Under the pieces are notes generated by a model that saw only the letters and a list, made by a program, of their open reading frames with translations, did no database searches and was not told where the DNA came from. Made by a program: the position numbers and the translations under genes. From Gemmatimonadota bacterium (GTDB lineage Bacteria > Gemmatimonadota > Gemmatimonadetes > Gemmatimonadales > Gemmatimonadaceae): a stretch of DNA of 64,000 bases. Position 1 is the first letter of the stretch; every line of letters begins with the position of its first letter. The stretch is from NCBI GenBank assembly GCA_026387915.1, contig JAPLKS010000011.1, positions 1 through 64,000 on the forward strand. Direction: 5' to 3'. Below, one piece after another: positions 1 to 64,000 of the stretch.

Positions 1-80
1 GCCATCGTGACCCCGCGCTCACGGACTAACCGGACCGCCTCCACCTTGAACTCCCGACTGTGCTGCCGTCGTGTTCGCAT
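1..80 (-). CDS. IS3-family transposase OrfA, N-terminal part
   Basis: The minus strand opens with ATG at 80-78, preceded six bases upstream by GGAGG. It encodes 26 residues before leaving the window. The peptide contains SREFKVEAVRLVRERGV, the typical start of the helix-turn-helix OrfA of IS3/IS911-type elements, which binds the element's ends. OrfB, with the DDE catalytic core, would lie further left. The family call is good; the subgroup cannot be given from this fragment. Confidence 0.75.
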   Translation of the reverse strand, partial: MRTRRQHSREFKVEAVRLVRERGVTM

Positions 81-125
81 TTGACACCTCCAAGACCTAA
101 TGTACCTAAGGATGGTGTCTACCCA
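1..125 (-). mobile_element. End of an IS3-family insertion sequence (partial)
   Basis: Read on the minus strand, this stretch holds the 5' end of a transposase OrfA and its leader. The DNA beyond the start codon finishes at about 125 with TGGGTAGACACC, which I take as the terminal inverted repeat because IS3-type ends usually begin with TG. The rest of the element lies outside the window to the left. The boundary at 125 is inferred from the TG terminus and from the point where homology to an interrupted membrane protein resumes on the plus strand. The other end and the target duplication cannot be seen. Confidence 0.65.
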
Positions 126-599
126 ACCCAGTGCATCTCAAACCACGCCTACATGGCCAATCACGACTGGGTGATTCTTAAGGAGCTGCTCAGCACACGC
201 CTCTTTGTGAGCATGTTCGTGTTCCAGGTGTTGATCGGCTCGGTGATTCCCTTCTTTCTGCTCGGCGCGGCCATCGTCTTCAAGGATCGCATCGCCGCAT
301 CCACCCGCCAGACGATCGGGTTTGTGTCTGGGCTCTTCCTGCTGGTGCAGGTGCTCGCTATGCGGTGGAACGTGGTGATGGGGGGACAGATGTTCTCAAA
401 GAGCTTCCGCGGTTTCCTCGACTTTCACGTCGATTTCCTCGGCCGAGAGGGGTTACTCGCCGCCGGCGCGCTCTTTGCACTCCCGTTCGTTGCGCTATAT
501 GTGTTCTCTCGGATCTTGCCTCTGTGGGGCTCGATCGCGACGTTCCCTAAGGGGTGGCTGAAGGCGGATGCGGGCCCGCATAGCCCGTCCACGCACTAG
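126..599 (+). pseudogene. NrfD/PsrC-like membrane anchor, C-terminal remnant cut by the IS
   Basis: About 157 residues in an open frame that runs in from the IS end without its own conserved N-terminus. Three hydrophobic segments are visible (around FVSMFVFQVLIGSVIPFF, TIGFVSGLFLLVQVLAM and LLAAGALFALPFVALYV). Between the second and third is RWNVVMGGQMFSKSFRGF, which resembles the quinol-site region of NrfD/PsrC-type membrane subunits that pass electrons between quinones and periplasmic redox modules. The family normally has eight or more membrane segments, so this is the last third. The frame can be opened from a GTG at 60 inside the IS, or from ATG 153, but a functional protein is unlikely. 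The missing half may lie beyond the IS. The next gene starts 18 bases later. Confidence 0.65.
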
Positions 600-617
600 C
601 GAGAAGAGAGGATTCCG

Positions 618-1238
618 GTGAACGCGAGACACACCGTTCGGTCGTGGGCTTCCCTGTCGGCGCTCTGCCTGCTGGGAGTCGCGGCGTCGGCGTGTCGTGA
701 TGTGCCGCTTCACGGCGTCGCGATGGACGATCCGCACCCGGCGCCGCCGCTCGTCATCGCATCAGCGAGCGGTGCCCCCTATGTGCTGGCCGCCGACACC
801 GGAAAGTTTGTGTTGATCTACTTTGGCTACACGCATTGTCCGGACTATTGTCCAATGATGCTCACGGATTGGAAGCGGGTGAAGCGCGAACTCGGACCGC
901 TCGCCAATCGGATGCGCTTTGTGTTCATCAGCGTCGACCCGGACCGCGACACAGCGGAAAGCACCGCGCTGTACGCGCAGGGCTTTGACTCGACCTTCAT
1001 TGGTTTGGCCCCGCCTCGGAAAGAGTTGGACGCGATCCAACAGGCCTGGGCGGTGACGTCATACAAAGAGTACAGTAAATCCCCCGGCCGACCCGCGGAC
1101 AGTTACGGCGTGGCGCATCCCGCACACGCCTATCTGGTCAACCGCGCCGGTCGCCTGCAAGCGCTCTATCCCCCAGAAACACGGTGGCAGGATGTGGCTG
1201 CCGACTTGAGGAAGTTGTTCTCATGCGTTCATTGTTGA
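618..1238 (+). CDS. Sco1/SenC family copper chaperone lipoprotein
   Basis: A 206-residue thioredoxin-fold protein that delivers copper to the CuA site of cytochrome oxidase. It has an export signal with a lipobox-like LLGVAASAC, so it is probably anchored on the outer face of the membrane. The copper-binding CPDYC (Cys-x3-Cys) follows YFGYTH, and the third ligand histidine lies in GVAHPAHAY. SVDPDRDT is the usual Sco loop. The GTG start is preceded by a purine-rich GAGAAGAGAGG. It overlaps the next copper gene by 16 bases, so the set is probably one operon. Confidence 0.9.
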   Translation: MNARHTVRSWASLSALCLLGVAASACRDVPLHGVAMDDPHPAPPLVIASASGAPYVLAADTGKFVLIYFGYTHCPDYCPMMLTDWKRVKRELGPLANRMRFVFISVDPDRDTAESTALYAQGFDSTFIGLAPPRKELDAIQQAWAVTSYKEYSKSPGRPADSYGVAHPAHAYLVNRAGRLQALYPPETRWQDVAADLRKLFSCVHC

Positions 1239-1648
1239 TCTGCGCGGCCATCGCGGTCGTCGCCTGTACTCCGAAAACACCAACACCACCGATCGCCGTC
1301 AACGACGCGTGGGCACGCCCCGCGGACTCGGCCGGTACGACCGCCGCATACCTTTCTATCGTCAATCACGAGTTTACGTCAGTCAAGCTACAGTCGGCAT
1401 CGTCGCCGCACGCGGCCACCGTCACGATGCACGAAACGATGGCGATGACCGGCATGATCCACATGATACCGCTCGACACGGGCGCCACCATCGCGTCAAA
1501 TGATTCCCTTCATCTCCGGCAGGGAGGCAAACACCTGATGGTCACCGGACTCACACGCCGACTCGCTGCCGGCGATTCCCTGCCGCTTGTGCTCACCTTT
1601 AGCGACGGCCGCGTCGTCAACGCGGTCGCAATTATCCGTGCGCCGTAG
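1223..1648 (+). CDS. PCu(A)C-type periplasmic copper chaperone
   Basis: 141 residues from ATG 1223, which puts the lipobox-like signal (IAVVACTP) at the N-terminus; an upstream ATG at 1184 would only add residues read from the Sco gene. The PCuAC (DUF461) signature is visible: MHETMAMTGMIHM followed later by LRQGGKHLM, giving the His/Met ligands that bind Cu(I). These proteins work with Sco1 to load CuA in cytochrome c oxidase. The gene overlaps Sco1 upstream and the cupredoxin-like gene downstream, which supports a shared function. Confidence 0.88.
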   Translation: MRSLLICAAIAVVACTPKTPTPPIAVNDAWARPADSAGTTAAYLSIVNHEFTSVKLQSASSPHAATVTMHETMAMTGMIHMIPLDTGATIASNDSLHLRQGGKHLMVTGLTRRLAAGDSLPLVLTFSDGRVVNAVAIIRAP

Positions 1649-1982
1649 CCTGACCGTCGCAGCGGTCGTCGCTGCTATTGGGGTGGTCGCATGGCTTGCC
1701 ATCGACCACCCTGCGGTAGACATCACCGTTGAGCGAGGCGGGAAGGCGTACCTGCATCGCGGGTGGTCGAAATCGGAACTGCCCGAGACGATCTTTGTTC
1801 GCGCCGTGGGAAGCCACACGGTGGTACGTATCGCGAACAAAGACTCCGTACGTCACCACCTCGGTCTCTTTGACGTGAGTCCAGGCGATACGCAGGATTT
1901 TATTATCGCCTACGCTGGCACGTTCGGCGGATTCTGCTCGACACACGCCGCGAGCAAACAGTTGGTGTACGTGGTCGAGTAA
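1638..1982 (+). CDS. Membrane-anchored cupredoxin-like protein
   Basis: 114 residues from GTG 1638, overlapping the PCuAC stop by 11 bases. It has an N-terminal hydrophobic helix (LTVAAVVAAIGVVAWLAI) and then a small beta domain. A histidine pair in VRHHLGLF and the later FGGFCSTHA resemble the type-I copper ligands of plastocyanin-like proteins (His ... Cys-x2-His), although the usual methionine is not obvious. A periplasmic copper or electron carrier acting with its two neighbours is plausible. The specific role is unknown. Confidence 0.7.
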   Translation: MRRSLTVAAVVAAIGVVAWLAIDHPAVDITVERGGKAYLHRGWSKSELPETIFVRAVGSHTVVRIANKDSVRHHLGLFDVSPGDTQDFIIAYAGTFGGFCSTHAASKQLVYVVE

Positions 1983-2013
1983 TTCGCGACGAGGTCAATC
2001 AACCCTCGGCGAA

Positions 2014-2793
2014 CTATCCGTCTTTGCGGGCGATCAGCAGCATCTCACTCGAGCGGCGGTTCACAGGCTGCTCGGTGAACGCGTCAAACGCCTGCTCCAC
2101 AATGAGCCCAGCGTCGCGCATCAGATCGGCCAACTGCGTCGGCGTGTAGAGCCGAATGCGATGGGTACGGTCCTCGTTCACCTTCGGCCCACGCCACACG
2201 GATTCCACCGTCAGGAATCCTGACAGCGGGTCGAAGCTCCGCTCCTGCGCCACCACGGTGCCATCCGCCGTCGTCCACCAGTCGCGCGATAGAAACTTGG
2301 CCATGACCCCGTCGCGGTCTCCACCGTGCCAGAGGAGCACGCCGCCAGGCTTGAGCACGCGGGCGAACTCGCGAAGCGTCTTGGCATCATCGCTGGGATC
2401 TGCAAAGAAACCAAAGCTCGTGAACAGGTTGACCACGGCATCGAACCGCCCGGTCCAGGCGGGCGGCAGGCGTCGCATATCCGCCTTCGTATAACGCAGG
2501 GTGCGCCCCGTGCCGCGCGTCCGCGCCGCAGCGAGCAAAGGAGCGGAGTAGTCCACCCCGTCCACATTGAAGCCCGCCTCGGCTAGCAGGTGCGCGTGAC
2601 GCCCCTGTCCGCACGGGCAGTCGAGCACGCGCGCTCCGGACGGCAGTTCGAGCAACTCCATCAGGCGCGCGACCTGCGCGCGGTCACCGGCAAAATCGAA
2701 CATGGGCTCGTACTCGCGCAGGTATCCCGCATCGAAGTACGTGCGCCACCAATCGCCGCCGCTGGCGGGCGTCGTCCGCTTACGCGTGCTCAC
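2014..2793 (-). CDS. Class I SAM-dependent methyltransferase
   Basis: 259 residues from GTG 2793, the first in-frame start after the mutase stop at 2819; the open frame extends further upstream only by reading through the mutase gene. Motif I is VLDCPCGQGRHAHLL, followed by the acidic GVDYS and the conserved LREFARVLKPGGVLLW. The C-terminal half (WRGPKVNEDRTHRIRLYT) fits small-molecule methyltransferases of the Methyltransf_11/25 group. The substrate is unknown. It is the last gene of the minus-strand mutase operon and converges on the copper operon. Confidence 0.8.
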   Translation of the reverse strand: MSTRKRTTPASGGDWWRTYFDAGYLREYEPMFDFAGDRAQVARLMELLELPSGARVLDCPCGQGRHAHLLAEAGFNVDGVDYSAPLLAAARTRGTGRTLRYTKADMRRLPPAWTGRFDAVVNLFTSFGFFADPSDDAKTLREFARVLKPGGVLLWHGGDRDGVMAKFLSRDWWTTADGTVVAQERSFDPLSGFLTVESVWRGPKVNEDRTHRIRLYTPTQLADLMRDAGLIVEQAFDAFTEQPVNRRSSEMLLIARKDG

Positions 2794-2818
2794 GAGCGGC
2801 GATCGGCGCGAGCCGGGG

Positions 2819-4513
2819 TCAAAAGAAGACCGGTTCGCGATAGGCGCCAAACACGTCTTCGAGCGCGGCGCGAATCTCATAGAGCGTGCAGTACGACCGA
2901 GCGCACTCGAGAATGAACGGCACGACATTCTCCGACCCGCGCGCCGCCTCTCGCAATGCGTCAAGATGGCGCTTACAGGCGGCGTCATCGCGGGTTTTCC
3001 GAAGATTGGCCAGCATCGCCGCCTGCTCCTTGGCCGCCTGCTCGTCAAACTTGAGCAACGGAATCGTGAGCGCGTCGTCATCGCTCACAAATTCGTTCAC
3101 GCCAACAATCACGCGGCGGTGCTGCTCAATCTCCCACTGCTGGCGCGCCGCGCTCTCCGCGATCTTCCGCTGGAACCACCCGTTCTCGAGGCCACGCACC
3201 ACGCCTCCTTCCTCTCCAATCTTCTCGAACAACGACTCGGCCTCACGCTCCATCTGGTCAGTGAGCGCCTCCACGTAATACGAGCCACCGAGCGGGTCCG
3301 TGACGTTCGGCACGCCCGTTTCGTAGGCGAGAATCTGCTGCGTGCGCAGCGCCACCTGCACGGCATGTTCCGTGGGCAACGCGAGCGTTTCGTCCATGGA
3401 GTTGGTATGCAACGACTGCGTGCCGCCAAGCGCTGCAGCCAGGGCCTGGTACGCCACGCGCACGACGTTATTCATCGGCTGCTGCGCCGTGAGCGTCACG
3501 CCCGCCGTCTGCGAGTGGAATCGCATAATCAGCGAACGGGGATCCTTGGCGCCGTACCGCTCCTTCATGTGTCGAGCCCAAATACGACGCGCGGCACGCA
3601 ACTTCGCGATTTCTTCAAAGAAATCGTTGTGCACATCCCAAAAGAACGACAACCGCGGCGCAAAGTCATCCACGTTGAGCCCACGGGCAATGCCACGCTC
3701 GACGTAGGTAAAGCCATCCGCGAGCGTAAAGGCCAGCTCCTGCGCAGCCGTCGCGCCGGCTTCGCGAATATGATAGCCCGAGATTGAAATCGTGTTCCAC
3801 TGCGGAGCGTTCGTGGCTCCCCATTCAAACATGTCGACAATAAGGCGCAACGCAGGCTCAATCGGAAAACACCACGCGTGCTGCGCCATGTATTCCTTGA
3901 GAATGTCATTCTGCACGGTGCCGCGCAGCTTATCGGCGCTCACACCCTGCTTTTCCGCTGCCGCGATGTAGAAACACCACAGAATGATCGCCGGCCCGTT
4001 GATCGTCATCGAGGTGGAGACGTCGCCGAGCGGAATCCCCTCGAACAGCGCCTCCATGTCGGCGAGAGAGCTGATCGCCACGCCGCACTTACCCACTTCC
4101 CCTTCCGAACGCCCATGGTCAGAGTCGTAGCCCATCAGCGTGGGAAAATCGAAGGCGACCGATAGCCCTGTGGTGCCGTTGGCCAGCAAAAACTTGTAAC
4201 GCGCGTTGGTCTCTTTGGCCGACCCAAAGCCGGCAAACTGCCGCATCGTCCAGAGTTTGCCGCGGTACCCCGTGGCGTGAATGCCACGCGTATAGGGATA
4301 CGCCCCAGGAACCTCGAACGCCGTACCGGCAGAGCCTTCGAGATCGAGCGCAGAGTAGAGCGGCTCCACTTCAGCCGACGAGTTGGTGAACGCGATGTCG
4401 CGCTTGGCGGCCCGATCATACTTGGCGCGAAACGCTGCCAACTCCGCGCGCAGGCGATCGAGTTCGTCCTGCATTGCGGCAATCGTGCCGTCCACGTCCT
4501 GAATACCGGTCAT
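2819..4513 (-). CDS. Acyl-CoA mutase large (catalytic) subunit, methylmalonyl/isobutyryl-CoA mutase family
   Basis: 564 residues from ATG 4513. This is the substrate-binding TIM barrel of the B12-dependent acyl-CoA mutases, with [51 protein letters not shown] and [11 protein letters not shown]. The protein ends after the linker and has no cobalamin-binding domain (no DxHxxG), so a separate small subunit must exist elsewhere. Tyr83 aligns with the methylmalonyl-CoA mutase tyrosine, but the position of the carboxylate-binding arginine appears to be Gln211, which is typical of isobutyryl-CoA mutase-like proteins. The substrate is therefore uncertain. meaB lies four bases upstream. Confidence 0.9.
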
Positions 4514-4517
4514 CAGT

Positions 4518-5636
4518 CTACTCCGCGCTAAGCAAAGAGCCGCTACGAGCCAGCAACGCATCGGCCACGGCGTACGGGGTGGTACTGCCCCGCTCGAGTT
4601 CTGGGATTCGTTCGTCTAACCAGCCGTTGGTCGCCGAGTCTGTCCAAAGCCGGCGGCGCACGCGCTGTTCCACCACATCAATGACCCGCTCTCGCAGTCG
4701 AGTACGCCGACGACGCTGCAGCTCCCCACTCTGTTCAAGATAGCCAAAATGGCGGTCGAGGGAGGCGACCATCTCCTCGATTCCCTCCCCCGTCGTGCCG
4801 CACGAACGCAGGACAGGAGGAATCCAGCGGGCCACGTCGTCTACGCGCGCCGCAGCGCGGGCGGCCTTGGCAGGGTTTGCCAGCTGACTCAGCGACACCC
4901 CGTGATGGGCCGGCGTGTCCTTGAGGGAGAGCCCAGAGCGAAGCCCGAGCATCAGTTCAATGTCATTGCGCAAACGGTCCGCCCCAGGACGATCCGCTTT
5001 GTTCACCACAAAGCAGTCGGCGATCTCCATCAAACCGGCCTTGAGCGTCTGGATGGAATCGCCCGATTCCGGTACGAGGACCACCATGCTTGAGTCTACC
5101 GTGCGCGCGATGTCGAGTTCGCTCTGCCCCACGCCGACGGTCTCCACGAGAATGCGATCGACGCCAAAGGCGTCGAGCACGTCGCAGACCTCGCGCGTTG
5201 CGGAGGCCAGCCCGCCAAGGGATCCGCGCGTGGCCATGGATCGGATGAAGACGCCCGGATCCAGCGCCACGGCTTCCATGCGCACTCGATCCCCTAGCAG
5301 AGCGCCTCCCGTGAACGGAGAGGTAGGATCGACGGCAACGACTCCGACCGTCAGCCCAGCCTGCCTGTACGCGGCGACGAGCCGAGTCGTAAGCGTACTC
5401 TTCCCCGCTCCTGGCGGCCCCGTCAGGCCAATCCGGCGTGCGCGCCCCACTCGGCTATGCATCGCCGCGAGCAACAGGTCACTCCCCGTTCGTTGATTCT
5501 CCACAACGGAAACGGCCCGCGCTAACGCTGCCGTGCGTCCCGCATCGAAGTCCGCCGCGAGTGCACGCAATGCGGGCGACGCCGAGGCGGCCAGCACGAG
5601 CGGCGGAGCGGTTCTGGTGGATTCGGTGAACGGCAC
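4518..5636 (-). CDS. meaB: MeaB/ArgK family G-protein chaperone of the acyl-CoA mutase
   Basis: 372 residues from GTG 5636. This GTPase gates adenosylcobalamin loading and protects B12-dependent mutases from inactivation. The P-loop [12 protein letters not shown], the [22 protein letters not shown] segment, [13 protein letters not shown] (switch region) and [10 protein letters not shown] (NKxD, guanine specificity) are all present. Its place directly before the mutase gene, with a four-base gap, is the usual arrangement. It begins two bases after the stop of the upstream CNNM gene, so it is part of the long minus-strand operon. Confidence 0.93.
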
Positions 5637-5638
5637 GG

Positions 5639-6604
5639 TCAGTTTGCCGGAGGCGGTGAGATAAGTGGAAGGTCGTCGTGCTCGTCATGAATATCACCCA
5701 CGAGCTCTTCGACCAGATCTTCGAGCGTGACCAGCCCCAGCGTCTGGGCCGCGTCATCCTGAATTATCGCAAGATGGACGCGCTCGCGCATCATACGACG
5801 CATGAGCGAATCGCACCGCTCGGCCTGTCGCACCACGACGACCCGACGCAGCACGCTCACTGGGGCGGCCGGACGGGCCAGCACGTCAAACGAGTGGATG
5901 AGCCCGACCACGTGGTCCAGATCCTTGTCGTATACTGGAATGCGGCTGTACTTGGACTGGGCGACCGTTCGAATCACCTCAGCCGCGCCCAATGAACGCT
6001 CGACCGCCACGATGTCAGTCCGGAGCGTCATCACCTCGGCGACCGCCTTCTCGCTGAAGTCCACGACGCCGCTGATAATCGCGCTTTCGGCCGGCGCGCC
6101 GACGCCCTCCAGCTCACCCTCGCGCAGGAGGTCTTCGAGCGCCTCGCGGGGGTCATCCGGCGCTTGTGAGGGCGCCATAAATGGCTTGGGCAGCGCTGAG
6201 GCGATGCGAATCAGCGGTCGACTTGCCCACTCCAAGACGCTCAGGGCCGGCGTGAGTGCCGCAACGAGCGGGGTTGAAAAGCGCCGGGCGATGGCACGCG
6301 GCACCAATTGACCACCCACCAGCAACGCGATGGCCGCGAAGACCAGCGTTCGCACGAGGTCGAGTCCGTCATCATTGAGCGCAAGCAACGCGCCGAGCGC
6401 GAAGACCGTGGAAGCGATGCCAGTCGATGCGGCAATCAACAGGCGCTGTGGACGTTCGACGGTCGGCGAACTCTCTCCGCCGGCCAGTCGACGCTCAGCC
6501 CAATGGCGCAGCCAGATGCGGCTCACCGTGCGCACGGAGGTCGCGGCCGCGGTCAACCAGGCCACGACGAGCACGAGTGTCAACACAATGCCCGCGACGG
6601 TCAT
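5639..6604 (-). CDS. CNNM/CorC-like membrane protein with CBS pair, lacking the C-terminal CorC domain
   Basis: 321 residues from ATG 6604, whose ATGA overlaps the stop of the larger paralogue upstream. The N-terminal part is hydrophobic (IVLTLVLVVAWLTAA; IASTVFALGALLAL; TLVFAAIALLVGGQLVP), a weak DUF21 domain. A CBS pair follows, including VMTLRTDIVAVE, YSRIPVYDKDLDHVVGLI and GLVTLEDLVEELVGDI. The protein stops just after the second CBS domain, so it has no CorC_HlyC domain. The family handles Mg2+/Co2+ efflux or metal-responsive gating. The pair may form a heteromer with the next protein; this is inference. Confidence 0.82.
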   Translation of the reverse strand: MTVAGIVLTLVLVVAWLTAAATSVRTVSRIWLRHWAERRLAGGESSPTVERPQRLLIAASTGIASTVFALGALLALNDDGLDLVRTLVFAAIALLVGGQLVPRAIARRFSTPLVAALTPALSVLEWASRPLIRIASALPKPFMAPSQAPDDPREALEDLLREGELEGVGAPAESAIISGVVDFSEKAVAEVMTLRTDIVAVERSLGAAEVIRTVAQSKYSRIPVYDKDLDHVVGLIHSFDVLARPAAPVSVLRRVVVVRQAERCDSLMRRMMRERVHLAIIQDDAAQTLGLVTLEDLVEELVGDIHDEHDDLPLISPPPAN

Positions 6605-7833
6605 GCGTGCGACTCCGGGTGCAGTGCCACATACACCCGCTCCACACGATGACGCACGACGCGCTCCACCACCACACGGCACCCGTGCAACTCCAGCATC
6701 TGTCCCGCTCGCGGCACCTGCCCCACGAGCTCATACACAAGGCCGCCAACGGTCGTGACGTCCTCACGCGTGAAGTCGCGTCCGGTGAGACTGCTGAGTT
6801 CTTCCAGCGTGACGGTGCCCGCCAGCCAGAACTCGTGCGCATCGCCACGCACCACGTCGGGTTCTTCCACGTCGTTTTCGTCGCGAATGTCACCGACGAT
6901 TAATTCGAGTGCGTCTTCGAGCGTCACCAACCCCGCCGTGCCACCGAATTCGTCGGCCACAATCGCAATGTGCCGACGACTCGTTTTGAAGTCGCGGAGT
7001 TGATCTTCGGCCGACTTGCCACCCGGGATAAACACCGCAGGGCGCACGAGCGAGAGCCACCCCTCGGCCGGTTCGTCGTCGGCGACCAGCGCGGGGAGGA
7101 GATCTTTGGCATAGAGAATGCCCACGACCTCATCCAGCGTGCCGTCGAACACCACGAGTCGCGCGTGCCGCGCGCTGCGCACGCGATCGGCGAGTTCCGA
7201 CCAGAGTGTATCACGCTCCACGCCAACGATGTCTACACGCGGCACCATGATCTCGCGCACCGTCGTGTCGCCCAGTGAAAACACGCCACGCAGCATCACC
7301 GCTTCGGCGGGCGTGGCCTCGGCCTCGGCTGCGACCACTTCACGGAACTGTTCGATGCTGGCGTCGCGATCGTCGTCGTCGCGTTTTGCCGGCGGAAGAA
7401 TCTCCACGAGAAAGGCATCGCACCAGCGTCCGAACACAACGACGGGCCGGAGGACGCCCTCAATACCAACGACAAATGGCCCCACGCGCTCAAGGGCCGG
7501 CGCGCCGGTGGCATCGCCCGCTGTGCGCGCCGCCACTTCGGCAATGACGATGATAAAGATTCCAACGACAATCACAGCAGGCGCCAGTTCGTTGGTCGAC
7601 AGTCCCGCGGCTCGCAGTGAGGTCGAGGCCGCCGCACCCGCGAGCAGAACCGACAGGATGCGACCGAATGCCAGCGCGCGGTGCGCGGGTTCCCGTCGCG
7701 CGAGGAGCGCGGCGGCCCGCGGCGTCGCGGGAGGTTCGTCCTCGTCGAGGGCGAGGAGCGCACCATCCGCGAACGCACAGAAGGCCGCCGCGACGGCGGA
7801 CCCAATCGCGACAATCAGCATGACGAACGTCAC
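6601..7833 (-). CDS. CNNM/CorC family transporter-like protein (DUF21-CBS-CorC_HlyC)
   Basis: About 410 residues. I chose GTG 7833 because it overlaps the ybeY stop as GTGA; ATG 7821 is an alternative, and a start at 7884 would extend into ybeY. DUF21 membrane segments lead (VMLIVAIGSAVAAAFCAFADGALL), followed by a CBS pair (IMVPRVDIVGVERD; ARLVVFDGTLDEVVGILYAKDLLPAL; FGGTAGLVTLEDALELIVGDI). A C-terminal CorC_HlyC domain begins near EFWLAGTVTLEELSSLTG. Bacterial members are linked to Mg2+/Co2+ homeostasis. Genes of this type commonly follow phoH-ybeY, as here. Confidence 0.88.
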   Translation of the reverse strand: MTFVMLIVAIGSAVAAAFCAFADGALLALDEDEPPATPRAAALLARREPAHRALAFGRILSVLLAGAAASTSLRAAGLSTNELAPAVIVVGIFIIVIAEVAARTAGDATGAPALERVGPFVVGIEGVLRPVVVFGRWCDAFLVEILPPAKRDDDDRDASIEQFREVVAAEAEATPAEAVMLRGVFSLGDTTVREIMVPRVDIVGVERDTLWSELADRVRSARHARLVVFDGTLDEVVGILYAKDLLPALVADDEPAEGWLSLVRPAVFIPGGKSAEDQLRDFKTSRRHIAIVADEFGGTAGLVTLEDALELIVGDIRDENDVEEPDVVRGDAHEFWLAGTVTLEELSSLTGRDFTREDVTTVGGLVYELVGQVPRAGQMLELHGCRVVVERVVRHRVERVYVALHPESHA

Positions 7834-8306
7834 AGTCCCGCCACCGAGCGCGCGCGTCGCACGAGTGACTCTTGCCGCTTCCACATCGGCGAACTCGCCC
7901 GGGTTGCTCCAGTGGGATGATCGTGCCCCATTACGTGCAGCACGCCATGCACCACCAAACGCACAACCTCTTCGCGAATACTGACCTGTGCATCGATCGC
8001 GTTCGCTCGGGCCACCGCAGGCGCGATGTAAATATCTCCAACGACCGGTCCGCCCGGCACGGCACGAAAGCCAAAGGAAATGACATCCGTGGGGCCGCGA
8101 TGTTTGAGGTGCCGCTCATTCAGACGCGCCATGGCCGCAGACGAGAGCAGTGTCACGCTCACCATCGCCGCGCGCGCCCCTTCGGCGCGGAGCGCCATTC
8201 GGGCGACGTCGGCCAGCTTCGCGCGCGCAACGGGACTCCGAACACCGTCCGCGTTCACAGACACGGCAAGCGGCGGTGTCCCGCGCGCACCACGGCGTGC
8301 GCTCAC
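7830..8306 (-). CDS. ybeY: Endoribonuclease YbeY (16S rRNA maturation)
   Basis: 158 residues from GTG 8306, which overlaps the phoH stop. YbeY is a zinc-dependent RNase needed for 16S rRNA 3' processing and ribosome quality control. The metal site HGVLHVMGHDH matches the family HGxLHLxGYDH with conservative changes, and DVISFGF and VVGDIYIA are typical flanking motifs. Order aspS-phoH-ybeY-CNNM follows the phoH-ybeY-corC arrangement widespread in bacteria. Confidence 0.93.
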   Translation of the reverse strand: MSARRGARGTPPLAVSVNADGVRSPVARAKLADVARMALRAEGARAAMVSVTLLSSAAMARLNERHLKHRGPTDVISFGFRAVPGGPVVGDIYIAPAVARANAIDAQVSIREEVVRLVVHGVLHVMGHDHPTGATRASSPMWKRQESLVRRARSVAGL

Positions 8307-9319
8307 GCGCGGCTACCGTCAGCGGGAGTGGCCGGTGCGGCGGCCCGCACGTTGGTGCCGCCCCCCTCTCGTTCATACGCTTTGACAATTTCCCGAACCA
8401 AGCGATGACGGATCACGTCCGTCTCGGTCAGATAGTGGAACGCGATGCCGTCTATCCCCTGCAGCACACGCTCCACCTGCAACAGTCCGCTCTCTTCGCG
8501 CTTGGGTAAATCCACCTGCGTTTTGTCGCCCGTGATCACCGCGCGGGAGTTCACGCCCATGCGCGTGAGGAACATCTTCATTTGCGCATTCGTGGCATTT
8601 TGCGCTTCGTCGAGAATCACGAATGCATCTGAGAGTGTGCGGCCGCGCATATAGGCCAGCGGCGCAATTTCAATCACGCGCGTCTCGAGCGCTTTCTGCA
8701 CACGCTCGGGGGGCATCATGTCTTCGAGTGCGTCGTAGAGAGGACGCAGATACGGATCCACCTTGGCCTGCATATCGCCGGGGAGAAAGCCGAGCGACTC
8801 GCCGGCTTCGACGGCGGGGCGCGCCAGCACAATGCGCTTGACCCGCTTGCGCGAAAGCGCGTCCACCGCCGCCGCCACGGCGAGATATGTCTTGCCGGTG
8901 CCCGCTGGACCGATGCCCACGACGATATCGTTGTCTGCAATCGCCTGCAGGTACGCGGCCTGTCCCGCCGTCTTCGGCTGAATGACCTTTCGCACCCCAG
9001 GGAGAACGAGACGCGTACCGGACTCCGCGGCTCCGCCCTCCATCGAGTACCGCAGCACGTCATCTGGCTCGAGCACGCGCTGTTTCTTGGCCGCGTCAAT
9101 CATACGCTGCGCCACAACAGAGGCCTTATCAAGCACGTCCGCCGCGCCAACAAGCGCCATTGCGTCACCGCGCAGCGTCACGCGCACGGGAAACAACTTC
9201 TGCAGTTCCACCAGATTACTGTCGGCTACACCGGCGAGCGTGAGTAAATCCGCCCCTTCGGTGGAGAGTCGCAGCGTCACCGGTTCCGGCACCGCGCCGG
9301 CAAACGCGCCATCACCCAT
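8303..9319 (-). CDS. phoH: PhoH-family ATPase (YbeZ type)
   Basis: 338 residues from ATG 9319, sharing one base with the aspS stop. A short N-terminal KH-like region (ESVALRLST-type, here VTLRLSTEGADLLTLAG) precedes the PhoH NTPase domain with Walker A GPAGTGKT, the ARPAVEAGESLGFLPGD stretch and Walker B FVILDEAQN. PhoL/YbeZ proteins act with YbeY in RNA metabolism. The immediate 4-base overlap with ybeY downstream supports this pairing. Confidence 0.93.
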   Translation of the reverse strand: MGDGAFAGAVPEPVTLRLSTEGADLLTLAGVADSNLVELQKLFPVRVTLRGDAMALVGAADVLDKASVVAQRMIDAAKKQRVLEPDDVLRYSMEGGAAESGTRLVLPGVRKVIQPKTAGQAAYLQAIADNDIVVGIGPAGTGKTYLAVAAAVDALSRKRVKRIVLARPAVEAGESLGFLPGDMQAKVDPYLRPLYDALEDMMPPERVQKALETRVIEIAPLAYMRGRTLSDAFVILDEAQNATNAQMKMFLTRMGVNSRAVITGDKTQVDLPKREESGLLQVERVLQGIDGIAFHYLTETDVIRHRLVREIVKAYEREGGGTNVRAAAPATPADGSRA

Positions 9320-11106
9320 TAGTTCACGTCTGGGCGAATGTGCAACTGCCGCAGATCTTCGGCGGGCACAACTGTCGGCGCGCCTTCAAAGAGCGCGCGA
9401 GCGGCGGTTGTTTTGGGGAAGGCAATCACGTCGCGGAGCGACGTTGCGCCCGAGAGCAGCATCGCGATGCGGTCAAAACCAAAGGCGATGCCGCCATGCG
9501 GCGGCGCACCCGCGCGAAGCCCTTCGAGCAGGAATCCAAAACGGCGCTCCTGCTCCTCGACATCACCAATCCCCAACAACTCAAACATGCGCGACTGCAC
9601 CGCCGGGTCATGTGTGCGAATGCTACCGCCGCCGAGTTCGAGGCCGTTGAGCACCACGTCGTATGCGGTGGCGCGCCAGCGGTGTGGTTCATCGGGCCAA
9701 GCGGCCATGTCCTCCGCCTTGGGCGATGTAAACGGATGGTGCACCGCACCGAGCGTACCCGTCACAGGGTCACGCTCAAACATTGGGAAATCCGTCACAA
9801 TCAAGAACCGACGATCGCCTTCATGCACGAGTCCCAGCCGCTGCGCGCATTCCTGTCGCACGCGGTCCAGCGCCGGATTCGATACGTGATCCGGTGCGGC
9901 CACGAGCAACATCAACGCGCCATCCTCGAGCGGCAGGGCGGCCTCGGCTTCGGGCGTGAGGAACTTGGCGATGGGGCCGTCGAACTTCCCTTCGGTCTTC
10001 TTGAGACGCAGCAACCCACCGGCGCCGGCTCCCTTGGCCAACGCTTCGAGTTCGTCCACCTGCTTCCGGCTCCACGCGCCGGCGCCCGGCAACACAATCC
10101 CGCGCACGCGACCGCCCGCGGCCAGCGCAGACGTCGTGATCCCAAAGTCGAGGCCGCGGAACACGTCGCTGCAGTCGCGAATCTCGAGACCGTAGCGCAG
10201 ATCGGGGCGATCGCTCCCATACCGCTCCATCGCGTCCGCGTACGTCATGCGCTCGAAATGCTCAGGCGCGTCAGCACCGCCCTCACGCCAGAGCGAGCCG
10301 ATCAAGCTTTCGGCGAGTGCGAGGATGTCTTCCTGCCCCACGAAGCTCGCTTCAATGTCAATCTGCGTGAACTCTGGCTGACGATCGGCGCGCAGATCTT
10401 CGTCGCGGAAGCACCGCGCAATCTGAAAGTACCGATCGAAACCGCACACCATAAACAGCTGCTTGTAAATCTGTGGCGACTGCGGCAACGCATAGAACTC
10501 ACCGGGATGCACACGACTCGGCACCAAGTAATCGCGTGCGCCTTCGGGCGTCGGCTTGGTGAGGATCGGCGTTTCGAGTTCGAGGTACCCGCGGTCGCTG
10601 AGAAAGCGGCGCGTCACCTGCAACAGACGATGCCGCAGGACGAGGGCGGCCTGCAGCTCCGGACGGCGCAAGTCGAGATATCGGTGCCGGAGTCGCAGCT
10701 CTTCGGCGGGCAACTTCTCGCCCTTGCCACGTGCCACCGGAATCGCGGGCGTCACAGCCGGACTCAAGACGCGCAGCGACACCGCGTGCACTTCAATCTC
10801 GCCCGTGTCCATATCGGCATTTCGAGTTTCGGCGGTTCGCGCGACCACCGTGCCTTCAATCAGTACCACGCTCTCAACGCCTACTGCAGCCGCCGCAGCA
10901 ATGGCCTCCGGAGCCGCCCACGCGGGACCGAACGACAACTGCACTAACCCGCCGCGATCGCGCAGGTCGAGAAAGACGATGCCGCCAAGATTGCGCGAGC
11001 GATGCACCCAGCCACCGAGCGTGACACGTGCGCCAGCATCACCCGCGCGCAACGCGCCGGCGAGGTGAGAACGGATAGAAGTTGAGAGCATCGAAGATTC
11101 AGTCAC
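9319..11106 (-). CDS. aspS: Aspartyl-tRNA synthetase
   Basis: 595 residues. This class II synthetase charges tRNA with aspartate. The OB-fold anticodon domain (GWVHRSRNLGGIVFLDLRDRGG) is followed by class II motif 2 (FRDEDLRADRQPEFTQID), a bacterial GAD insertion domain and motif 3 (GIAFGFDRIAMLL). Length fits the bacterial type. The GTG at 11106 overlaps the vanZ stop; ATG 11091 five codons on is an equally possible start, and neither has a clear ribosome binding site. Whether it also mischarges tRNA-Asn cannot be judged here. Confidence 0.95.
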   Translation of the reverse strand: MTESSMLSTSIRSHLAGALRAGDAGARVTLGGWVHRSRNLGGIVFLDLRDRGGLVQLSFGPAWAAPEAIAAAAAVGVESVVLIEGTVVARTAETRNADMDTGEIEVHAVSLRVLSPAVTPAIPVARGKGEKLPAEELRLRHRYLDLRRPELQAALVLRHRLLQVTRRFLSDRGYLELETPILTKPTPEGARDYLVPSRVHPGEFYALPQSPQIYKQLFMVCGFDRYFQIARCFRDEDLRADRQPEFTQIDIEASFVGQEDILALAESLIGSLWREGGADAPEHFERMTYADAMERYGSDRPDLRYGLEIRDCSDVFRGLDFGITTSALAAGGRVRGIVLPGAGAWSRKQVDELEALAKGAGAGGLLRLKKTEGKFDGPIAKFLTPEAEAALPLEDGALMLLVAAPDHVSNPALDRVRQECAQRLGLVHEGDRRFLIVTDFPMFERDPVTGTLGAVHHPFTSPKAEDMAAWPDEPHRWRATAYDVVLNGLELGGGSIRTHDPAVQSRMFELLGIGDVEEQERRFGFLLEGLRAGAPPHGGIAFGFDRIAMLLSGATSLRDVIAFPKTTAARALFEGAPTVVPAEDLRQLHIRPDVN

Positions 11107-11495
11107 GAGGAGGTATTCCGGCGCGCCACCGCAACACCGGCGCTGAGAGTGAGAAGCCCGACGCCGGCGATGCCGCCGAGGCTATCGGCCAGCCAGTCGC
11201 CAAACTCCATCGACCGGCCGGGAATAAAGAGCTGATGCCATTCATCGAGCGCGCCAAAGACGGACACGCCCACCATCGTCGAGAGCAGCATGGTCAGTAG
11301 GGTGCGAGGTGTGGGCGACTGCCGCACCGCACGCGCTACCCAAAAACCAAGCATCAAGTACATCATAAAGTGCGCTACTTTGTCCGACTCCGACGGCAGT
11401 TGATCCATCGCCGGCGGATTCGGCCACGAGGTGAGCACTTCAATACCCAAGGCCCATACGACGGCCGGGAGCCACCGACGCCAACGTTCGCTCAC
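11103..11495 (-). CDS. VanZ-like family membrane protein
   Basis: 130 residues with about four hydrophobic segments. The VanZ-like signature is clear: SDKVAHFMMYLMLGF near the middle and DEWHQLFIPGRS followed by DWLADSLGG. The family is named after the teicoplanin-resistance protein, but most members have no assigned function. It sits between an EIIA-like gene (four-base overlap upstream) and aspS (GTGA overlap downstream), so it is probably co-transcribed with both. Confidence 0.85.
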   Translation of the reverse strand: MSERWRRWLPAVVWALGIEVLTSWPNPPAMDQLPSESDKVAHFMMYLMLGFWVARAVRQSPTPRTLLTMLLSTMVGVSVFGALDEWHQLFIPGRSMEFGDWLADSLGGIAGVGLLTLSAGVAVARRNTSS

Positions 11496-11947
11496 GCGGC
11501 CTCCGCCTGCCGAACCACCGCGAGAAACGCTTCGGCTGAGTTCGACGCGAGCAATGCCGCGCGCGACTCCGGCCGATGCATAAGCCGCGCGATGCGCGCG
11601 AGCACTTTGATGTGCTGACTGCTCGAGTCCAACGGGGTCAACACCAAAAACACAACCTCGACCGGCGCATGGTCCGGCGCCACATAATCGCGCACCACAT
11701 GCACCAGCCCCGCGGATACGCGAAGTTCACGCACGAGATCAGTCCTCCCGTGGGGAACTGCCAAGCCGCCGCCCATGGCGGTGCTGACTTGCGCCTCGCG
11801 CTCCTCAACGGCCGCCACGATCAAATCCAAGGTTTCGGGGGCGACATCCGGCACCGCGAGACGCGTCAGTTCGCGGAGCAGGTCGGCCTTGGAATGGCTG
11901 CCGAGCGGAACGCGGACGCGTTCCGTCGTGAGCAGCTCGCTGAGCAC
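11492..11947 (-). CDS. PTS EIIA-like regulatory protein (fructose/nitrogen type)
   Basis: 151 residues from GTG 11947. That start has GGGAG eight bases upstream; the open frame continues further only through the upstream intergenic DNA and the antisense of the next gene. The EIIA type-2 fold is recognised by STAMGGGLAVPHGRTD, with the phospho-accepting histidine in VPHGR, and by VVFLVLTPLDSSSQHIKVLARIARLM. No other PTS gene is near, so it is more likely a regulatory phospho-carrier than a sugar transporter component. It seems to head the minus-strand operon that continues through vanZ and aspS. Confidence 0.85.
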   Translation of the reverse strand: MLSELLTTERVRVPLGSHSKADLLRELTRLAVPDVAPETLDLIVAAVEEREAQVSTAMGGGLAVPHGRTDLVRELRVSAGLVHVVRDYVAPDHAPVEVVFLVLTPLDSSSQHIKVLARIARLMHRPESRAALLASNSAEAFLAVVRQAEAA

Positions 11948-12013
11948 CAGTGAATCTCCCGGCGGAAGTGAGTTAAATATATGGGGCGCCGTCACTTGGT
12001 GGTAGTCAGCGGG

Positions 12014-12043
12014 TTGACCCGCCGCCCCGATACCGAATAGCTT
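12014..12043 (+). promoter_or_regulatory. Candidate promoter of the exported barrel-rlmN unit
   Basis: TTGACC (12014-12019) is followed after 18 bases by TAGCTT (12038-12043). The ATG at 12051 begins seven bases after the -10 element and has no Shine-Dalgarno sequence, so the transcript may start at or very near the start codon. The TTGACC lies in a short inverted repeat (GCGGGTTGACCCGC). This is a pattern match only. Confidence 0.35.
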
Positions 12044-12050
12044 CAACTGT

Positions 12051-12950
12051 ATGTGGCGCAACGTGTTTGCCGTGCTGGTTTGCGTCCCGCTCTGCGCCGC
12101 CGCCCAAGGTGGCAATGTGCCGGGACGTGACCTGCTCACATTCCCCGTGACCCTCGTCGTTGAGTCGCCGGCAACAGGCGACGCGAGCGGCGTGGGGATC
12201 TGGAATCCGGCGCTGGCGCTCCTCCCAACCGGCAGCCGATGGCGCCTGGCGGCCGGGGCAATGACCGCGCCGACCGACGCCTCGATCAACGCGCAGTACG
12301 GTGGTATCTCGCGCAGTTGGCTGGGCACCACGATGAGCGTGTCGGTGCTCCGATCCTCGGTGGGCCGTCTGCTGCGCACGGATAGTGATCCGCTGAGCCT
12401 CGGTGAAGAGGTACCGTATCAGACCGTACTGCTCACGGCTGGCCTCTCTCGACGGCTGGCGCCGCACGTGGTGGGCGGGATTGCGGTGCACGCTCGGAGC
12501 GGGTTACTCGACGGATTCAGCCGGAGTGCAAACTCGCTCGATGCCGGCGTGTTGCTTGACCATCTCACGCCGTTGGACCTCAATGTGGGCGCCTCAACCT
12601 TCCTTCACACCACGTGGACGGGGGCTGGGCGTGAAATCGCGTCTGTATTGCTCGGCGCAGACGGTCGCGTGTTCGGCACAGACTCGGTGCACACGGTGCG
12701 CGCCGGCTATTCGTACCAACGCGCCGTGGGGCTGTACAGCGAGCAGTTCGCGTACGGCGCCGGCCGATGGAGTATGTTCGAGTTACGGGGAGGCACGGTG
12801 CGGACTGACATCTATGGTCAGACGAACTGGCGCCTCCGACTTGGCCTTGTGGCGCGTTACGGCGGCTACACGGTCGGCGTTGCCCGTGAGGAAACGCCAA
12901 ACGGTTTTGCACCGTCCTATCAGTTCACGCTTAGCACCCTACTGCCATGA
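12051..12950 (+). CDS. Exported protein, probable outer-membrane beta-barrel
   Basis: 299 residues with a signal peptide (VFAVLVCVPLCAAAQ). The mature part consists of alternating, aromatic-ended beta strands (e.g. FELRGGTVRTDIYG, LRLGLVARYGGYTVGVA) and resembles the PorV/PorQ-like barrels that Gram-negative bacteria carry as channel or assembly proteins. SGVGIWNPALALLP near the N-terminus is reminiscent of that group. I do not recognise a specific family. Its stop overlaps the rlmN start (ATGA), so the two are translationally coupled. No Shine-Dalgarno precedes the ATG. Confidence 0.65.
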   Translation: MWRNVFAVLVCVPLCAAAQGGNVPGRDLLTFPVTLVVESPATGDASGVGIWNPALALLPTGSRWRLAAGAMTAPTDASINAQYGGISRSWLGTTMSVSVLRSSVGRLLRTDSDPLSLGEEVPYQTVLLTAGLSRRLAPHVVGGIAVHARSGLLDGFSRSANSLDAGVLLDHLTPLDLNVGASTFLHTTWTGAGREIASVLLGADGRVFGTDSVHTVRAGYSYQRAVGLYSEQFAYGAGRWSMFELRGGTVRTDIYGQTNWRLRLGLVARYGGYTVGVAREETPNGFAPSYQFTLSTLLP

Positions 12951-14029
12951 CCACGCCCGTGAATCTGCTCGATCTCACGCCGGCGGCGGCGGAGCAGACG
13001 CTCCGTGCATTTGCCGAGTCGTGCGGCGTCGGTGCCTACCGCGGCAGTCAGGCGGCACGCCATCTATGGCAAGCGCCGGTCGCGGGGTTCGCGGACATGA
13101 CGGTGTTACCGGCGGACTTTCGCGCGCAGCTTGCCGAACATTTTTCGCTTCCCCGCCCTGAGTTGGTGGCGCAACAGGTATCTACCGACGGCACGCGCAA
13201 GTTTCTCTTCCGGATGCATGATGGGCAGACGGTCGAGACCGTGGCGATTCCTGACGACGAACGGATGACCTTTTGCATCTCGTCGCAGGCGGGGTGTCCG
13301 TTGCAATGTGCGTTTTGCGCCACCGGCGCGATGGGCTTTGCGCGGAACCTCACGCCATCGGAAATCGCTGGGCAGGTGCGCGAACTCGCGCTGCTGGATC
13401 CGCCGCTCCGTGCTACGAACATCGTGTTTATGGGAATGGGCGAGCCGCTGATGAACTGGCCCGCGGTAGACGTCGTGCTCACCACGCTCAACCATCCCAA
13501 TGGCATGGGGATTGGCGCGCGGCATATCACGATTTCGACCGTTGGTTGGTTGCCGGGCATTCAAGCGCTCGCGCGTCGCCCTGAGCAGTTCCGGCTCGCC
13601 ATTTCGGTGCACGCGCCCACGGATGAGTTGCGCGCCACGCTCATGCCGGTGAACACCAAGTTTCCGCTCGACGAGGTCATTGCGGCGGCGGGAGACTTCG
13701 ACCGGCGCGTGACCTTCGAGTACGTGATGCTCGGCGGCGTCAACGACCAGCCCGAGCATGCACGTCAACTCGCGGCGTTGGCGAAGCGGTGCAAGGCGTT
13801 TGTGAATCTCATTCCGCTTCACCCCGGCGGCACGATGGGGTTTGTCCCCACCTCACGCGACGACATTGGAACCTTCGCGCGGATGATGCGCAAAGCCGGC
13901 GTGGAAGTCGCGGTGCGGAAGAGTCGCGGCCTCGACATCGCGGCCGCTTGCGGGCAGCTACGGGTGGAACGGCTCGCTCGGCAACGCCCAGCGCTTGCCA
14001 ATGAGAATCGTGAGGTCGAGATACCGTGA
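12947..14029 (+). CDS. rlmN: 23S rRNA/tRNA adenine-C2 methyltransferase RlmN
   Basis: 360 residues. This radical-SAM enzyme methylates A2503 of 23S rRNA and A37 of some tRNAs. The [4Fe-4S] ligands are in CPLQCAFC, the SAM-binding stretch NIVFMGMGEPLMNW follows, and the resolving cysteine is in IAAACGQL near the C-terminus. Length is usual. The C-terminal codons overlap the 3' end of the converging LytR_C gene by 72 bases. Confidence 0.95.
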   Translation: MTTPVNLLDLTPAAAEQTLRAFAESCGVGAYRGSQAARHLWQAPVAGFADMTVLPADFRAQLAEHFSLPRPELVAQQVSTDGTRKFLFRMHDGQTVETVAIPDDERMTFCISSQAGCPLQCAFCATGAMGFARNLTPSEIAGQVRELALLDPPLRATNIVFMGMGEPLMNWPAVDVVLTTLNHPNGMGIGARHITISTVGWLPGIQALARRPEQFRLAISVHAPTDELRATLMPVNTKFPLDEVIAAAGDFDRRVTFEYVMLGGVNDQPEHARQLAALAKRCKAFVNLIPLHPGGTMGFVPTSRDDIGTFARMMRKAGVEVAVRKSRGLDIAAACGQLRVERLARQRPALANENREVEIP

Positions 14030-14488
14030 GCTGTCGGGGCGCGACTCCGCTCGCGCCTCCCCCAAGGCTTTGACCGCGAGCGCCGCCCACTCGGGATGTC
14101 CGCTTCGGTCGAGGACGAGCGTCGAGTCCTGGCGCTCAGAGGTCGTACCAAAGGACACGACGTCAAAGCCTGCGTCACGCAACGCAAACATCGCCTGACG
14201 CGCGAGGCCACGCGTGTCGGTGGCGTTGAGGACCTCCACTCGAACCCGCACGCTCTCGGGCACCACCCGTCGCACCGGAAGCGACCGCTTTGGCTCGGCG
14301 GCGGCACCGTCCGCTAGCGCGGTGTGCGCACTTCGGCGCCAGCCATAGTACCCCGCCCCGGCTACCAGCAGCGAGATCAGGATCCAGCGGCCGATGCGAC
14401 GCGGACGCCGTGGCGGAGCGGCTAACGAATCGAGTTCCACAACGCGACGGTTTGAGGGAAGAGCGATTTGCCTTCGCGCAGCGTCCAT
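13958..14488 (-). CDS. Membrane-anchored LytR_C-domain protein
   Basis: 176 residues with one membrane helix near residues 33-48 (WILISLLVAGAGYYGW), then an extracytoplasmic LytR_C domain (VRVEVLNATDTRGLARQAMFALRDAGFDVVSFG). The domain occurs next to LytR-CpsA-Psr proteins and alone; its function is undefined, possibly envelope-related. The start is unsure: ATG 14488 overlaps the YqeK-like gene by 67 bases, whereas GTG 14440 would overlap by 19. Its last 24 codons, including the stop, overlap rlmN on the other strand. Confidence 0.75.
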   Translation of the reverse strand: MDAARRQIALPSNRRVVELDSLAAPPRRPRRIGRWILISLLVAGAGYYGWRRSAHTALADGAAAEPKRSLPVRRVVPESVRVRVEVLNATDTRGLARQAMFALRDAGFDVVSFGTTSERQDSTLVLDRSGHPEWAALAVKALGEARAESRPDSSRYLDLTILIGKRWALPSEPFHP

Positions 14489-14973
14489 TCCATCCGCATG
14501 CGAACCACCTGACGAAACACGCCGTCAAAGTCGCGCGGCAGCAGCGTGGCGAGAAAGGCGCGATCGGCACGCATGAACCCTCGGCCCGGCTCAAGAAAGT
14601 CCGCCATAAAGAGCGCACGCCCCGCACGCCCCCAGGCGGGATTCCCTACCGTGTGCCATTCAATCGCCATCAACAACTCGCCCCGGGTCTCTCCCGCCTC
14701 ACGCAACAGCGCCGCGGCGGCAGGCCCGTGGAGTACGTTGACGGGCGCGTCCGCAAAGGCACTCTTCGAGGCGAGCGCGCGGAGTTCGTCGTCCGGCGCG
14801 TCGCGCAACGCGTCGTGCCATGCGCCAGCGTCGTGCCAGAGTTTCGCTTCGTCTGCATCGAGCGCCATCTCGCCAGCCCACGTGTCGATCAGCGCAGTCA
14901 CGCGCGCAATGTGAGCGCGGCGCTTATCGCCGACCTGCGCCCACGCCGGCAGCTTGAGCAGTGACTCAGGCAT
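14422..14973 (-). CDS. HD-domain phosphohydrolase, YqeK-like
   Basis: 183 residues. An HD-type metal site is visible: KRRAHIARVTALID (first His), HDAGAWHDALRD (HD) and EWHTVGNP further on, which is the arrangement in YqeK-type enzymes. These cleave diadenosine tetraphosphate and related nucleotides and often lie near rsfS and LytR_C genes, as the next gene here supports. The ATG shares one base with the stop of the chemoreceptor gene upstream. Confidence 0.75.
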   Translation of the reverse strand: MPESLLKLPAWAQVGDKRRAHIARVTALIDTWAGEMALDADEAKLWHDAGAWHDALRDAPDDELRALASKSAFADAPVNVLHGPAAAALLREAGETRGELLMAIEWHTVGNPAWGRAGRALFMADFLEPGRGFMRADRAFLATLLPRDFDGVFRQVVRMRMEWTLREGKSLFPQTVALWNSIR

Positions 14974-17057
14974 CAGACAACCGTGGTAATGCGCTGCGCG
15001 AGATCATTGAGATTCGTGACCACTTCACGGAGACCGCGAATCGCGCCCGCCAGTTCGCGCAGCGCACTCGCCTGCTCCGCGGCCGACGCATTGACCTGTT
15101 CGGCTCCCACACGATTGCGGTCAGAAATCTCAGATACGCGGGCGACGCGATCCAATAACACGGCGAACTCCCGCTGCTGGTCTTCGGCGGTAACGACAAT
15201 GCGCTGCGCGCGGGCCGCGCTGTGCTCAGTGCCCGACACGATGCCCTTGAGTGCGCTGCTCGAGCCGGCAGAGAGCTGTTCGACGTCCGCCACGAGCAGT
15301 TCGCCATGGGCCATCTGCTCGCCTACCAAGCGCATCTGTTTACCGAAGTGCGTCAGCAAATCGGCGGCCTCATCGCTGGCTCGCCGGCTCTCCTCAGCGA
15401 GCGCGCGCACTTCTTCGGCGACCACGGCAAAGCCGCGTCCTTCGGCCCCTGCGCGGGCGGCCTCGATGGCCGCGTTGAGGGCGAGCAGGTTGGTTTGATC
15501 CGCGATCTGCGAGATCACCGCAATGAACTCCGTAATGCGCGTGGTGGTCGAGGTGAGCGCGCCAATCTGCCGCGCACTCTCTCCCACAAAGTTCTTGGCG
15601 CCTACCAGTCGTTCAATAGCGGTGCCAATCTGCGCCTCGCTACGCGACGCGGTGTCGGTGGCGCTACGACTCGCTTCCGACGCATCCCGCGCATCGGTCA
15701 CCACGCGCCCCGTGGCCTCAAGCATTTGCTGCGACATCTCAAGACTGGAGCGCACCTGCTGCGACTCTTCTGCAATGCCGCGCGAAATCCCGGAGACTGT
15801 CTCCGCCACGTACTCACCGCCAATCCGCAACGTCTGCGCGGATTCTGTGAGCGTCTCCAGCTCGACCTGCAAACGGGAGACTGTGTCGAGCAGCGGCCCG
15901 CGCAGATCGTAGATATGCAGGGTGGTCGCCAACTGATTGGCAAAGCGCCGCACCAGCATCGCTTCCTTTGCGCCATAGGCAGCCGGCTTGTGGTGCTCGA
16001 GTTCCAGAATGCCCACCGTTCGCTCGCCGAACCGAAGTGGCACGGCCAACGCGGATCTCGCCTCCGGCCTCGGCCGCTCCACGCGCGAATCACGCGTCGC
16101 ATCCGACACAATGACCGGCGCGGCCGCCTCTACGGCGAGTGCCCGCAGTCGCTCGCCGTCATGCGCGGCCGGCTCTGGCACGTCGAGCAAACCCACGCCG
16201 CCGCGGTACGCCACGAGCACACGCCCATCCACCACACGACTAATGCGCAGCGAGGTCCAGTCCACCAGCCGGTGCGCGAGTGCTTCAATACGCCGGATGG
16301 CTTCGGCAAGCCCTCGATCGCTGGCGACCACCTGCTCCATGGCGAGAATCGTATTCAGTTCTTCCGCAGCAATCGACTCTTCAATGATGCGTCGGAGTAA
16401 CAGTCCCGCGAACAGCATTACCATCGCAACGATGGCGGTTCCCATCCAGCCGAGGATTTGGAGCGCCGTCACGAGGACGGCAACCACGGTGGCGCCGGCA
16501 CCGTAGGTCAGCACCTCATAACGGAGAATGAGGTTGCGCTCTTCGGGCAGCAGCTTGCCGCGCAACACGAGAGTAAAGTAGAGGAGGCCACGACTCACCA
16601 AGAAATGCATGAGCAGGTAGAGCACCATCGCCGGAATGAAATCCGCGCCGGCGGAGGCTCCCTCGGGTAAGCCGAGCGAATGCGCGATCCACGCGAAGAA
16701 TCCATACGAGACGAAGAGTGCGAGCGTCTCGCGCCCCGCATTGATCCACGCCGTCTCAAATAGCTTGTGGAGCAGCAACCAGTCGGAGAGCAATAGCCCG
16801 ACAAAGAGCGCAAACGCCGCGGTGGACGGTCCGACCACCAGCGATCCGCCCACGGCCACGATCATCAATAAGTTGAGCGCGCCGTACTTGGTGACCGGCA
16901 GTTGACTGCGCCGCAGTTCCCCCGACACGATGATGAGCGCCGCGAACGGCACCAGATGCGACGCCCACGAGGTATCGATCCAGGCAGCCACTAAGAGCAC
17001 GATCGTGCCGGCAATCGGCACCAATCGCGCCTGCAGGACGAGCAACCGCTCGATCAC
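14973..17057 (-). CDS. Membrane GAF-domain methyl-accepting chemotaxis-type receptor
   Basis: 694 residues. The first ~230 are an integral membrane domain with about seven hydrophobic segments and no large periplasmic loop, so it probably senses within the membrane. A GAF domain follows (about 250-390; [20 protein letters not shown]). The C-terminal third is an MCP signalling domain with the conserved hairpin tip [20 protein letters not shown] and flanking coiled coils. No CheR-binding pentapeptide is seen at the C-terminus and no che genes are nearby. The GTG start overlaps the trpA stop as GTGA, tying a receptor gene to the tryptophan operon. Confidence 0.85.
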
Positions 17058-17830
17058 CTCGCCGGCCCTTCGTCGAGCGCGAGCCGCAGGGAGCGCACCA
17101 ACGCCACGGCATCATCCACACTGCGCTCCGCGGCCTGCACGATCGCACTGCCAACAATCACACCGTCGGCCACCGCGCCCACCGTGCGCGCATGCGCTGG
17201 AGTGGACACACCGAAGCCGACGCAAATGGGGAGCGAGCACACGGCGCGCAACTGTGCCACCGTGGCGGGAAGCGAATCGGGCATCGAATCCCGCACCCCC
17301 GTCACACCAAGCCGGCTAATCAGGTACACAAACCCTTTGCCGTGGCGCGCGATCTCCGCCATCCGACTCGCCGGCGTAGTGGGAGCCACCAGCCGAACGA
17401 AATCGAGCGGCCCCGCGCCGAACCACGCCTCGCGCTCCGCATCGGAGCCGACGGGCAAATCAGTCACCAGTACCCCGTGCGCACCAGCGTCGCGTGCGCG
17501 CTGCAGCACGTCGGCACCGGCGGACATGAGCGGATTGAGATACGAGAACAGCACCACGGGAATGGAGAGCTTGGCGTCCGCAATGAGCGAGAGCGCCCCA
17601 TCGAGCGTCATCCCACCGGCGAGCGCCAGTTGCGAGCTCCGCTGAATGATCGGGCCATCCGCCACGGGATCTGAAAAGGGAACGCCAACCTCGAGCACGT
17701 CGGCGCCGGCATCGGCCATCCCCTGCAGCAGCGCGATGCTGCGCGCGCGGTCAGGATGGCCAGCGGTGGCGTAACAGACGAGCGCACGGCGCCCAGCGGC
17801 GCGGAGCGCGTCGAACCGTTGAGTGATCAT
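17054..17830 (-). CDS. trpA: Tryptophan synthase alpha subunit
   Basis: 258 residues from ATG 17830; the open frame upstream is only antisense-like read-through of the HD-GYP gene. TrpA cleaves indole-3-glycerol phosphate to indole, which passes to TrpB. The catalytic glutamate is in [10 protein letters not shown] and the aspartate in DPVADGP; the phosphate loop is [10 protein letters not shown]. It follows the HD-GYP gene with a one-base gap, not trpB as is usual. Confidence 0.95.
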
Positions 17831-17831
17831 C

Positions 17832-19307
17832 TTAGAGAAAGTAGTCGCCGACGCGAACGCCGTACTTATCAGGGTTCGCCGTCTTGATGATCGTGCGGCG
17901 GAAGTTGCCCGCCTCATCTTGCTCCGCGAGGTCCACGAGATCGCCAGGGTACCGCACATTGCCGAGGTCGTCACTGACAATGAGCGCCATCGGGCGCGAG
18001 ACCTGATCGGGGTTGGAGTTGTTCGAGTGCACGATCGCCAGTTCAAACGTGTCGAGCACAACGAACGTCCCCACGGGGTAAATGCCGAGGAGATTGACGA
18101 ACGCCTTGACGATCACCGGCTCCATGCCGCGACGCGCGTTATCGCGCATTTCGGCGAGCACCGAGGCGGGGTTCATCGGCTCTGTTTGATACGATCGGCG
18201 CGTGGTCGCGGCATCAAAGCCGTCGGCCACCGCGACGATCTTGCTATAGAAGCCAATCGCCTTGGTACGCAAAGAACGCGGGTAGCCGGTGACATCACGC
18301 TTCATATGGTGCTCGTACGCCACCGCCATCGCGCGATACGGGAACTCGTTTTGCTCCTTCACCTGAAAGAGCGCGAGCACGCCCATCCACGGATGCGACG
18401 CAATGAGCTGCCACTCCTCGTCCGTGAGGAGGTCCGGCTTATTGGTGACCTCAAGCGGCACGCGAGACTTGCCGATGTCATGAAACAGCGCGGCCAGGCC
18501 AAGATCGTAGAGCTGCAGGCGCGTGAGGCCCAGTCGGCGCCCAAGGGCCACGGCAAAAATGCACACATTCACCGAGTGTGTGAACGTGTAATCATCGTAA
18601 TCGCGAATGGTGGTGAGGCCGATCAACGATGTTTCGTCGCCGAGGATCTGATCGACGATTCCCTGCACCACACGCTTCACCTTTTTGAGGTTCGGACTCT
18701 GCCCCATCCGAACCGAGTTCATCACTTCCTTGGTCGCGGACACCGACTGCGAGTAGGTCCGCTTGGCCGCGTCCTTGAACTCGGCGCGATGTTTTTCATC
18801 GTCTTCGGACTCCACGGGCGGCGCAATCTCAAACACCGTGATGCCCGTGGATTCCAACCGCTGCTGCAACTGCTCAAACCGGTCCGCCGGCGCCTCGCCC
18901 TGCGGCTTGAGCAGGAACGCGAGCAACACCGTCCAATCACGCGCGGCCGGACGGCTATTGATGCGCAAGACACCGACGCCACTGCCGCGAAACTGCGAAA
19001 GCAAATAGCTAAAGGTCGTGTAGTTATCGAGGTCGAGGCGGAGGCGCGTGCCGTTGACGAAAATGAACTCGCCAGACACGCGGAACTCCATCTCTCCTTC
19101 GGAGGCCCGCAGTTCTTCCGCGATCCCCGTGAGGTCGTCGAGCGCGCTCTGCACAACCGGGTTATCGACCGGATACATGCGCGTACTCCGCAACGCGCCA
19201 TACAACGCGAGAATGAGCGAGCGCCCCACGGCGCGCACATAGCCTTCCCCGCCTTTGTCGGGAAGCGCCGAGAGCGCGGAGGAGAGGCGAGCGGACGGAC
19301 GGTTCAC
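17832..19307 (-). CDS. HD-GYP-type phosphohydrolase with divergent motif
   Basis: 491 residues from GTG 19307, preceded by an excellent ribosome binding site (AAAGGAGGTG). The N-terminal ~200 residues are an uncharacterised mixed domain; the C-terminal half is an HD domain of the HD-GYP kind (cyclic-di-GMP phosphodiesterases): THSVNVCIFAVALGRRLG, then ALFHDIGKSRVP, SHPWMGVL and EHHMKRDVTGYP. The canonical HHExxDGxGYP reads HHMKRDVTGYP, so the glutamate and one glycine are replaced. Activity against c-di-GMP is therefore uncertain. It is coupled to the HEAT gene (GTGA overlap) and lies between trpB and trpA. Confidence 0.85.
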   Translation of the reverse strand: MNRPSARLSSALSALPDKGGEGYVRAVGRSLILALYGALRSTRMYPVDNPVVQSALDDLTGIAEELRASEGEMEFRVSGEFIFVNGTRLRLDLDNYTTFSYLLSQFRGSGVGVLRINSRPAARDWTVLLAFLLKPQGEAPADRFEQLQQRLESTGITVFEIAPPVESEDDEKHRAEFKDAAKRTYSQSVSATKEVMNSVRMGQSPNLKKVKRVVQGIVDQILGDETSLIGLTTIRDYDDYTFTHSVNVCIFAVALGRRLGLTRLQLYDLGLAALFHDIGKSRVPLEVTNKPDLLTDEEWQLIASHPWMGVLALFQVKEQNEFPYRAMAVAYEHHMKRDVTGYPRSLRTKAIGFYSKIVAVADGFDAATTRRSYQTEPMNPASVLAEMRDNARRGMEPVIVKAFVNLLGIYPVGTFVVLDTFELAIVHSNNSNPDQVSRPMALIVSDDLGNVRYPGDLVDLAEQDEAGNFRRTIIKTANPDKYGVRVGDYFL

Positions 19308-21100
19308 GCCGCACCTCCTTTCATGCCGCGGTTCACGGCGGTGCGCACCACAATGTCCTTTTCGCCCACGGATTTCTGAAGGGCTTGTTGCGCCTTCGGT
19401 GTCCCGATGCGCCCGAGCGCCAATGCGGCGCAGGCGCGAAGTTCTGGGTCCTCCTTGCGCGAGAAGAGCCCCGTCTTGGGATTCAAGATTTCATCCAAAA
19501 ACGGAACGCCGCCATCGCCGCACAGGACGCCAAACAATTCGAACACCGCCACGCGCTCGGTACGATCGGCCTCCTCTCGCACTTCCTTGGACTTCACCAT
19601 CGCCGTCACGCGCGTCAGTGCCGGGCGATAGGCCTTGGCCGTGAGCGCTTTGATGGCGCCGAGCCGAACATCACGATCGGTGTCGTCGAGCGATTTCTCG
19701 AGCCCCTGCACCGCACCCGCCGTCCCGATTTCCACCAACGCCGCCACGGCGGCAAGACGGAGTTCGCGATCGCCGTCGGCGAGCACTTTCGCGAGGGGCG
19801 GTACCGCGGCCGCCGTTTTGAGCGCGCCCGAGCGCCGAATGGCCTCGAGCGCAACTGCTGGCGAGTCGTGCAGAATCAGCTTGGTGAGTTCACCCGTGTT
19901 CGACACCGCCAATCGCTCCGCCGCGCGCTGCAGCAGCGGCTTGAGCTTGGCGTTGGTGCTCTGACCGATCCACGCAAAGACGGTCGCCAGCGCCATCGGA
20001 CGCAACTGAAGGAACAACCCATCGAGCTCCTCCGCGGCTGGAAGCGTCGCCGCCTCGTCCATGGCTTCGAGGAGTTGCGACAGGGCATCCGGATGACTGA
20101 GCCGGTCCGGCAGCTGCGCGAACCGCTGCCGGATGTCGAGTGGCAAATCACGCGCGCGCTCGAGCACCACATCCACTTCGCGGAGCAACTGCGCGACATT
20201 CTGAAAGCGGCGCCCGGCAAGCAAGTGGAGCGTGAGGGTCTCGATGTTCTGCGACACCTCCTGCCGTACGAGCGGCGCCGTCTGCAACTCAAAGATGTCG
20301 AGCAAGGCATTCAACACGGTCGCGCGATGATCCGCGGCGTACTCGCGTTTTGCCTCCTCGCGCAAATACTCCACTTCGCCCGCGTCGAGGAAATAGAGGG
20401 TGGAATCGAAATCTTCCATCCGCACAATGCCAGCAGGCTTGGGCGAGTCCTTGACGACCGTCTGGCTCCCCTGCGCCGGCGTCCCACCCTGTTGCGCATC
20501 GTCTTCAACTTCCGAGCGCGCTTCGGAGATCGCCTGGCTCAGGTCTTCAACTTCCTCGCCCGGCGTGACGGGCCACCGGCCCTCAGACGCGTTGGAGTCG
20601 AGCGGCAAGCCGGACTCGTTCGACACATCCACGTAGCGGTACGTGAGATGGGCGAACTCCTGCTCCCAGAGGAGCGTGAGCAGATCATCATCCTGATCTT
20701 GCGCCTTGCGCACTTTCGGGATGATATCGAGCAGCCATTCGAGCTCTGCGCCTTCGAAACCGGTGGAGAGCGTCAGCTCGCGCACACCGTCTTTAAAGAA
20801 AGTCCACGGCAGTGAGTCGGATGCCTTTTCCTGTTCTTCGCGCACCACGCAGCCGCACCAAATGAGCTGCGTGTCACTCACCTGCAGCGCAATGCTATCG
20901 GTCTCGGCCCAAATCGGGGCAAACGACGCCCGTAGATTCTCGACGGCCTTGAGGTACGTCGGATTGTTATGCAGGTACAACTGATGCGCGCGCACCGTCT
21001 TGTCCATCTGACGGAGCATTTCTTCGACAAGGGCCGGAGCGAATGGCGGCTCCGGTTTCTCCGTATCAAAGCTGGACACTGTCGCGCGGGGAGGGGTCAC
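19304..21100 (-). CDS. HEAT-repeat protein
   Basis: 598 residues from GTG 21100, which overlaps the trpB stop as GTGA. The N-terminal ~200 residues share no family I recognise but resemble the N-terminal region of the following HD-GYP protein (both have a conserved RMYPVDNPV or QLYLHNNPT-like start, an IWCGCVV or IFVNGTRL strand and a WLLDII or LLAFLL helix). The C-terminal half has HEAT repeats ([61 protein letters not shown]). A scaffold partner for the HD-GYP protein is likely; this is inference from coupling and the shared N-terminal pattern. Confidence 0.75.
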
Positions 21101-22287
21101 GCAGTCAAGATACCCATTTCCGCGACCTGCGCCACATCTTTGTCCCCTCTTCCGCTCACGCAGAGGAGCACCGGCTCGTCGGCCGCCCACCGCCCGGCGT
21201 TGGCCATGATCCAGGCCGCCGCGTGGGCCGTCTCCAGCGCGGGGATGATTCCCTCGAGCTGACTGAACCGGCCAAAGGCGTCGAGGGCGGCATCATCTGT
21301 GACCGATACGTACGTGGCCCGCCCGGAATCCTTCATAAAGGCATGCTCAGGCCCCACGCCGGGGTAATCCAGCCCAGCGGAGATGGAGTGCGCGGGATGG
21401 ACCTGCCCCTGCGCATCCTGCAGCAGGTAGCTCAGCGCGCCGTGGAGCACTCCCGGGCGCCCTTTGGTGAGGGAGGCCGAATGTTGGTCGGAATCGAGAC
21501 CGTGACCGGCCGCCTCCACCCCAACCAGCTCAACCCCAGCATCCGGAACGAAGGCGTGAAAGATCCCCATCGCGTTCGAGCCACCGCCCACGCACGCGAC
21601 GACACTCTTGGGAAGCCTCCCCGCCCGCTCGAGCATCTGCTCGCGCGCCTCGCGCCCAATCACCGCCTGAAAGTCGCGCACCATGCGCGGATACGGTGCG
21701 GGGCCAACCACGGACCCAATGATGTAGTGCGAGTGATCGCAGGTGGTCACCCATTCGCGGATGGCTTCGCTCGTGGCGTCCTTGAGCGTGCGAGTGCCCG
21801 TGGTGACCGGCACCACCGTGGCACCCAGCAGCTTCATCCGGAACACATTGAGGCTCTGACGACGCATGTCTTCTTCGCCCATGTACACCACGCACGAGAG
21901 CCCGAGCCGCGCGCAGACCGTGGCCGTGGCGACGCCGTGCTGCCCGGCCCCCGTTTCGGCGATGATGCGCTGCTTTCCCATTCGCTTGGCGAGGATCGCC
22001 TGCGCCAGCGCATTGTTGATTTTGTGCGCTCCCGTGTGATTAAGGTCTTCGCGCTTCAACCAAACAGGGGCGCCAACCAACGCCGACAGGCGCGGCGCAT
22101 CCGACAGCGGCGACGGACGGCCCACATAGTGCCGGAGCGCCGAGTCGAGTTCCCAATGGAACGACGGATCGGCCCACGCTGCGGCGAATGCCGCCTCGAG
22201 CTCGTCGAGTGCCGGAATGAGGGTCTCGGGTACATAGCGCCCACCAAATGCGCCAAATCGATCGCCGCCAGCGGTCTCCGTCGTCAC
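21097..22287 (-). CDS. trpB: Tryptophan synthase beta subunit
   Basis: 396 residues from GTG 22287, the GTGA overlap with trpF; longer readings upstream are shadow of trpF. This PLP enzyme joins indole and serine. The PLP lysine is in [12 protein letters not shown], the phosphate-binding loop in [10 protein letters not shown], and [10 protein letters not shown] is the typical substrate loop. The N-terminus ([13 protein letters not shown]) is normal for TrpB1. trpA is separated from it by two signalling genes. Confidence 0.96.
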
Positions 22288-22934
22288 GTCCTGCTCCCAC
22301 GCACCGCGTCCATGAACGCGCGCATTCTCGAGTGATCCTTCTCCCCCGGCACCCGCTCCACGCCGGAGGACACATCCACCACATCCGGCGACAGCAATCG
22401 AATGGCCGTCGCCACATTCTCCGGCCGCAGCCCGCCAGCCAGCACCACCGGTGTCGAGCCGCGCACCGAGTCCAGCGTGCGCGCCAACGCTTCCCACTCC
22501 AGCGTCACGCCCGTGCCACCAAGACTCCCCGGCACGCGGGCGTCGAGCAACACCGCATCGGCTTCTCGAAACAGCTCTTCGGTCCAGTCGGGGAGCAACG
22601 AGCCGTCGGCGCGCGCCACCGCCCAAATCTGTCCACTAAACCGAGCGCGCGTGCGTCGAATATCCGCCGCGCGCGGATCGCCGTGTAGCTGCACCACGGT
22701 GAGACCAACCGCGACCGCCGTGCTGGCCACATGTTCCTGCGCATCCGCACCAAAGACACCAACGCGCGGGACGCTCGCACTGATCCCAGACCAAAGCTCT
22801 GCCGCACGCTCGGCCGTGAGATGGCGAGGGCCACCCGCAAAGACCGTCCCGATGTAGGACGCGCCCAGCGCTATCGCGGCCACTGCGTCATCGGCGCGCG
22901 TCATGCCACAGAACTTTACTTTGACGTCAGCCAC
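22284..22934 (-). CDS. trpF: Phosphoribosylanthranilate isomerase
   Basis: 216 residues from GTG 22934, overlapping trpC by eight bases. It catalyses the Amadori rearrangement in tryptophan synthesis. The catalytic cysteine is in VKFCGMTR and the general acid aspartate in VLLDARVPG; the barrel end [14 protein letters not shown] and DVSSGVER bind phosphate. Order trpC-trpF-trpB is common in bacteria. Confidence 0.94.
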
Positions 22935-23814
22935 GCGCCCGCCGATGCACTCCGAGAAACGCCGCCAGTGCGCTCGTTCCGTCCGCGGAACTCGATAGCG
23001 CGGACCCAACGAGCACCGCATCTGCTCCGAGCGCAGCCGCGCGCTCCACACCGCTGCGATCCGCGACACCGCTCTCATACACCGCAATCCGATCGCTTGG
23101 AACCAGTGGGATCAATCGCGCACTGACTTCATCGTCAATGACGAGTGTTTCGAGGTTCCGATTGTTCACGCCAATCACGCCCCTCGGCACGGCGAGTGCG
23201 CGCTCGAGTTCCTCCTCGCTGCGCACTTCCAGGAGCACTTCGAGCCCGACCCCTCCGGCGAAGTGAGCCAGCGCGTTGAAACGGGACGGTTCCAGCGCGC
23301 GGGCAATCAGCAGCACGGCGGATGCACCGGAGGCTCGAGCCTCGAGCAGCTGCACCTCGTCAACAATAAAATCCTTGCGGAGAAGCGGAATGGAGACCGC
23401 CCGGCGTGCCGCGCGTAGGTCGTCAAGCGACCCGCCAAAGCGCGACGGCTCCGTGAGCACAGACAACGCCGCAGCACCGGCGGCCGCATAGAGCTGCGCG
23501 CGCGCCTCGGCGACGATGCCAGCGTTGATGGTCCCTTTGCTTGGGCTTCGCCGCTTGATCTCTGCGATGACCTGCACCGTGTCGCGCCGAAGCGCAGCGG
23601 CAAAGCCGGCGGGCCGGGGAGCCTCCGCCACGGCGCGCTCCAACGCCGCGCGGTTGGACGCCGCTGCCCCCGCCCGCACGAGGGATGCGGCGGTCAGCTC
23701 CCCCAGCGGGCCGGCGGGGGGAGTCCATGGCGAGGTTGGCTGTTGCGCTTCGGTCAATGTTCGGCTACCGTTACTTCGGGTGCTGTTCGGGCGTCTCCTG
23801 AGACACGCTCCCAC
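22927..23814 (-). CDS. trpC: Indole-3-glycerol phosphate synthase
   Basis: 295 residues from GTG 23814, or 276 from a TTG at 23757; the family usually has about 260-270, and the first ~20 residues look non-conserved, so the TTG start is possible. Catalytic residues are visible in VIAEIKRRSPSKG (Lys), LLRKDFIVDEVQL (Lys) and GVNNRNLETL. It heads the minus-strand trp block and is divergent from lexA; I see no leader peptide or attenuator in the short gap. Confidence 0.94.
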   Translation of the reverse strand: MGACLRRRPNSTRSNGSRTLTEAQQPTSPWTPPAGPLGELTAASLVRAGAAASNRAALERAVAEAPRPAGFAAALRRDTVQVIAEIKRRSPSKGTINAGIVAEARAQLYAAAGAAALSVLTEPSRFGGSLDDLRAARRAVSIPLLRKDFIVDEVQLLEARASGASAVLLIARALEPSRFNALAHFAGGVGLEVLLEVRSEEELERALAVPRGVIGVNNRNLETLVIDDEVSARLIPLVPSDRIAVYESGVADRSGVERAAALGADAVLVGSALSSSADGTSALAAFLGVHRRARG

Positions 23815-23852
23815 TTCCGTTGTTGCCGTTCACTCTTGCAGGGACCGCCGCC

Positions 23853-24461
23853 ATGCCGCTCACCAAGCGCCAGCGCCAGATCCTCGATTACCTCAATAAC
23901 TACACCAACGAAAACGGCTATGCGCCGAGTTTCGAGGAAATCGCGGCGCAGTTCAACTATAACTCGCTGGCGACGGTTCACGAACACCTGAGCAATCTCG
24001 AGCGAAAGGGCTATATCAAGCGCAGCTACAACGAGAGCCGCGCCATTGAAATCCTTCCGAACGACGTGCTCCCACGGGCGGTGGAGATTCCCCTGCTCGG
24101 CGCCGTTGCGGCCGGTCTTCCGCTCGAAGCGAGCGCGACGGACGAAACGATCTCGGTTCCAGAAGATTTTGTTCGGCGCGCCGGCAACCATTACGCCCTT
24201 CGCGTGCGCGGCAACTCGATGGTAGACGATCACATCACCGATGGCGACCTCGTGGTGGTGCATGATCGCCAAACCGCAGATAACGGCGACATGGTAATCG
24301 CGATGCTCGACGACCAGTCGGCCACCGTCAAGCGCTACTTCCGTGAGCGCGACGGACGCATCCGCCTGCAGCCTGCCAATGACACCATGGCGCCCATCTA
24401 CCTGCAAGAGCATCAGATGCGGGTGCGAGGCGTGGTGGTCGGCGTGATGCGGCGCTTCTAA
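23853..24461 (+). CDS. lexA: LexA repressor
   Basis: 202 residues from ATG 23853, preceded by GCAGGGA; an upstream TTG at 23820 would add 11 unlikely residues. LexA represses SOS genes and cleaves itself when RecA filaments form. The winged-helix domain (KRQRQILDYLNNY, NYNSLATVHEHLSNLERKGYI) is followed by the cleavage site Ala87-Gly88 in AVAAGLPLEA, the serine nucleophile Ser122 in GNSMVDDHI and Lys160 in ATVKRYF. I find no canonical SOS box (neither CTG-N10-CAG nor GAAC-N4-GTTC) in the short upstream gap. Confidence 0.94.
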   Translation: MPLTKRQRQILDYLNNYTNENGYAPSFEEIAAQFNYNSLATVHEHLSNLERKGYIKRSYNESRAIEILPNDVLPRAVEIPLLGAVAAGLPLEASATDETISVPEDFVRRAGNHYALRVRGNSMVDDHITDGDLVVVHDRQTADNGDMVIAMLDDQSATVKRYFRERDGRIRLQPANDTMAPIYLQEHQMRVRGVVVGVMRRF

Positions 24462-24488
24462 AACCGCCCGCTCTCCGTGTGACACAAA

Positions 24489-24522
24489 CGCCGCGCCGCT
24501 CGGACTTCCTAGCGGCGCGGCG
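24489..24522. terminator. Terminator hairpin between lexA and trpD
   Basis: CGCCGCGCCGCT (24489-24500) and AGCGGCGCGGCG (24511-24522) form a perfect 12-bp stem around a 10-base loop. On the minus strand it is followed by TTTGTGT, so it can end trpD transcription; its distal arm lies in the last trpD codons. On the plus strand it can also stop lexA transcripts, although the T-run is weaker there. Confidence 0.7.
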
Positions 24523-25546
24523 CCGCTTTGCGGAGGCGTTCGAGCGCGTCGTAACCGGCACCACCCCGCAGCACCGCCTGCGCCAGCGTGAGAGCCCCCG
24601 CGTAATCAGCCGCGAGACCACCAACATAGATGGCGCCGGCCGCGTTCAACGCCACCGCGGAACGCGCTTCTAGGCTGCCGCCACCGCGCAGGACCTGCTC
24701 GATGAGCGCGGCGTTGTCTTCCGGCGATCCACCGGCGAGCGAATCGGCGCTCGCTAGCGTCAGTCCCACATCGGAAGGATCGAGCGTCCACCGCGTCTGC
24801 TCTCCGCGCGAAATCTCGATGATCGTTGTACGCCCCATGGGCGAGATCTCATCGAGCCCTGGCTCGCCGTGTACTACCAAGGAGTGGCGCGTGCCGAGAG
24901 TCGCGAGTGCGCTGGCAATAAGTTCAAGGCGGTTTGGATCCGCCACGCCAATCACCTGGCGCCCCGCGCGGGCAGGATTGGCGAGTGGCCCCACGAGATT
25001 CATCACCGTGGGAATGGCAATCTCGCGCCTCACGGGCCCCACGTGGCGCATCGCAGGGTGCATCGTGGGCGCAAACATAAAGACGATTCCCGCATCGCTG
25101 AGCACCTGTGCCATCTGCGACACCGGCACATCGATGGCCACGCCAAGCGCCTCGATGACATCCGCGCTCCCTGAGCGCGACGTGAATGATCGATTGCCGT
25201 GCTTCGCCACGCGCGCGCCCGCGCCTGCGGCCACGAGCGCCGCCGCGGTAGAAATATTGAAGGTGGAAATCGTTCCGCCGCCGGTGCCACACGTGTCCAC
25301 GAGGGCGTCGGCGTCCGCCACGTCGAGCACGGTCATCGCGCTGCGAAGTGCGGCGGCAGCACCCGCTACTTCGCTGGGGGTCTCTCCCTTCACGCGGAGC
25401 CCCATGAGGAGCGCCGAGATTTGGGAGGGCGTTCCCTCGCCTGCCATCACAACCTCAAAGGCGGCCTGAGCCTGAGGACCCGCCAGCGACTCACCGAGCG
25501 CCAGCGCTTTAACGGCGGCCTGTAGCGCATTCACGGTACTATGCAC
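24509..25546 (-). CDS. trpD: Anthranilate phosphoribosyltransferase
   Basis: 345 residues from GTG 25546; GTG 25534 is an alternative, since trpD proteins usually begin near NALQAAVKAL. It transfers the phosphoribosyl group from PRPP to anthranilate. The PRPP loop VDTCGTGGGTISTFNIST, the KHGNRSFTSRSGSADV stretch and FAPTMHPAMRHVGPVR are all typical. It overlaps the end of a GAF gene upstream. trpE and trpG are not in this window. Confidence 0.95.
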   Translation of the reverse strand: MHSTVNALQAAVKALALGESLAGPQAQAAFEVVMAGEGTPSQISALLMGLRVKGETPSEVAGAAAALRSAMTVLDVADADALVDTCGTGGGTISTFNISTAAALVAAGAGARVAKHGNRSFTSRSGSADVIEALGVAIDVPVSQMAQVLSDAGIVFMFAPTMHPAMRHVGPVRREIAIPTVMNLVGPLANPARAGRQVIGVADPNRLELIASALATLGTRHSLVVHGEPGLDEISPMGRTTIIEISRGEQTRWTLDPSDVGLTLASADSLAGGSPEDNAALIEQVLRGGGSLEARSAVALNAAGAIYVGGLAADYAGALTLAQAVLRGGAGYDALERLRKAAPRR

Positions 25547-26831
25547 CTCGCATCGCCCCCATCAGTCGCTCCGGCAGACGCGCCTCGCTGGCGAGCAACG
25601 AAATCACAAGGCCGAGGAGGCGCACGCGTTCAACATCTTCTTCAACGAAGAGCCCGCGCTGGGCGCGATTCGTGAGGTTCACCACTCCCACCAGTTCTTC
25701 GCGCAGCAACAACGGAAAACTGATAAACGATCCCGTGGTCAGGTATTCATCGCCCAGCAGCGGCTGCGCAGCGGCGTCGGACGCGTCCACAACGAGTAGC
25801 GGCTCTCGGGTTGCCGCCACTTTGCCAGCGACCCCCTCGCCCAGCTTGATGCGCGCGCCGAGTGTGACGTGCGGCGCGAGCCCGCGCCCCGCCGCCAAGT
25901 AGAGCGTGCGCGGATCTCCCGGCACCACGAGAAAGAGCGAGCAGCGGAGGGCCTGCATATCGTCGCCGACCAGCGAGAGCAGCGCCTCCGACAGGCGATG
26001 CGGCGATTCCCAGGCGGCGGCAAGCGTGAGCACCCGCTCAATCAGATACAACGTGCGAGTCCGCTGACGGAGCGCCTCGCTCCGTCGGTGGAGCTCAATG
26101 TGGGCCTGCTCCAACTGGCCGATGGCCGCGGTCAACTGCTGCTCGAGAGCGGTGAGTTTGCGCGCCGACCGTCGCGCGGCCTCAGCGACCTTCGCCGCCT
26201 CCATTTCAAGCAGCAACGGATCCACCGCCGCAGGGGTGCGCCGCACCTCTGCGAGCTGGTTCTCGAGGGTCCCCAGCCGCTGCACGTACTCGGCATGGAC
26301 CTTCTGGACAACGTCTTCGAGGGTTTGCACCGCTTCGCGCCGTGTTTCCCGTTCAGCGAAGCGCAGGTAGGCGAGCTCAAACATGGCCGCCATGGGCGCC
26401 AAACGTTCGCTGGCGCGCGTATTGAACACATTCCGAGGCTCAGTGAGCGCGAGGACGGCGGCGAGTTCCCCCTCTTCCCGCAGCCCTAACAGGGATACAA
26501 ACCCTCCGGAGGGGAGCGGCAACGCGAGCAGCCGTGCGAACTCGGGAGACTGCTCACCGAGGTCCACCAGGCGCCCACCCGCTTTGAGGGCGCGGATGAC
26601 GTCCTCAGAAAGCTGTTCGAGCGCCGTTTCGAGCGGGGCGCGTTCCACCATTCCCCCGGTCGCCAGCGTCCGCTCGCGAAACAGCCCCTGACGCGCGTCA
26701 AGCCGCAGGAGCGAAATAGACGCGTCCCGGTCGGTATCGGCGAGCCCCTCGGCGAGCGCGACGAGCGCGGCATCGAGGTCGGTCGCAGCACTAAGCGCGT
26801 GTGCGAGCGATGCGAGTGGTCGGGTGGTCAT
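25539..26831 (-). CDS. Double GAF-domain cytoplasmic sensor-like protein
   Basis: 430 residues with no membrane segment. A first GAF-like domain (about 10-160) is joined through a long coiled coil (about 165-265, with ENQLAEVRR and EQQLTAAIGQLEQAHIELHRRSEALRQ) to a second, better conserved GAF domain (about 270-415; GARIKLGEGVAGKVAATREPLLV, SFISFPLLLREELVGVVNL). No kinase, GGDEF or DNA-binding domain follows, so it is probably a regulatory partner. It precedes trpD in what looks like a two-gene operon. Confidence 0.75.
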   Translation of the reverse strand: MTTRPLASLAHALSAATDLDAALVALAEGLADTDRDASISLLRLDARQGLFRERTLATGGMVERAPLETALEQLSEDVIRALKAGGRLVDLGEQSPEFARLLALPLPSGGFVSLLGLREEGELAAVLALTEPRNVFNTRASERLAPMAAMFELAYLRFAERETRREAVQTLEDVVQKVHAEYVQRLGTLENQLAEVRRTPAAVDPLLLEMEAAKVAEAARRSARKLTALEQQLTAAIGQLEQAHIELHRRSEALRQRTRTLYLIERVLTLAAAWESPHRLSEALLSLVGDDMQALRCSLFLVVPGDPRTLYLAAGRGLAPHVTLGARIKLGEGVAGKVAATREPLLVVDASDAAAQPLLGDEYLTTGSFISFPLLLREELVGVVNLTNRAQRGLFVEEDVERVRLLGLVISLLASEARLPERLMGAMRGA

Positions 26832-26932
26832 AATCGGGGAACGAGGGGCCCCCGGTGATGGAACGCCGAGCGCAAATCGAAGGTTCGCCGTCCGCTAGGG
26901 CAATGTCAACTAATCGCGTGTTCAATTATTCC

Positions 26933-26961
26933 TTGATGCGCGCCGTGCGCTGGGGTATTTT
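26933..26961 (+). promoter_or_regulatory. Strong candidate promoter for truA, leaderless
   Basis: TTGATG (26933-26938), 17 bases, then TATTTT (26956-26961). The truA ATG begins at 26970, eight bases after the -10 element, so transcription should start within a base or two of the start codon. No Shine-Dalgarno is present. The element sits in a 138-base gap that is AT-richer than its surroundings. Confidence 0.6.
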
Positions 26962-26969
26962 TCGGCACG

Positions 26970-27743
26970 ATGGCGGGGCGCATTCTCCAGCTCGTTTTGC
27001 ACTACGACGGACAGGACTTCGCCGGCTGGCAGGTCCAGCCGGCGCAGCGTACGGTGCAAGGTGAACTCGAATCGGTGCTCTCTCGCCTGTGCGACCAACC
27101 GGTGCGCGTGGCAGGCGCTGGGCGGACAGATGCCGGAGTTCACGCGCGCGGACAGGTTGCGAGTGTGGAGATGCCGGAGCATTGGACGGAAGAGCGGCTG
27201 CGCAAGGCAATGAACAGCATGCTTCCGCACGACATCTGGGTGGCTCGGGTGTGCGCCATGGCACCTGGCTTCCACGCCCGGTACAGCGCGACCGGTCGGC
27301 GCTACAGCTACACGGTGGGGCTCGACGAGGCGTCCCGCTCGCCCTTTCGGCGACGCTGGGAATACGCCTTCTCCCGGGCCCTCGACCGCGAAACGCTGAG
27401 CTGGTGCGCGGAGCAGGTCGTCGGGTTGCATTGTTTCTACGGATTCGCCGTGCGAGGGACCGCACCGGCGACCGATGGGCACGAATGCGATGTACGGATC
27501 TGCCGGTGGCGCGACACTGCAACTGGCATGGTGCTCGACATTGAGGCGAACCGGTTTTTGCACCACATGGTTCGGTTCTTGGTGGGCACCATGCTCGACG
27601 TGGCAAGCGGCAAGCGGCAGCGCGCGGAGCTGACCTCGCTTCTCGTGGCAACGGACAACGACGATGTGTCGCCCCCTGCGCCGAGTGAAGGGTTGTGCCT
27701 AGAGCACGTTACGTATCCCGATGCCCTCTACCTTTCCGCCTGA
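26970..27743 (+). CDS. truA: tRNA pseudouridine(38-40) synthase
   Basis: 257 residues. TruA isomerises uridines in the tRNA anticodon arm. The catalytic aspartate is Asp54 in GAGRTDAGVHARGQ; LHYDGQDFAGWQ and FLHHMVRFLVGTMLDVASG are conserved TruA segments. It appears to head the plus-strand cluster that runs on into the purine genes. Confidence 0.95.
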   Translation: MAGRILQLVLHYDGQDFAGWQVQPAQRTVQGELESVLSRLCDQPVRVAGAGRTDAGVHARGQVASVEMPEHWTEERLRKAMNSMLPHDIWVARVCAMAPGFHARYSATGRRYSYTVGLDEASRSPFRRRWEYAFSRALDRETLSWCAEQVVGLHCFYGFAVRGTAPATDGHECDVRICRWRDTATGMVLDIEANRFLHHMVRFLVGTMLDVASGKRQRAELTSLLVATDNDDVSPPAPSEGLCLEHVTYPDALYLSA

Positions 27744-27750
27744 GTCATCG

Positions 27751-28413
27751 ATGCGCCTCTTTCTTGCTACTGCGTCGCTCGACGAAATCCGCTGGGCGAC
27801 TGACGCCGGCCTTATTGACGGCATCGTCGCAACGCCCACGGTGGTCACCACGGAGTTGCCCGGCGCTGATGTGCGCGAGGTGATTACCGAAATCGCACGC
27901 GCCACGCGCCTGCCCCTGTGCGCCAGTGTGCCGGCGATCGGCGCCGCTGACATCGTCAAAGGTGCCCGCGATCTCGCCAAACTCACCGATCACGTGATCA
28001 TCGCGATCCCGTTTATCGAAGATTCGGTGCCGGCCATCAACAAGCTATCGGCTGACGGTGTGCGAGTGGCCGCCACGCTGGTGTACTCGGCCGCGCAGGG
28101 CATTCTCGCCGCCAAGGCCGGCGCCACCATGGTCACCATCGCGATTGACGCGCTGGACGCCGTCGGCCAAGACGGCGTCGCAGTCATCCGCGAATTGCGG
28201 GCGGCGTTCGGCAATAAGACCGAATGCGACATTGCCGCCGCGGGCCCGTCGAGCGCCGCCACCTTCGCCGCCTGCGCGGCAGCCGGCGCCGACGTGGCCA
28301 TTGTCACCCCCGGCGCACTCCACGCCTTTCTGCAACATCCGCTCACCGACCGTGGACTCGACCGCTTCCTCGGCGCCATCGCGCGTCGGCCGAAGCCACG
28401 GCGGGCGCGTTGA
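27751..28413 (+). CDS. Transaldolase/fructose-6-phosphate aldolase-like protein without catalytic residues
   Basis: 220 residues from ATG 27751, where the protein lines up with the fructose-6-phosphate aldolase start; ATG 27721 overlaps truA. The whole small transaldolase barrel is recognisable (LFLATASLDEIRWATDAGLIDGIVATPT..., LVYSAAQGILAAKAGATMV). By ungapped count, the three catalytic positions of the E. coli aldolase are all changed: Asp6 is Ala6, Asn28 is Thr28 and the Schiff-base Lys85 is Ala85. It therefore cannot work as a normal aldolase. It follows truA by seven bases and precedes the HtrA gene by two. Confidence 0.85.
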   Translation: MRLFLATASLDEIRWATDAGLIDGIVATPTVVTTELPGADVREVITEIARATRLPLCASVPAIGAADIVKGARDLAKLTDHVIIAIPFIEDSVPAINKLSADGVRVAATLVYSAAQGILAAKAGATMVTIAIDALDAVGQDGVAVIRELRAAFGNKTECDIAAAGPSSAATFAACAAAGADVAIVTPGALHAFLQHPLTDRGLDRFLGAIARRPKPRRAR

Positions 28414-28415
28414 CC

Positions 28416-29831
28416 ATGCGGTCAGTGCTTCCGATTAGCGCGATCATCGCCATTGCCTGCGGTGGCGCATCGCCATCGCCATCCATCGCGCAGAACACGC
28501 GACTGCCGGAACCGGCCGCCAATATCAATGTGCAGCGGCGCACCGCCATCACCGAGGCCGTCGCCAAAGTGGCCCCGGCCGTTGTGACGGTGCAGACGGA
28601 AGCGGTGCAACGCACGCAGGTCTCGCCGTTCGACGCGTTCTTTGGGCGGCAGCCGGAACAACAGGTACAGTCAGGCATCGGGTCCGGTTTCATCATTCGC
28701 GATGACGGCATCATCATCACCAACGCGCACGTGGTGAATGGCGCGAGCAAAATCAGCGTGGCGTTGCGCGACGGCACCACCTACCCCGCCACGCTCAAAG
28801 GCATCGACGAACTCAACGACCTCGCGGTGCTCAAGATCGAAGCCAAAAAGTTGCCCGTGGCCACCCTTGGCACCTCGCGCGGCTTGCTGATTGGCGAATG
28901 GGCCATCGCGATTGGCAATCCGTACGGCTTTATCCTTGGCAACACGGAGCCGAGTGTCACGGCCGGCGTGATCAGCGCCACAGGGCGCAATCTTACCGCG
29001 CGCGCCGAAGGGAACGGCTTGTACGTGGACATGATTCAGACGGACGCATCGATCAATCCCGGCAACTCCGGCGGCCCGCTCGTGGACGCGGTAGGTGAAG
29101 TGATCGGTGTGAATAGCTCGATCTACTCGCCGACCGGCGGCTCGATCGGCTTGGGGTTTGCGATTCCGATTGATCGTGCGCGCCGCGTAGCCGAAGATCT
29201 GCTCGCGCACGGCAAGGCGCGTCGCCCGTGGATTGGCGTGAAGATGGAAATGCCCACGGCAGCCGGCGCCTCCGCGCGTCAGCAGTTCGCCAACGGCGCC
29301 ACGGTCAAGAGTGTCGTGCCCGGCTCCCCCGCGGCCGCGGCTGGCTTGCAGCCGGGCGACGTGCTCGTCCGGTCGCGTGAGCGCACGTTGCGCAATGCGT
29401 ACGACTGGGAAGCCGAGTTGCTCGAACTTCGCGTGGGCGACAACGAGCCGCTGGTAGTCAAGCGCGGCGGTCGCGAGTTCCAGGCCACTGTCAAAATTGC
29501 AGACTTACCGGAAGTGAGTGCCGAGCGCGTGGCGGTGCTCAAGGACCTTGAGCTCGTCACACTCACGCCGGCAATCCGCGGCGAACGCAACGTGCGCGCC
29601 GCGCGCGGTGCGCTTATCACGAATGTGGCGCAGAAGGTCGCAGAAGATCTCGGAATCCAAGCGGGTGACGTCATCACGCGCATTGGCAATCCCACCATCG
29701 GCTACGTCGATCTTACCGATGCGCAGCAGGCCAAAACGGTCCTCGAAAGCCTCGCTGGCCGCGGTCAGATGCAAATGTTTTTTGAACGCAATGGCACCAC
29801 GTATTATTCCGTTTTCCAAATCGGTCGATGA
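28416..29831 (+). CDS. HtrA/DegP-family periplasmic serine protease
   Basis: 471 residues from ATG 28416; an export signal covers the first ~25 residues (VLPISAIIAIACGG...SIAQ). The trypsin-like domain carries the triad His in TNAHVVNG, Asp in LNDLAVLKI and Ser in NPGNSGGPL. Two PDZ domains follow (GLQPGDVLVRSRERTL and GIQAGDVITRIGNPTIG). Such proteases degrade or refold damaged envelope proteins. Its stop overlaps purB as ATGA, so expression is tied to the purine genes. Confidence 0.92.
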   Translation: MRSVLPISAIIAIACGGASPSPSIAQNTRLPEPAANINVQRRTAITEAVAKVAPAVVTVQTEAVQRTQVSPFDAFFGRQPEQQVQSGIGSGFIIRDDGIIITNAHVVNGASKISVALRDGTTYPATLKGIDELNDLAVLKIEAKKLPVATLGTSRGLLIGEWAIAIGNPYGFILGNTEPSVTAGVISATGRNLTARAEGNGLYVDMIQTDASINPGNSGGPLVDAVGEVIGVNSSIYSPTGGSIGLGFAIPIDRARRVAEDLLAHGKARRPWIGVKMEMPTAAGASARQQFANGATVKSVVPGSPAAAAGLQPGDVLVRSRERTLRNAYDWEAELLELRVGDNEPLVVKRGGREFQATVKIADLPEVSAERVAVLKDLELVTLTPAIRGERNVRAARGALITNVAQKVAEDLGIQAGDVITRIGNPTIGYVDLTDAQQAKTVLESLAGRGQMQMFFERNGTTYYSVFQIGR

Positions 29832-31264
29832 GCTCACACTCGCGTTACAGTTCCCCACTCAGTGAGCGCTACGCCTCCAAGGCGATGCTCGAACTGTGGT
29901 CGCCGCAAACCCGTCACGGACTCTGGCGTCGGCTCTGGCTGGCGCTCGCCGAATCTGAGCGCGCCCTCGGTATCGATATTTCCGAGGCGGCCGTCGCCGA
30001 GATGCGAGCGCACCTCGACGACATCGATTTTCCCAAGGTCGCTGAGTATGAGAAGCGCTTTCGCCACGACGTCATGGCGCACGTACACGCCTTTGGTGAA
30101 GTGGCGCCACTTGCGCGCGGCGTGATTCACCTGGGCGCCACCAGCGCGTTCGTGACCGACAACGGCGACTTGATTCAAATGCGCCGCGGCCTCGAGCTGC
30201 TGCGCGCGCGCGTGATTGCGGTGATCGGCACGATGTCCACCTTCGCCCGTCAGTGGCGCGCTGAACCCACGCTCGGCTACACGCACTTGCAGCCGGCGCA
30301 GCTGACCACCGTTGGCAAACGGGCAACGCTCTGGCTGCAGGATCTGGTGCTCGACCTCGCGGACCTCGATCACCGCATTGCCAATCTGCCGATGCGTGGG
30401 GTCAAGGGGACGACCGGAACGCAGGCGAGCTTCCTCGAACTGTTTCGCGGCGATCACGCCAAGGTGCGCGAACTCGACCGACGCGTCTGTGCGGCGATGG
30501 GCTTCTCCGCCTCGATCCCCGTGTCCGGCCAAACCTACACGCGCAAACTCGACGCGCAGTTGATGGGCGTGCTCTCGGGCATTGCCGCGAGTGCGGCCAA
30601 GTTTGCCAGCGACATGCGGATGCTGCAGGCCTTTGGGGAAATCGAAGAGCCGTTCGAAAAGGAACAGATTGGCTCCAGCGCGATGGCGTACAAGCGCAAC
30701 CCCATGCGCGCCGAGCGTATCAACGCGCTCGCGCGCTTTGTGCTGTCGATTGAAACGAATGCGAACCAGACGCACTCGGTGCAGTACTTCGAACGCACGC
30801 TGGACGACAGCGCCAACCGCCGCCTCGCGATTCCCGATGGGTTCTTGGCCGTCGATGCGATTCTTATTCTCCTCGAGAACGTCGCGAGCGGCCTCGAGGT
30901 ACACCCGGCGCGCATTCGGGCACGCGTGATGGAAGAGTTGCCATTCATGGCCACGGAAGAACTCATCGTGCGCGCCGTTGAGGCAGGCGGCGATCGGCAA
31001 GAGGCGCACGAGGTAATTCGGCGCCACTCCATTGCCGCGGCCCGTGCGATGAAAGACGACGGCGTGGCCAACGACATGCTCACACGCCTCGCGGCAGACC
31101 CCGCGTTCGGCGTGAACATTGACGCCGTGCGCGCCGCGGCCGATCCACACCGGTACATCGGCCGATCGCCGCAGCAGGTTGACGATTTTCTCGCGGAAGT
31201 GATTGCTCCGCTGCTGGCGCAGCATGGCGCTGGCGCCGTTCCCACGGAGGACGTCCGGGTATGA
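29828..31264 (+). CDS. purB: Adenylosuccinate lyase
   Basis: 478 residues. PurB cleaves SAICAR to AICAR and adenylosuccinate to AMP. Fumarase-superfamily motifs are seen: [33 protein letters not shown], and the signature loop [16 protein letters not shown]. Length and the C-terminal part fit the longer, eukaryote-like lyase class. It starts inside the HtrA stop and ends overlapping purC (ATGA). Confidence 0.95.
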
Positions 31265-32187
31265 CACGCACGGTTGGTACCACCGATCTTCCGCTTCCCC
31301 GCGTCCGCCAGGGCAAAGTGCGCGACGTCTACGCCGTGGGCGACGACCGACTCCTGCTGGTGGCGAGCGACCGCGTCAGTGCGTTCGACGTCGTGATGCG
31401 CGAACTCGTGCCCTTCAAGGGGGCGGTGCTCACGCAGATTACCGCCTGGTGGCTCCGGCAGTTTGAGGACGAGATCCCGCATCACATGCTGAGCGCTGAC
31501 GCTGACGAGATCATTCAACTCGTCCCCGCGCTGGCGCCGCACCGTGCCACCTTGGCCGGCCGCTCGATGCTTTGCCGACGCACCGAGGTATTTCCCGTCG
31601 AGTGTGTGGTGCGCGGCTATCTGTCCGGCTCGGCGTGGAAGGAATACCACGCCACGGGCACACTCGCCGGTGAGCAGTTGCCCGCTGGACTCGTGGAAAG
31701 CAGCCGCTTTGATCCGCCCGTGTTCAGCCCCGCCACCAAGGCCGAAACAGGGCACGACGAGAACATCACCATTGCCGTTATGCGCGCGCAGCTGGGCGAG
31801 GCGACCACCGCCGAACTGGAGCGCATGGCGCGCCGCATCTACGAGCGGGGCCGTGACCTCGCCGCGACCCGAGGCATCATCATTGCTGACACCAAGTTTG
31901 AATTTGGTGCGGTGGATGGTCGCATCATCCTGATTGACGAAGTGCTCACCCCAGACAGCTCGCGTTTTTGGCCCGCTGACCAGTACGCGCCCGGACGCAG
32001 TCAACCCAGTTTCGACAAGCAGCCGTTGCGTGACTGGTTGGACGTTGAGCGCCGTGCGGGCCGTTGGGATGGCAACGCGCCTCCGCCGACGTTGCCGGCG
32101 GAAGTGGTCGCCGAAACGAGCGCGCGTTATCTCAATGCGTTCTCGCGCCTCACCGGTTCCGCCCTTGACCTCCCGAGGATTTCGTGA
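31261..32187 (+). CDS. purC: SAICAR synthetase
   Basis: 308 residues. PurC couples CAIR with aspartate using [14 protein letters not shown] is the nucleotide-binding start, [17 protein letters not shown] is the family signature, and [10 protein letters not shown] and [15 protein letters not shown] follow. Both ends are translationally coupled (purB and psd overlaps). Confidence 0.96.
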
Positions 32188-32831
32188 ACGTCGCTAGAGA
32201 AGGGATTCCGTTCATTCTGATCGCCGTGGCGATTGCGGCAGGGGGGTTTCTCCTTGCCGTCACCAAGCGCTCGTGGCCGCTTTGGTTGCTGGCCTTTCTA
32301 CTCACGCTCGTGGCGCTCTGGGTGGCGTACTTCTTTCGCGATCCCGAACGCACCGGCGAGCGCGGCGACACGCTCGTGATCGCTCCGGCCGACGGACGCA
32401 TCGTGCACCTGACGGAAGTGGACGAGCCGTCGTTCGTTCACGGCAAGGCGCTGCGCATTTCGATCTTCATGAACGTGTTCAATGTGCACGTCAATCGATA
32501 TCCGGTGAATGGCACGGTCGACTACGTGCACTACAATCCTGGCAAGTTCCTCAATGCGGCGGTTGAGAAGTCGAGCCTTGAGAACGAGCAGATGTCGGTG
32601 GGCATCACGTCCGGCCCTCGCAAGATTCTCGTGCGCCAGATTGCGGGGCTGATTGCGCGCCGCATCGTCACGTATAGCAAGCCCGGTGACGCGGTGCGAC
32701 AGGGAGAACGCTTTGGCCTGATTCGCTTTGGCTCGCGCGTTGATGTCTTCGTCCCCACCAACGCGAAGATTCGCGTCAAGATTGGTGAGACCACCGCCTC
32801 CGGCACCACGGTGCTGGCGGAGCTGCCGTAA
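32184..32831 (+). CDS. psd: Phosphatidylserine decarboxylase, short type
   Basis: 215 residues. Psd makes phosphatidylethanolamine from phosphatidylserine. Two membrane segments occupy the N-terminus ([17 protein letters not shown] and [19 protein letters not shown]). The active-site histidine motif is [13 protein letters not shown], and self-cleavage should occur in RFGSRVDVF to give the pyruvoyl group. The GTG start overlaps the purC stop, and pssA begins directly after, so the two lipid enzymes are paired inside the purine cluster. Confidence 0.92.
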
Positions 32832-33779
32832 ATGAAACGCCCTCGGCTCCCGCGCCCGTCGATGGTGATGTTGCCGAACGGATTCACGCTCGGCAACCTC
32901 TTCTGCGGCGTGTTCGCCATCGTCAACGCAACGCGCGGCGAACTGAACCTCGCCGTCACGTGCATTCTCGTCGGCGGCGTCTGCGATGCGCTGGATGGGC
33001 GCGTCGCGCGCGCCACCAATACGGGGAGTCGCTTCGGCGAGGAACTGGACTCACTCGTCGATGCCATTTCATTTGGCCTCGCGCCAGCGCTCATTATGTA
33101 TTTCGCGGTGTTGCGCCGTGATAACTGGGACTGGCTTTTCGTGTTTTGGTTTGCCGCCTGCGCCGTGATGCGGCTGGCGCGGTTCAATGTCGAGCAGGCC
33201 GGTCACTCCAAGCGGTATTTCCGCGGTCTGCCGAGCCCCGCGGCCGGCGGAGTACTGGCGTCGTACTACTGGTTCAGCCAAACGTCGCTCTTTCAGCAAA
33301 CGTCTATCGGCGACCTGCCGTGGCACACGTACGTGCGCATCCTGATGGCCGCGCTGTCGTTCCTGATGATCAGCAACGTGCCGTACCTCGCGTGGCCCAC
33401 CTTCAACTTGCGAAGCTGGCGCGGCGTGATTGGGCTGCTCGTGTTCGTAGGACTCGGCGTGGGGCTCGTCTTTCTTCCCAAGCAGTTCTTCTTCCCGGTG
33501 GGGTTGTTGTATGTCGTCACCGGCGTGCTCGCCGCTGTCGTAGGCGGCTTGCTGGAAAAACAGGGCCATCGCACGGCGGACCACGAAGTCGCAGGCATCG
33601 AAGCCTACGAACTGCCTGACGATGACGATGATACCGATATCGATGACGAAGTAGTCCCCGAGGCAACGGTAGCAACTCGCGAGAGCGAGCAGAGCCGCCG
33701 TCGTCGCCGTCGCCGCCGCGGTCGTCGCGGCCCTGGTTCCACACCTGACAAAGACCAATCCGAGGGTTCACCGGAATGA
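32832..33779 (+). CDS. pssA: CDP-diacylglycerol-serine O-phosphatidyltransferase
   Basis: 315 residues, an integral membrane enzyme that makes phosphatidylserine, the substrate of Psd. The CDP-alcohol phosphatidyltransferase motif DGRVARATNTGSRFGEELDSLVD is intact. The catalytic part ends near residue 245. A tail of about 70 residues follows with an acidic run (LPDDDDDTDIDDEV) and then eight consecutive arginines in SRRRRRRRRGRRG, which is unusual for the family. The start follows the psd stop immediately; the stop overlaps purS as ATGA. Confidence 0.92.
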   Translation: MKRPRLPRPSMVMLPNGFTLGNLFCGVFAIVNATRGELNLAVTCILVGGVCDALDGRVARATNTGSRFGEELDSLVDAISFGLAPALIMYFAVLRRDNWDWLFVFWFAACAVMRLARFNVEQAGHSKRYFRGLPSPAAGGVLASYYWFSQTSLFQQTSIGDLPWHTYVRILMAALSFLMISNVPYLAWPTFNLRSWRGVIGLLVFVGLGVGLVFLPKQFFFPVGLLYVVTGVLAAVVGGLLEKQGHRTADHEVAGIEAYELPDDDDDTDIDDEVVPEATVATRESEQSRRRRRRRRGRRGPGSTPDKDQSEGSPE

Positions 33780-34042
33780 CCCGCTATCGCGTTGCTGTTC
33801 ACATCGTCCCGCGCTGCGGGTTGCTCGATCCTCAAGGAAAAGCGGTGGCCGATGCCCTGCACACCCTCGGCTTTAGCGCCGTCAGTGATGTGCACGTCGG
33901 CCGTCACCTGGTGATTGAGTCCGAGGCCGCGGATGCCGCTGCCGCAGAAGCGTCGGTGCGTGCCATGTGCGACAAGCTCCTCGCCAACCCCGTCACAGAA
34001 GACTACGAGATCGCAGGCGTTCGCACGGCGGAGGGCGCGTGA
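33776..34042 (+). CDS. purS: FGAM synthase subunit PurS
   Basis: 88 residues. PurS bridges PurQ and the small PurL to form the three-part formylglycinamidine synthase. The pattern VHIVPRCGLLDPQGKAVADALHTLGF and NPVTEDYEI is diagnostic. It overlaps pssA upstream and purQ downstream (GTGA). Confidence 0.93.
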   Translation: MTRYRVAVHIVPRCGLLDPQGKAVADALHTLGFSAVSDVHVGRHLVIESEAADAAAAEASVRAMCDKLLANPVTEDYEIAGVRTAEGA

Positions 34043-34731
34043 AAGTCGGAGTCGTTCGTTTCCCCGGCTCGAACTGCGACGAAGACGCCGTGCTCGCGGT
34101 GGTGGAGCAGCTGCACGAAGAAGCCGTGCTGCTCTGGCATAAAGATCACGACCTGCAGGGCTCGGATCTCATCATTCTCCCCGGTGGGTTCAGCTACGGC
34201 GACTATCTCCGCTCTGGGGCGATTGCGCGGTTTAGCCCGATCATGCAGGAAGTGGTCGCGCACGCCAAGCGCGGTGGACCGGTGATCGGCATCTGCAACG
34301 GCTTCCAGATTGCCTGCGAAGCGGGGCTCCTCCCAGGGGCCCTGCTCCGCAACGACAGTCTCCAGTTTCGCTCGATGCAGGTGACAATTCGCGTTGAGCA
34401 AACGAACACCTGCTTTACGCGCGCCGCGACCAAGGGCCAGTTGCTGACCATGCCCATTGCCCACGGCGACGGGCGATACACCGCAGACGATGCCACCATC
34501 GCACGGCTCGAGGATGAAGGGCGCGTGGTCTTTCGCTACGTGGACGAGGCCGGCGAAGCGGTGGCGTCGGCGAACCCCAACGGTTCGCTGCACAACATTG
34601 CTGGCGTCACGAACGACGCGGGAAACGTGGTCGGATTGATGCCGCACCCGGAACGCGCCGTCGACGCGCTCCTCGGTTCGGCCGATGGTCGAGTGCTGAT
34701 GGAATCCATGCTCGTTGCCGCTCACGCCTGA
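34039..34731 (+). CDS. purQ: FGAM synthase glutaminase subunit PurQ
   Basis: 230 residues from GTG 34039, where the family start VKVGVVRFPGSNCDED lies. A class I glutaminase: nucleophile cysteine in GICNGFQIA, and the catalytic His/Glu in LMPHPERAVD. It supplies ammonia to PurL. The GTG overlaps the purS stop. Confidence 0.95.
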   Translation: MKVGVVRFPGSNCDEDAVLAVVEQLHEEAVLLWHKDHDLQGSDLIILPGGFSYGDYLRSGAIARFSPIMQEVVAHAKRGGPVIGICNGFQIACEAGLLPGALLRNDSLQFRSMQVTIRVEQTNTCFTRAATKGQLLTMPIAHGDGRYTADDATIARLEDEGRVVFRYVDEAGEAVASANPNGSLHNIAGVTNDAGNVVGLMPHPERAVDALLGSADGRVLMESMLVAAHA

Positions 34732-34747
34732 CTGGAGCCCCCCCCCA

Positions 34748-35305
34748 ATGCGCCGCCTACTCTTTCTTCCCGTTGTTCTGCTCGCGGCCTCCCTCGGTGC
34801 GCAGTCCGTGATCAACCCCGGAATGACGCGCGCCGAAGTTGTGACAGCCCTCGGCAACCCACTGGCGGAGCGCACCTCTGGCGCGCAGACATTCCTGTTC
34901 TATAAGAATGGCGTCGAAAAGCGCGTGGGGATGAACGATCTCGTCATCCTCGAGGCCGGAAAGGTTGTCGATGCCGTCTTTCGTGCACCGAGCCGAAAGT
35001 ACTCGGGCAAGAGCTCGTCGCCCGTTGCAGTGACGGCGGACGCGGCACGCGCCGAAGGACGAAAGGCACAGGCCACGAGCGAGAGTGGTGCGTCGCCCGC
35101 CCCTGCCGCAAAGAAGGTCGTCGTTCCTGAAAAGAAAGCACCGAAGCTTCCGGCGGAGGAAGCGCAGCAAGCCGAGGTAGCGAAGCCGATGCCACCCGCC
35201 GCTCGCAAAGACACGCCCGCAGCACCGGCTCCTGTTGATCCAAAAGCGGCCCCCGCTCCAAAGGTCGCGCCAGACTCCAAGGCGCCGCCCGCAAAAAAGC
35301 CCTGA
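34748..35305 (+). CDS. Exported BamE/SmpA-like protein with Ala/Pro/Lys-rich tail
   Basis: 185 residues from ATG 34748; 11 residues of upstream frame belong to the purQ end. A signal peptide ([16 protein letters not shown]) precedes a short SmpA/BamE-like domain ([35 protein letters not shown]). The last ~100 residues are low complexity, rich in Ala, Pro and Lys, ending in KAPPAKKP. It has no lipobox cysteine. It lies between purQ and purL with small gaps. Its role is unknown; an envelope-associated or cell-wall-contacting protein is possible. Confidence 0.65.
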
Positions 35306-35339
35306 CCGCCACCACACTCATTTCGCGAGCAACGCTTCC

Positions 35340-37646
35340 GTGACTGCCGTCTCCCGCCCTGGCGATCCCGTCATCACTCCGGCTCTCGTAGCCGAGCATG
35401 GGCTCACGCCGGACGAATACGAACGCCTGATCAACATGCTAGGCCGAACGCCCACCTTCACCGAGCTTGGTGTGGTGAGTGCGCTCTGGAGCGAGCACTG
35501 CTCCTACAAGCACTCGCGCCCAGTGTTGAAGACACTCCCCACCACGGCACCGTGGGTGTTGCAGGGTCCGGGCGAGAACGCGGGGGTCATCAGTATTGGG
35601 GACGGGCTCGCGGTGGCGTTCAAGATTGAGTCGCACAATCACCCGAGCGCGGTGGAGCCGTACCAAGGGGCCGCAACAGGCGTTGGCGGTATCCTTCGCG
35701 ACGTCTTTACGATGGGGGCGCGGCCAATCGCGATACTCAACTCGCTGCGCTTCGGCTCACTCGACACACCACGGGTTCGCTACCTCGTGGGTGGCGTGGT
35801 CAAAGGCATTGGCGACTACGGCAACTGCATGGGCGTGCCGACCGTCGCGGGTGACGTGATGTTCGATGCCGCCTACGAAGGCAATCCGCTCGTCAACGCG
35901 ATGTGCGTGGGGATTCTTCGCGAGGAAGAACTCATCCGCGCGAAGGCAGAAGGCGTTGGCAACACGATTATGGCGGTGGGTGCCCGGACGGGTCGCGATG
36001 GTATTCACGGCGCGAGCTTTGCCTCGGAAGATCTCTCGCACGAGAACGACGCCAAACGCCCACGCGTGCAGGTGGGCGATCCCTTCACCGAGAAGCTGCT
36101 CCTCGAGGCGACGCTCGAACTTATTGCCAGCGGCGACTGCGTGGCCATTCAGGATATGGGCGCCGCTGGGCTCACGTCGAGTAGCGCCGAAATGGCGGAA
36201 CGTGGCGACGTGGGGATTGTGATTGACACGAGTAAAGTCCCGGTTCGCGAAACTGGCATGACGCCGTACGAGATTCTCCTTTCCGAATCGCAGGAGCGGA
36301 TGCTCGTGGTGGTCAAGAAAGGACGCGAGCAGACGGTGCGCGACATTCTTACAAAGTGGGATCTCCACGCTGCCGTGATCGGCGAGGTGATCGCCGAGCC
36401 GGTGTACCGAGTGGTCGAGGGCGATCGCGTCGTCGCCGAGTTCCCTGGCACGCGACTCGTCACGGATTGCCCGCAGTATCATCCCGAGGCGCGTGAGAGC
36501 GAGGCCATTATCGCACTGCGCGCGCGCGATGTGCACGCAATTGCCGAGCGCCCCGAGGAAGCCGATCCGTTCTGGACGCTACAGCAGTTGCTCTCGTCGC
36601 CGACGATTGCCAGCAAGCGCTGGATCTATCGTCAGTACGATTCAACGGTTCGGACCAACACCGTGATTGGACCAGGCGGCGGCGATGCGGCGGTGCTGCG
36701 CATTCGCGGCACCACCAAGGCGCTCGCGGTAAAGACTGACTGCAACGGCCGGTACGTGTATCTCGATCCGCGGGTCGGCGGGCGGATTGCCGTGGCCGAA
36801 GCGGCCCGCAACGTGGCGTGCGTAGGTGCGCGCCCGCGCGCCGTGACCAACTGCCTCAACTTCGGAAACCCAAAGCGTCCCGACATCTTCTTCCAGTTCC
36901 GCGAAGCAGTTGGTGGAATGGGCGATGCCTGCCGCGCGCTCGACACCCCAGTGACTGGCGGCAACGTCTCGCTGTACAACGAGAGCCCCCTCGGCGCGGT
37001 GTACCCTACGCCGACCATCGGCATGGTGGGAGTCATCGACGACGTTGCGCATATCACGCGCCTCCGCTTCAGCGATGTCGGCGACGCGATTGTGCTGCTC
37101 GGCGAACCGACCAACGAACTCGGCGCGAGTGAATATCTCTCCTGGATCCACAAGGTGGTTGCGGGTGCCCCACCGGCGTGCGACCTCACCAAGGAACGGG
37201 CGCTGATTGACGCGCTTCTTGAGAGCATTGCCGCCGGAGATGTGCGATCGGCGCACGACTGCAGTGAAGGCGGGCTCGCGGTCGCACTCGCGGAGTGCGC
37301 CATTGCCGAGGCCGACGCGATGATGGGCGCCACTATCGACTTGACGCCGTGGGCGGCGTTGCCGTTGCGTGCGCTGCTCTTTGGCGAGGCGCAGGGGCGC
37401 GTAGTGATTTCTACGACGAACGCCGATGCGATTATCGCGGTAGCCAAGCGCTTCGGCGTTCCTGCCACGCGTATTGGTACCGTGCAGCCGGCAACCAACG
37501 GCCTCTCTTTCACGATTGGCGCGCGCACGGTCTCTGCCCCGCTCGCGCCGTTGGCTGACGCGTTCCACGAAGCGATCCCTCGCGCCATGCGGCGCGCCCC
37601 TGCCGAAACCGTGTCGAGCGCCGTTGCGGCGGGAGCGACGAACTAA
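35340..37646 (+). CDS. purL: FGAM synthase large subunit (small-type PurL)
   Basis: 768 residues from GTG 35340; the frame upstream is read-through of the previous gene. PurL uses ATP to convert FGAR to FGAM with ammonia from PurQ. Conserved segments include [69 protein letters not shown] and [14 protein letters not shown]. Its size fits the type requiring PurS and PurQ. Its stop shares one base with the purF start. Confidence 0.95.
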
Positions 37647-39022
37647 TGTGTGGCATCTTTGGAGTGGCGGGAAACCCCGCTGCGGCAAGCCTCACGAACC
37701 TCGGCCTCTACTCGCTGCAGCACCGGGGACAAGAATCCGCCGGGATCGTGGCTGTGGGTGATGGTGACGCGCATGGCTATCGCGCGATGGGACTGGTTGG
37801 CGAGCAGTTCGATGCCGAACGCGTGGCCCAACTCCCGGGGAGCACGGCGATCGGCCACACCCGTTACTCGACGGCGGGAAGTTCTACCATTGAAAATGCG
37901 CAGCCCGCGTTGGTGAACTTCAAAAGCGGGCACATTGCGCTCGCGCACAATGGGAACCTCACCAATGCCACCGAGATTCGCGAGAAGCTCGAGGCGCACG
38001 GGTCCATTTTCAGTTCCACAATGGACAGCGAAGTGATTGTGCATCGGCTCGCCCGCTCGATGGCGACGCAGCCGGAAGATCAACTCGCCGAGGCGCTGCA
38101 AGGTGTGGAGGGGGCGTATTCGCTTTTGGTGCTGATCAATGAAACACTGCTGGCCGCGCGTGACCCGCACGGCTGGCGTCCGCTCGTAATGGGGCGCCTT
38201 GGCGACGCCGTGGTATTTGCGTCTGAGACGTGCGCGTTGGATATCGTCGGTGCGACGATTGAACGCGAGATCCTCCCCGGCGAGATCGTGGCCGTTGATG
38301 CCACCGGTGTTCGCTCGTTGCAAATGCAGCCGTCCAAGCAGCTGCACCGGTGCGTGTTCGAATACGTCTATTTTGCGCGTCCCGATAGCCAAGTGTTCGG
38401 CGGCTCGGTGGATCGTGCCCGACGTGCGCTCGGGCGTCGGCTCGCGCAGGAACATCCGGCTCCCGGCGCTGATTTTGTTTTTGCCGTTCCGGATTCCTCC
38501 AACGCGGCGGCGCTCGGTTTTGCGGAAGGCTCCGGGCTTCGCCTCGAGCATGCGCTTATTCGCAATCACTACGTGGGGCGCACATTCATTCAGCCCACGC
38601 AGGCCGGGCGCGACGCGAAGGTGCGCGTGAAGTACAACGCGGTGCGCGACGTACTGCAAGGCAAGAGTGTCGTGATGGTCGACGACTCCATCGTGCGTGG
38701 CACCACCACCCGCGGGTTGGTCGCACTCGTGCGTGCTGCGGGCGCCCGCGAGGTACACATGCGTGTGGCATCGCCGCCCATTACGCATCCCTGCTGGTAC
38801 GGCATCGACACGCCCGAACGTGATCAACTCATTGCCGCGCGACTGCAACTCAGTGAGATCGCCAAGGAAATCGGCGTCGATACCCTTGGCTACATCTCGC
38901 GCGACGGGATGCTCGAAGCGGTCCCCGGCGGCCCAGAGGGTTTCTGCCACGCCTGTTTCAGCGGCGAATACCCCACCCGTCCGCCGACCATCCTCAAGAA
39001 GAACCGACTCGGCGGGCGATAG
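37646..39022 (+). CDS. purF: Amidophosphoribosyltransferase, iron-sulphur type
   Basis: 458 residues. PurF makes phosphoribosylamine from PRPP and glutamine, the first step of purine synthesis. Cys2 directly follows Met, so no propeptide needs removal. The PRPP loop is VVMVDDSIVRGTTTRG. Four cysteines placed as in the Bacillus enzyme (HRCVFEYVYF, THPCWYG and GFCHACFSGEYP) suggest a [4Fe-4S] cluster. It is the last gene of the purine cluster and is followed by a strong hairpin. Confidence 0.95.
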   Translation: MCGIFGVAGNPAAASLTNLGLYSLQHRGQESAGIVAVGDGDAHGYRAMGLVGEQFDAERVAQLPGSTAIGHTRYSTAGSSTIENAQPALVNFKSGHIALAHNGNLTNATEIREKLEAHGSIFSSTMDSEVIVHRLARSMATQPEDQLAEALQGVEGAYSLLVLINETLLAARDPHGWRPLVMGRLGDAVVFASETCALDIVGATIEREILPGEIVAVDATGVRSLQMQPSKQLHRCVFEYVYFARPDSQVFGGSVDRARRALGRRLAQEHPAPGADFVFAVPDSSNAAALGFAEGSGLRLEHALIRNHYVGRTFIQPTQAGRDAKVRVKYNAVRDVLQGKSVVMVDDSIVRGTTTRGLVALVRAAGAREVHMRVASPPITHPCWYGIDTPERDQLIAARLQLSEIAKEIGVDTLGYISRDGMLEAVPGGPEGFCHACFSGEYPTRPPTILKKNRLGGR

Positions 39023-39087
39023 GAATCGACCGAACGGCGAACACGAGGCGTTACGGCCGCAAACTCCGTATGCAGTATGCAACAATC

Positions 39088-39119
39088 AAACGGTCGGCAC
39101 CCTGCGGTGCCGACCGTTT
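39088..39119. terminator. Bidirectional hairpin after purF
   Basis: AAACGGTCGGCACC (39088-39101) pairs perfectly with GGTGCCGACCGTTT (39106-39119) around a four-base loop, a 14-bp stem with A and T flanks on both strands. It separates convergent purF and the cyclodeaminase-family gene. Its core GGTCGGCAC recurs in the hairpin after the esterase at 54151. Confidence 0.88.
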
Positions 39120-39126
39120 GTGCCGC

Positions 39127-40134
39127 TTACTCCGAGCGCAGTCCGCCCAGCGATACCGCGGTCCCCGCCCCCTCCGCGAGCGCCGCCGTATAGATATGAC
39201 GGAGCGCCGCGACATCCTCTACGGCGAGCCCAAGCGACTTGAATAACGTGATATCGCCGCGTGCTGATCGCCCTGCGACGCGTTTGAGCAACAGCTCCCC
39301 AAGCTCTCCGAGGATATGCGCGTCCGTGATCGCCCCCTCGTCGCGCGCAAAAAGAAAATCGCCAGATTCTTTGAGCGTGGATTCCCGCCGATCCACAAAG
39401 AGCCGCGCGCGAGCCACAGCCGCCGCATCCAACTCCCGCGCCACCGGCAGTGATGCCCCCACCGCATTCACATGCGTGCCCGGAGCCAGCCACGCCCCCT
39501 CAAGGATTGGCGTGCGCGCACCAGTGATCGTACAGACCACATCCGCGTCGGCCACCGCCTCGCGCGCGGTGTGCGACACTACAATCTCAACCGACGAATG
39601 CCGACGAGCTCGCTCGGCAAAGGCCTCCGCGCGATCGCCCGAGCGACTCCACACTCGCACCCGTCGGATGGGACGTACCGCGCACACCGCCTGCAGGTGC
39701 GGGAGCGCCAAGACTCCAGCGCCCAACAGCGCCAGCTCGCTCGCGTCGTCGTTGGCGAGCAGTCGCGTGGCGAGCCCCGACACCGCCGCCGTCCGAATGG
39801 CGGTGATCGACGAGGCGTCCGCAATGGCGAGGAGCGTTCCGTGTGCCGCGTCAAAGAGCAGCACCACGCCAATGTGCGAATCAAAGGGCGTCGCCTCGTT
39901 GCCCGGGAACACCGTAATCACCTTGGCGCCGATCGCCGCCTGCGAGCCCTCTCCCACAATCGCGGGCATAGTCCCAAAGGCGTTCGGCGTGCCCTCAAGG
40001 CGCAACACCGTGCGCAGGGGTAGTTGTGCCTTCCCCTCTGCCACGCTGCGCAGGGCGTCGGCCATCACGTCAATGCAGTCGGGCACGGGAAGGAACCGCG
40101 CCACATCCAGATGCGAGAGCAGGAGCGTCGTCAT
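39127..40134 (-). CDS. Ornithine cyclodeaminase/mu-crystallin family dehydrogenase
   Basis: 335 residues. Rossmann-type enzymes of this family act on amino or imino acids (ornithine or alanine, or as ketimine reductases). GAKVITVFPGN carries the substrate-binding lysine, and the NAD(P) loop reads LALLGAGVLALPHLQAV. RTAAVSGLATRLLA and HVNAVGAS are family-typical. Exact substrate cannot be given. It is transcribed alone, divergent from ppdK. Confidence 0.85.
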   Translation of the reverse strand: MTTLLLSHLDVARFLPVPDCIDVMADALRSVAEGKAQLPLRTVLRLEGTPNAFGTMPAIVGEGSQAAIGAKVITVFPGNEATPFDSHIGVVLLFDAAHGTLLAIADASSITAIRTAAVSGLATRLLANDDASELALLGAGVLALPHLQAVCAVRPIRRVRVWSRSGDRAEAFAERARRHSSVEIVVSHTAREAVADADVVCTITGARTPILEGAWLAPGTHVNAVGASLPVARELDAAAVARARLFVDRRESTLKESGDFLFARDEGAITDAHILGELGELLLKRVAGRSARGDITLFKSLGLAVEDVAALRHIYTAALAEGAGTAVSLGGLRSE

Positions 40135-40270
40135 GCGCGGAAGGATGCCACGCGGGCATCAGCCGCGCAAAGGGTGTCCATTTTCCCCGAACCCCAGAGG
40201 GCAAATGCCTGACGGACTGGGCCCCCTGCGCACCGTACTATGCAGCAGGCGACATCTTCCGGGAGCGCGT

Positions 40271-42934
<2,664 letters not shown>

Positions 42935-42969
42935 GCGCGACCCGCCGCACCGAGCGGATATGGGGTGCC

Positions 42970-42998
42970 TTGCGCTATCGTATCAACGAATGTAGATA
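42970..42998 (+). promoter_or_regulatory. Candidate promoter of the ars operon
   Basis: TTGCGC (42970-42975), 17 bases, then TAGATA (42993-42998). The arsR ATG lies ten bases after the -10 element and has no Shine-Dalgarno, so the leader would be only a few bases long or absent. Confidence 0.5.
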
Positions 42999-43006
42999 TA
43001 TTGATA
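42981..43006. promoter_or_regulatory. Inverted repeat, possible ArsR operator
   Basis: TATCAA (42981-42986) and TTGATA (43001-43006) form a perfect inverted repeat separated by 14 bases. It spans the -10 element and ends two bases before the arsR ATG, the expected place for an autoregulatory repressor site. Binding is inferred. Confidence 0.5.
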
Positions 43007-43008
43007 TC

Positions 43009-43446
43009 ATGGCTAAACTCAACACCGCCGCCCAGCCGTCCAAAGCGCCGCTCCCCCGCGCCATGGCCTCCCATGCGGCCTCCCAGCCGGTCGCCCAGCC
43101 GGTCGCCCTGCCAGTCGGCCAGCCGATGGCCCAGCCCGTGCTCCCCGAACTCTCGGCCGAACGGTTCCGAGCGCTCTCGGAACCCACGCGGCTCCGGATT
43201 CTCGCGCTGCTGCAGGATGGCGAACATTGCGTGTGCGACCTGCAGTCCGCGCTCGACATTGCCCAACCGCTCCTCTCCTTTCATCTCAAGGCGCTCCGCG
43301 ACGCGGGCTTTGTGCACTGGAGAAAGCAGGGGCGCTGGGCCTACTACACCATCTGCAACGAAACACTCACCGCTGCGCACGACGATCTCGCGCGGCTCCG
43401 AGCGACCGGCGTGCGACGATCGCTCCCCACCGCCTGCTGTGAGTAA
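43009..43446 (+). CDS. arsR: ArsR-family arsenic-responsive repressor with extended N-terminus
   Basis: 145 residues from ATG 43009. The winged-helix domain begins near residue 48 (LSAERFRALSEPTRLRILALL) and continues through SFHLKALRDAGFVHWRKQGRWAYY. The metal motif reads HCVCDL (Cys74, Cys76); the third cysteine of the E. coli ELCVCDLC site is Gln here. The protein ends in a vicinal Cys143-Cys144 pair, which may complete an As(III) site. The first ~47 residues are an Ala/Pro/Gln/Val extension built from four-residue repeats. It precedes arsM by 109 bases. Confidence 0.9.
   Translation: MAKLNTAAQPSKAPLPRAMASHAASQPVAQPVALPVGQPMAQPVLPELSAERFRALSEPTRLRILALLQDGEHCVCDLQSALDIAQPLLSFHLKALRDAGFVHWRKQGRWAYYTICNETLTAAHDDLARLRATGVRRSLPTACCE
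43084..43143 (+). repeat. 12-bp tandem repeat inside arsR
   Basis: Five tandem copies of a 12-base unit, the first two identical (CAGCCGGTCGCC) and the others diverging. They encode QPVA, QPVA, LPVG, QPMA and QPVL in the linker before the DNA-binding domain. Copy number could vary between strains without breaking the frame. Confidence 0.85.
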
Positions 43447-43467
43447 TGCATAACGCCGCCAGGCAAT

Positions 43468-43484
43468 CGAACGCGGCACGTTCG
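43468..43484. promoter_or_regulatory. Inverted repeat in the arsR-arsM gap
   Basis: CGAACG and CGTTCG, separated by five bases, form a perfect short palindrome 20 bases after the arsR stop. It lies in the only sizeable gap of the operon. It could be an internal operator or an mRNA hairpin; nothing in the sequence decides. Confidence 0.35.
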
Positions 43485-43555
43485 GATCTTCACGAACCAA
43501 CGGCACTCACGTCCTCGCTTCGAAACCACGCATCTCTCTCCCATTGAGCATCCCG

Positions 43556-44413
43556 ATGACTACCGGCACTGACATCAAATCCACCGTTCGCGACCGCTAT
43601 GCCCGCGCGGCCCTCACCGTCGTCGAAGGGGGCACCAAAGGGAGCTGCTGCGGTACCGGCTCCGATTGCTGCGGCGATGACCCGATTACCTCCAACCTCT
43701 ACGCGCAGTCCGAACTGCACGGCATTCCGGCAGCCGCCGTCCTTGCCTCACTCGGCTGCGGCAACCCCACCGCCCTCGCCGAACTGCGCGCCGGCGAAGT
43801 CGTGCTCGACCTCGGCTCCGGTGGTGGCATTGACGTGCTGCTCTCCGCACAGCGCGTCGGGCCAACGGGCAAGGCCTACGGCGTGGACATGACCGACGAA
43901 ATGCTCGCGCTCGCTCACGCTAATCAGAAGGCCGCTGGCGTCACGAACGTCGAGTTCCGCAAAGGCGACATCGAACATATTCCGCTCGACGATGCCACCG
44001 TCGATGTCATCATTTCCAACTGCGTTATCAACCTCGCGGCGGACAAGCGCAAAGTGCTCGCCGAGGCGTTCCGCGTATTGAAGCCGGGCGGACGGTTTGC
44101 CGTGAGCGATGTGATTGTGCGCGGCGACATGCCCGACGACGTGCGCCGTTCCGCCGAACTGTGGGTGGGTTGCGTGGCCGGCGCCCTTGAGGAGCAGGAG
44201 TTTCTTCGGTTGCTGCGCGAAGCGGGCTTTGAGAATCCCTCAATTGAACCGACGCGCATCTACACCGCCGCCGACGCTCGTATTTTTGCCGAGAGTGCTG
44301 GACTCGATGTAGAGCGCATCGCGACGGAGATTGACGGAAAGTTTATGAGCGGCTTTGTACGCGCCACCAAGCCGGCGGGGGTCACGGCACCGGGAGCGAA
44401 CCGTGTCGCCTGA
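43556..44413 (+). CDS. arsM: Arsenite S-adenosylmethionine methyltransferase
   Basis: 285 residues from ATG 43556; TTG 43544 is an alternative. ArsM methylates As(III) to volatile or excretable methylarsenicals. SAM motif I is [17 protein letters not shown]. The three conserved arsenic-binding cysteines lie in [18 protein letters not shown] and WVGCVAGAL, and an extra Cys pair occurs twice near residues 31-40 ([14 protein letters not shown]), a common N-terminal feature. It is followed by arsN2 with an 11-base overlap. Confidence 0.94.
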
Positions 44414-44846
44414 AATAAATGTTCGACACGCGCGAAAGACCGACTTTCCGTCGGTGCTCGCGTTGCTCGCGGCCGCACAGCTTCCACCGGACGACGCTGA
44501 GTCGTGGATTGATCACTTTGTGGTCGCGGAACGCGACGGTGACGTGGTGGGCGCCGCCGGGCTCGATTTGTATGGAGACTCAGCCCTGCTCCGCTCAGTA
44601 GTCACCGCGAACGACGTGCGCGGCACCGGCACCGGCGCCGCGCTCACCAATGCGGCCATCGAGTGGGCCCGCGCGATGCGTATCGAGAGCGTGTACCTGC
44701 TCACCACGAGTGCTGGCGATTGGTTCCCGCGGTTCGGCTTTGAGCGTATTACGCGCGACGACGTCCCTGCCGAGGTAAAGGCGTCCGTGCAGTTCCAACT
44801 GGTGACCTGCTCGACGGCAACCGTCATGCGGAGGAAGCTGACATGA
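44403..44846 (+). CDS. arsN2: GNAT acetyltransferase, ArsN2-like
   Basis: 147 residues from GTG 44403, overlapping arsM. Acetyl-CoA binding motif A is LRSVVTANDVRGTGTGAALTNAAIEWA, and YLLTTSAGDWFPRFGFERI and TCSTATVMRRKL match the ArsN group found in arsenic operons. Characterised ArsN1 acetylates arsinothricin; the substrate of ArsN2 types is less certain. It overlaps the metallophosphoesterase gene as ATGA. Confidence 0.82.
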   Translation: MSPEINVRHARKTDFPSVLALLAAAQLPPDDAESWIDHFVVAERDGDVVGAAGLDLYGDSALLRSVVTANDVRGTGTGAALTNAAIEWARAMRIESVYLLTTSAGDWFPRFGFERITRDDVPAEVKASVQFQLVTCSTATVMRRKLT

Positions 44847-45610
44847 ACATCGCGATCCTCGGCGACATTCACGCGAATCTTCCGGCGCTCGAGACGGTGC
44901 TGGCTGCCCTTGATGCGCGCGGCGACATTGACGCGACGTATCATATCGGCGATCTCGTGGGATACGCGCCATGGCCCAACGAAACCGTCGCATTGATCAC
45001 CGCACGCGGGATTGCCGGTGTCTCTGGCAACTATGACTCCACGGTGGCGCACCACTACAAACACTGCGGCTGCAAATACGAAGACGCGCATCAGGAAGCG
45101 CTGTCGCATCTCAGCTTTGAGTGGACCAAGTCACATACTTCGGATAGCACAAAGCTGGCACTCCGAGCGCTTCCGTTTTCGCTCACGCGCCGACCATACG
45201 GTGGCCACGTCTCGGGGCCCGCATTGGTTCTCGTCCATGGCACTCCCACGCTCAACACGCTGTACTGGAACGCAGAGCGAACGGACGACTTCTGCCGTCA
45301 GATGGCCGCAACGGCTGGGCTCAAAGCCGGAGATGTCATTGCCTTTGGCCACACGCACAAAGCGTGGCATCGCGTCGTGGATGGCATCCACTTCGTAAAC
45401 GCCGGCTCAGTTGGACGTCCCAAAGATGGCGATCCGCGCACTGGGTACGTGCAGATCCGCATATCCACCAAAGACGTCGAGGTGGAATTCGTGCGCATCC
45501 CCTACGACGTCCAGGCAGCCATGCGTGGCATTCTTGACAGCACCCTGCCGGACGAGTTCGCCGAGTTCCTGCGCACGGGTGGAAGGCTCAGCGCCCCCGC
45601 CAGTTCCTAA
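44843..45610 (+). CDS. Calcineurin-like metallophosphoesterase in the ars operon
   Basis: 255 residues. All metal-binding blocks of the family are visible: GDIHANLPAL, HIGDLVGYAPWP, SGNYDST, LVHGTPT and AFGHTHKAWHR. Members of this small subgroup hydrolyse phosphodiesters or phosphoproteins; the substrate is unknown. HCGCKYE after the third block gives two extra cysteines. Tight coupling to arsN2 and a 20-base gap to acr3 make a role in arsenic handling likely but unproven. Confidence 0.85.
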   Translation: MNIAILGDIHANLPALETVLAALDARGDIDATYHIGDLVGYAPWPNETVALITARGIAGVSGNYDSTVAHHYKHCGCKYEDAHQEALSHLSFEWTKSHTSDSTKLALRALPFSLTRRPYGGHVSGPALVLVHGTPTLNTLYWNAERTDDFCRQMAATAGLKAGDVIAFGHTHKAWHRVVDGIHFVNAGSVGRPKDGDPRTGYVQIRISTKDVEVEFVRIPYDVQAAMRGILDSTLPDEFAEFLRTGGRLSAPASS

Positions 45611-45630
45611 CCTCAACTGCCACGCTACAC

Positions 45631-46722
45631 ATGACGCAGACCGCTCGCGCCTCCAGCGCCGCCGCATCCGACGCGAAGATTCTCCGCCGCCTCTCGACCC
45701 TCGATCGGTATCTCCCGCTCTGGATCTTTGCGGCGATGGCGGGCGGCATCTTGCTCGGGCGAATCTATCCGACACTCGGCGCAGCACTCGACCGCGTGCA
45801 ACTGGCCGGTGTCTCCGTGCCGATCGCGGTGGGATTGCTGTGGATGATGTACCCAGTGCTGGCCAAGGTGCGGTATGAGACCATCGGCCAGCACGCGAGT
45901 GACACGAAGCTCATCAGCACGTCGCTGGTGCTGAACTGGGTCGTAGGCCCGTTGCTGATGCTTGGGCTCGCCTGGCTCTTTCTTCCCGACATGCCCGCGT
46001 ACCGCAATGGCCTCGTGCTTATTGGCCTCGCACGTTGCATTGCGATGGTGCTCATCTGGAACTCGCTCGCGCGAGGCTCTGGCGAGTTGGCAGCGGTTCT
46101 CGTGGCGCTGAACTCAGTGTTCCAGATTATCACCTATTCCGTACTCGGCTGGCTCTTCCTTACCGTGGTGCCCGGCTGGTTCGGCGCCGACACCACCACG
46201 CTGAACGTGTCGATGGGGCAGATCGCCAAGAGCGTCGGGATCTTCCTTGGCGTACCGCTCGTGGCTGGATATCTCACGCGGAAAACCCTCGTGGCACGTA
46301 AGGGCGCGGCCTGGTACGACGGCGTCTTCATGCCGAAATTCGGGCCAACGGCGCTGTTCGGTCTTTTGTACACCATCGTCTTGATGTTCGCGATGCAGGG
46401 GCATCGCATTCTCGAGTTGCCGCTCGACGTCGTACGCATTGCGCTGCCACTGCTCGCGTACTTTGCGCTGATGTTCAGCTTTGCCTTCTGGCTCTCGCGC
46501 CGACTCGGCTTCAATTACGAAACGACCGCTTCCCTCTCGTTCACTGCGGCCGGCAATAATTTTGAGCTGGCGATTGCTGTGGCGATTGCGACCTTCGGCA
46601 TTAGCTCAGGCGAAGCGCTCGCTGCGGTGGTGGGGCCGCTGATTGAGGTGCCAGCGCTGGTGGCACTCGTCTACGCCTCGCTCTGGGCCCGCCGACGCTT
46701 CTTTGCCGGCGAACCCGCCTAG
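45631..46722 (+). CDS. acr3: ACR3-family arsenite efflux permease
   Basis: 363 residues with about ten membrane segments. ACR3 exports As(III) using the proton gradient. The conserved cysteine in GLARCIAMVLIWNSLARGSGE and the SFTAAGNNFELAIAVAIA segment are diagnostic. It ends the arsenic operon, 14 bases from the converging aquaglyceroporin gene. Confidence 0.95.
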   Translation: MTQTARASSAAASDAKILRRLSTLDRYLPLWIFAAMAGGILLGRIYPTLGAALDRVQLAGVSVPIAVGLLWMMYPVLAKVRYETIGQHASDTKLISTSLVLNWVVGPLLMLGLAWLFLPDMPAYRNGLVLIGLARCIAMVLIWNSLARGSGELAAVLVALNSVFQIITYSVLGWLFLTVVPGWFGADTTTLNVSMGQIAKSVGIFLGVPLVAGYLTRKTLVARKGAAWYDGVFMPKFGPTALFGLLYTIVLMFAMQGHRILELPLDVVRIALPLLAYFALMFSFAFWLSRRLGFNYETTASLSFTAAGNNFELAIAVAIATFGISSGEALAAVVGPLIEVPALVALVYASLWARRRFFAGEPA

Positions 46723-46736
46723 TTGCAAACGCGCGC

Positions 46737-47468
46737 TTAGGCGCCCCAGAGCGCGCGGTAGGCTACGGCGCCAATCAATCCGCCAATAATGGGGCCAACC
46801 ACCGGCACCCAGGCATAGCCCCAGTCGGAGCCGCCCTTACCGGCAATGGGGAGTATGGCGTGCGCAATGCGCGGGCCGAGGTCACGCGCTGGGTTGATGG
46901 CGTAGCCAGTGGTGCCGCCGAGCGACAACCCGATGGACCAAATGATGACGCCCACGAGAACCGGGCTAAACCCTTTGGCCATATCGGAGTTTGGAACGAG
47001 ATTCGCCGGCGACAGCACGGCCAGTAGCGCGAGGACGAGTACCGCCGTGCCAATCGCTTCTGCAATGAGATTCGCGCCGCTGCTCCGAATGGCCGGCCCA
47101 GTCGAGAACACCGCGAGCTTGGCGTCTTTGTCATCGGTGGCGGCCCAGTGCGGCAGATACGCGAGCCACACAATCACGCCGCCGAGAAAGCCGCCCGCCA
47201 TCTGCGCGGCGATGTATCCCGGGACATTCGCCCAGGCGAACTTGCCGATCGACGCCATCGCAATGGTAACGGCAGGGTTCAAATGCGCGCCGCTGATGCT
47301 ACCAACCGCGTACACCGCTACCGTGACCGCGAACGCCCAGCCGGCCGTGATGACAATCCAGCCGGAATTATTCCCCTTGGTGCGCGCGAGCACCACGTTG
47401 CCCACAACACCATCACCGAGAACGACGAGAATCATGGTACCGAGCAGCTCTGCAAGAATCGGGGACAT
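46737..47468 (-). CDS. Aquaglyceroporin (MIP family)
   Basis: 243 residues with six membrane segments and two pore loops: SGAHLNPAVT and GYAINPARDLGPR. The aspartate after the second NPA motif marks glycerol-type channels. Such channels pass glycerol and small neutral solutes, including As(OH)3. No glycerol kinase gene is near, whereas acr3 is 14 bases away in the opposite orientation. An arsenic link is inference from position. Confidence 0.92.
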   Translation of the reverse strand: MSPILAELLGTMILVVLGDGVVGNVVLARTKGNNSGWIVITAGWAFAVTVAVYAVGSISGAHLNPAVTIAMASIGKFAWANVPGYIAAQMAGGFLGGVIVWLAYLPHWAATDDKDAKLAVFSTGPAIRSSGANLIAEAIGTAVLVLALLAVLSPANLVPNSDMAKGFSPVLVGVIIWSIGLSLGGTTGYAINPARDLGPRIAHAILPIAGKGGSDWGYAWVPVVGPIIGGLIGAVAYRALWGA

Positions 47469-47531
47469 GGCGTCTTGGGTAGAAGGTACGGCGAATCTAC
47501 GAAACGAATGGTGCTGCCGCGAGCAGCGCGT

Positions 47532-49952
47532 TTACGGCCAGACCGATGGCCCCTTCATCGGACTCACAAAACAGCCGTTGGCGCCGATGCCCCGCCAGAG
47601 TGTTTGGCTCGGCACATCAGATTGCCCGTCGGTCACGGCCAGCACGCACGATCCTACTCCGGAAATGCCGAGGATGCGTCGGCGATAGATGCGCGAATCC
47701 ATCTCGTTCCACGAGGAGCCGTCCCATCGCGCGATCGAGCCGTTCTCTCCTCCCACATAGGCTTCCTTGGGCCCACGCACCCATAACCCAACCTGAAAGA
47801 GAAACTGCTGCTGCGACGGCACGCGGCTGCGCATGTACTGTAGTCCGGAAAAGGAGTAGTTGCTCCACTGCGTGCCGTCGTAATGCAGGAGCACGCTATC
47901 GCCCACGGCCCAGATATCACTGGGGCCACTCCCCGCCACACGCGCAAGATTCCGCGTCGTCGGGCTGGCCATCTGCGACCAGCCGGTGCCGTTGTAGCGC
48001 GTGATGCGTCCACCAGCCCCGACGGCAATGATATTGGAGCGCGAACTTCCCCAGAGTCCGTATAGGATTCCAGCTCCTGCCGTCGATTCAGAAGTGCACG
48101 AGGTTGGCGACGCGCAGTGCAACATGGAGTTCTCACCGGCAATCCACACTTCGCTCCCAGCGCCCCACACCGCGTTGTAACTGTCCACGGGCCCGACGGG
48201 GACGCGTGAATCGCTCACGAGCGTCCACGCTGTACCGTCGAAACGCATCACGGTATTGTTTCCACCCACGGCCCAAGCATTCTTGGGGCCGTCGCTCCAA
48301 ACCCCTTGTAGAACCCGCGTGGTGTTCGTGTTCGCGGGCGGCGCATCCACTGTCCAGCTGAAACCGTCCCATCGCGAGACGAAGAGATTCGCCCCCACTG
48401 CAAATGCGCTGGTGGCGGAGGTGACCATCACGTCGCGGAGTTGCGGCTGATAACTGATCACGCTGGGGCCACCGGCCGTCAGCTGCTCTACTCTTCCTGC
48501 TGGAGCTGCCACATACGCCGCACCGCCGCGCGGATCAGCCCACATCCGACCGCTCGGCTGTGTGAACCGCAGCGAACCCAGCGCGCGCCACACGGTGCCG
48601 TCGTACTTATAGAATACGCGCGATACATTGGCGCTGTCGCTGTAGGCGTACATTTCGCTGGGCGACGCCACACCCCAGCGCACGCCGCGGCCGGTTCCAA
48701 TCCCAGTGGTGGGCATCGTGGACCAGCTACTCCCGGTCCATTTGAGTAGCACGTTGTTATTCGCAATCACGTACGCCTGCCCCGCCGCGGGACAGTTGAG
48801 GTCGATCTTCCCCCCACCATTCGCCGTGGCGGGAACCGAGCTCCAAGCGGAGCCATCAAAGCGATACAACGCGCCCGTGTTCGAGCTCGCAGCAAACGCC
48901 TCAGCGGCCCCAGTTATGCAAACGCCGTCAATGCGCCCAGCGCCAGGTAACGAGTAGCGCGTCCACGTGGTGGTGTTGCCAACCCACACAAAGCCGCTCA
49001 CACCACCAGCGATCACAAACTTGTTTTGGCCGTTCGTCGCGCTGCCGAGCGACACAATACTGTCACTCACCGCGCTCACTCGCGCCACCGTGGTGCCATC
49101 GAACTTGTACAGCCCAGTGTACGCCGCGAGGTATACCTCGCTCGTCGACAGCGCGTTGGCATCCCAGAATGTTGTATTCGAAGGAGCCGACGTCGCGGTC
49201 ACGCGTCGCCACGCACCATTCTGTAAGATGGCGAGCTGTGGGTACGGTTGGAGAAATGTATTGGACGGAATCGCAGGAAACGCCGCCCCCTGCGTCACTG
49301 TATAGAGGGTCGGTGCCCCTGATCCGTTCACCACTCCTGTGATCATCGCCCCACCGAAACCCGTGTTGATCGGCGTGTCATTGCCGCCGAGCCGGAGGGC
49401 TTCGTCGCCCTCCCACTTCACCACACTGAAGCGCGAAACCGACAAATCAATAGCAGGAATGGTCGGCGATCGGCCTGGGGCAATATCGAACGGCCCAATG
49501 ATGGAAGCGTCAAACGCCTGTGCGAACGGGTCGTGGCCCCCTGTACTGTCGCCAAGCGAGATCGAATCGGCGAGGAGCGACGCGCCAACGAGAATCGAGC
49601 AGCCGTCTTTGCCACGGCTCGCATTGTACGCAAGGCAGACGGAGAGATCCACGGGCAACGAAATGTTCTGCGTTCCGCTCGCGAGACTCACCGTGCGAAA
49701 TGACAGAAGCGCAGTGTCTTTGTCGGTGACAAACGCCGCGCCGACCCAGATGTATTTGGCCGTGAAGCCCTGCTGCACCGAAGCAACCGTCGAGAGTTGC
49801 AACGTCATCTTGGGCGACAGCGTCCGGTTCGCGGGCGTCAGTCCCTTGTCCGCGCACGCCGTAAAGGCAAACGCCGCGATCATCGCGCATGCAACGGATC
49901 GGAACGACGCCAACGGGCTTCGCGTGGAGAGCGCGTAGGTGGAGTAGCTCAC
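47532..49952 (-). CDS. Large exported lipoprotein with beta-propeller-like repeats
   Basis: 806 residues. A lipoprotein signal ends in FAFTACADK. From about residue 240 to the end, short repeats of the form xxWDGxxWxxM recur (YKFDGTTVARV, YRFDGSAWSSV, LKWTGSSWSTM, YKYDGTVWRAL, SRWDGFSWTV, MRFDGTAWTLV, TRYNGTGWSQM, LHYDGTQWSNY, ARWDGSSWNEM). They alternate with VWGAGSEVWIAGENS-type strands, suggesting one or two propellers. I recognise no named family. Last gene of a three-gene coupled set (four-base overlap with the barrel gene). Surface exposure is likely if the anchor is in the outer membrane. Confidence 0.7.
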   Translation of the reverse strand: MSYSTYALSTRSPLASFRSVACAMIAAFAFTACADKGLTPANRTLSPKMTLQLSTVASVQQGFTAKYIWVGAAFVTDKDTALLSFRTVSLASGTQNISLPVDLSVCLAYNASRGKDGCSILVGASLLADSISLGDSTGGHDPFAQAFDASIIGPFDIAPGRSPTIPAIDLSVSRFSVVKWEGDEALRLGGNDTPINTGFGGAMITGVVNGSGAPTLYTVTQGAAFPAIPSNTFLQPYPQLAILQNGAWRRVTATSAPSNTTFWDANALSTSEVYLAAYTGLYKFDGTTVARVSAVSDSIVSLGSATNGQNKFVIAGGVSGFVWVGNTTTWTRYSLPGAGRIDGVCITGAAEAFAASSNTGALYRFDGSAWSSVPATANGGGKIDLNCPAAGQAYVIANNNVLLKWTGSSWSTMPTTGIGTGRGVRWGVASPSEMYAYSDSANVSRVFYKYDGTVWRALGSLRFTQPSGRMWADPRGGAAYVAAPAGRVEQLTAGGPSVISYQPQLRDVMVTSATSAFAVGANLFVSRWDGFSWTVDAPPANTNTTRVLQGVWSDGPKNAWAVGGNNTVMRFDGTAWTLVSDSRVPVGPVDSYNAVWGAGSEVWIAGENSMLHCASPTSCTSESTAGAGILYGLWGSSRSNIIAVGAGGRITRYNGTGWSQMASPTTRNLARVAGSGPSDIWAVGDSVLLHYDGTQWSNYSFSGLQYMRSRVPSQQQFLFQVGLWVRGPKEAYVGGENGSIARWDGSSWNEMDSRIYRRRILGISGVGSCVLAVTDGQSDVPSQTLWRGIGANGCFVSPMKGPSVWP

Positions 49953-51199
49953 TTGGCCTCCCGACGCGCAGACATTGAAATGCCCAACGTAGCGCCAAAG
50001 CCGGTGCTCTTGGCCTTGCCCGTGTCAAACGAACCGTATTGCCCGTGCACATAGAAGCGCGTGAGTGTCGACTGTCCGGCCCGTTCGACGCCGAGGGTCA
50101 CCCCCGCTGCGGTCGCGGCGGCGCCGACGAGGGCGTCGGTGAACTTGAGCCCAGACTGCCAGCGTGCATCGGCGGAAAGAATCAACCCAGCGCCGTCCGC
50201 ACCACCGAGCACACCACCCAACGCGCCTTCCACGTACGTACCGGACGAACCCGTCACCTTCACGCCCGTCGCATCCGTGAACTGCGAACGTTGACGCACG
50301 GCCACGCTCAGCGCACTCTCGCGCCAACCGGAGGCCCCAAAATCGAGTCGGGTGAATGCCGTAATCTGTGGGCCGAGCTGATAATCGCTCCCCGAAGTGC
50401 CGTTGGCACCGCTCTGCCGAACCTGATCCTTCGAGAACACGTCGCCCACGATCATTGCGCTCAACCGAGCTTCACCGAGCGTGCGATCGAGACCGAGCGT
50501 TATGTGTGCGGCGGTTCCGGGGGTGATTTTCGTTTCGGCACGCCCCGCTGCGAGTGCGAGAGCGATGGGCGAGTATTCACTTCGCTGTTCCACTGACGCA
50601 CCGAGCGCGACGGACCAGTCCTCGCCCTGAAAGCTTCGCAGCACGCCGAGCGTTACGCCGGTGCCGGTGCCGAGCGCGGCGACGGGCATACGGAGTGCTG
50701 GCGCACCGATGATTTGCAGCGCGCTGGTTTCGTCGGCCGTGAGGCCGACTTTTCCCGTGGGGAGATTCAGTCCAGCCGTGAAAAGGAGCGCATCGCCGTA
50801 TAACGGGCCGGTCACTCGCAGTTTGACATCCGTGGGGCCCGCAATCGTGACCGCACGATCACCACCGTCGCCTCCGCCGTTCTGGCTCCCCTGCCCAGAC
50901 GACGAGGGTGACGACGTGAAGTGCACCGCGCCAAAAGTACCGGCGCCCGAAACGTCCATGCTCCACCGACCAAACACGGAGCGAACACGGAATGGCACGG
51001 ACACCTCTGCGACATCGACTAATCCGCCGCCGGATTGCGGCAACGCGGTGCTGAGGTGCCACGCGCTAATCGTGAGCCCGCTTGCCCATCCCGTCGAAGG
51101 AAGGAGCGCTTCTTGCGCGGCGAGTGGATGTGCGAACGCGGCAAGGGCACATCCGGCGGCGGCGCGGCGCGCAACGGAAGCAAGTTGGCGGCGCATCAC
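49949..51199 (-). CDS. Exported beta-barrel-like protein
   Basis: 416 residues with a signal peptide (AAAGCALAAFAHPLAAQ). The mature chain is a run of alternating amphipathic strands with Gly/Ser-rich turns (e.g. DVKLRVTGPLYGDALLFTAGLNLPTGKVG, a pattern seen in outer-membrane transporters of the meta-pathway type) and ends in strand-like GFGATLGISMSARREAK. An insertion rich in Ser, Gly and Asp lies near residues 95-115. Start codons at 51199 and 51196 are adjacent; both overlap the upstream lipoprotein gene. Function unknown. Confidence 0.65.
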   Translation of the reverse strand: MMRRQLASVARRAAAGCALAAFAHPLAAQEALLPSTGWASGLTISAWHLSTALPQSGGGLVDVAEVSVPFRVRSVFGRWSMDVSGAGTFGAVHFTSSPSSSGQGSQNGGGDGGDRAVTIAGPTDVKLRVTGPLYGDALLFTAGLNLPTGKVGLTADETSALQIIGAPALRMPVAALGTGTGVTLGVLRSFQGEDWSVALGASVEQRSEYSPIALALAAGRAETKITPGTAAHITLGLDRTLGEARLSAMIVGDVFSKDQVRQSGANGTSGSDYQLGPQITAFTRLDFGASGWRESALSVAVRQRSQFTDATGVKVTGSSGTYVEGALGGVLGGADGAGLILSADARWQSGLKFTDALVGAAATAAGVTLGVERAGQSTLTRFYVHGQYGSFDTGKAKSTGFGATLGISMSARREAK

Positions 51200-52179
51200 G
51201 GATTCACCCGAATCACAATGACCAGCGGTAACACAGAACCATTGGCGAGCGGCGCATCCACTGCCTCCGGCGGTTTTGCTGCAACGGGTGCGTTGACGAG
51301 CGGCGCATTAATCGCCTGCGCGCTAAGGTCGAGCACACGAGCCACGCTGCTGGCGCGCTGCGCGGCGGCGGTGACGGGCGTTGCCACGGCAACCTGAGTG
51401 CGAGCGGCGCTGAAACCGGGATCTATCCGCAACGCGTCTTCAAAGGCGGCGGTTGCACCGGCGGCATCTCCGCGCGCCTCAGCTTGCACACCGCGACCAT
51501 ACGCGACGAGCGCGGCCAACTGCACGCTTTGCCGCTGCTCAACCTTGGCGCGCTGTGCGGGCGTGAGTGTGATGCCGAGCCGCTCAAAGAGCTGCAGGGC
51601 CAACGCCTTCTCCGCATCGAACACGCGGTCGAGTGGTGCCTGCGCCGTGACGAGTTGCTGCACCGTGCCGCTGATCACGTCCACAACGCGTGCGCTGAGC
51701 ACCACGTTGCCCCCAGGGGCGAAGGATGCGTCGCCAATGAGCAAGCGGCGCGCCCCCACGAGTCGCCCAACGCGCGGCGCCGTCCTCGGGTCTACAAGCC
51801 CGTCGTCCACGAGCTTTAACTCCCGCATCATGGCACTCGTCTGAAGTCGTTCGACGAGGCGAAGCTCCGGCGACTTGCCGAGGTCGTTCATTAACAAATC
51901 CGCTAACCCAAAGCCAAGCGGCTTGAGGAGCGTATCCGTGGTAGCCACGGTGAACGGCAGCACGGCAAAGCTACGCGCCGGGATTTTGGAGGCGTCGAGC
52001 TTCGTCTCATTCTCGAGCGCGGCCTTGGCGGAGAGGTCGGCGTTCGAAATGAGCGCGGCGCGGCGGAGCGCAGGGTTGCTGGCGCAGGCGGTCAGCAGCG
52101 CACACACTAGAGTGACGGCTAGTCTGCAAATAGCGCGCGAACGGCGGGGCCGAGCGTGACGGAAATCGAGGGGCGTCAT
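51196..52179 (-). CDS. CsgG/FlgO-like lipoprotein
   Basis: 327 residues from ATG 52179, which gives a lipoprotein signal (LAVTLVCALLTACAS). The middle part resembles the nucleotide-binding-like fold of FlgO/CsgG family proteins: FAVLPFTVATTDTLLKPLGFGLADLLMNDLGKSPELRLVERLQTSAMMRELKL and AGARRLLIGDASFAPGGNVVLSARVVDVISG. A TPR-like stretch follows (LVAYGRGVQAEARGDAAGATAAFEDALRIDPGF), then a Pro/Ala-rich tail. It heads the three-gene set. Confidence 0.75.
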   Translation of the reverse strand: MTPLDFRHARPRRSRAICRLAVTLVCALLTACASNPALRRAALISNADLSAKAALENETKLDASKIPARSFAVLPFTVATTDTLLKPLGFGLADLLMNDLGKSPELRLVERLQTSAMMRELKLVDDGLVDPRTAPRVGRLVGARRLLIGDASFAPGGNVVLSARVVDVISGTVQQLVTAQAPLDRVFDAEKALALQLFERLGITLTPAQRAKVEQRQSVQLAALVAYGRGVQAEARGDAAGATAAFEDALRIDPGFSAARTQVAVATPVTAAAQRASSVARVLDLSAQAINAPLVNAPVAAKPPEAVDAPLANGSVLPLVIVIRVNP

Positions 52180-52322
52180 ACCGGGTTTGGCGAGGGGAGA
52201 CAAGCCGGGAGCGACGAAAGGGGCTTCCGAGACAGAGAATAGCCCCGAATACGGCGCTCTCGCAACCGAAGTCGTCGATTCGGTGTGGGAAGAGGGGGCC
52301 GACCCGGCAGGCCACTCCGCTA

Positions 52323-52336
52323 GAACAACGCTGTTC
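52323..52336. promoter_or_regulatory. GAAC-N6-GTTC inverted repeat between divergent operons
   Basis: GAACAACGCTGTTC is a perfect inverted repeat (GAAC/GTTC arms, six-base spacer). It lies in the gap between the minus-strand CsgG-like operon and the plus-strand esterase. It resembles the Gram-positive LexA box but has two bases too many in the spacer. It may be a repressor site. Confidence 0.3.
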
Positions 52337-52357
52337 GGAACGACAGCGTACAACTAT

Positions 52358-52401
52358 GGGTCGCTCAATCCCGCCCAAGTGGGTCGCTCACGCCCGCCCA
52401 A
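52358..52401 (+). repeat. Direct repeat upstream of the esterase gene
   Basis: Two copies of GGGTCGCTCAxxCCCGCCCAA start at 52358 and 52381, 23 bases apart, with two mismatches. They end 38 bases before the esterase ATG. Tandem sites about two helical turns apart suit an activator or a repressor. Confidence 0.6.
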
Positions 52402-52439
52402 CTATCGTAGATTGCCAAGTGCCCACAGGAGCCTCGCTC

Positions 52440-54140
52440 ATGCATCCGCTCGCTCAACGCGGCATCACCCTCACAGCCGCCCTCCTGCTCGGCGCGATCG
52501 CCAGCGGTTCCTCCGCTCGCATCGCCGCTGCGCAGACCCCCGTCATCCTCCCCGGACCATCGGGAAAAGCGCTGGTCAAGTTCGAGGTGAGCGTGCCCGC
52601 CGCCGTCCGCCGCGAGCCGATCACCGGTCGTGTGTTTGTGATCATCTCGCGCGATAGCTCGCGCGAACCGCGCACACTCGTGGGACGCGTTGGCACGCCA
52701 CTCTTTGGGCACGACGTCCAGAATCTCGCCGCCGGTACCGCCGCGGTGGTGGATGGCAATGAGATCGGCACGCCGGTGTTTGACATGGCCGACATTCCGG
52801 CCGGCGATTACTGGATCCAGCCGGTCGTGAGCATCTACTCCGAGTTCAAACGGGCCGACGGGCACGTGCTCTGGATGCACGACGACCAATGGGAGGGGCA
52901 GAACTGGACGCGCTCTCCTGGCAACCTGTATGGTGCTCCGCGCAAAGTGCACCTCGACACCAAGGCGAAAGCTGTGGTGCGCCTCGTGGCCGATCAGATC
53001 ATTCCACCGATCGTCGTACCGGCCGACAACGAGTATGTGGTGCGATTCAAAATCCAGAGCCCCAAACTCACCAAGTTCTGGGGCCGCCCCATTTACGTGG
53101 GCGCCACGGTGCTCCTGCCGCGCGACTATAAAACGTCCACGATTAGCTATCCGGTGAACTACATCCAAGGCCACTTCGGCTTGGCCGCGCCGTATGGCTT
53201 CGAGGCAGGCGCTGGTGGCCGCGGCGCCGCCGGCCCCGCCTTCCGCGAGCAGTGGCTCTCTGATCAGTTCCCGCGCCTGCTGGCGGTCACCTTCCAGCAC
53301 CCCACGCCGTACTTCGACGATTCCTACGCCGTCAACAGCGTCAATATGGGTCCCTACGGCGACGCGTTCATGGATGAATTGATTCCCGAAGTAGAAAAGC
53401 GCTTCCGCGTGATTCGCGAGCCGTGGGCCCGCTGGCTCTCCGGCGGCTCCACGGGCGGATGGGAGTCGCTCGCCCTGCAGATCTATCACCCCGACTTCTT
53501 TGGCGGCACGTGGTCCTCCTGCCCCGACCCCGTCACGTTCACCGACGTGGAAGGGGTGAACATGTACAAAGACAAAAACGCCTTCTATAAGAACTACAGC
53601 GAGTGGCAACTCACGCCTACCGTCAACTCGCGCGAAGTGAATGGTGAAATCCGGCAGACCGCACAGCAACGCTATTGGATGGAGCTCGTCAACGGCACGC
53701 ACGGCCGCTCCGGCACCGGACAGCAAGACATCTGGCAAGCCTCGTGGGGGCCTATAGGCGCCGACGGCTATTTCAAGCCGGCCGTCAACTCGCGCACCGG
53801 TGAAATCGATCACTCGGTCACCGACTACTGGCGCGAGAACTACGATCTCCTCTATTACCTCCAGCGCAACTGGACGACCGTGGGCCCCAAGCTCGTCGAC
53901 AAACTACACATCTATGTCGGCAATATGGACAGCTTCTTCCTCGATCGCGCCACCCGCGAACTGGAAGCGTGGATGAAGACCACCAAGAACCCGCACTACG
54001 AAGGCACCTTCGTCTACGGCGACCAAAAGCCGCATTGCTGGAGCGGCCCAGGTACCAACGGCGATCGCCTTCGCGAAATGGCAGAATACGGATTGCGCAA
54101 AATGCCGACGGGCACCACGACGCCGTGGTGGAAGTACTAA
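52440..54140 (+). CDS. Secreted alpha/beta-hydrolase esterase
   Basis: 566 residues from ATG 52440, preceded by AGGAG at a good distance. A signal peptide (TLTAALLLGAIASGSSARIAAAQ) is followed by an N-terminal beta domain and a C-terminal esterase D/Fes-like hydrolase domain. The nucleophile elbow is SGGSTGGWES (Gly-Ser-Thr-Gly-Gly). A histidine in QKPHCWSG near the C-terminus is the likely triad base. The substrate cannot be read from sequence. The gene is monocistronic, ending at a hairpin. Confidence 0.8.
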   Translation: MHPLAQRGITLTAALLLGAIASGSSARIAAAQTPVILPGPSGKALVKFEVSVPAAVRREPITGRVFVIISRDSSREPRTLVGRVGTPLFGHDVQNLAAGTAAVVDGNEIGTPVFDMADIPAGDYWIQPVVSIYSEFKRADGHVLWMHDDQWEGQNWTRSPGNLYGAPRKVHLDTKAKAVVRLVADQIIPPIVVPADNEYVVRFKIQSPKLTKFWGRPIYVGATVLLPRDYKTSTISYPVNYIQGHFGLAAPYGFEAGAGGRGAAGPAFREQWLSDQFPRLLAVTFQHPTPYFDDSYAVNSVNMGPYGDAFMDELIPEVEKRFRVIREPWARWLSGGSTGGWESLALQIYHPDFFGGTWSSCPDPVTFTDVEGVNMYKDKNAFYKNYSEWQLTPTVNSREVNGEIRQTAQQRYWMELVNGTHGRSGTGQQDIWQASWGPIGADGYFKPAVNSRTGEIDHSVTDYWRENYDLLYYLQRNWTTVGPKLVDKLHIYVGNMDSFFLDRATRELEAWMKTTKNPHYEGTFVYGDQKPHCWSGPGTNGDRLREMAEYGLRKMPTGTTTPWWKY

Positions 54141-54150
54141 GCTCAGTCCG

Positions 54151-54187
54151 TGAGGTCGGCACGGTGTGCGTTGCCGTGCCGACCTCA
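54151..54187 (+). terminator. Terminator after the esterase
   Basis: TGAGGTCGGCACGG (54151-54164) and CCGTGCCGACCTCA (54174-54187) form a perfect 14-bp stem with a nine-base loop, followed by GTGTTTG. It shares GGTCGGCAC with the purF hairpin. Confidence 0.82.
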
Positions 54188-54231
54188 GTGTTTGCATGCG
54201 GTATAAACCGACCACTCCTGCAGAGAGCCTG

Positions 54232-55791
54232 ATGTCCCGCTTCCGCACCGCCCTGCTCGCCACGCTCGCGTTTCCCTACGCCCTGCACGCCCAATCCGCA
54301 GGGAAGTCCGCCTCCCCCGCCCCGCGCGTGGGTCCTGCCCGCGGCACCGTGATCGTGGTTGGCGGCGGCTCCATGGGCCCCGAGATCTACGACCGGTTCA
54401 TTGCGGCAGCGGGCGGCCCGGACGCGCTGATCATTGACGTTCCCAACGCCGGTGGTGCCGACTCGTATCCGCAAGACGGACCGGGCACGCGCGGCTGGAA
54501 ACAGGCGGGCGCCAAAAACATCTACACGCTCTTCACCAAAGACCGGAAGATCGCCGACTCCGACTCTTTCGTCGCCATCATCAAGAAAGCAGGCGGCATC
54601 TGGTTCGAAGGAGGCCGTCAGTTTCACCTCGTGGACGCGTACGCGGGCACAAAAACTGAAGCGGCCTTCAACGACGTGCTCGCACGCGGAGGCGTCGTCG
54701 GTGGCTCCTCCGCCGGCGCTTCCATCCTCGGCGATTTCCTCGTGCGCGGCGCGCCGTCGAACAACAACTTCATCATGGATTATCCGGGCTACCAAAAAGG
54801 CTTCTCCTACCTCCGTGGCGTGGGCATCGATCAGCACGTTGTAGCGCGCGAACGGCTCGCCGATCTCGCTGACTCCATCCTCACCAAGTACCCGAATCTT
54901 CTCGGCATCTCAGAAGACGAAGGCACCGCATGGGTCGTCCGCGGGGACACAGGCACGATTGTCGGCCGCAACCGTGCGTTCGTCTATGGCAGCAAAGATG
55001 CCAACGACGCGGGGAGTCCGTTTGTCACGCTCCACCCCGGCGACAGCTACGACCTCGCCGCTCGGCGCGTCATTCACCGTGCCGTCAGTGATTCGCCTGT
55101 ATCACCGGCGTTCATTCACTCGCTTCTCGCCAAGTACGATGCCCCCGCCGCCGGCGGAGCCACGGTGCTTGTGGCGCAGAATGGAAAAGTGTTTATCGAC
55201 CAATCGTTTGGCATCCCAGCGCAGCCAAAGTTTATGCCCACCACCACCGTGCCGAATTTCTCGCTCGGTGGAATCACCAAAGTGTTCGAGGCGATTTGCG
55301 CGCAGGTGCCAGAGCCCGCGGGACGTGGGCGCGGCGCGGCGGCTCCGGATAGTGCGGGAGCGGCCGGCAGAGGGCGCGGCGGGCCGCCGGCACCTCCGCT
55401 CACCCCGTTCCAGCGCTGCGTGACGCAGCGCGCCTCGTCGCCAGTCGGTCTGCACAAGACGACGGCGAACGAGGCGGGTGACGTCCTCTCGAACGTCGAC
55501 GAACTCTATCGCCTCGCGCTTGGCCTCGAAGTGCCGCGCACCTATACGCGCGGTGCCTCCGCCGACTCGGGCGCAGCCCGCGAGAGCATCGACGCGTCCA
55601 AAGGCTGGGAAGTGGACACATATCACGGCACCACACGCTACAGCGCGTATGGTGCCGATGCCGGCAAGCGCAACGCCTTTATCCGCATTCCCGATAAACA
55701 CGCCACGGTCATCATTCTCACCAACGATGTCACCGCCGACGCGCGCGGCATCGCCGAGAAGATCACCGATCGGTTGATCGCCAAGCCGTAA
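54232..55791 (+). CDS. Cyanophycinase-like S51 peptidase fused to a degenerate beta-lactamase-like domain
   Basis: 519 residues from ATG 54232 (GAGAG upstream). After a signal peptide (LLATLAFPYALHAQ) comes an S51 peptidase domain: TVIVVGGGSMGPEIYDRF, GGIWFEGGRQFHLVDA, and the serine nucleophile in VGGSSAGASILGDF. From about residue 300 the protein resembles serine beta-lactamase/penicillin-binding folds: TVLVAQNGKVFIDQSFGIPA, NFSLGGITKVFEA, HGTTRYSAYG and HATVIILTND. The SxxK serine is replaced by Gly (GITK). An RGRG/Pro-rich linker breaks this part. The peptidase probably cleaves Asp-containing peptides; the C-terminal part may only bind. Confidence 0.8.
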   Translation: MSRFRTALLATLAFPYALHAQSAGKSASPAPRVGPARGTVIVVGGGSMGPEIYDRFIAAAGGPDALIIDVPNAGGADSYPQDGPGTRGWKQAGAKNIYTLFTKDRKIADSDSFVAIIKKAGGIWFEGGRQFHLVDAYAGTKTEAAFNDVLARGGVVGGSSAGASILGDFLVRGAPSNNNFIMDYPGYQKGFSYLRGVGIDQHVVARERLADLADSILTKYPNLLGISEDEGTAWVVRGDTGTIVGRNRAFVYGSKDANDAGSPFVTLHPGDSYDLAARRVIHRAVSDSPVSPAFIHSLLAKYDAPAAGGATVLVAQNGKVFIDQSFGIPAQPKFMPTTTVPNFSLGGITKVFEAICAQVPEPAGRGRGAAAPDSAGAAGRGRGGPPAPPLTPFQRCVTQRASSPVGLHKTTANEAGDVLSNVDELYRLALGLEVPRTYTRGASADSGAARESIDASKGWEVDTYHGTTRYSAYGADAGKRNAFIRIPDKHATVIILTNDVTADARGIAEKITDRLIAKP

Positions 55792-55805
55792 TCACGACCC
55801 TACCG

Positions 55806-55831
55806 GCAGGGCGGCGCCGAGGCCGCCCTGC
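55806..55831. terminator. Hairpin between convergent peptidase and amidase
   Basis: GCAGGGCGGC (55806-55815) pairs with GCCGCCCTGC (55822-55831) around six bases, filling the 42-base gap between the two stops. T-runs are weak on both sides, so it may act poorly without a factor. Confidence 0.6.
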
Positions 55832-55833
55832 TG

Positions 55834-57630
55834 CTAGAACCCGGGTGGGTTTTCGCCGACCACGTTGAACGCTTTTTCCAACGCGACTCCGGCCCGCACA
55901 ATGGTGCCTTCGTCAAAGAGCCTGCCGAGGAGCGTGATGCCGTGCGGCACACGACGAGGTGGCGCAAACTTCGGGAGCGGGTGCTTGGGGTCGGGCGCCC
56001 AGTCGCTCCGCGCTTCCGCCACCTGCACAAATCCGGCCCGCATGGTCAGCGACGGATGCCCCGTGAAATTCGAGATCGTGAGCATCTCATCGCGCAGCGA
56101 CGGCACGAGCAGTACATCCACCTGCTGGAAGATGCGCGCCATTTCTGCCGCGAACATCCGCCGCATCCGGTCTGCCTGAACAAAATCGACGGCCGACAAA
56201 AAGCGCGATTGACGGAACAGGTTTGGCCACGCGTCGTTCACCTGCGAGGAGAGTTGGTCGTCAGTGCCTGAGAGCGTCATCTCTTCGAAGGCGGCGGCCG
56301 CCTCTGCAAAGAGCACCACGTTCAGCGCCCCGTGCGGCCAATTTGGGAGCGTGACCTCGGTAGGAATCATCCCAAGCTTCCGTACGGCCTCCAGCGCGGC
56401 GCGGTCAACCTCCGTCGCGGGGTTTTCCTTCATCCACGCGGGGAAGTAGCCCACGCGCAATCCCTTCACGGGCGCGGCCGCATCATAGTCGAGGTGACAC
56501 GGGACGCACGCGACGTCCGCTCCGTCCGGCCCAGTGATCGCGTGCAACACGAGCATTGCGTCTTCCACGCTCCGCGTCATCGGCCCGAGTTTGTCGAGCG
56601 ACCAGCAGAGCGTCATCGCACCGGTCCGCGGCACGCGGCCGTACGTCGGGCGAAGGCCCGTCACGCCACAGCGCATCGCAGGGCTGACAATACTCCCGCC
56701 GGTTTCGCTTCCGATAGAAAATCCAACCAGTCCGGCTGCCGTCGCCGAGCCAGGGCCTGCGCTAGAGCCAGACGCGCCTTCCTCGAGCAGCCACGGGTTC
56801 ATGGTCTGCCCGCCGAACCAGATGTCGTTGAGCGCGAGCGCGCCTAAGCTCAACTTTGCGACCAACACGGCACCGGCGTCATTCAATCGCTTCACCACGG
56901 TAGAATCGGTGGTGGGCACACGATTGCGGTGAAACTCCGCCCCATAGGTCGTGGCAATGCCAGCCGTATCGAGCAAATCTTTGACGCCGTACGGAATGCC
57001 GTGCAGCGGCCCGCGATACTTCCCCGCGGCAATCTCGGCATCAGCTTTGCCCGCCTGTGCCAGCGCGAACTCTTTGGTGAGGGTAATGACGCACCGCAGC
57101 TTTGGCGTGAATCGCTCAAGCCGCTCGAGATAGATGTTTGTGAGTCGCACCGACGTGATCTTTCGCGTCTCAATCCAACGCGAGAGTTGCGTCACGGGGG
57201 CAAAGGCAATCGCGGCGTCCGTCGTGGGGAGAGGTCCCGGATCTCCGGTACTACGAATGAACCGATCGTGGGCTGGGCCAGCCACCGTTCCAGCGATCGC
57301 GGGATTCCACTGCGTCGCGGGCGCCACAGAATCGCTGATCGCCACTTTGCGTGGCCCAGTGCGCCGTTCTAACATCGCGGCAATCGACGTCCGCCAACTC
57401 GCCGCCGCCTGCTCTCGCTCAGCGGCGGTCATCGTCACCTGCGCCAGCTTTTCGGCCTCCGCAAAGGTCGCCGTGGTCACGGCGGGCCCAGAAGCGGGCA
57501 TCGTGCCAAAGGTCGGTGGCGCGCCAGCTGGTGGTGCAGACGCGGCGGCCGGCGTGTCACTGCGGCAGGCGGACACCGCACCAATCAGCCCGAGCGGTGC
57601 AGTAATCAGAAACTGGCGGCGTGTATTCAC
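55834..57630 (-). CDS. Exported amidase-signature family hydrolase
   Basis: 598 residues. The N-terminus MNTRRQFLITAPLGLIGAVSAC has a twin-Arg-like start and a lipobox cysteine. The amidase-signature triad is complete: Lys in YGVKDLLDTAG, cis-Ser and Ser in EEGASGSSAGPGSA and GSETGGSIVSPAMRCGVTGLRPT. The family includes GatA and many amide hydrolases; the Asp/Phe-type substrate cannot be told. Its place beside other exported hydrolases suggests extracellular nitrogen scavenging. ATG start; a terminator lies just upstream, so it has its own promoter. Confidence 0.88.
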   Translation of the reverse strand: MNTRRQFLITAPLGLIGAVSACRSDTPAAASAPPAGAPPTFGTMPASGPAVTTATFAEAEKLAQVTMTAAEREQAAASWRTSIAAMLERRTGPRKVAISDSVAPATQWNPAIAGTVAGPAHDRFIRSTGDPGPLPTTDAAIAFAPVTQLSRWIETRKITSVRLTNIYLERLERFTPKLRCVITLTKEFALAQAGKADAEIAAGKYRGPLHGIPYGVKDLLDTAGIATTYGAEFHRNRVPTTDSTVVKRLNDAGAVLVAKLSLGALALNDIWFGGQTMNPWLLEEGASGSSAGPGSATAAGLVGFSIGSETGGSIVSPAMRCGVTGLRPTYGRVPRTGAMTLCWSLDKLGPMTRSVEDAMLVLHAITGPDGADVACVPCHLDYDAAAPVKGLRVGYFPAWMKENPATEVDRAALEAVRKLGMIPTEVTLPNWPHGALNVVLFAEAAAAFEEMTLSGTDDQLSSQVNDAWPNLFRQSRFLSAVDFVQADRMRRMFAAEMARIFQQVDVLLVPSLRDEMLTISNFTGHPSLTMRAGFVQVAEARSDWAPDPKHPLPKFAPPRRVPHGITLLGRLFDEGTIVRAGVALEKAFNVVGENPPGF

Positions 57631-57658
57631 CTGTCATCTCCGTGAGTGAAACAACTAA

Positions 57659-57681
57659 GGGCCGCCGAAAACCGACGGCCC
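57659..57681 (-). terminator. Terminator after the M14 peptidase
   Basis: On the minus strand GGGCCGTCGG and CCGGCGGCCC-type arms pair with one mismatch around a TTTTC loop, followed by TTAGTTGTTT. It begins 20 bases past the M14 stop and 28 bases before the amidase start. Confidence 0.65.
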
Positions 57682-57700
57682 TCGTTGCGACGTGAGCAAG

Positions 57701-60064
57701 CTATGGCTTGACTGAGTTGTCTGTGCCCCGCAAGATCGCGCCCCAGATCAGCGGCAGTGTCGATTCGGTCTGCCCTCGATACTGCGGACGGAAACCAAAC
57801 AGCATCACATGCCCCTTCCCCTTTGAGACGTCCACGAGCGCTGCTTTGCCGTTCAGTTTGGACGCACCCAACAACCAACCGGAAAGCAGCGAGTTCCCCG
57901 TGGCGGCGTACTTCGCGACTGCGACCGCCTGCGAAGGATCCGTAATATCAAAGGCGGGACTGTTTTCAAACCAAACAGACGGCGTCGGGGCATTGAACGT
58001 CTTCGCCACCGGGTTCGTACGATCCACTTCGACCGCGAAGATCGAACCCGGCGCGTAGAACTCCGTGTTGCGCACACCGGCGAGCGCGTTCTTCACCGGC
58101 AGCTTCATCGTTTCGATAGCGTAATCCGACGCCTCATTGAATGCGAGTAGCGTGCCGCCAGCCTCAACGAAAGCCGTCAGCGCCGAGCCGCCAGCCTCGC
58201 CAAGCCCGCCCTTTAGCGAATCCGGATAGGCACTCCCCACGCCACGCATAATCGAACCAGCCGACTGCGCTGGCATGATGATCACGTCGTATTTCGCAAT
58301 GAGATTGCCGGCCCGTACGTCATTGTCATGCAAGGAAGTAAAGGGCACGCGATAGGTATCAAACACATAGCGCGTCCACCCTTCATCCATCGACTCGGCA
58401 AAGCTCTTATAGATGCCGATACGCTTACTGCTCACTCCCGAGAGCGAAGGCGCCGTAAACGTCGGCTCCTTCACCTCGGCGACCACCTTCCCCGTTGTGG
58501 GCGCGGCGCCCATCACCGTGGCCACCTCCACACCGAACAGCAGCGGCAGCGTGTGCGCCGTCACGTCATACGGCCGCTTGGGCGGCCCGCCAGGATACTC
58601 AAAGAGGTTCGGATACTTCTGTCGTTCGAGCAGCGACTTGGCATAGCCACCAAAGGGCTGCTTCACGAGCACCGCGTAGCTCCCGGCGGGATACGTCTTT
58701 CCATCAACGGACGCCGGCGCAGTCGTTTCGCGTACTTCTACCTGACCGTGCTGGAGTGTCCAGATCATCCGCTGCAGCGAACTGGCGCTGCTCTGCGACT
58801 TAGGAATAATGAACGCCGTCGGCCACGGGTCTTTTCCCCACGCCGGCATCTTGCCGAGCGCGCGGTCGCCCATCGTGGCGTACGACTCGAGCCAAGCTCG
58901 GCGGTCGCGTGCGGCGTGCACAAACAGCGCCCACGATGCGGAAACTTGATAGTCCACAATATCCGGATACCCCCACTTCCCGCCTGGCCAGAGCGCCGGG
59001 AAGTTCCAACTGACCTCACGCGCATCGTAGCCTCGGCCGGTGCCGAGCCGGTCGAACGGTACGTCAACGGCCGTCGCCAGTCGCGCACTGGCGGTTTCGG
59101 TGAGAATGCGCGCCCCGCGGTGCACGAGCGAATACTGACGCGCCGGACTCCACTGGTCGTAGCTCGCATTGTTCGCGACGCCGGTCTTGCCGCTCTGAAT
59201 CAGGCTCCACGTCATCTGAAGGCCCAAGGCATTCGTGCTCGACGTGAGAATCGGATCGATGTTCGGCTCCACCGGGTCCATGTACGGCGGCACAAAGATG
59301 CGCCCCGCGTTGCCGCCCTGTTGGTGCACGTCATTCACGATTTCCGGGTCCCACGGCGTGTAGAGCGAGTCCACCGTGTAGCGCGTTTCGGGCTGCGTGA
59401 ACGCATACCAATCGCGATTGTTGTCGTGCCCCGTGTAGTGGTGATAGAGCTCCGGCGGGTTAGTACCTTCGGCCGCCGTGTTGAGTGTGGCGCGATACCA
59501 GTCGCCCACAATGTCCACGCCGTCGGGATTCTGACTGGGCACGAGCATAATGATCGTGTTGGCCAAAATCATCTTCGCCTCGGCGTCGCTCGCTCGCGCC
59601 AGTCGATCGGCTAGCACCAGCGCCGTGCTCCATCCGCCAACTTCGGTGGAGTGAATGGAGCAGGTCACGAGGATGACATTCTTGCCTTCGGCAATGAGCT
59701 TCTCCCGTACGTCACTCGCCGTACGCACGCGCGGGTCCATCAGTTTGCGCTGAATCGTGCGATAGTGCTCGAGATTCGCGAGCGCGCTCGAATCGGCAAT
59801 GAACGCCACGAGAAACGGACGACCAAGGACGGTTTTGCCGAGCGTGCGCAGCTGCACGCGCGGGCTCACTTTGCTGAGCGCGGTGAAGTACTCGGTGACT
59901 TGCTTCCAACTCGGCAGCGTACGGTCCGCGCCCGGCTTGAAGCCGAACATCTGCTCAAAATTGGGGAGCGGTTTAGCGGTTGATTTTTGAGCGGCGGCTG
60001 GCGTTGCGAGGGCGAGCGCGCACAAGAGTGCGGAGGCAAAGGAGCGGAGTCGGACGTGTGTCAT
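57701..60064 (-). CDS. Secreted M14-family zinc carboxypeptidase
   Basis: 787 residues with a signal peptide (FASALLCALALATPAAAQ). The zinc ligands are His and Glu in SIHSTEVGG and His in NDVHQQGGNAG; NPDGVDIVGDW and HDNNRDWYAFTQPET are typical of the large bacterial M14 group. The last ~250 residues (from AEVKEPTFTAPSLSGVSSKRIGIYKSF) resemble a glutamine-amidotransferase-like fold often found after this catalytic domain. It likely trims extracellular peptides. Transcribed alone, with a 450-base gap upstream. Confidence 0.88.
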   Translation of the reverse strand: MTHVRLRSFASALLCALALATPAAAQKSTAKPLPNFEQMFGFKPGADRTLPSWKQVTEYFTALSKVSPRVQLRTLGKTVLGRPFLVAFIADSSALANLEHYRTIQRKLMDPRVRTASDVREKLIAEGKNVILVTCSIHSTEVGGWSTALVLADRLARASDAEAKMILANTIIMLVPSQNPDGVDIVGDWYRATLNTAAEGTNPPELYHHYTGHDNNRDWYAFTQPETRYTVDSLYTPWDPEIVNDVHQQGGNAGRIFVPPYMDPVEPNIDPILTSSTNALGLQMTWSLIQSGKTGVANNASYDQWSPARQYSLVHRGARILTETASARLATAVDVPFDRLGTGRGYDAREVSWNFPALWPGGKWGYPDIVDYQVSASWALFVHAARDRRAWLESYATMGDRALGKMPAWGKDPWPTAFIIPKSQSSASSLQRMIWTLQHGQVEVRETTAPASVDGKTYPAGSYAVLVKQPFGGYAKSLLERQKYPNLFEYPGGPPKRPYDVTAHTLPLLFGVEVATVMGAAPTTGKVVAEVKEPTFTAPSLSGVSSKRIGIYKSFAESMDEGWTRYVFDTYRVPFTSLHDNDVRAGNLIAKYDVIIMPAQSAGSIMRGVGSAYPDSLKGGLGEAGGSALTAFVEAGGTLLAFNEASDYAIETMKLPVKNALAGVRNTEFYAPGSIFAVEVDRTNPVAKTFNAPTPSVWFENSPAFDITDPSQAVAVAKYAATGNSLLSGWLLGASKLNGKAALVDVSKGKGHVMLFGFRPQYRGQTESTLPLIWGAILRGTDNSVKP

Positions 60065-60516
60065 CGATGGTGGGCTAATGGGATATCGGCAACGTTCGGA
60101 GCGGGCCGCCAGTACGTCAAGTCTCTGATTACGCTGTAGCGCCGCAAAACGTCAAACGGGCGCCCCGTCGGAGCCCCCTTGTTGTAGTGACGGCGGGGTG
60201 CTGCATCCAGAGCAATCTCTCCTTTTCATGACACGACCCAAACTGGCAACACCACCTTTTACGGTGCGATTCCGAAGGAACGGCAGCCACTTGCCGCTTC
60301 GTGAGTCCGGCATGCCACGCGCAAACCGCCCGCAACGTGAGCACAGCAAACACGCCCCACATACGCCACTATCGTCTACTGGCGCGGCGTGTAGTAGCGC
60401 CCCATCCTTGTACCATCGCTATTCATAGTCCTATCCTGACCTGCCATGACTTCGTACGCGAGACTCGGCACTAGAGACAGGAAGCACGCTCTCTTATACC
60501 GCCGGGAACCGCCATC
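60065..60516. other. Intergenic stretch of 452 bases, no supported gene
   Basis: The region separates the minus-strand M14 gene from the plus-strand lipoprotein. Short open frames occur on both strands between 60129 and 60428, but they overlap each other, lack ribosome binding sites and show no domain. A TATACC at 60495-60500 and GGGAA before ATG 60517 may drive the lipoprotein gene. Near 60158-60178 a GC-rich imperfect hairpin (GGGCGCCCCG with CGGAGCCCCC) is seen. A small RNA cannot be excluded. Confidence 0.4.
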
Positions 60517-61125
60517 ATGCGCATCGCTCTTGCTCCGGTAGGATTTCTGCTCGCCACTCTCGGCATTGCGTGTAGCGGCGGCGGCTCCTCGTTATCGCCG
60601 AGCAGCCCGACGACGTCGAAACCTGACGAAACGCAACCGGTGTTGTCGGTGCCAAACGTCGCGACGGACCAGGCCATTACGTTCTTTATATTCGGCGCAA
60701 AGCTCCCGTCGAATCTTCAAAACCCCACGTACGAGATTGAAACCGCGGACGCGACGCCCCTTGTGTCGGCATCGTCGCCTGGCAAGGTGATCGACATCTA
60801 CCCCTCCTCCAACGGGGTCGACAAGACGATTGTTACGAAACCGTCGGACGCGTCGATTTGGTCGATCATCTACGACCACGTGAGCAATCCACGGGTGATC
60901 GTCGGGCAAGCAGTCACCCCTGGTACCGTCCTGGGAACCGTGGGAGTACTGACATTCAACAACCGCGGGCGTACGGAGCTTCAGATCAACCGCGATCAAA
61001 CGCCAAAGTTCGCCTACTGCCCGCAGACATTCGGCACGACCGCATTCAACTCGGCCTACACGACCGCCGCTCAGCGTATCAACGGCAACGGGACCGTGTG
61101 CACCGCTTCGACGGTTACGCCATAG
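60517..61125 (+). CDS. Small lipoprotein with a degenerate M23-like domain
   Basis: 202 residues with a lipobox (FLLATLGIACSGGG) and a Ser/Pro-rich spacer. The C-terminal half (IDIYPSSNGVDKTIVTKPSD, SIIYDHVSNPRVIVGQAVTPGTVLGTVG, GRTELQINRDQTPKFAYCP) resembles the M23 peptidase/lysostaphin-like beta fold, but the zinc HxH motif is missing, with ELQINRD at the matching place. Two cysteines near the C-terminus may form a disulphide. A binding rather than catalytic role is likely. The family assignment is tentative. Confidence 0.6.
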   Translation: MRIALAPVGFLLATLGIACSGGGSSLSPSSPTTSKPDETQPVLSVPNVATDQAITFFIFGAKLPSNLQNPTYEIETADATPLVSASSPGKVIDIYPSSNGVDKTIVTKPSDASIWSIIYDHVSNPRVIVGQAVTPGTVLGTVGVLTFNNRGRTELQINRDQTPKFAYCPQTFGTTAFNSAYTTAAQRINGNGTVCTASTVTP

Positions 61126-61148
61126 CACAACACGCACAAAGACACATA

Positions 61149-61187
61149 GCCGAACAGGAGCTCAGCCCGATCTGACTCCTGTCCGGC
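61149..61187 (+). terminator. Hairpin after the small lipoprotein gene
   Basis: GCCGAACAGGAG (61149-61160) pairs with CTCCTGTCCGGC (61176-61187) with one mismatch and a 15-base loop, starting 23 bases after the lipoprotein stop. No clear T-run follows. Confidence 0.55.
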
Positions 61188-61196
61188 TACCAAGAC

Positions 61197-61234
61197 AAAC
61201 GAGAGGGGGAGTCGAAAGACTCCCCCTCTCGTTT
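61197..61234. terminator. Strong bidirectional terminator next to tmRNA
   Basis: AAACGAGAGGGGGAGTC (61197-61213) and GACTCCCCCTCTCGTTT (61218-61234) form a perfect 17-bp stem closed by a GAAA tetraloop. It lies 24 bases beyond the tmRNA 3' end on the minus strand and also blocks plus-strand transcripts from the lipoprotein gene. Confidence 0.9.
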
Positions 61235-61258
61235 ACTCACAGCATCACGCTCTCACAG

Positions 61259-61615
61259 TGGAGGCGGGGAGATTCGAACTCCCGTCTTGCATAAGATCTT
61301 CCGCAGCGTCTACGTGCGTATCCTACCGTTTGATGTTTCCAGTACCTGGCCGGTAGGCCTCCGAATACTGGATGAGCCCTCTATAGTTTTGCCCGACGCC
61401 GGAAGGCGCGACGTAAGGCTAGCCCGGATTTGCGATACCCTAGAAGCCGCCCCGGGCGGGCTTCCTCATGGGCACTGCTGGACGTAACTAGAAGTTACGC
61501 AGCAAGAGCGAAGTTGTTGTTCGCAGTTGAAAATTTCCCGAGTGTTTTACCAGGAACCCGAGGACCTGGGCACGCAACTACGGGGCCACCCACACAATCG
61601 ATTCCAGTCGCCCCC
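61259..61615 (-). ncRNA. ssrA: Transfer-messenger RNA (tmRNA)
   Basis: A one-piece tmRNA of about 357 bases that rescues stalled ribosomes with SmpB. The 5' end GGGGGCG pairs with 3' CGCCTCC, including a third-position G-U pair, the alanine identity element; the T-arm reads GGGAGTTCGAATCTCCC. The discriminator A is encoded, but the CCA is not complete in DNA. The internal reading frame (61524-61498, stop 61497-61495) starts at GCG and encodes ANNNFALAA, ending in the usual ALAA degradation tag. The frame is one codon shorter than in E. coli. A promoter lies upstream and a strong terminator follows. Confidence 0.93.
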
Positions 61616-61628
61616 GAGCTACAGGGGA

Positions 61629-61658
61629 AAGATACACCGAAAGCCCCCCTTGGTTCAA
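61629..61658 (-). promoter_or_regulatory. Candidate tmRNA promoter
   Basis: On the minus strand, TTGAAC (61658-61653) is followed after 18 bases by TATCTT (61634-61629). Transcription would start about seven bases before the mature 5' end at 61615, leaving a short leader for RNase P to remove. Confidence 0.6.
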
Positions 61659-63277
61659 CCGGACGCACACTCCACACGGTTACGGCCGTCTCGCTTGGCC
61701 GCGTACAACGCCGCGTCCGCGAGTGCAAAGTGGCGTTTTCGCCACGCTTCGCCGCTCCCCGCGTCGTAGAGCGCCACCCCAAAACTTGCCGTCACCCGCA
61801 CCGCCCCGCCTCGCCACGGGAGCACACCGGCCGCCACCGCCGCACGGAGCCGCTCCGCGAGTTCCAAGGCCCCGTCACGCCCCGTCTGCGGCAGCACAAT
61901 GCCAATCTCCTCGCCGCCGATGCGCGCGCACATATCGGTGCTGCGCAGATGCTCAAGCAATGCCTGCGACACCAACTTCAGCACCGCATCGCCGCACTCG
62001 TGGCCGTAGTTGTCATTCACGGCTTTGAAGTGATCCACGTCCACGAGCACCAGCGCGCACTGACCGCCAAACCGATCGGTTTCATTCAGCACGCGCACAA
62101 GGTCATCGTTGAATCGCCGCCGGTTCCACAGCCCCGTGAGCGCATCGGTCTGCGATTCCCGGCTCACCTCCTCCAGCTCCCACGCCGCCTCAAGCCCTGA
62201 CGCCGCGAGTTGCGCAAAGAGCCCCGCCGTGCGCAAATCGCGCAGCGGCATCGCGTCGCGGGCATTGCTCCCCAGCACCACCGCGCCCAGACTGTGCGCC
62301 CCACGACGCATCGGGATCACCGCGAGTGACGCACCGGCGGAAATCTCTCGAGGCCCGCCGTACACGCGATTCGCGCGCGCCACGCTCTGCGCGTTATCCC
62401 ACAACTGCGGCGTGCCATCAATGCACGCTCGCGCAATGATCGAATCCACCGTCACCATCTCACCCACCGCCGGAGCAGGAAGCGGATGCTGCGCGGTCAC
62501 ACGCCGCACGGTCCCCGTATGCTGCGTTCGATCCCACTGCACGAGCACAGCGAAATCCGCGCCGGTCGCCTCCACCGCTCGCTCCACCAGATTGCGCTCA
62601 AGCTCGGCGGGGTCGCTCGAAGCCTGCACTTCAAGCGCCGTGCGCACCAGCGCGCGTAGTTCACGATTCTGCGCCGTCATCGCCGTATCGTGCTCCCATA
62701 ATGCCCAGAGCACACCGGCATGCGCGGCGTGTCCCTGCACCATCGCCTTGAGTGCCTCGCGCTTCCACACGCGCTCACTCGACAGCGACGCCACCAGCAA
62801 CAACGCCGGCGCCTCAGGGGGCGTCGGCGTTTCGCTCACCGGCCAGCGCACCGGCGCCACCACGAAACGCGGCGACTCGGCTTCCGCATCGAACGACACA
62901 ATCCCTTCGTCCGCGCACCAGCGCGCCAACTCACGCTGTTGCACCGTGCCCCATGTCGCGGGGTCGCACCGCACGCCGTTCGCCGTCGTCACGCAGACAA
63001 AGGGCGCGCTCGCCGACGCACGCCGCCACAGCATCACGGTATCGGCGAGCAACGCATCGCGCACCAAACGGAGATGGCTCGTGAGCAACACATCTCTCGA
63101 CGGCACGAGCGCGTCAGATGGCGGATTGGCGGCGACGTCCACGGTCGCGCCAGCGCTCCGAACCGCCCCGAACACACGATCAGAAAGCGCGGGGCGCTCG
63201 TGCTCGCTGCGCCGTTTCCACCACGCGCCGCCCAACGAGACCACGGCACCACTCACGAAGGCGACGAGCAGCCACAT
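61655..63277 (-). CDS. GAF-GGDEF diguanylate cyclase
   Basis: 540 residues. An N-terminal membrane helix (MWLLVAFVSGAVVSLGGAWW) is followed by a poorly conserved region, a GAF-like domain (about 215-355) and a GGDEF domain (TDALTGLWNRRRFNDDL, LVDVDHFKAVNDNYGHECGDAVL). The signature loop reads GGEEI instead of GGDEF/GGEEF, and the inhibitory I-site RxxD is present five residues before it (RSTD). It probably makes cyclic di-GMP, with activity modulated by the GAF domain. It starts 23 bases after the larB stop. Confidence 0.88.
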   Translation of the reverse strand: MWLLVAFVSGAVVSLGGAWWKRRSEHERPALSDRVFGAVRSAGATVDVAANPPSDALVPSRDVLLTSHLRLVRDALLADTVMLWRRASASAPFVCVTTANGVRCDPATWGTVQQRELARWCADEGIVSFDAEAESPRFVVAPVRWPVSETPTPPEAPALLLVASLSSERVWKREALKAMVQGHAAHAGVLWALWEHDTAMTAQNRELRALVRTALEVQASSDPAELERNLVERAVEATGADFAVLVQWDRTQHTGTVRRVTAQHPLPAPAVGEMVTVDSIIARACIDGTPQLWDNAQSVARANRVYGGPREISAGASLAVIPMRRGAHSLGAVVLGSNARDAMPLRDLRTAGLFAQLAASGLEAAWELEEVSRESQTDALTGLWNRRRFNDDLVRVLNETDRFGGQCALVLVDVDHFKAVNDNYGHECGDAVLKLVSQALLEHLRSTDMCARIGGEEIGIVLPQTGRDGALELAERLRAAVAAGVLPWRGGAVRVTASFGVALYDAGSGEAWRKRHFALADAALYAAKRDGRNRVECASG

Positions 63278-63300
63278 CGCTCAACGCCCCGTGGCGCGCA

Positions 63301-64000
63301 CTAGTCGCCGAGTATCCGGGCCGCGGCCATCGCGGCACCAAAGCCATTGTCGATGTTGCACACCGTCACGCCGGCCGCACAGCTATTGAGCATGGTGAGC
63401 AGCGCGGCCAGTCCGTGAAAACTCGCGCCGTAGCCAATGCTCGTCGGCACAGCAATCACCGGCACCCGCACGAGGCCGCCCACCACCGACGGAAGCGCGC
63501 CATCCATCCCCGCGACCACAATCACCACACCGGCCTCGGCGAGCGCGCCCTGCTGCGAGAGGAGCCGGTGAATCCCCGCCACCCCCACATCCACCAGCCG
63601 TGCCACGGAGCAGCCGAGCGCATCGAGCGTGACAGCCGCTTCCTCAGCGACGGGGAGATCGCCCGTACCTGCGGTAATCACCAGAACGGTGCGTGCGTCA
63701 GCGCGCGCAACACGCGCCGCGCCGCGCAACAATACCGTGCGCCCGAGCGCATTCGACTCGGCGCCAGCGAACCGTGCCACCAAGGCCTCGCGCAACTCCG
63801 GCGAGGCGCGGGTTACCAAAAACCCGTCGCCGTGCGCCGCAATCCGCTCGCAGATCGCCGTGGCCTGTTCCACGGTTTTGCCTTCGCCAAACACGACTTC
63901 GGGAAAACCATTGCGCAACGCCCGATGATGGTCGATCTGCGCAAAGGGCAACGCCTCGAGCGGAGCCTGGTCGAGTTGCACGAGCGCATCGTCCACTGGC
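63301..64000 (-). CDS. larB: LarB-like nickel-pincer cofactor biosynthesis protein, 5' end outside window
   Basis: The visible 232 residues match LarB, which carboxylates and hydrolyses nicotinic acid adenine dinucleotide in making the nickel-pincer cofactor of lactate racemase. DHHRALRNGFPEVVFGEGKT is the family-typical start, and ITAGTGDLPVAEEA, GMDGALPSVVGGLV and PTSIGYGASFHG form the PurE-like core. A GTG at 63996 could begin the frame, but family members have about 15-20 more residues in front, so the true start is probably beyond the window edge. Confidence 0.88.
   Translation of the reverse strand, partial: PVDDALVQLDQAPLEALPFAQIDHHRALRNGFPEVVFGEGKTVEQATAICERIAAHGDGFLVTRASPELREALVARFAGAESNALGRTVLLRGAARVARADARTVLVITAGTGDLPVAEEAAVTLDALGCSVARLVDVGVAGIHRLLSQQGALAEAGVVIVVAGMDGALPSVVGGLVRVPVIAVPTSIGYGASFHGLAALLTMLNSCAAGVTVCNIDNGFGAAMAAARILGD

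Follow-up and report, generated by a model that had tools for sequence, protein, structure and literature searches.

A TalC-type transaldolase without its Schiff-base lysine, kept in its ancestral place in the Gemmatimonadaceae: a probable pseudoenzyme

A gene that encodes a recognizable small transaldolase devoid of the residues needed for catalysis raises the question of what, if anything, its product still does. Such a gene lies in the window analyzed here, a stretch of 64,000 nucleotides from a bacterium of the family Gemmatimonadaceae (phylum Gemmatimonadota). An earlier note, made from the sequence alone, had described an intact frame packed tightly between truA and htrA and had proposed that selection keeps it for a non-aldolase role. 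The coordinates of the open reading frames confirm the packing (Table 1): 7 bases separate the truA stop from the start of the gene and 2 bases its own stop from the start of htrA, which in turn shares 4 bases with purB; purC, psd and pssA follow in the block. An in-frame ATG is also present at 27721, upstream of the start; homologues start at 27751. The 220-residue protein matches the Pfam family PF00923 (TAL_FSA) at 1.8e-20 with 73.9 bits, above the gathering score of 27, and TIGR00875 (fsa_talC_mipB) at 2e-41 with 141.8 bits, below the equivalog cut-off of 245.95. The transaldolase 1vpx from Thermotoga maritima matches it at 7e-37.

Table 1. Positions in the window of the gene, its syntenic neighbours and the remodelled parts of its product.
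Feature	Position	Strand	Basis
Lysine-less TalC/FSA-family (pseudo-transaldolase) gene, 220 aa	27751..28413	+	ORF, profile matches, alignment, AlphaFold2 model
truA, syntenic neighbour upstream	26970..27743	+	locus map, synteny
htrA/degP-type protease gene, syntenic neighbour downstream	28416..29831	+	locus map, synteny
purB, purC, psd, pssA, remainder of the conserved block	29828..33779	+	locus map, synteny
Codon 6: Ala for catalytic Asp6	27766..27768	+	alignment to E. coli FSA and 1vpx
Codon 28: Thr for Asn28	27832..27834	+	alignment to E. coli FSA and 1vpx
Codon 85 (GCG): Ala for Schiff-base Lys85, middle of strand beta-4	28003..28005	+	alignment, model
Codons 133-134: clade-specific Asp133; Ala for phosphate-binding Arg134	28147..28152	+	alignment, conservation columns
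Remodelled beta-7/alpha-7 segment, residues 159-175: clade-specific C159, P166, C175; FSA phosphate Ser166 to Gly165	28225..28275	+	conservation columns
Conserved HPLTDRG..L segment, residues 196-207, running into the C-terminal helix	28336..28371	+	conservation columns, model

In fructose-6-phosphate aldolase (FSA) from Escherichia coli, the Schiff base is formed by Lys85 and the donor site is organized by Tyr131, Asp6, Asn28, Gln59 and Thr109 (PMC13259622). Our multiple alignment places Ala, Thr and Ala at positions 6, 28 and 85 of the window protein, as the earlier note had read them, and the loss extends beyond what was claimed there: positions 26, 59, 107, 131, 134 and 166 are altered as well, Tyr/Phe131, Arg134 and Ser166 being replaced by Ala, Ala and Gly, and Thr109 is retained. 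In the window's genus the old pocket is lined, according to the alignment, by A6, V26, A85, A107, A131 or S131, A or T134 and G165. The alignment to E. coli FSA had been described as gapless over the first 90 residues; this did not hold, as small compensating indels occur near positions 42 and 52, though they leave positions 6, 28 and 85 in register.

An AlphaFold2 model built with the window protein and 50 relatives as input (pLDDT 91.7, pTM 0.85) displays eight strands in barrel order. It superimposes on 1l6w, 1vpx and 3r8r at 1.6-1.8 A across 210-214 residues, and comparison with the members from Bacillus subtilis, Thermoplasma acidophilum, T. maritima and E. coli gives Z scores of 29-31 at 1.6-2.3 A over 210-218 residues. 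Judged against solved TalC/FSA structures (Z 28-31), the predicted model has the transaldolase-type (beta/alpha)8 fold. The protein resembles the small TalC/MipB transaldolases (subfamily IV; 1vpx from T. maritima, 3r8r from B. subtilis, 3s0c from T. acidophilum) in its fold (VIA Z 30-31, 1.6-2.2 A), its length, its 29-34% identity and its C-terminal HPLTD segment, and that group includes the orthologues found at this locus in the sister families. It differs from them by the absence of the Schiff-base lysine, of Asp6/Asn28 and of the phosphate-binding Arg134/Ser166, and by a TIGR00875 score of 142 vs 246. With E. coli FSA (1l6w) it shares the fold (Z 29.0, 1.8 A) and Thr109, but the identity is 22% and Lys85, Tyr131, Asp6, Asn28, Gln59, Arg134 and Ser166 are all missing. 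The Lys86Ala variant of the T. acidophilum enzyme (3s1w), among the best solved matches, carries the same Lys-to-Ala change; this change is however a single engineered one, with the other residues of the site intact.

Could the lysine have been displaced or overlooked? Position 85 lies within strand 82-87 of the model, and no lysine was found on any of the eight strands, those at 70, 77, 98, 122, 156 and 215 being located in helices or loops. Hence no other lysine stands in for Lys85, and a relocated lysine is ruled out, since none lies on a strand and none is invariant among the degenerate genera. Structural alignment, which the earlier note had named as one way in which the lysine might reappear, did not restore it. 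It is hardly conceivable that a sequencing error, a wrong frame or a shifted alignment hides the lysine, as the same residues are found in all 16 other copies recovered from the genus, which come from independent assemblies, and the model has no strand lysine. Altogether, the beta-4 Schiff-base lysine, Asp6/Asn28/Tyr-Phe131 and Arg134/Ser166 that mark an active transaldolase or FSA are absent, and on the alignment and the predicted structure Schiff-base aldol chemistry can be ruled out for the window protein.

The gene is present in 16 of the 17 other genomes of the window's genus, the exception being a 78% complete genome in which truA was likewise not found, and in 112 of the 148 Gemmatimonadaceae genomes sampled. 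Named carriers are a Gemmatimonas phototrophica MAG, Roseisolibacter sp. H3M3-2 and Gemmatirosa kalamazoonensis. Six active-site positions (Asp-Thr-Asn-Lys-Arg-Ser) were read in 112 family copies (59 + 53). Not one has the lysine at position 85, which is occupied by A, Q, E, M or R, and all 83 relatives from outside the family read D-T-N-K-R-S. Of these outsiders, 24 are positional orthologues belonging to five other families in the phylum, and 59 are relatives (sister families, Firmicutes, Acidobacteria, Pelagibacteraceae, Alphaproteobacteria and others) collected with patterns that excluded position 85. A recent mutation in a single strain, which the earlier note had considered fatal to its reading, is ruled out by this family-wide absence. 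The frame is intact, with about 216-227 codons, in nearly all of the 112 copies. A frame break interrupts one copy (L263, G124:C12:6965-7622), reflecting either an error of assembly or a recent loss.

The order trpC(-) lexA(+) trpD(-) truA(+) TalC(+) htrA(+) purB purC psd pssA is repeated across six families of the phylum (f1, f2, f3, f4, f5 and f9), a member being sometimes missing, and the TalC that occupies the truA-htrA position in the sister families is intact. The window gene is thus the positional orthologue of an intact TalC and not a stray paralogue, and the active enzyme died in place. Since the window gene inherited its position next to htrA and the pur genes from active TalC, the neighbourhood is uninformative on any new role, and guilt by association with these genes was dropped.

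In a gene tree of 72 rows, the Gemmatimonadaceae copies form one clade (100/98) adjoining intact copies of the same order. The lysine state needs a single K-to-other change on this tree, and one loss at the base of the family would account for it. Three genera are near-complete except for the lysine, reading DTNMRS (g48), DTNERS or DSNERS (g35) and DSDERS (g46), and the remaining 40 rows form a clade (100/100) that has lost Asp6, Asn28 and, for the most part, Arg134. The existence of three lysine-less genera with most of the active site kept implies that the lysine was lost before the binding residues. The intermediates DTNMRS, DTNERS and DSDERS retain the phosphate site, which suggests that sugar-phosphate binding may have outlived catalysis. 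These intermediates branch earliest in the gene tree; in the neighbour-gene tree, the g5/g44 lineage comes first instead. The order of events, lysine first and binding residues later, stands under both trees if the lysine was lost once, and the conflict between the trees means that the later losses of Asp6, Asn28 and Arg134 may be one or several.

Is such a gene still under selection? We estimated dN/dS with the NG86 method, trusting only pairs with dS under about 1. Against the nearest species, the window gene has a dS of 0.60 and a dN/dS of 0.039, the same pair giving 0.020 for htrA, 0.019 for purB and 0.153 for truA. Other close pairs gave 0.067, 0.073, 0.075, 0.106 and 0.109; in one Roseisolibacter-like pair the value was 0.27, with the neighbours at 0.20-0.30. 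The dead gene is under purifying selection, with dN/dS values of 0.04-0.27 that are similar to those of its neighbours. Together with the intact frames, these low values bear out the earlier claim that selection keeps the frame, and a pseudogene is disfavoured on the same grounds.

Conservation has shifted within the protein. The conservation of the catalytic shell drops from 1.00 in active orthologues to 0.52 in the Gemmatimonadaceae copies, below the protein average, and that of the C-terminal segment is 0.71 in lysine-less copies vs 0.76 in active orthologues. TalC and FSA proteins assemble as decamers, made of a dimer of pentamers with a swapped C-terminal helix. Columns 133, 159, 175, 107 and 108 have exchanged one conserved state for another, and column 166 is newly conserved as Pro (share of genera: D133 0.77, C159 0.86, C175 0.82, P166 0.91); Thr109 and Gln116 are kept. 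Columns that are switched and then conserved are unlike simple decay. One could assume that they belong to a repurposed enzyme, which would have lost the Schiff-base chemistry and gained another, lysine-independent reaction with the participation of newly conserved residues such as D133. Changes of chemistry are common among (beta/alpha)8 barrels, and the retention of Thr109 and Gln116 along with D133, C159, C175 and P166 would fit this idea. We nevertheless consider it unlikely: the former pocket in the window's genus is lined by small residues (Ala, Val, Thr, Ser, Gly), the catalytic-shell columns are less conserved than the average of the protein and, from the secondary structure of the model, C159 would lie at the start of beta-7 and C175 in alpha-7, away from the barrel mouth.

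On the other hand, the mean identity between genera is 44% for lysine-less copies vs 65% for active orthologues, which means that constraint is weaker than on the active enzyme. The gene is absent from 12 family genomes checked, where htrA comes directly after truA, and about seven independent clean losses are counted on the neighbour-gene tree. Their repetition indicates that the gene is dispensable, and their cleanness that the operon tolerates its removal. In one of the 12 genomes, from a genus without the gene, a 26-residue remnant (L130:2259-2333) lies between truA and htrA. The gene could thus be viewed as a functionless relic of TalC that is fading slowly and kept merely by the dense operon, a reading with which the repeated clean losses, the L130 remnant, a conservation below that of active orthologues and the split copy of G124 are all consistent. 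An operon that tolerates the deletion is however a poor reason for keeping the gene, dN/dS is 0.04-0.11 in most close pairs, like in neighbouring housekeeping genes, frames are intact in nearly all of the 112 copies and new conserved positions arose after the loss. We thus hold this explanation to be improbable.

The genomes themselves offer a clue to the origin of the change. A full-size transaldolase (Tal) is found in all 37 family genomes of one sample and in nearly all of a second one; that of the window genome passes TIGR00876 (339 vs 234 bits), and its translation contains the SNPTIF and IKVPGT motifs. In the sister family f2, a hand tally shows the two enzymes to be nearly exclusive, with TalC only in 27 genomes, Tal only in 32 and both in 2. 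The presence of Tal goes there with the absence of TalC, whereas the Gemmatimonadaceae have instead kept TalC minus its lysine. The full-size transaldolase, which belongs to another subfamily, is a likely trigger for the change of TalC.

A parallel can be drawn with PDX1.2, a non-catalytic plant homologue that acts as a positive regulator of vitamin B6 synthesis and that, like the window protein, lacks key residues of the active site and occurs in a single clade (PMC6829848). By analogy, the window protein might be a regulatory or stabilizing subunit of an active transaldolase, and an active-looking one is present in nearly every host. PDX1.2 acts however beside active paralogues in the same cell, whereas most Gemmatimonadaceae lack an active TalC paralogue: among the sampled genomes, a TalC paralogue was found only in Gemmatirosa (G033) and G036. 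A heteromer with such a paralogue is thus excluded for most genomes, where a PDX1.2-like subunit would need a non-TalC partner, the likely one being only a distant full-size Tal of another subfamily. A role of this kind seems to us very improbable. In Gemmatirosa kalamazoonensis, the second, intact TalC (DTNKRS) is carried by a 1.04-Mb plasmid (L042, NZ_CP007130.1 about 131955-132566) and the dead copy is chromosomal; the second copy of G036 also has D, N, K and R intact (L042 and L043 being the second-copy loci).

We rather favour the view that the window protein is a pseudoenzyme that descends directly from an active TalC transaldolase of subfamily IV, still occupies the ancestral place and was probably kept as a putative non-catalytic binder. 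It is indeed an enzyme homologue without the essential catalytic residues whose frame is under purifying selection. As the lysine is gone and the protein is yet under selection, its present task is probably something other than catalysis; the non-aldolase role proposed earlier is supported to this extent, the selection being observed and the role being what we infer from it. The full-size enzyme would first have covered the transaldolase reaction. The lysine would then have been lost at the base of the family, with the sugar-phosphate pocket still intact, and the protein may have been retained as a putative oligomeric (beta/alpha)8 barrel, non-catalytic but binding a ligand or a partner. A sugar phosphate may have been bound at first, and another ligand or a protein partner at a later stage in the lineage of the window. 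A more tentative hypothesis would be that TalC, once a full-size transaldolase was present, became a putative metabolite-sensing or partner-binding barrel, the intermediates being sugar-phosphate receptors and the window's lineage having moved to a new ligand or partner.

Pseudoenzymes are already known. A pseudo-transaldolase that is clade-wide, conserved in position and accompanied by extant intermediates is undescribed as far as the literature searched goes: our searches found no paper on a pseudo-transaldolase and, for Gemmatimonas and transaldolase, nothing on this protein. At one syntenic locus, active orthologues, lysine-less intermediates, fully stripped barrels and clean deletions form a natural series that illustrates how an enzyme can die and yet stay useful, with a likely trigger visible in the same genome. 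Were the sensing or partner-binding barrel to prove true, it would represent a new protein function on the transaldolase fold, the steps towards which are preserved in extant genera. The locus also contains an annotation trap, in that profile methods label lysine-less proteins as transaldolase or fructose-6-phosphate aldolase. For instance, the protein of L179:3001-3663 is lysine-less (K to E, as in L089 and L086) and reaches 253.2 bits with TIGR00875, above the equivalog cut-off of 246, so that automatic annotation would give the name fructose-6-phosphate aldolase to a protein devoid of the catalytic lysine.

Two minor observations concern the neighbouring genes. In close pairs of the genus, the dS of truA is markedly below that of its neighbours (0.21 vs 0.60-0.69 against G007). 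This effect is gone across the whole genus, and slow synonymous change in truA was therefore dropped as a real effect; the one seen in close pairs may reflect recombination. Finally, lexA, on the forward strand, lies between trpC and trpD, both on the reverse strand (22927-25546 of the window), and this arrangement is repeated across the phylum in the loci compared.
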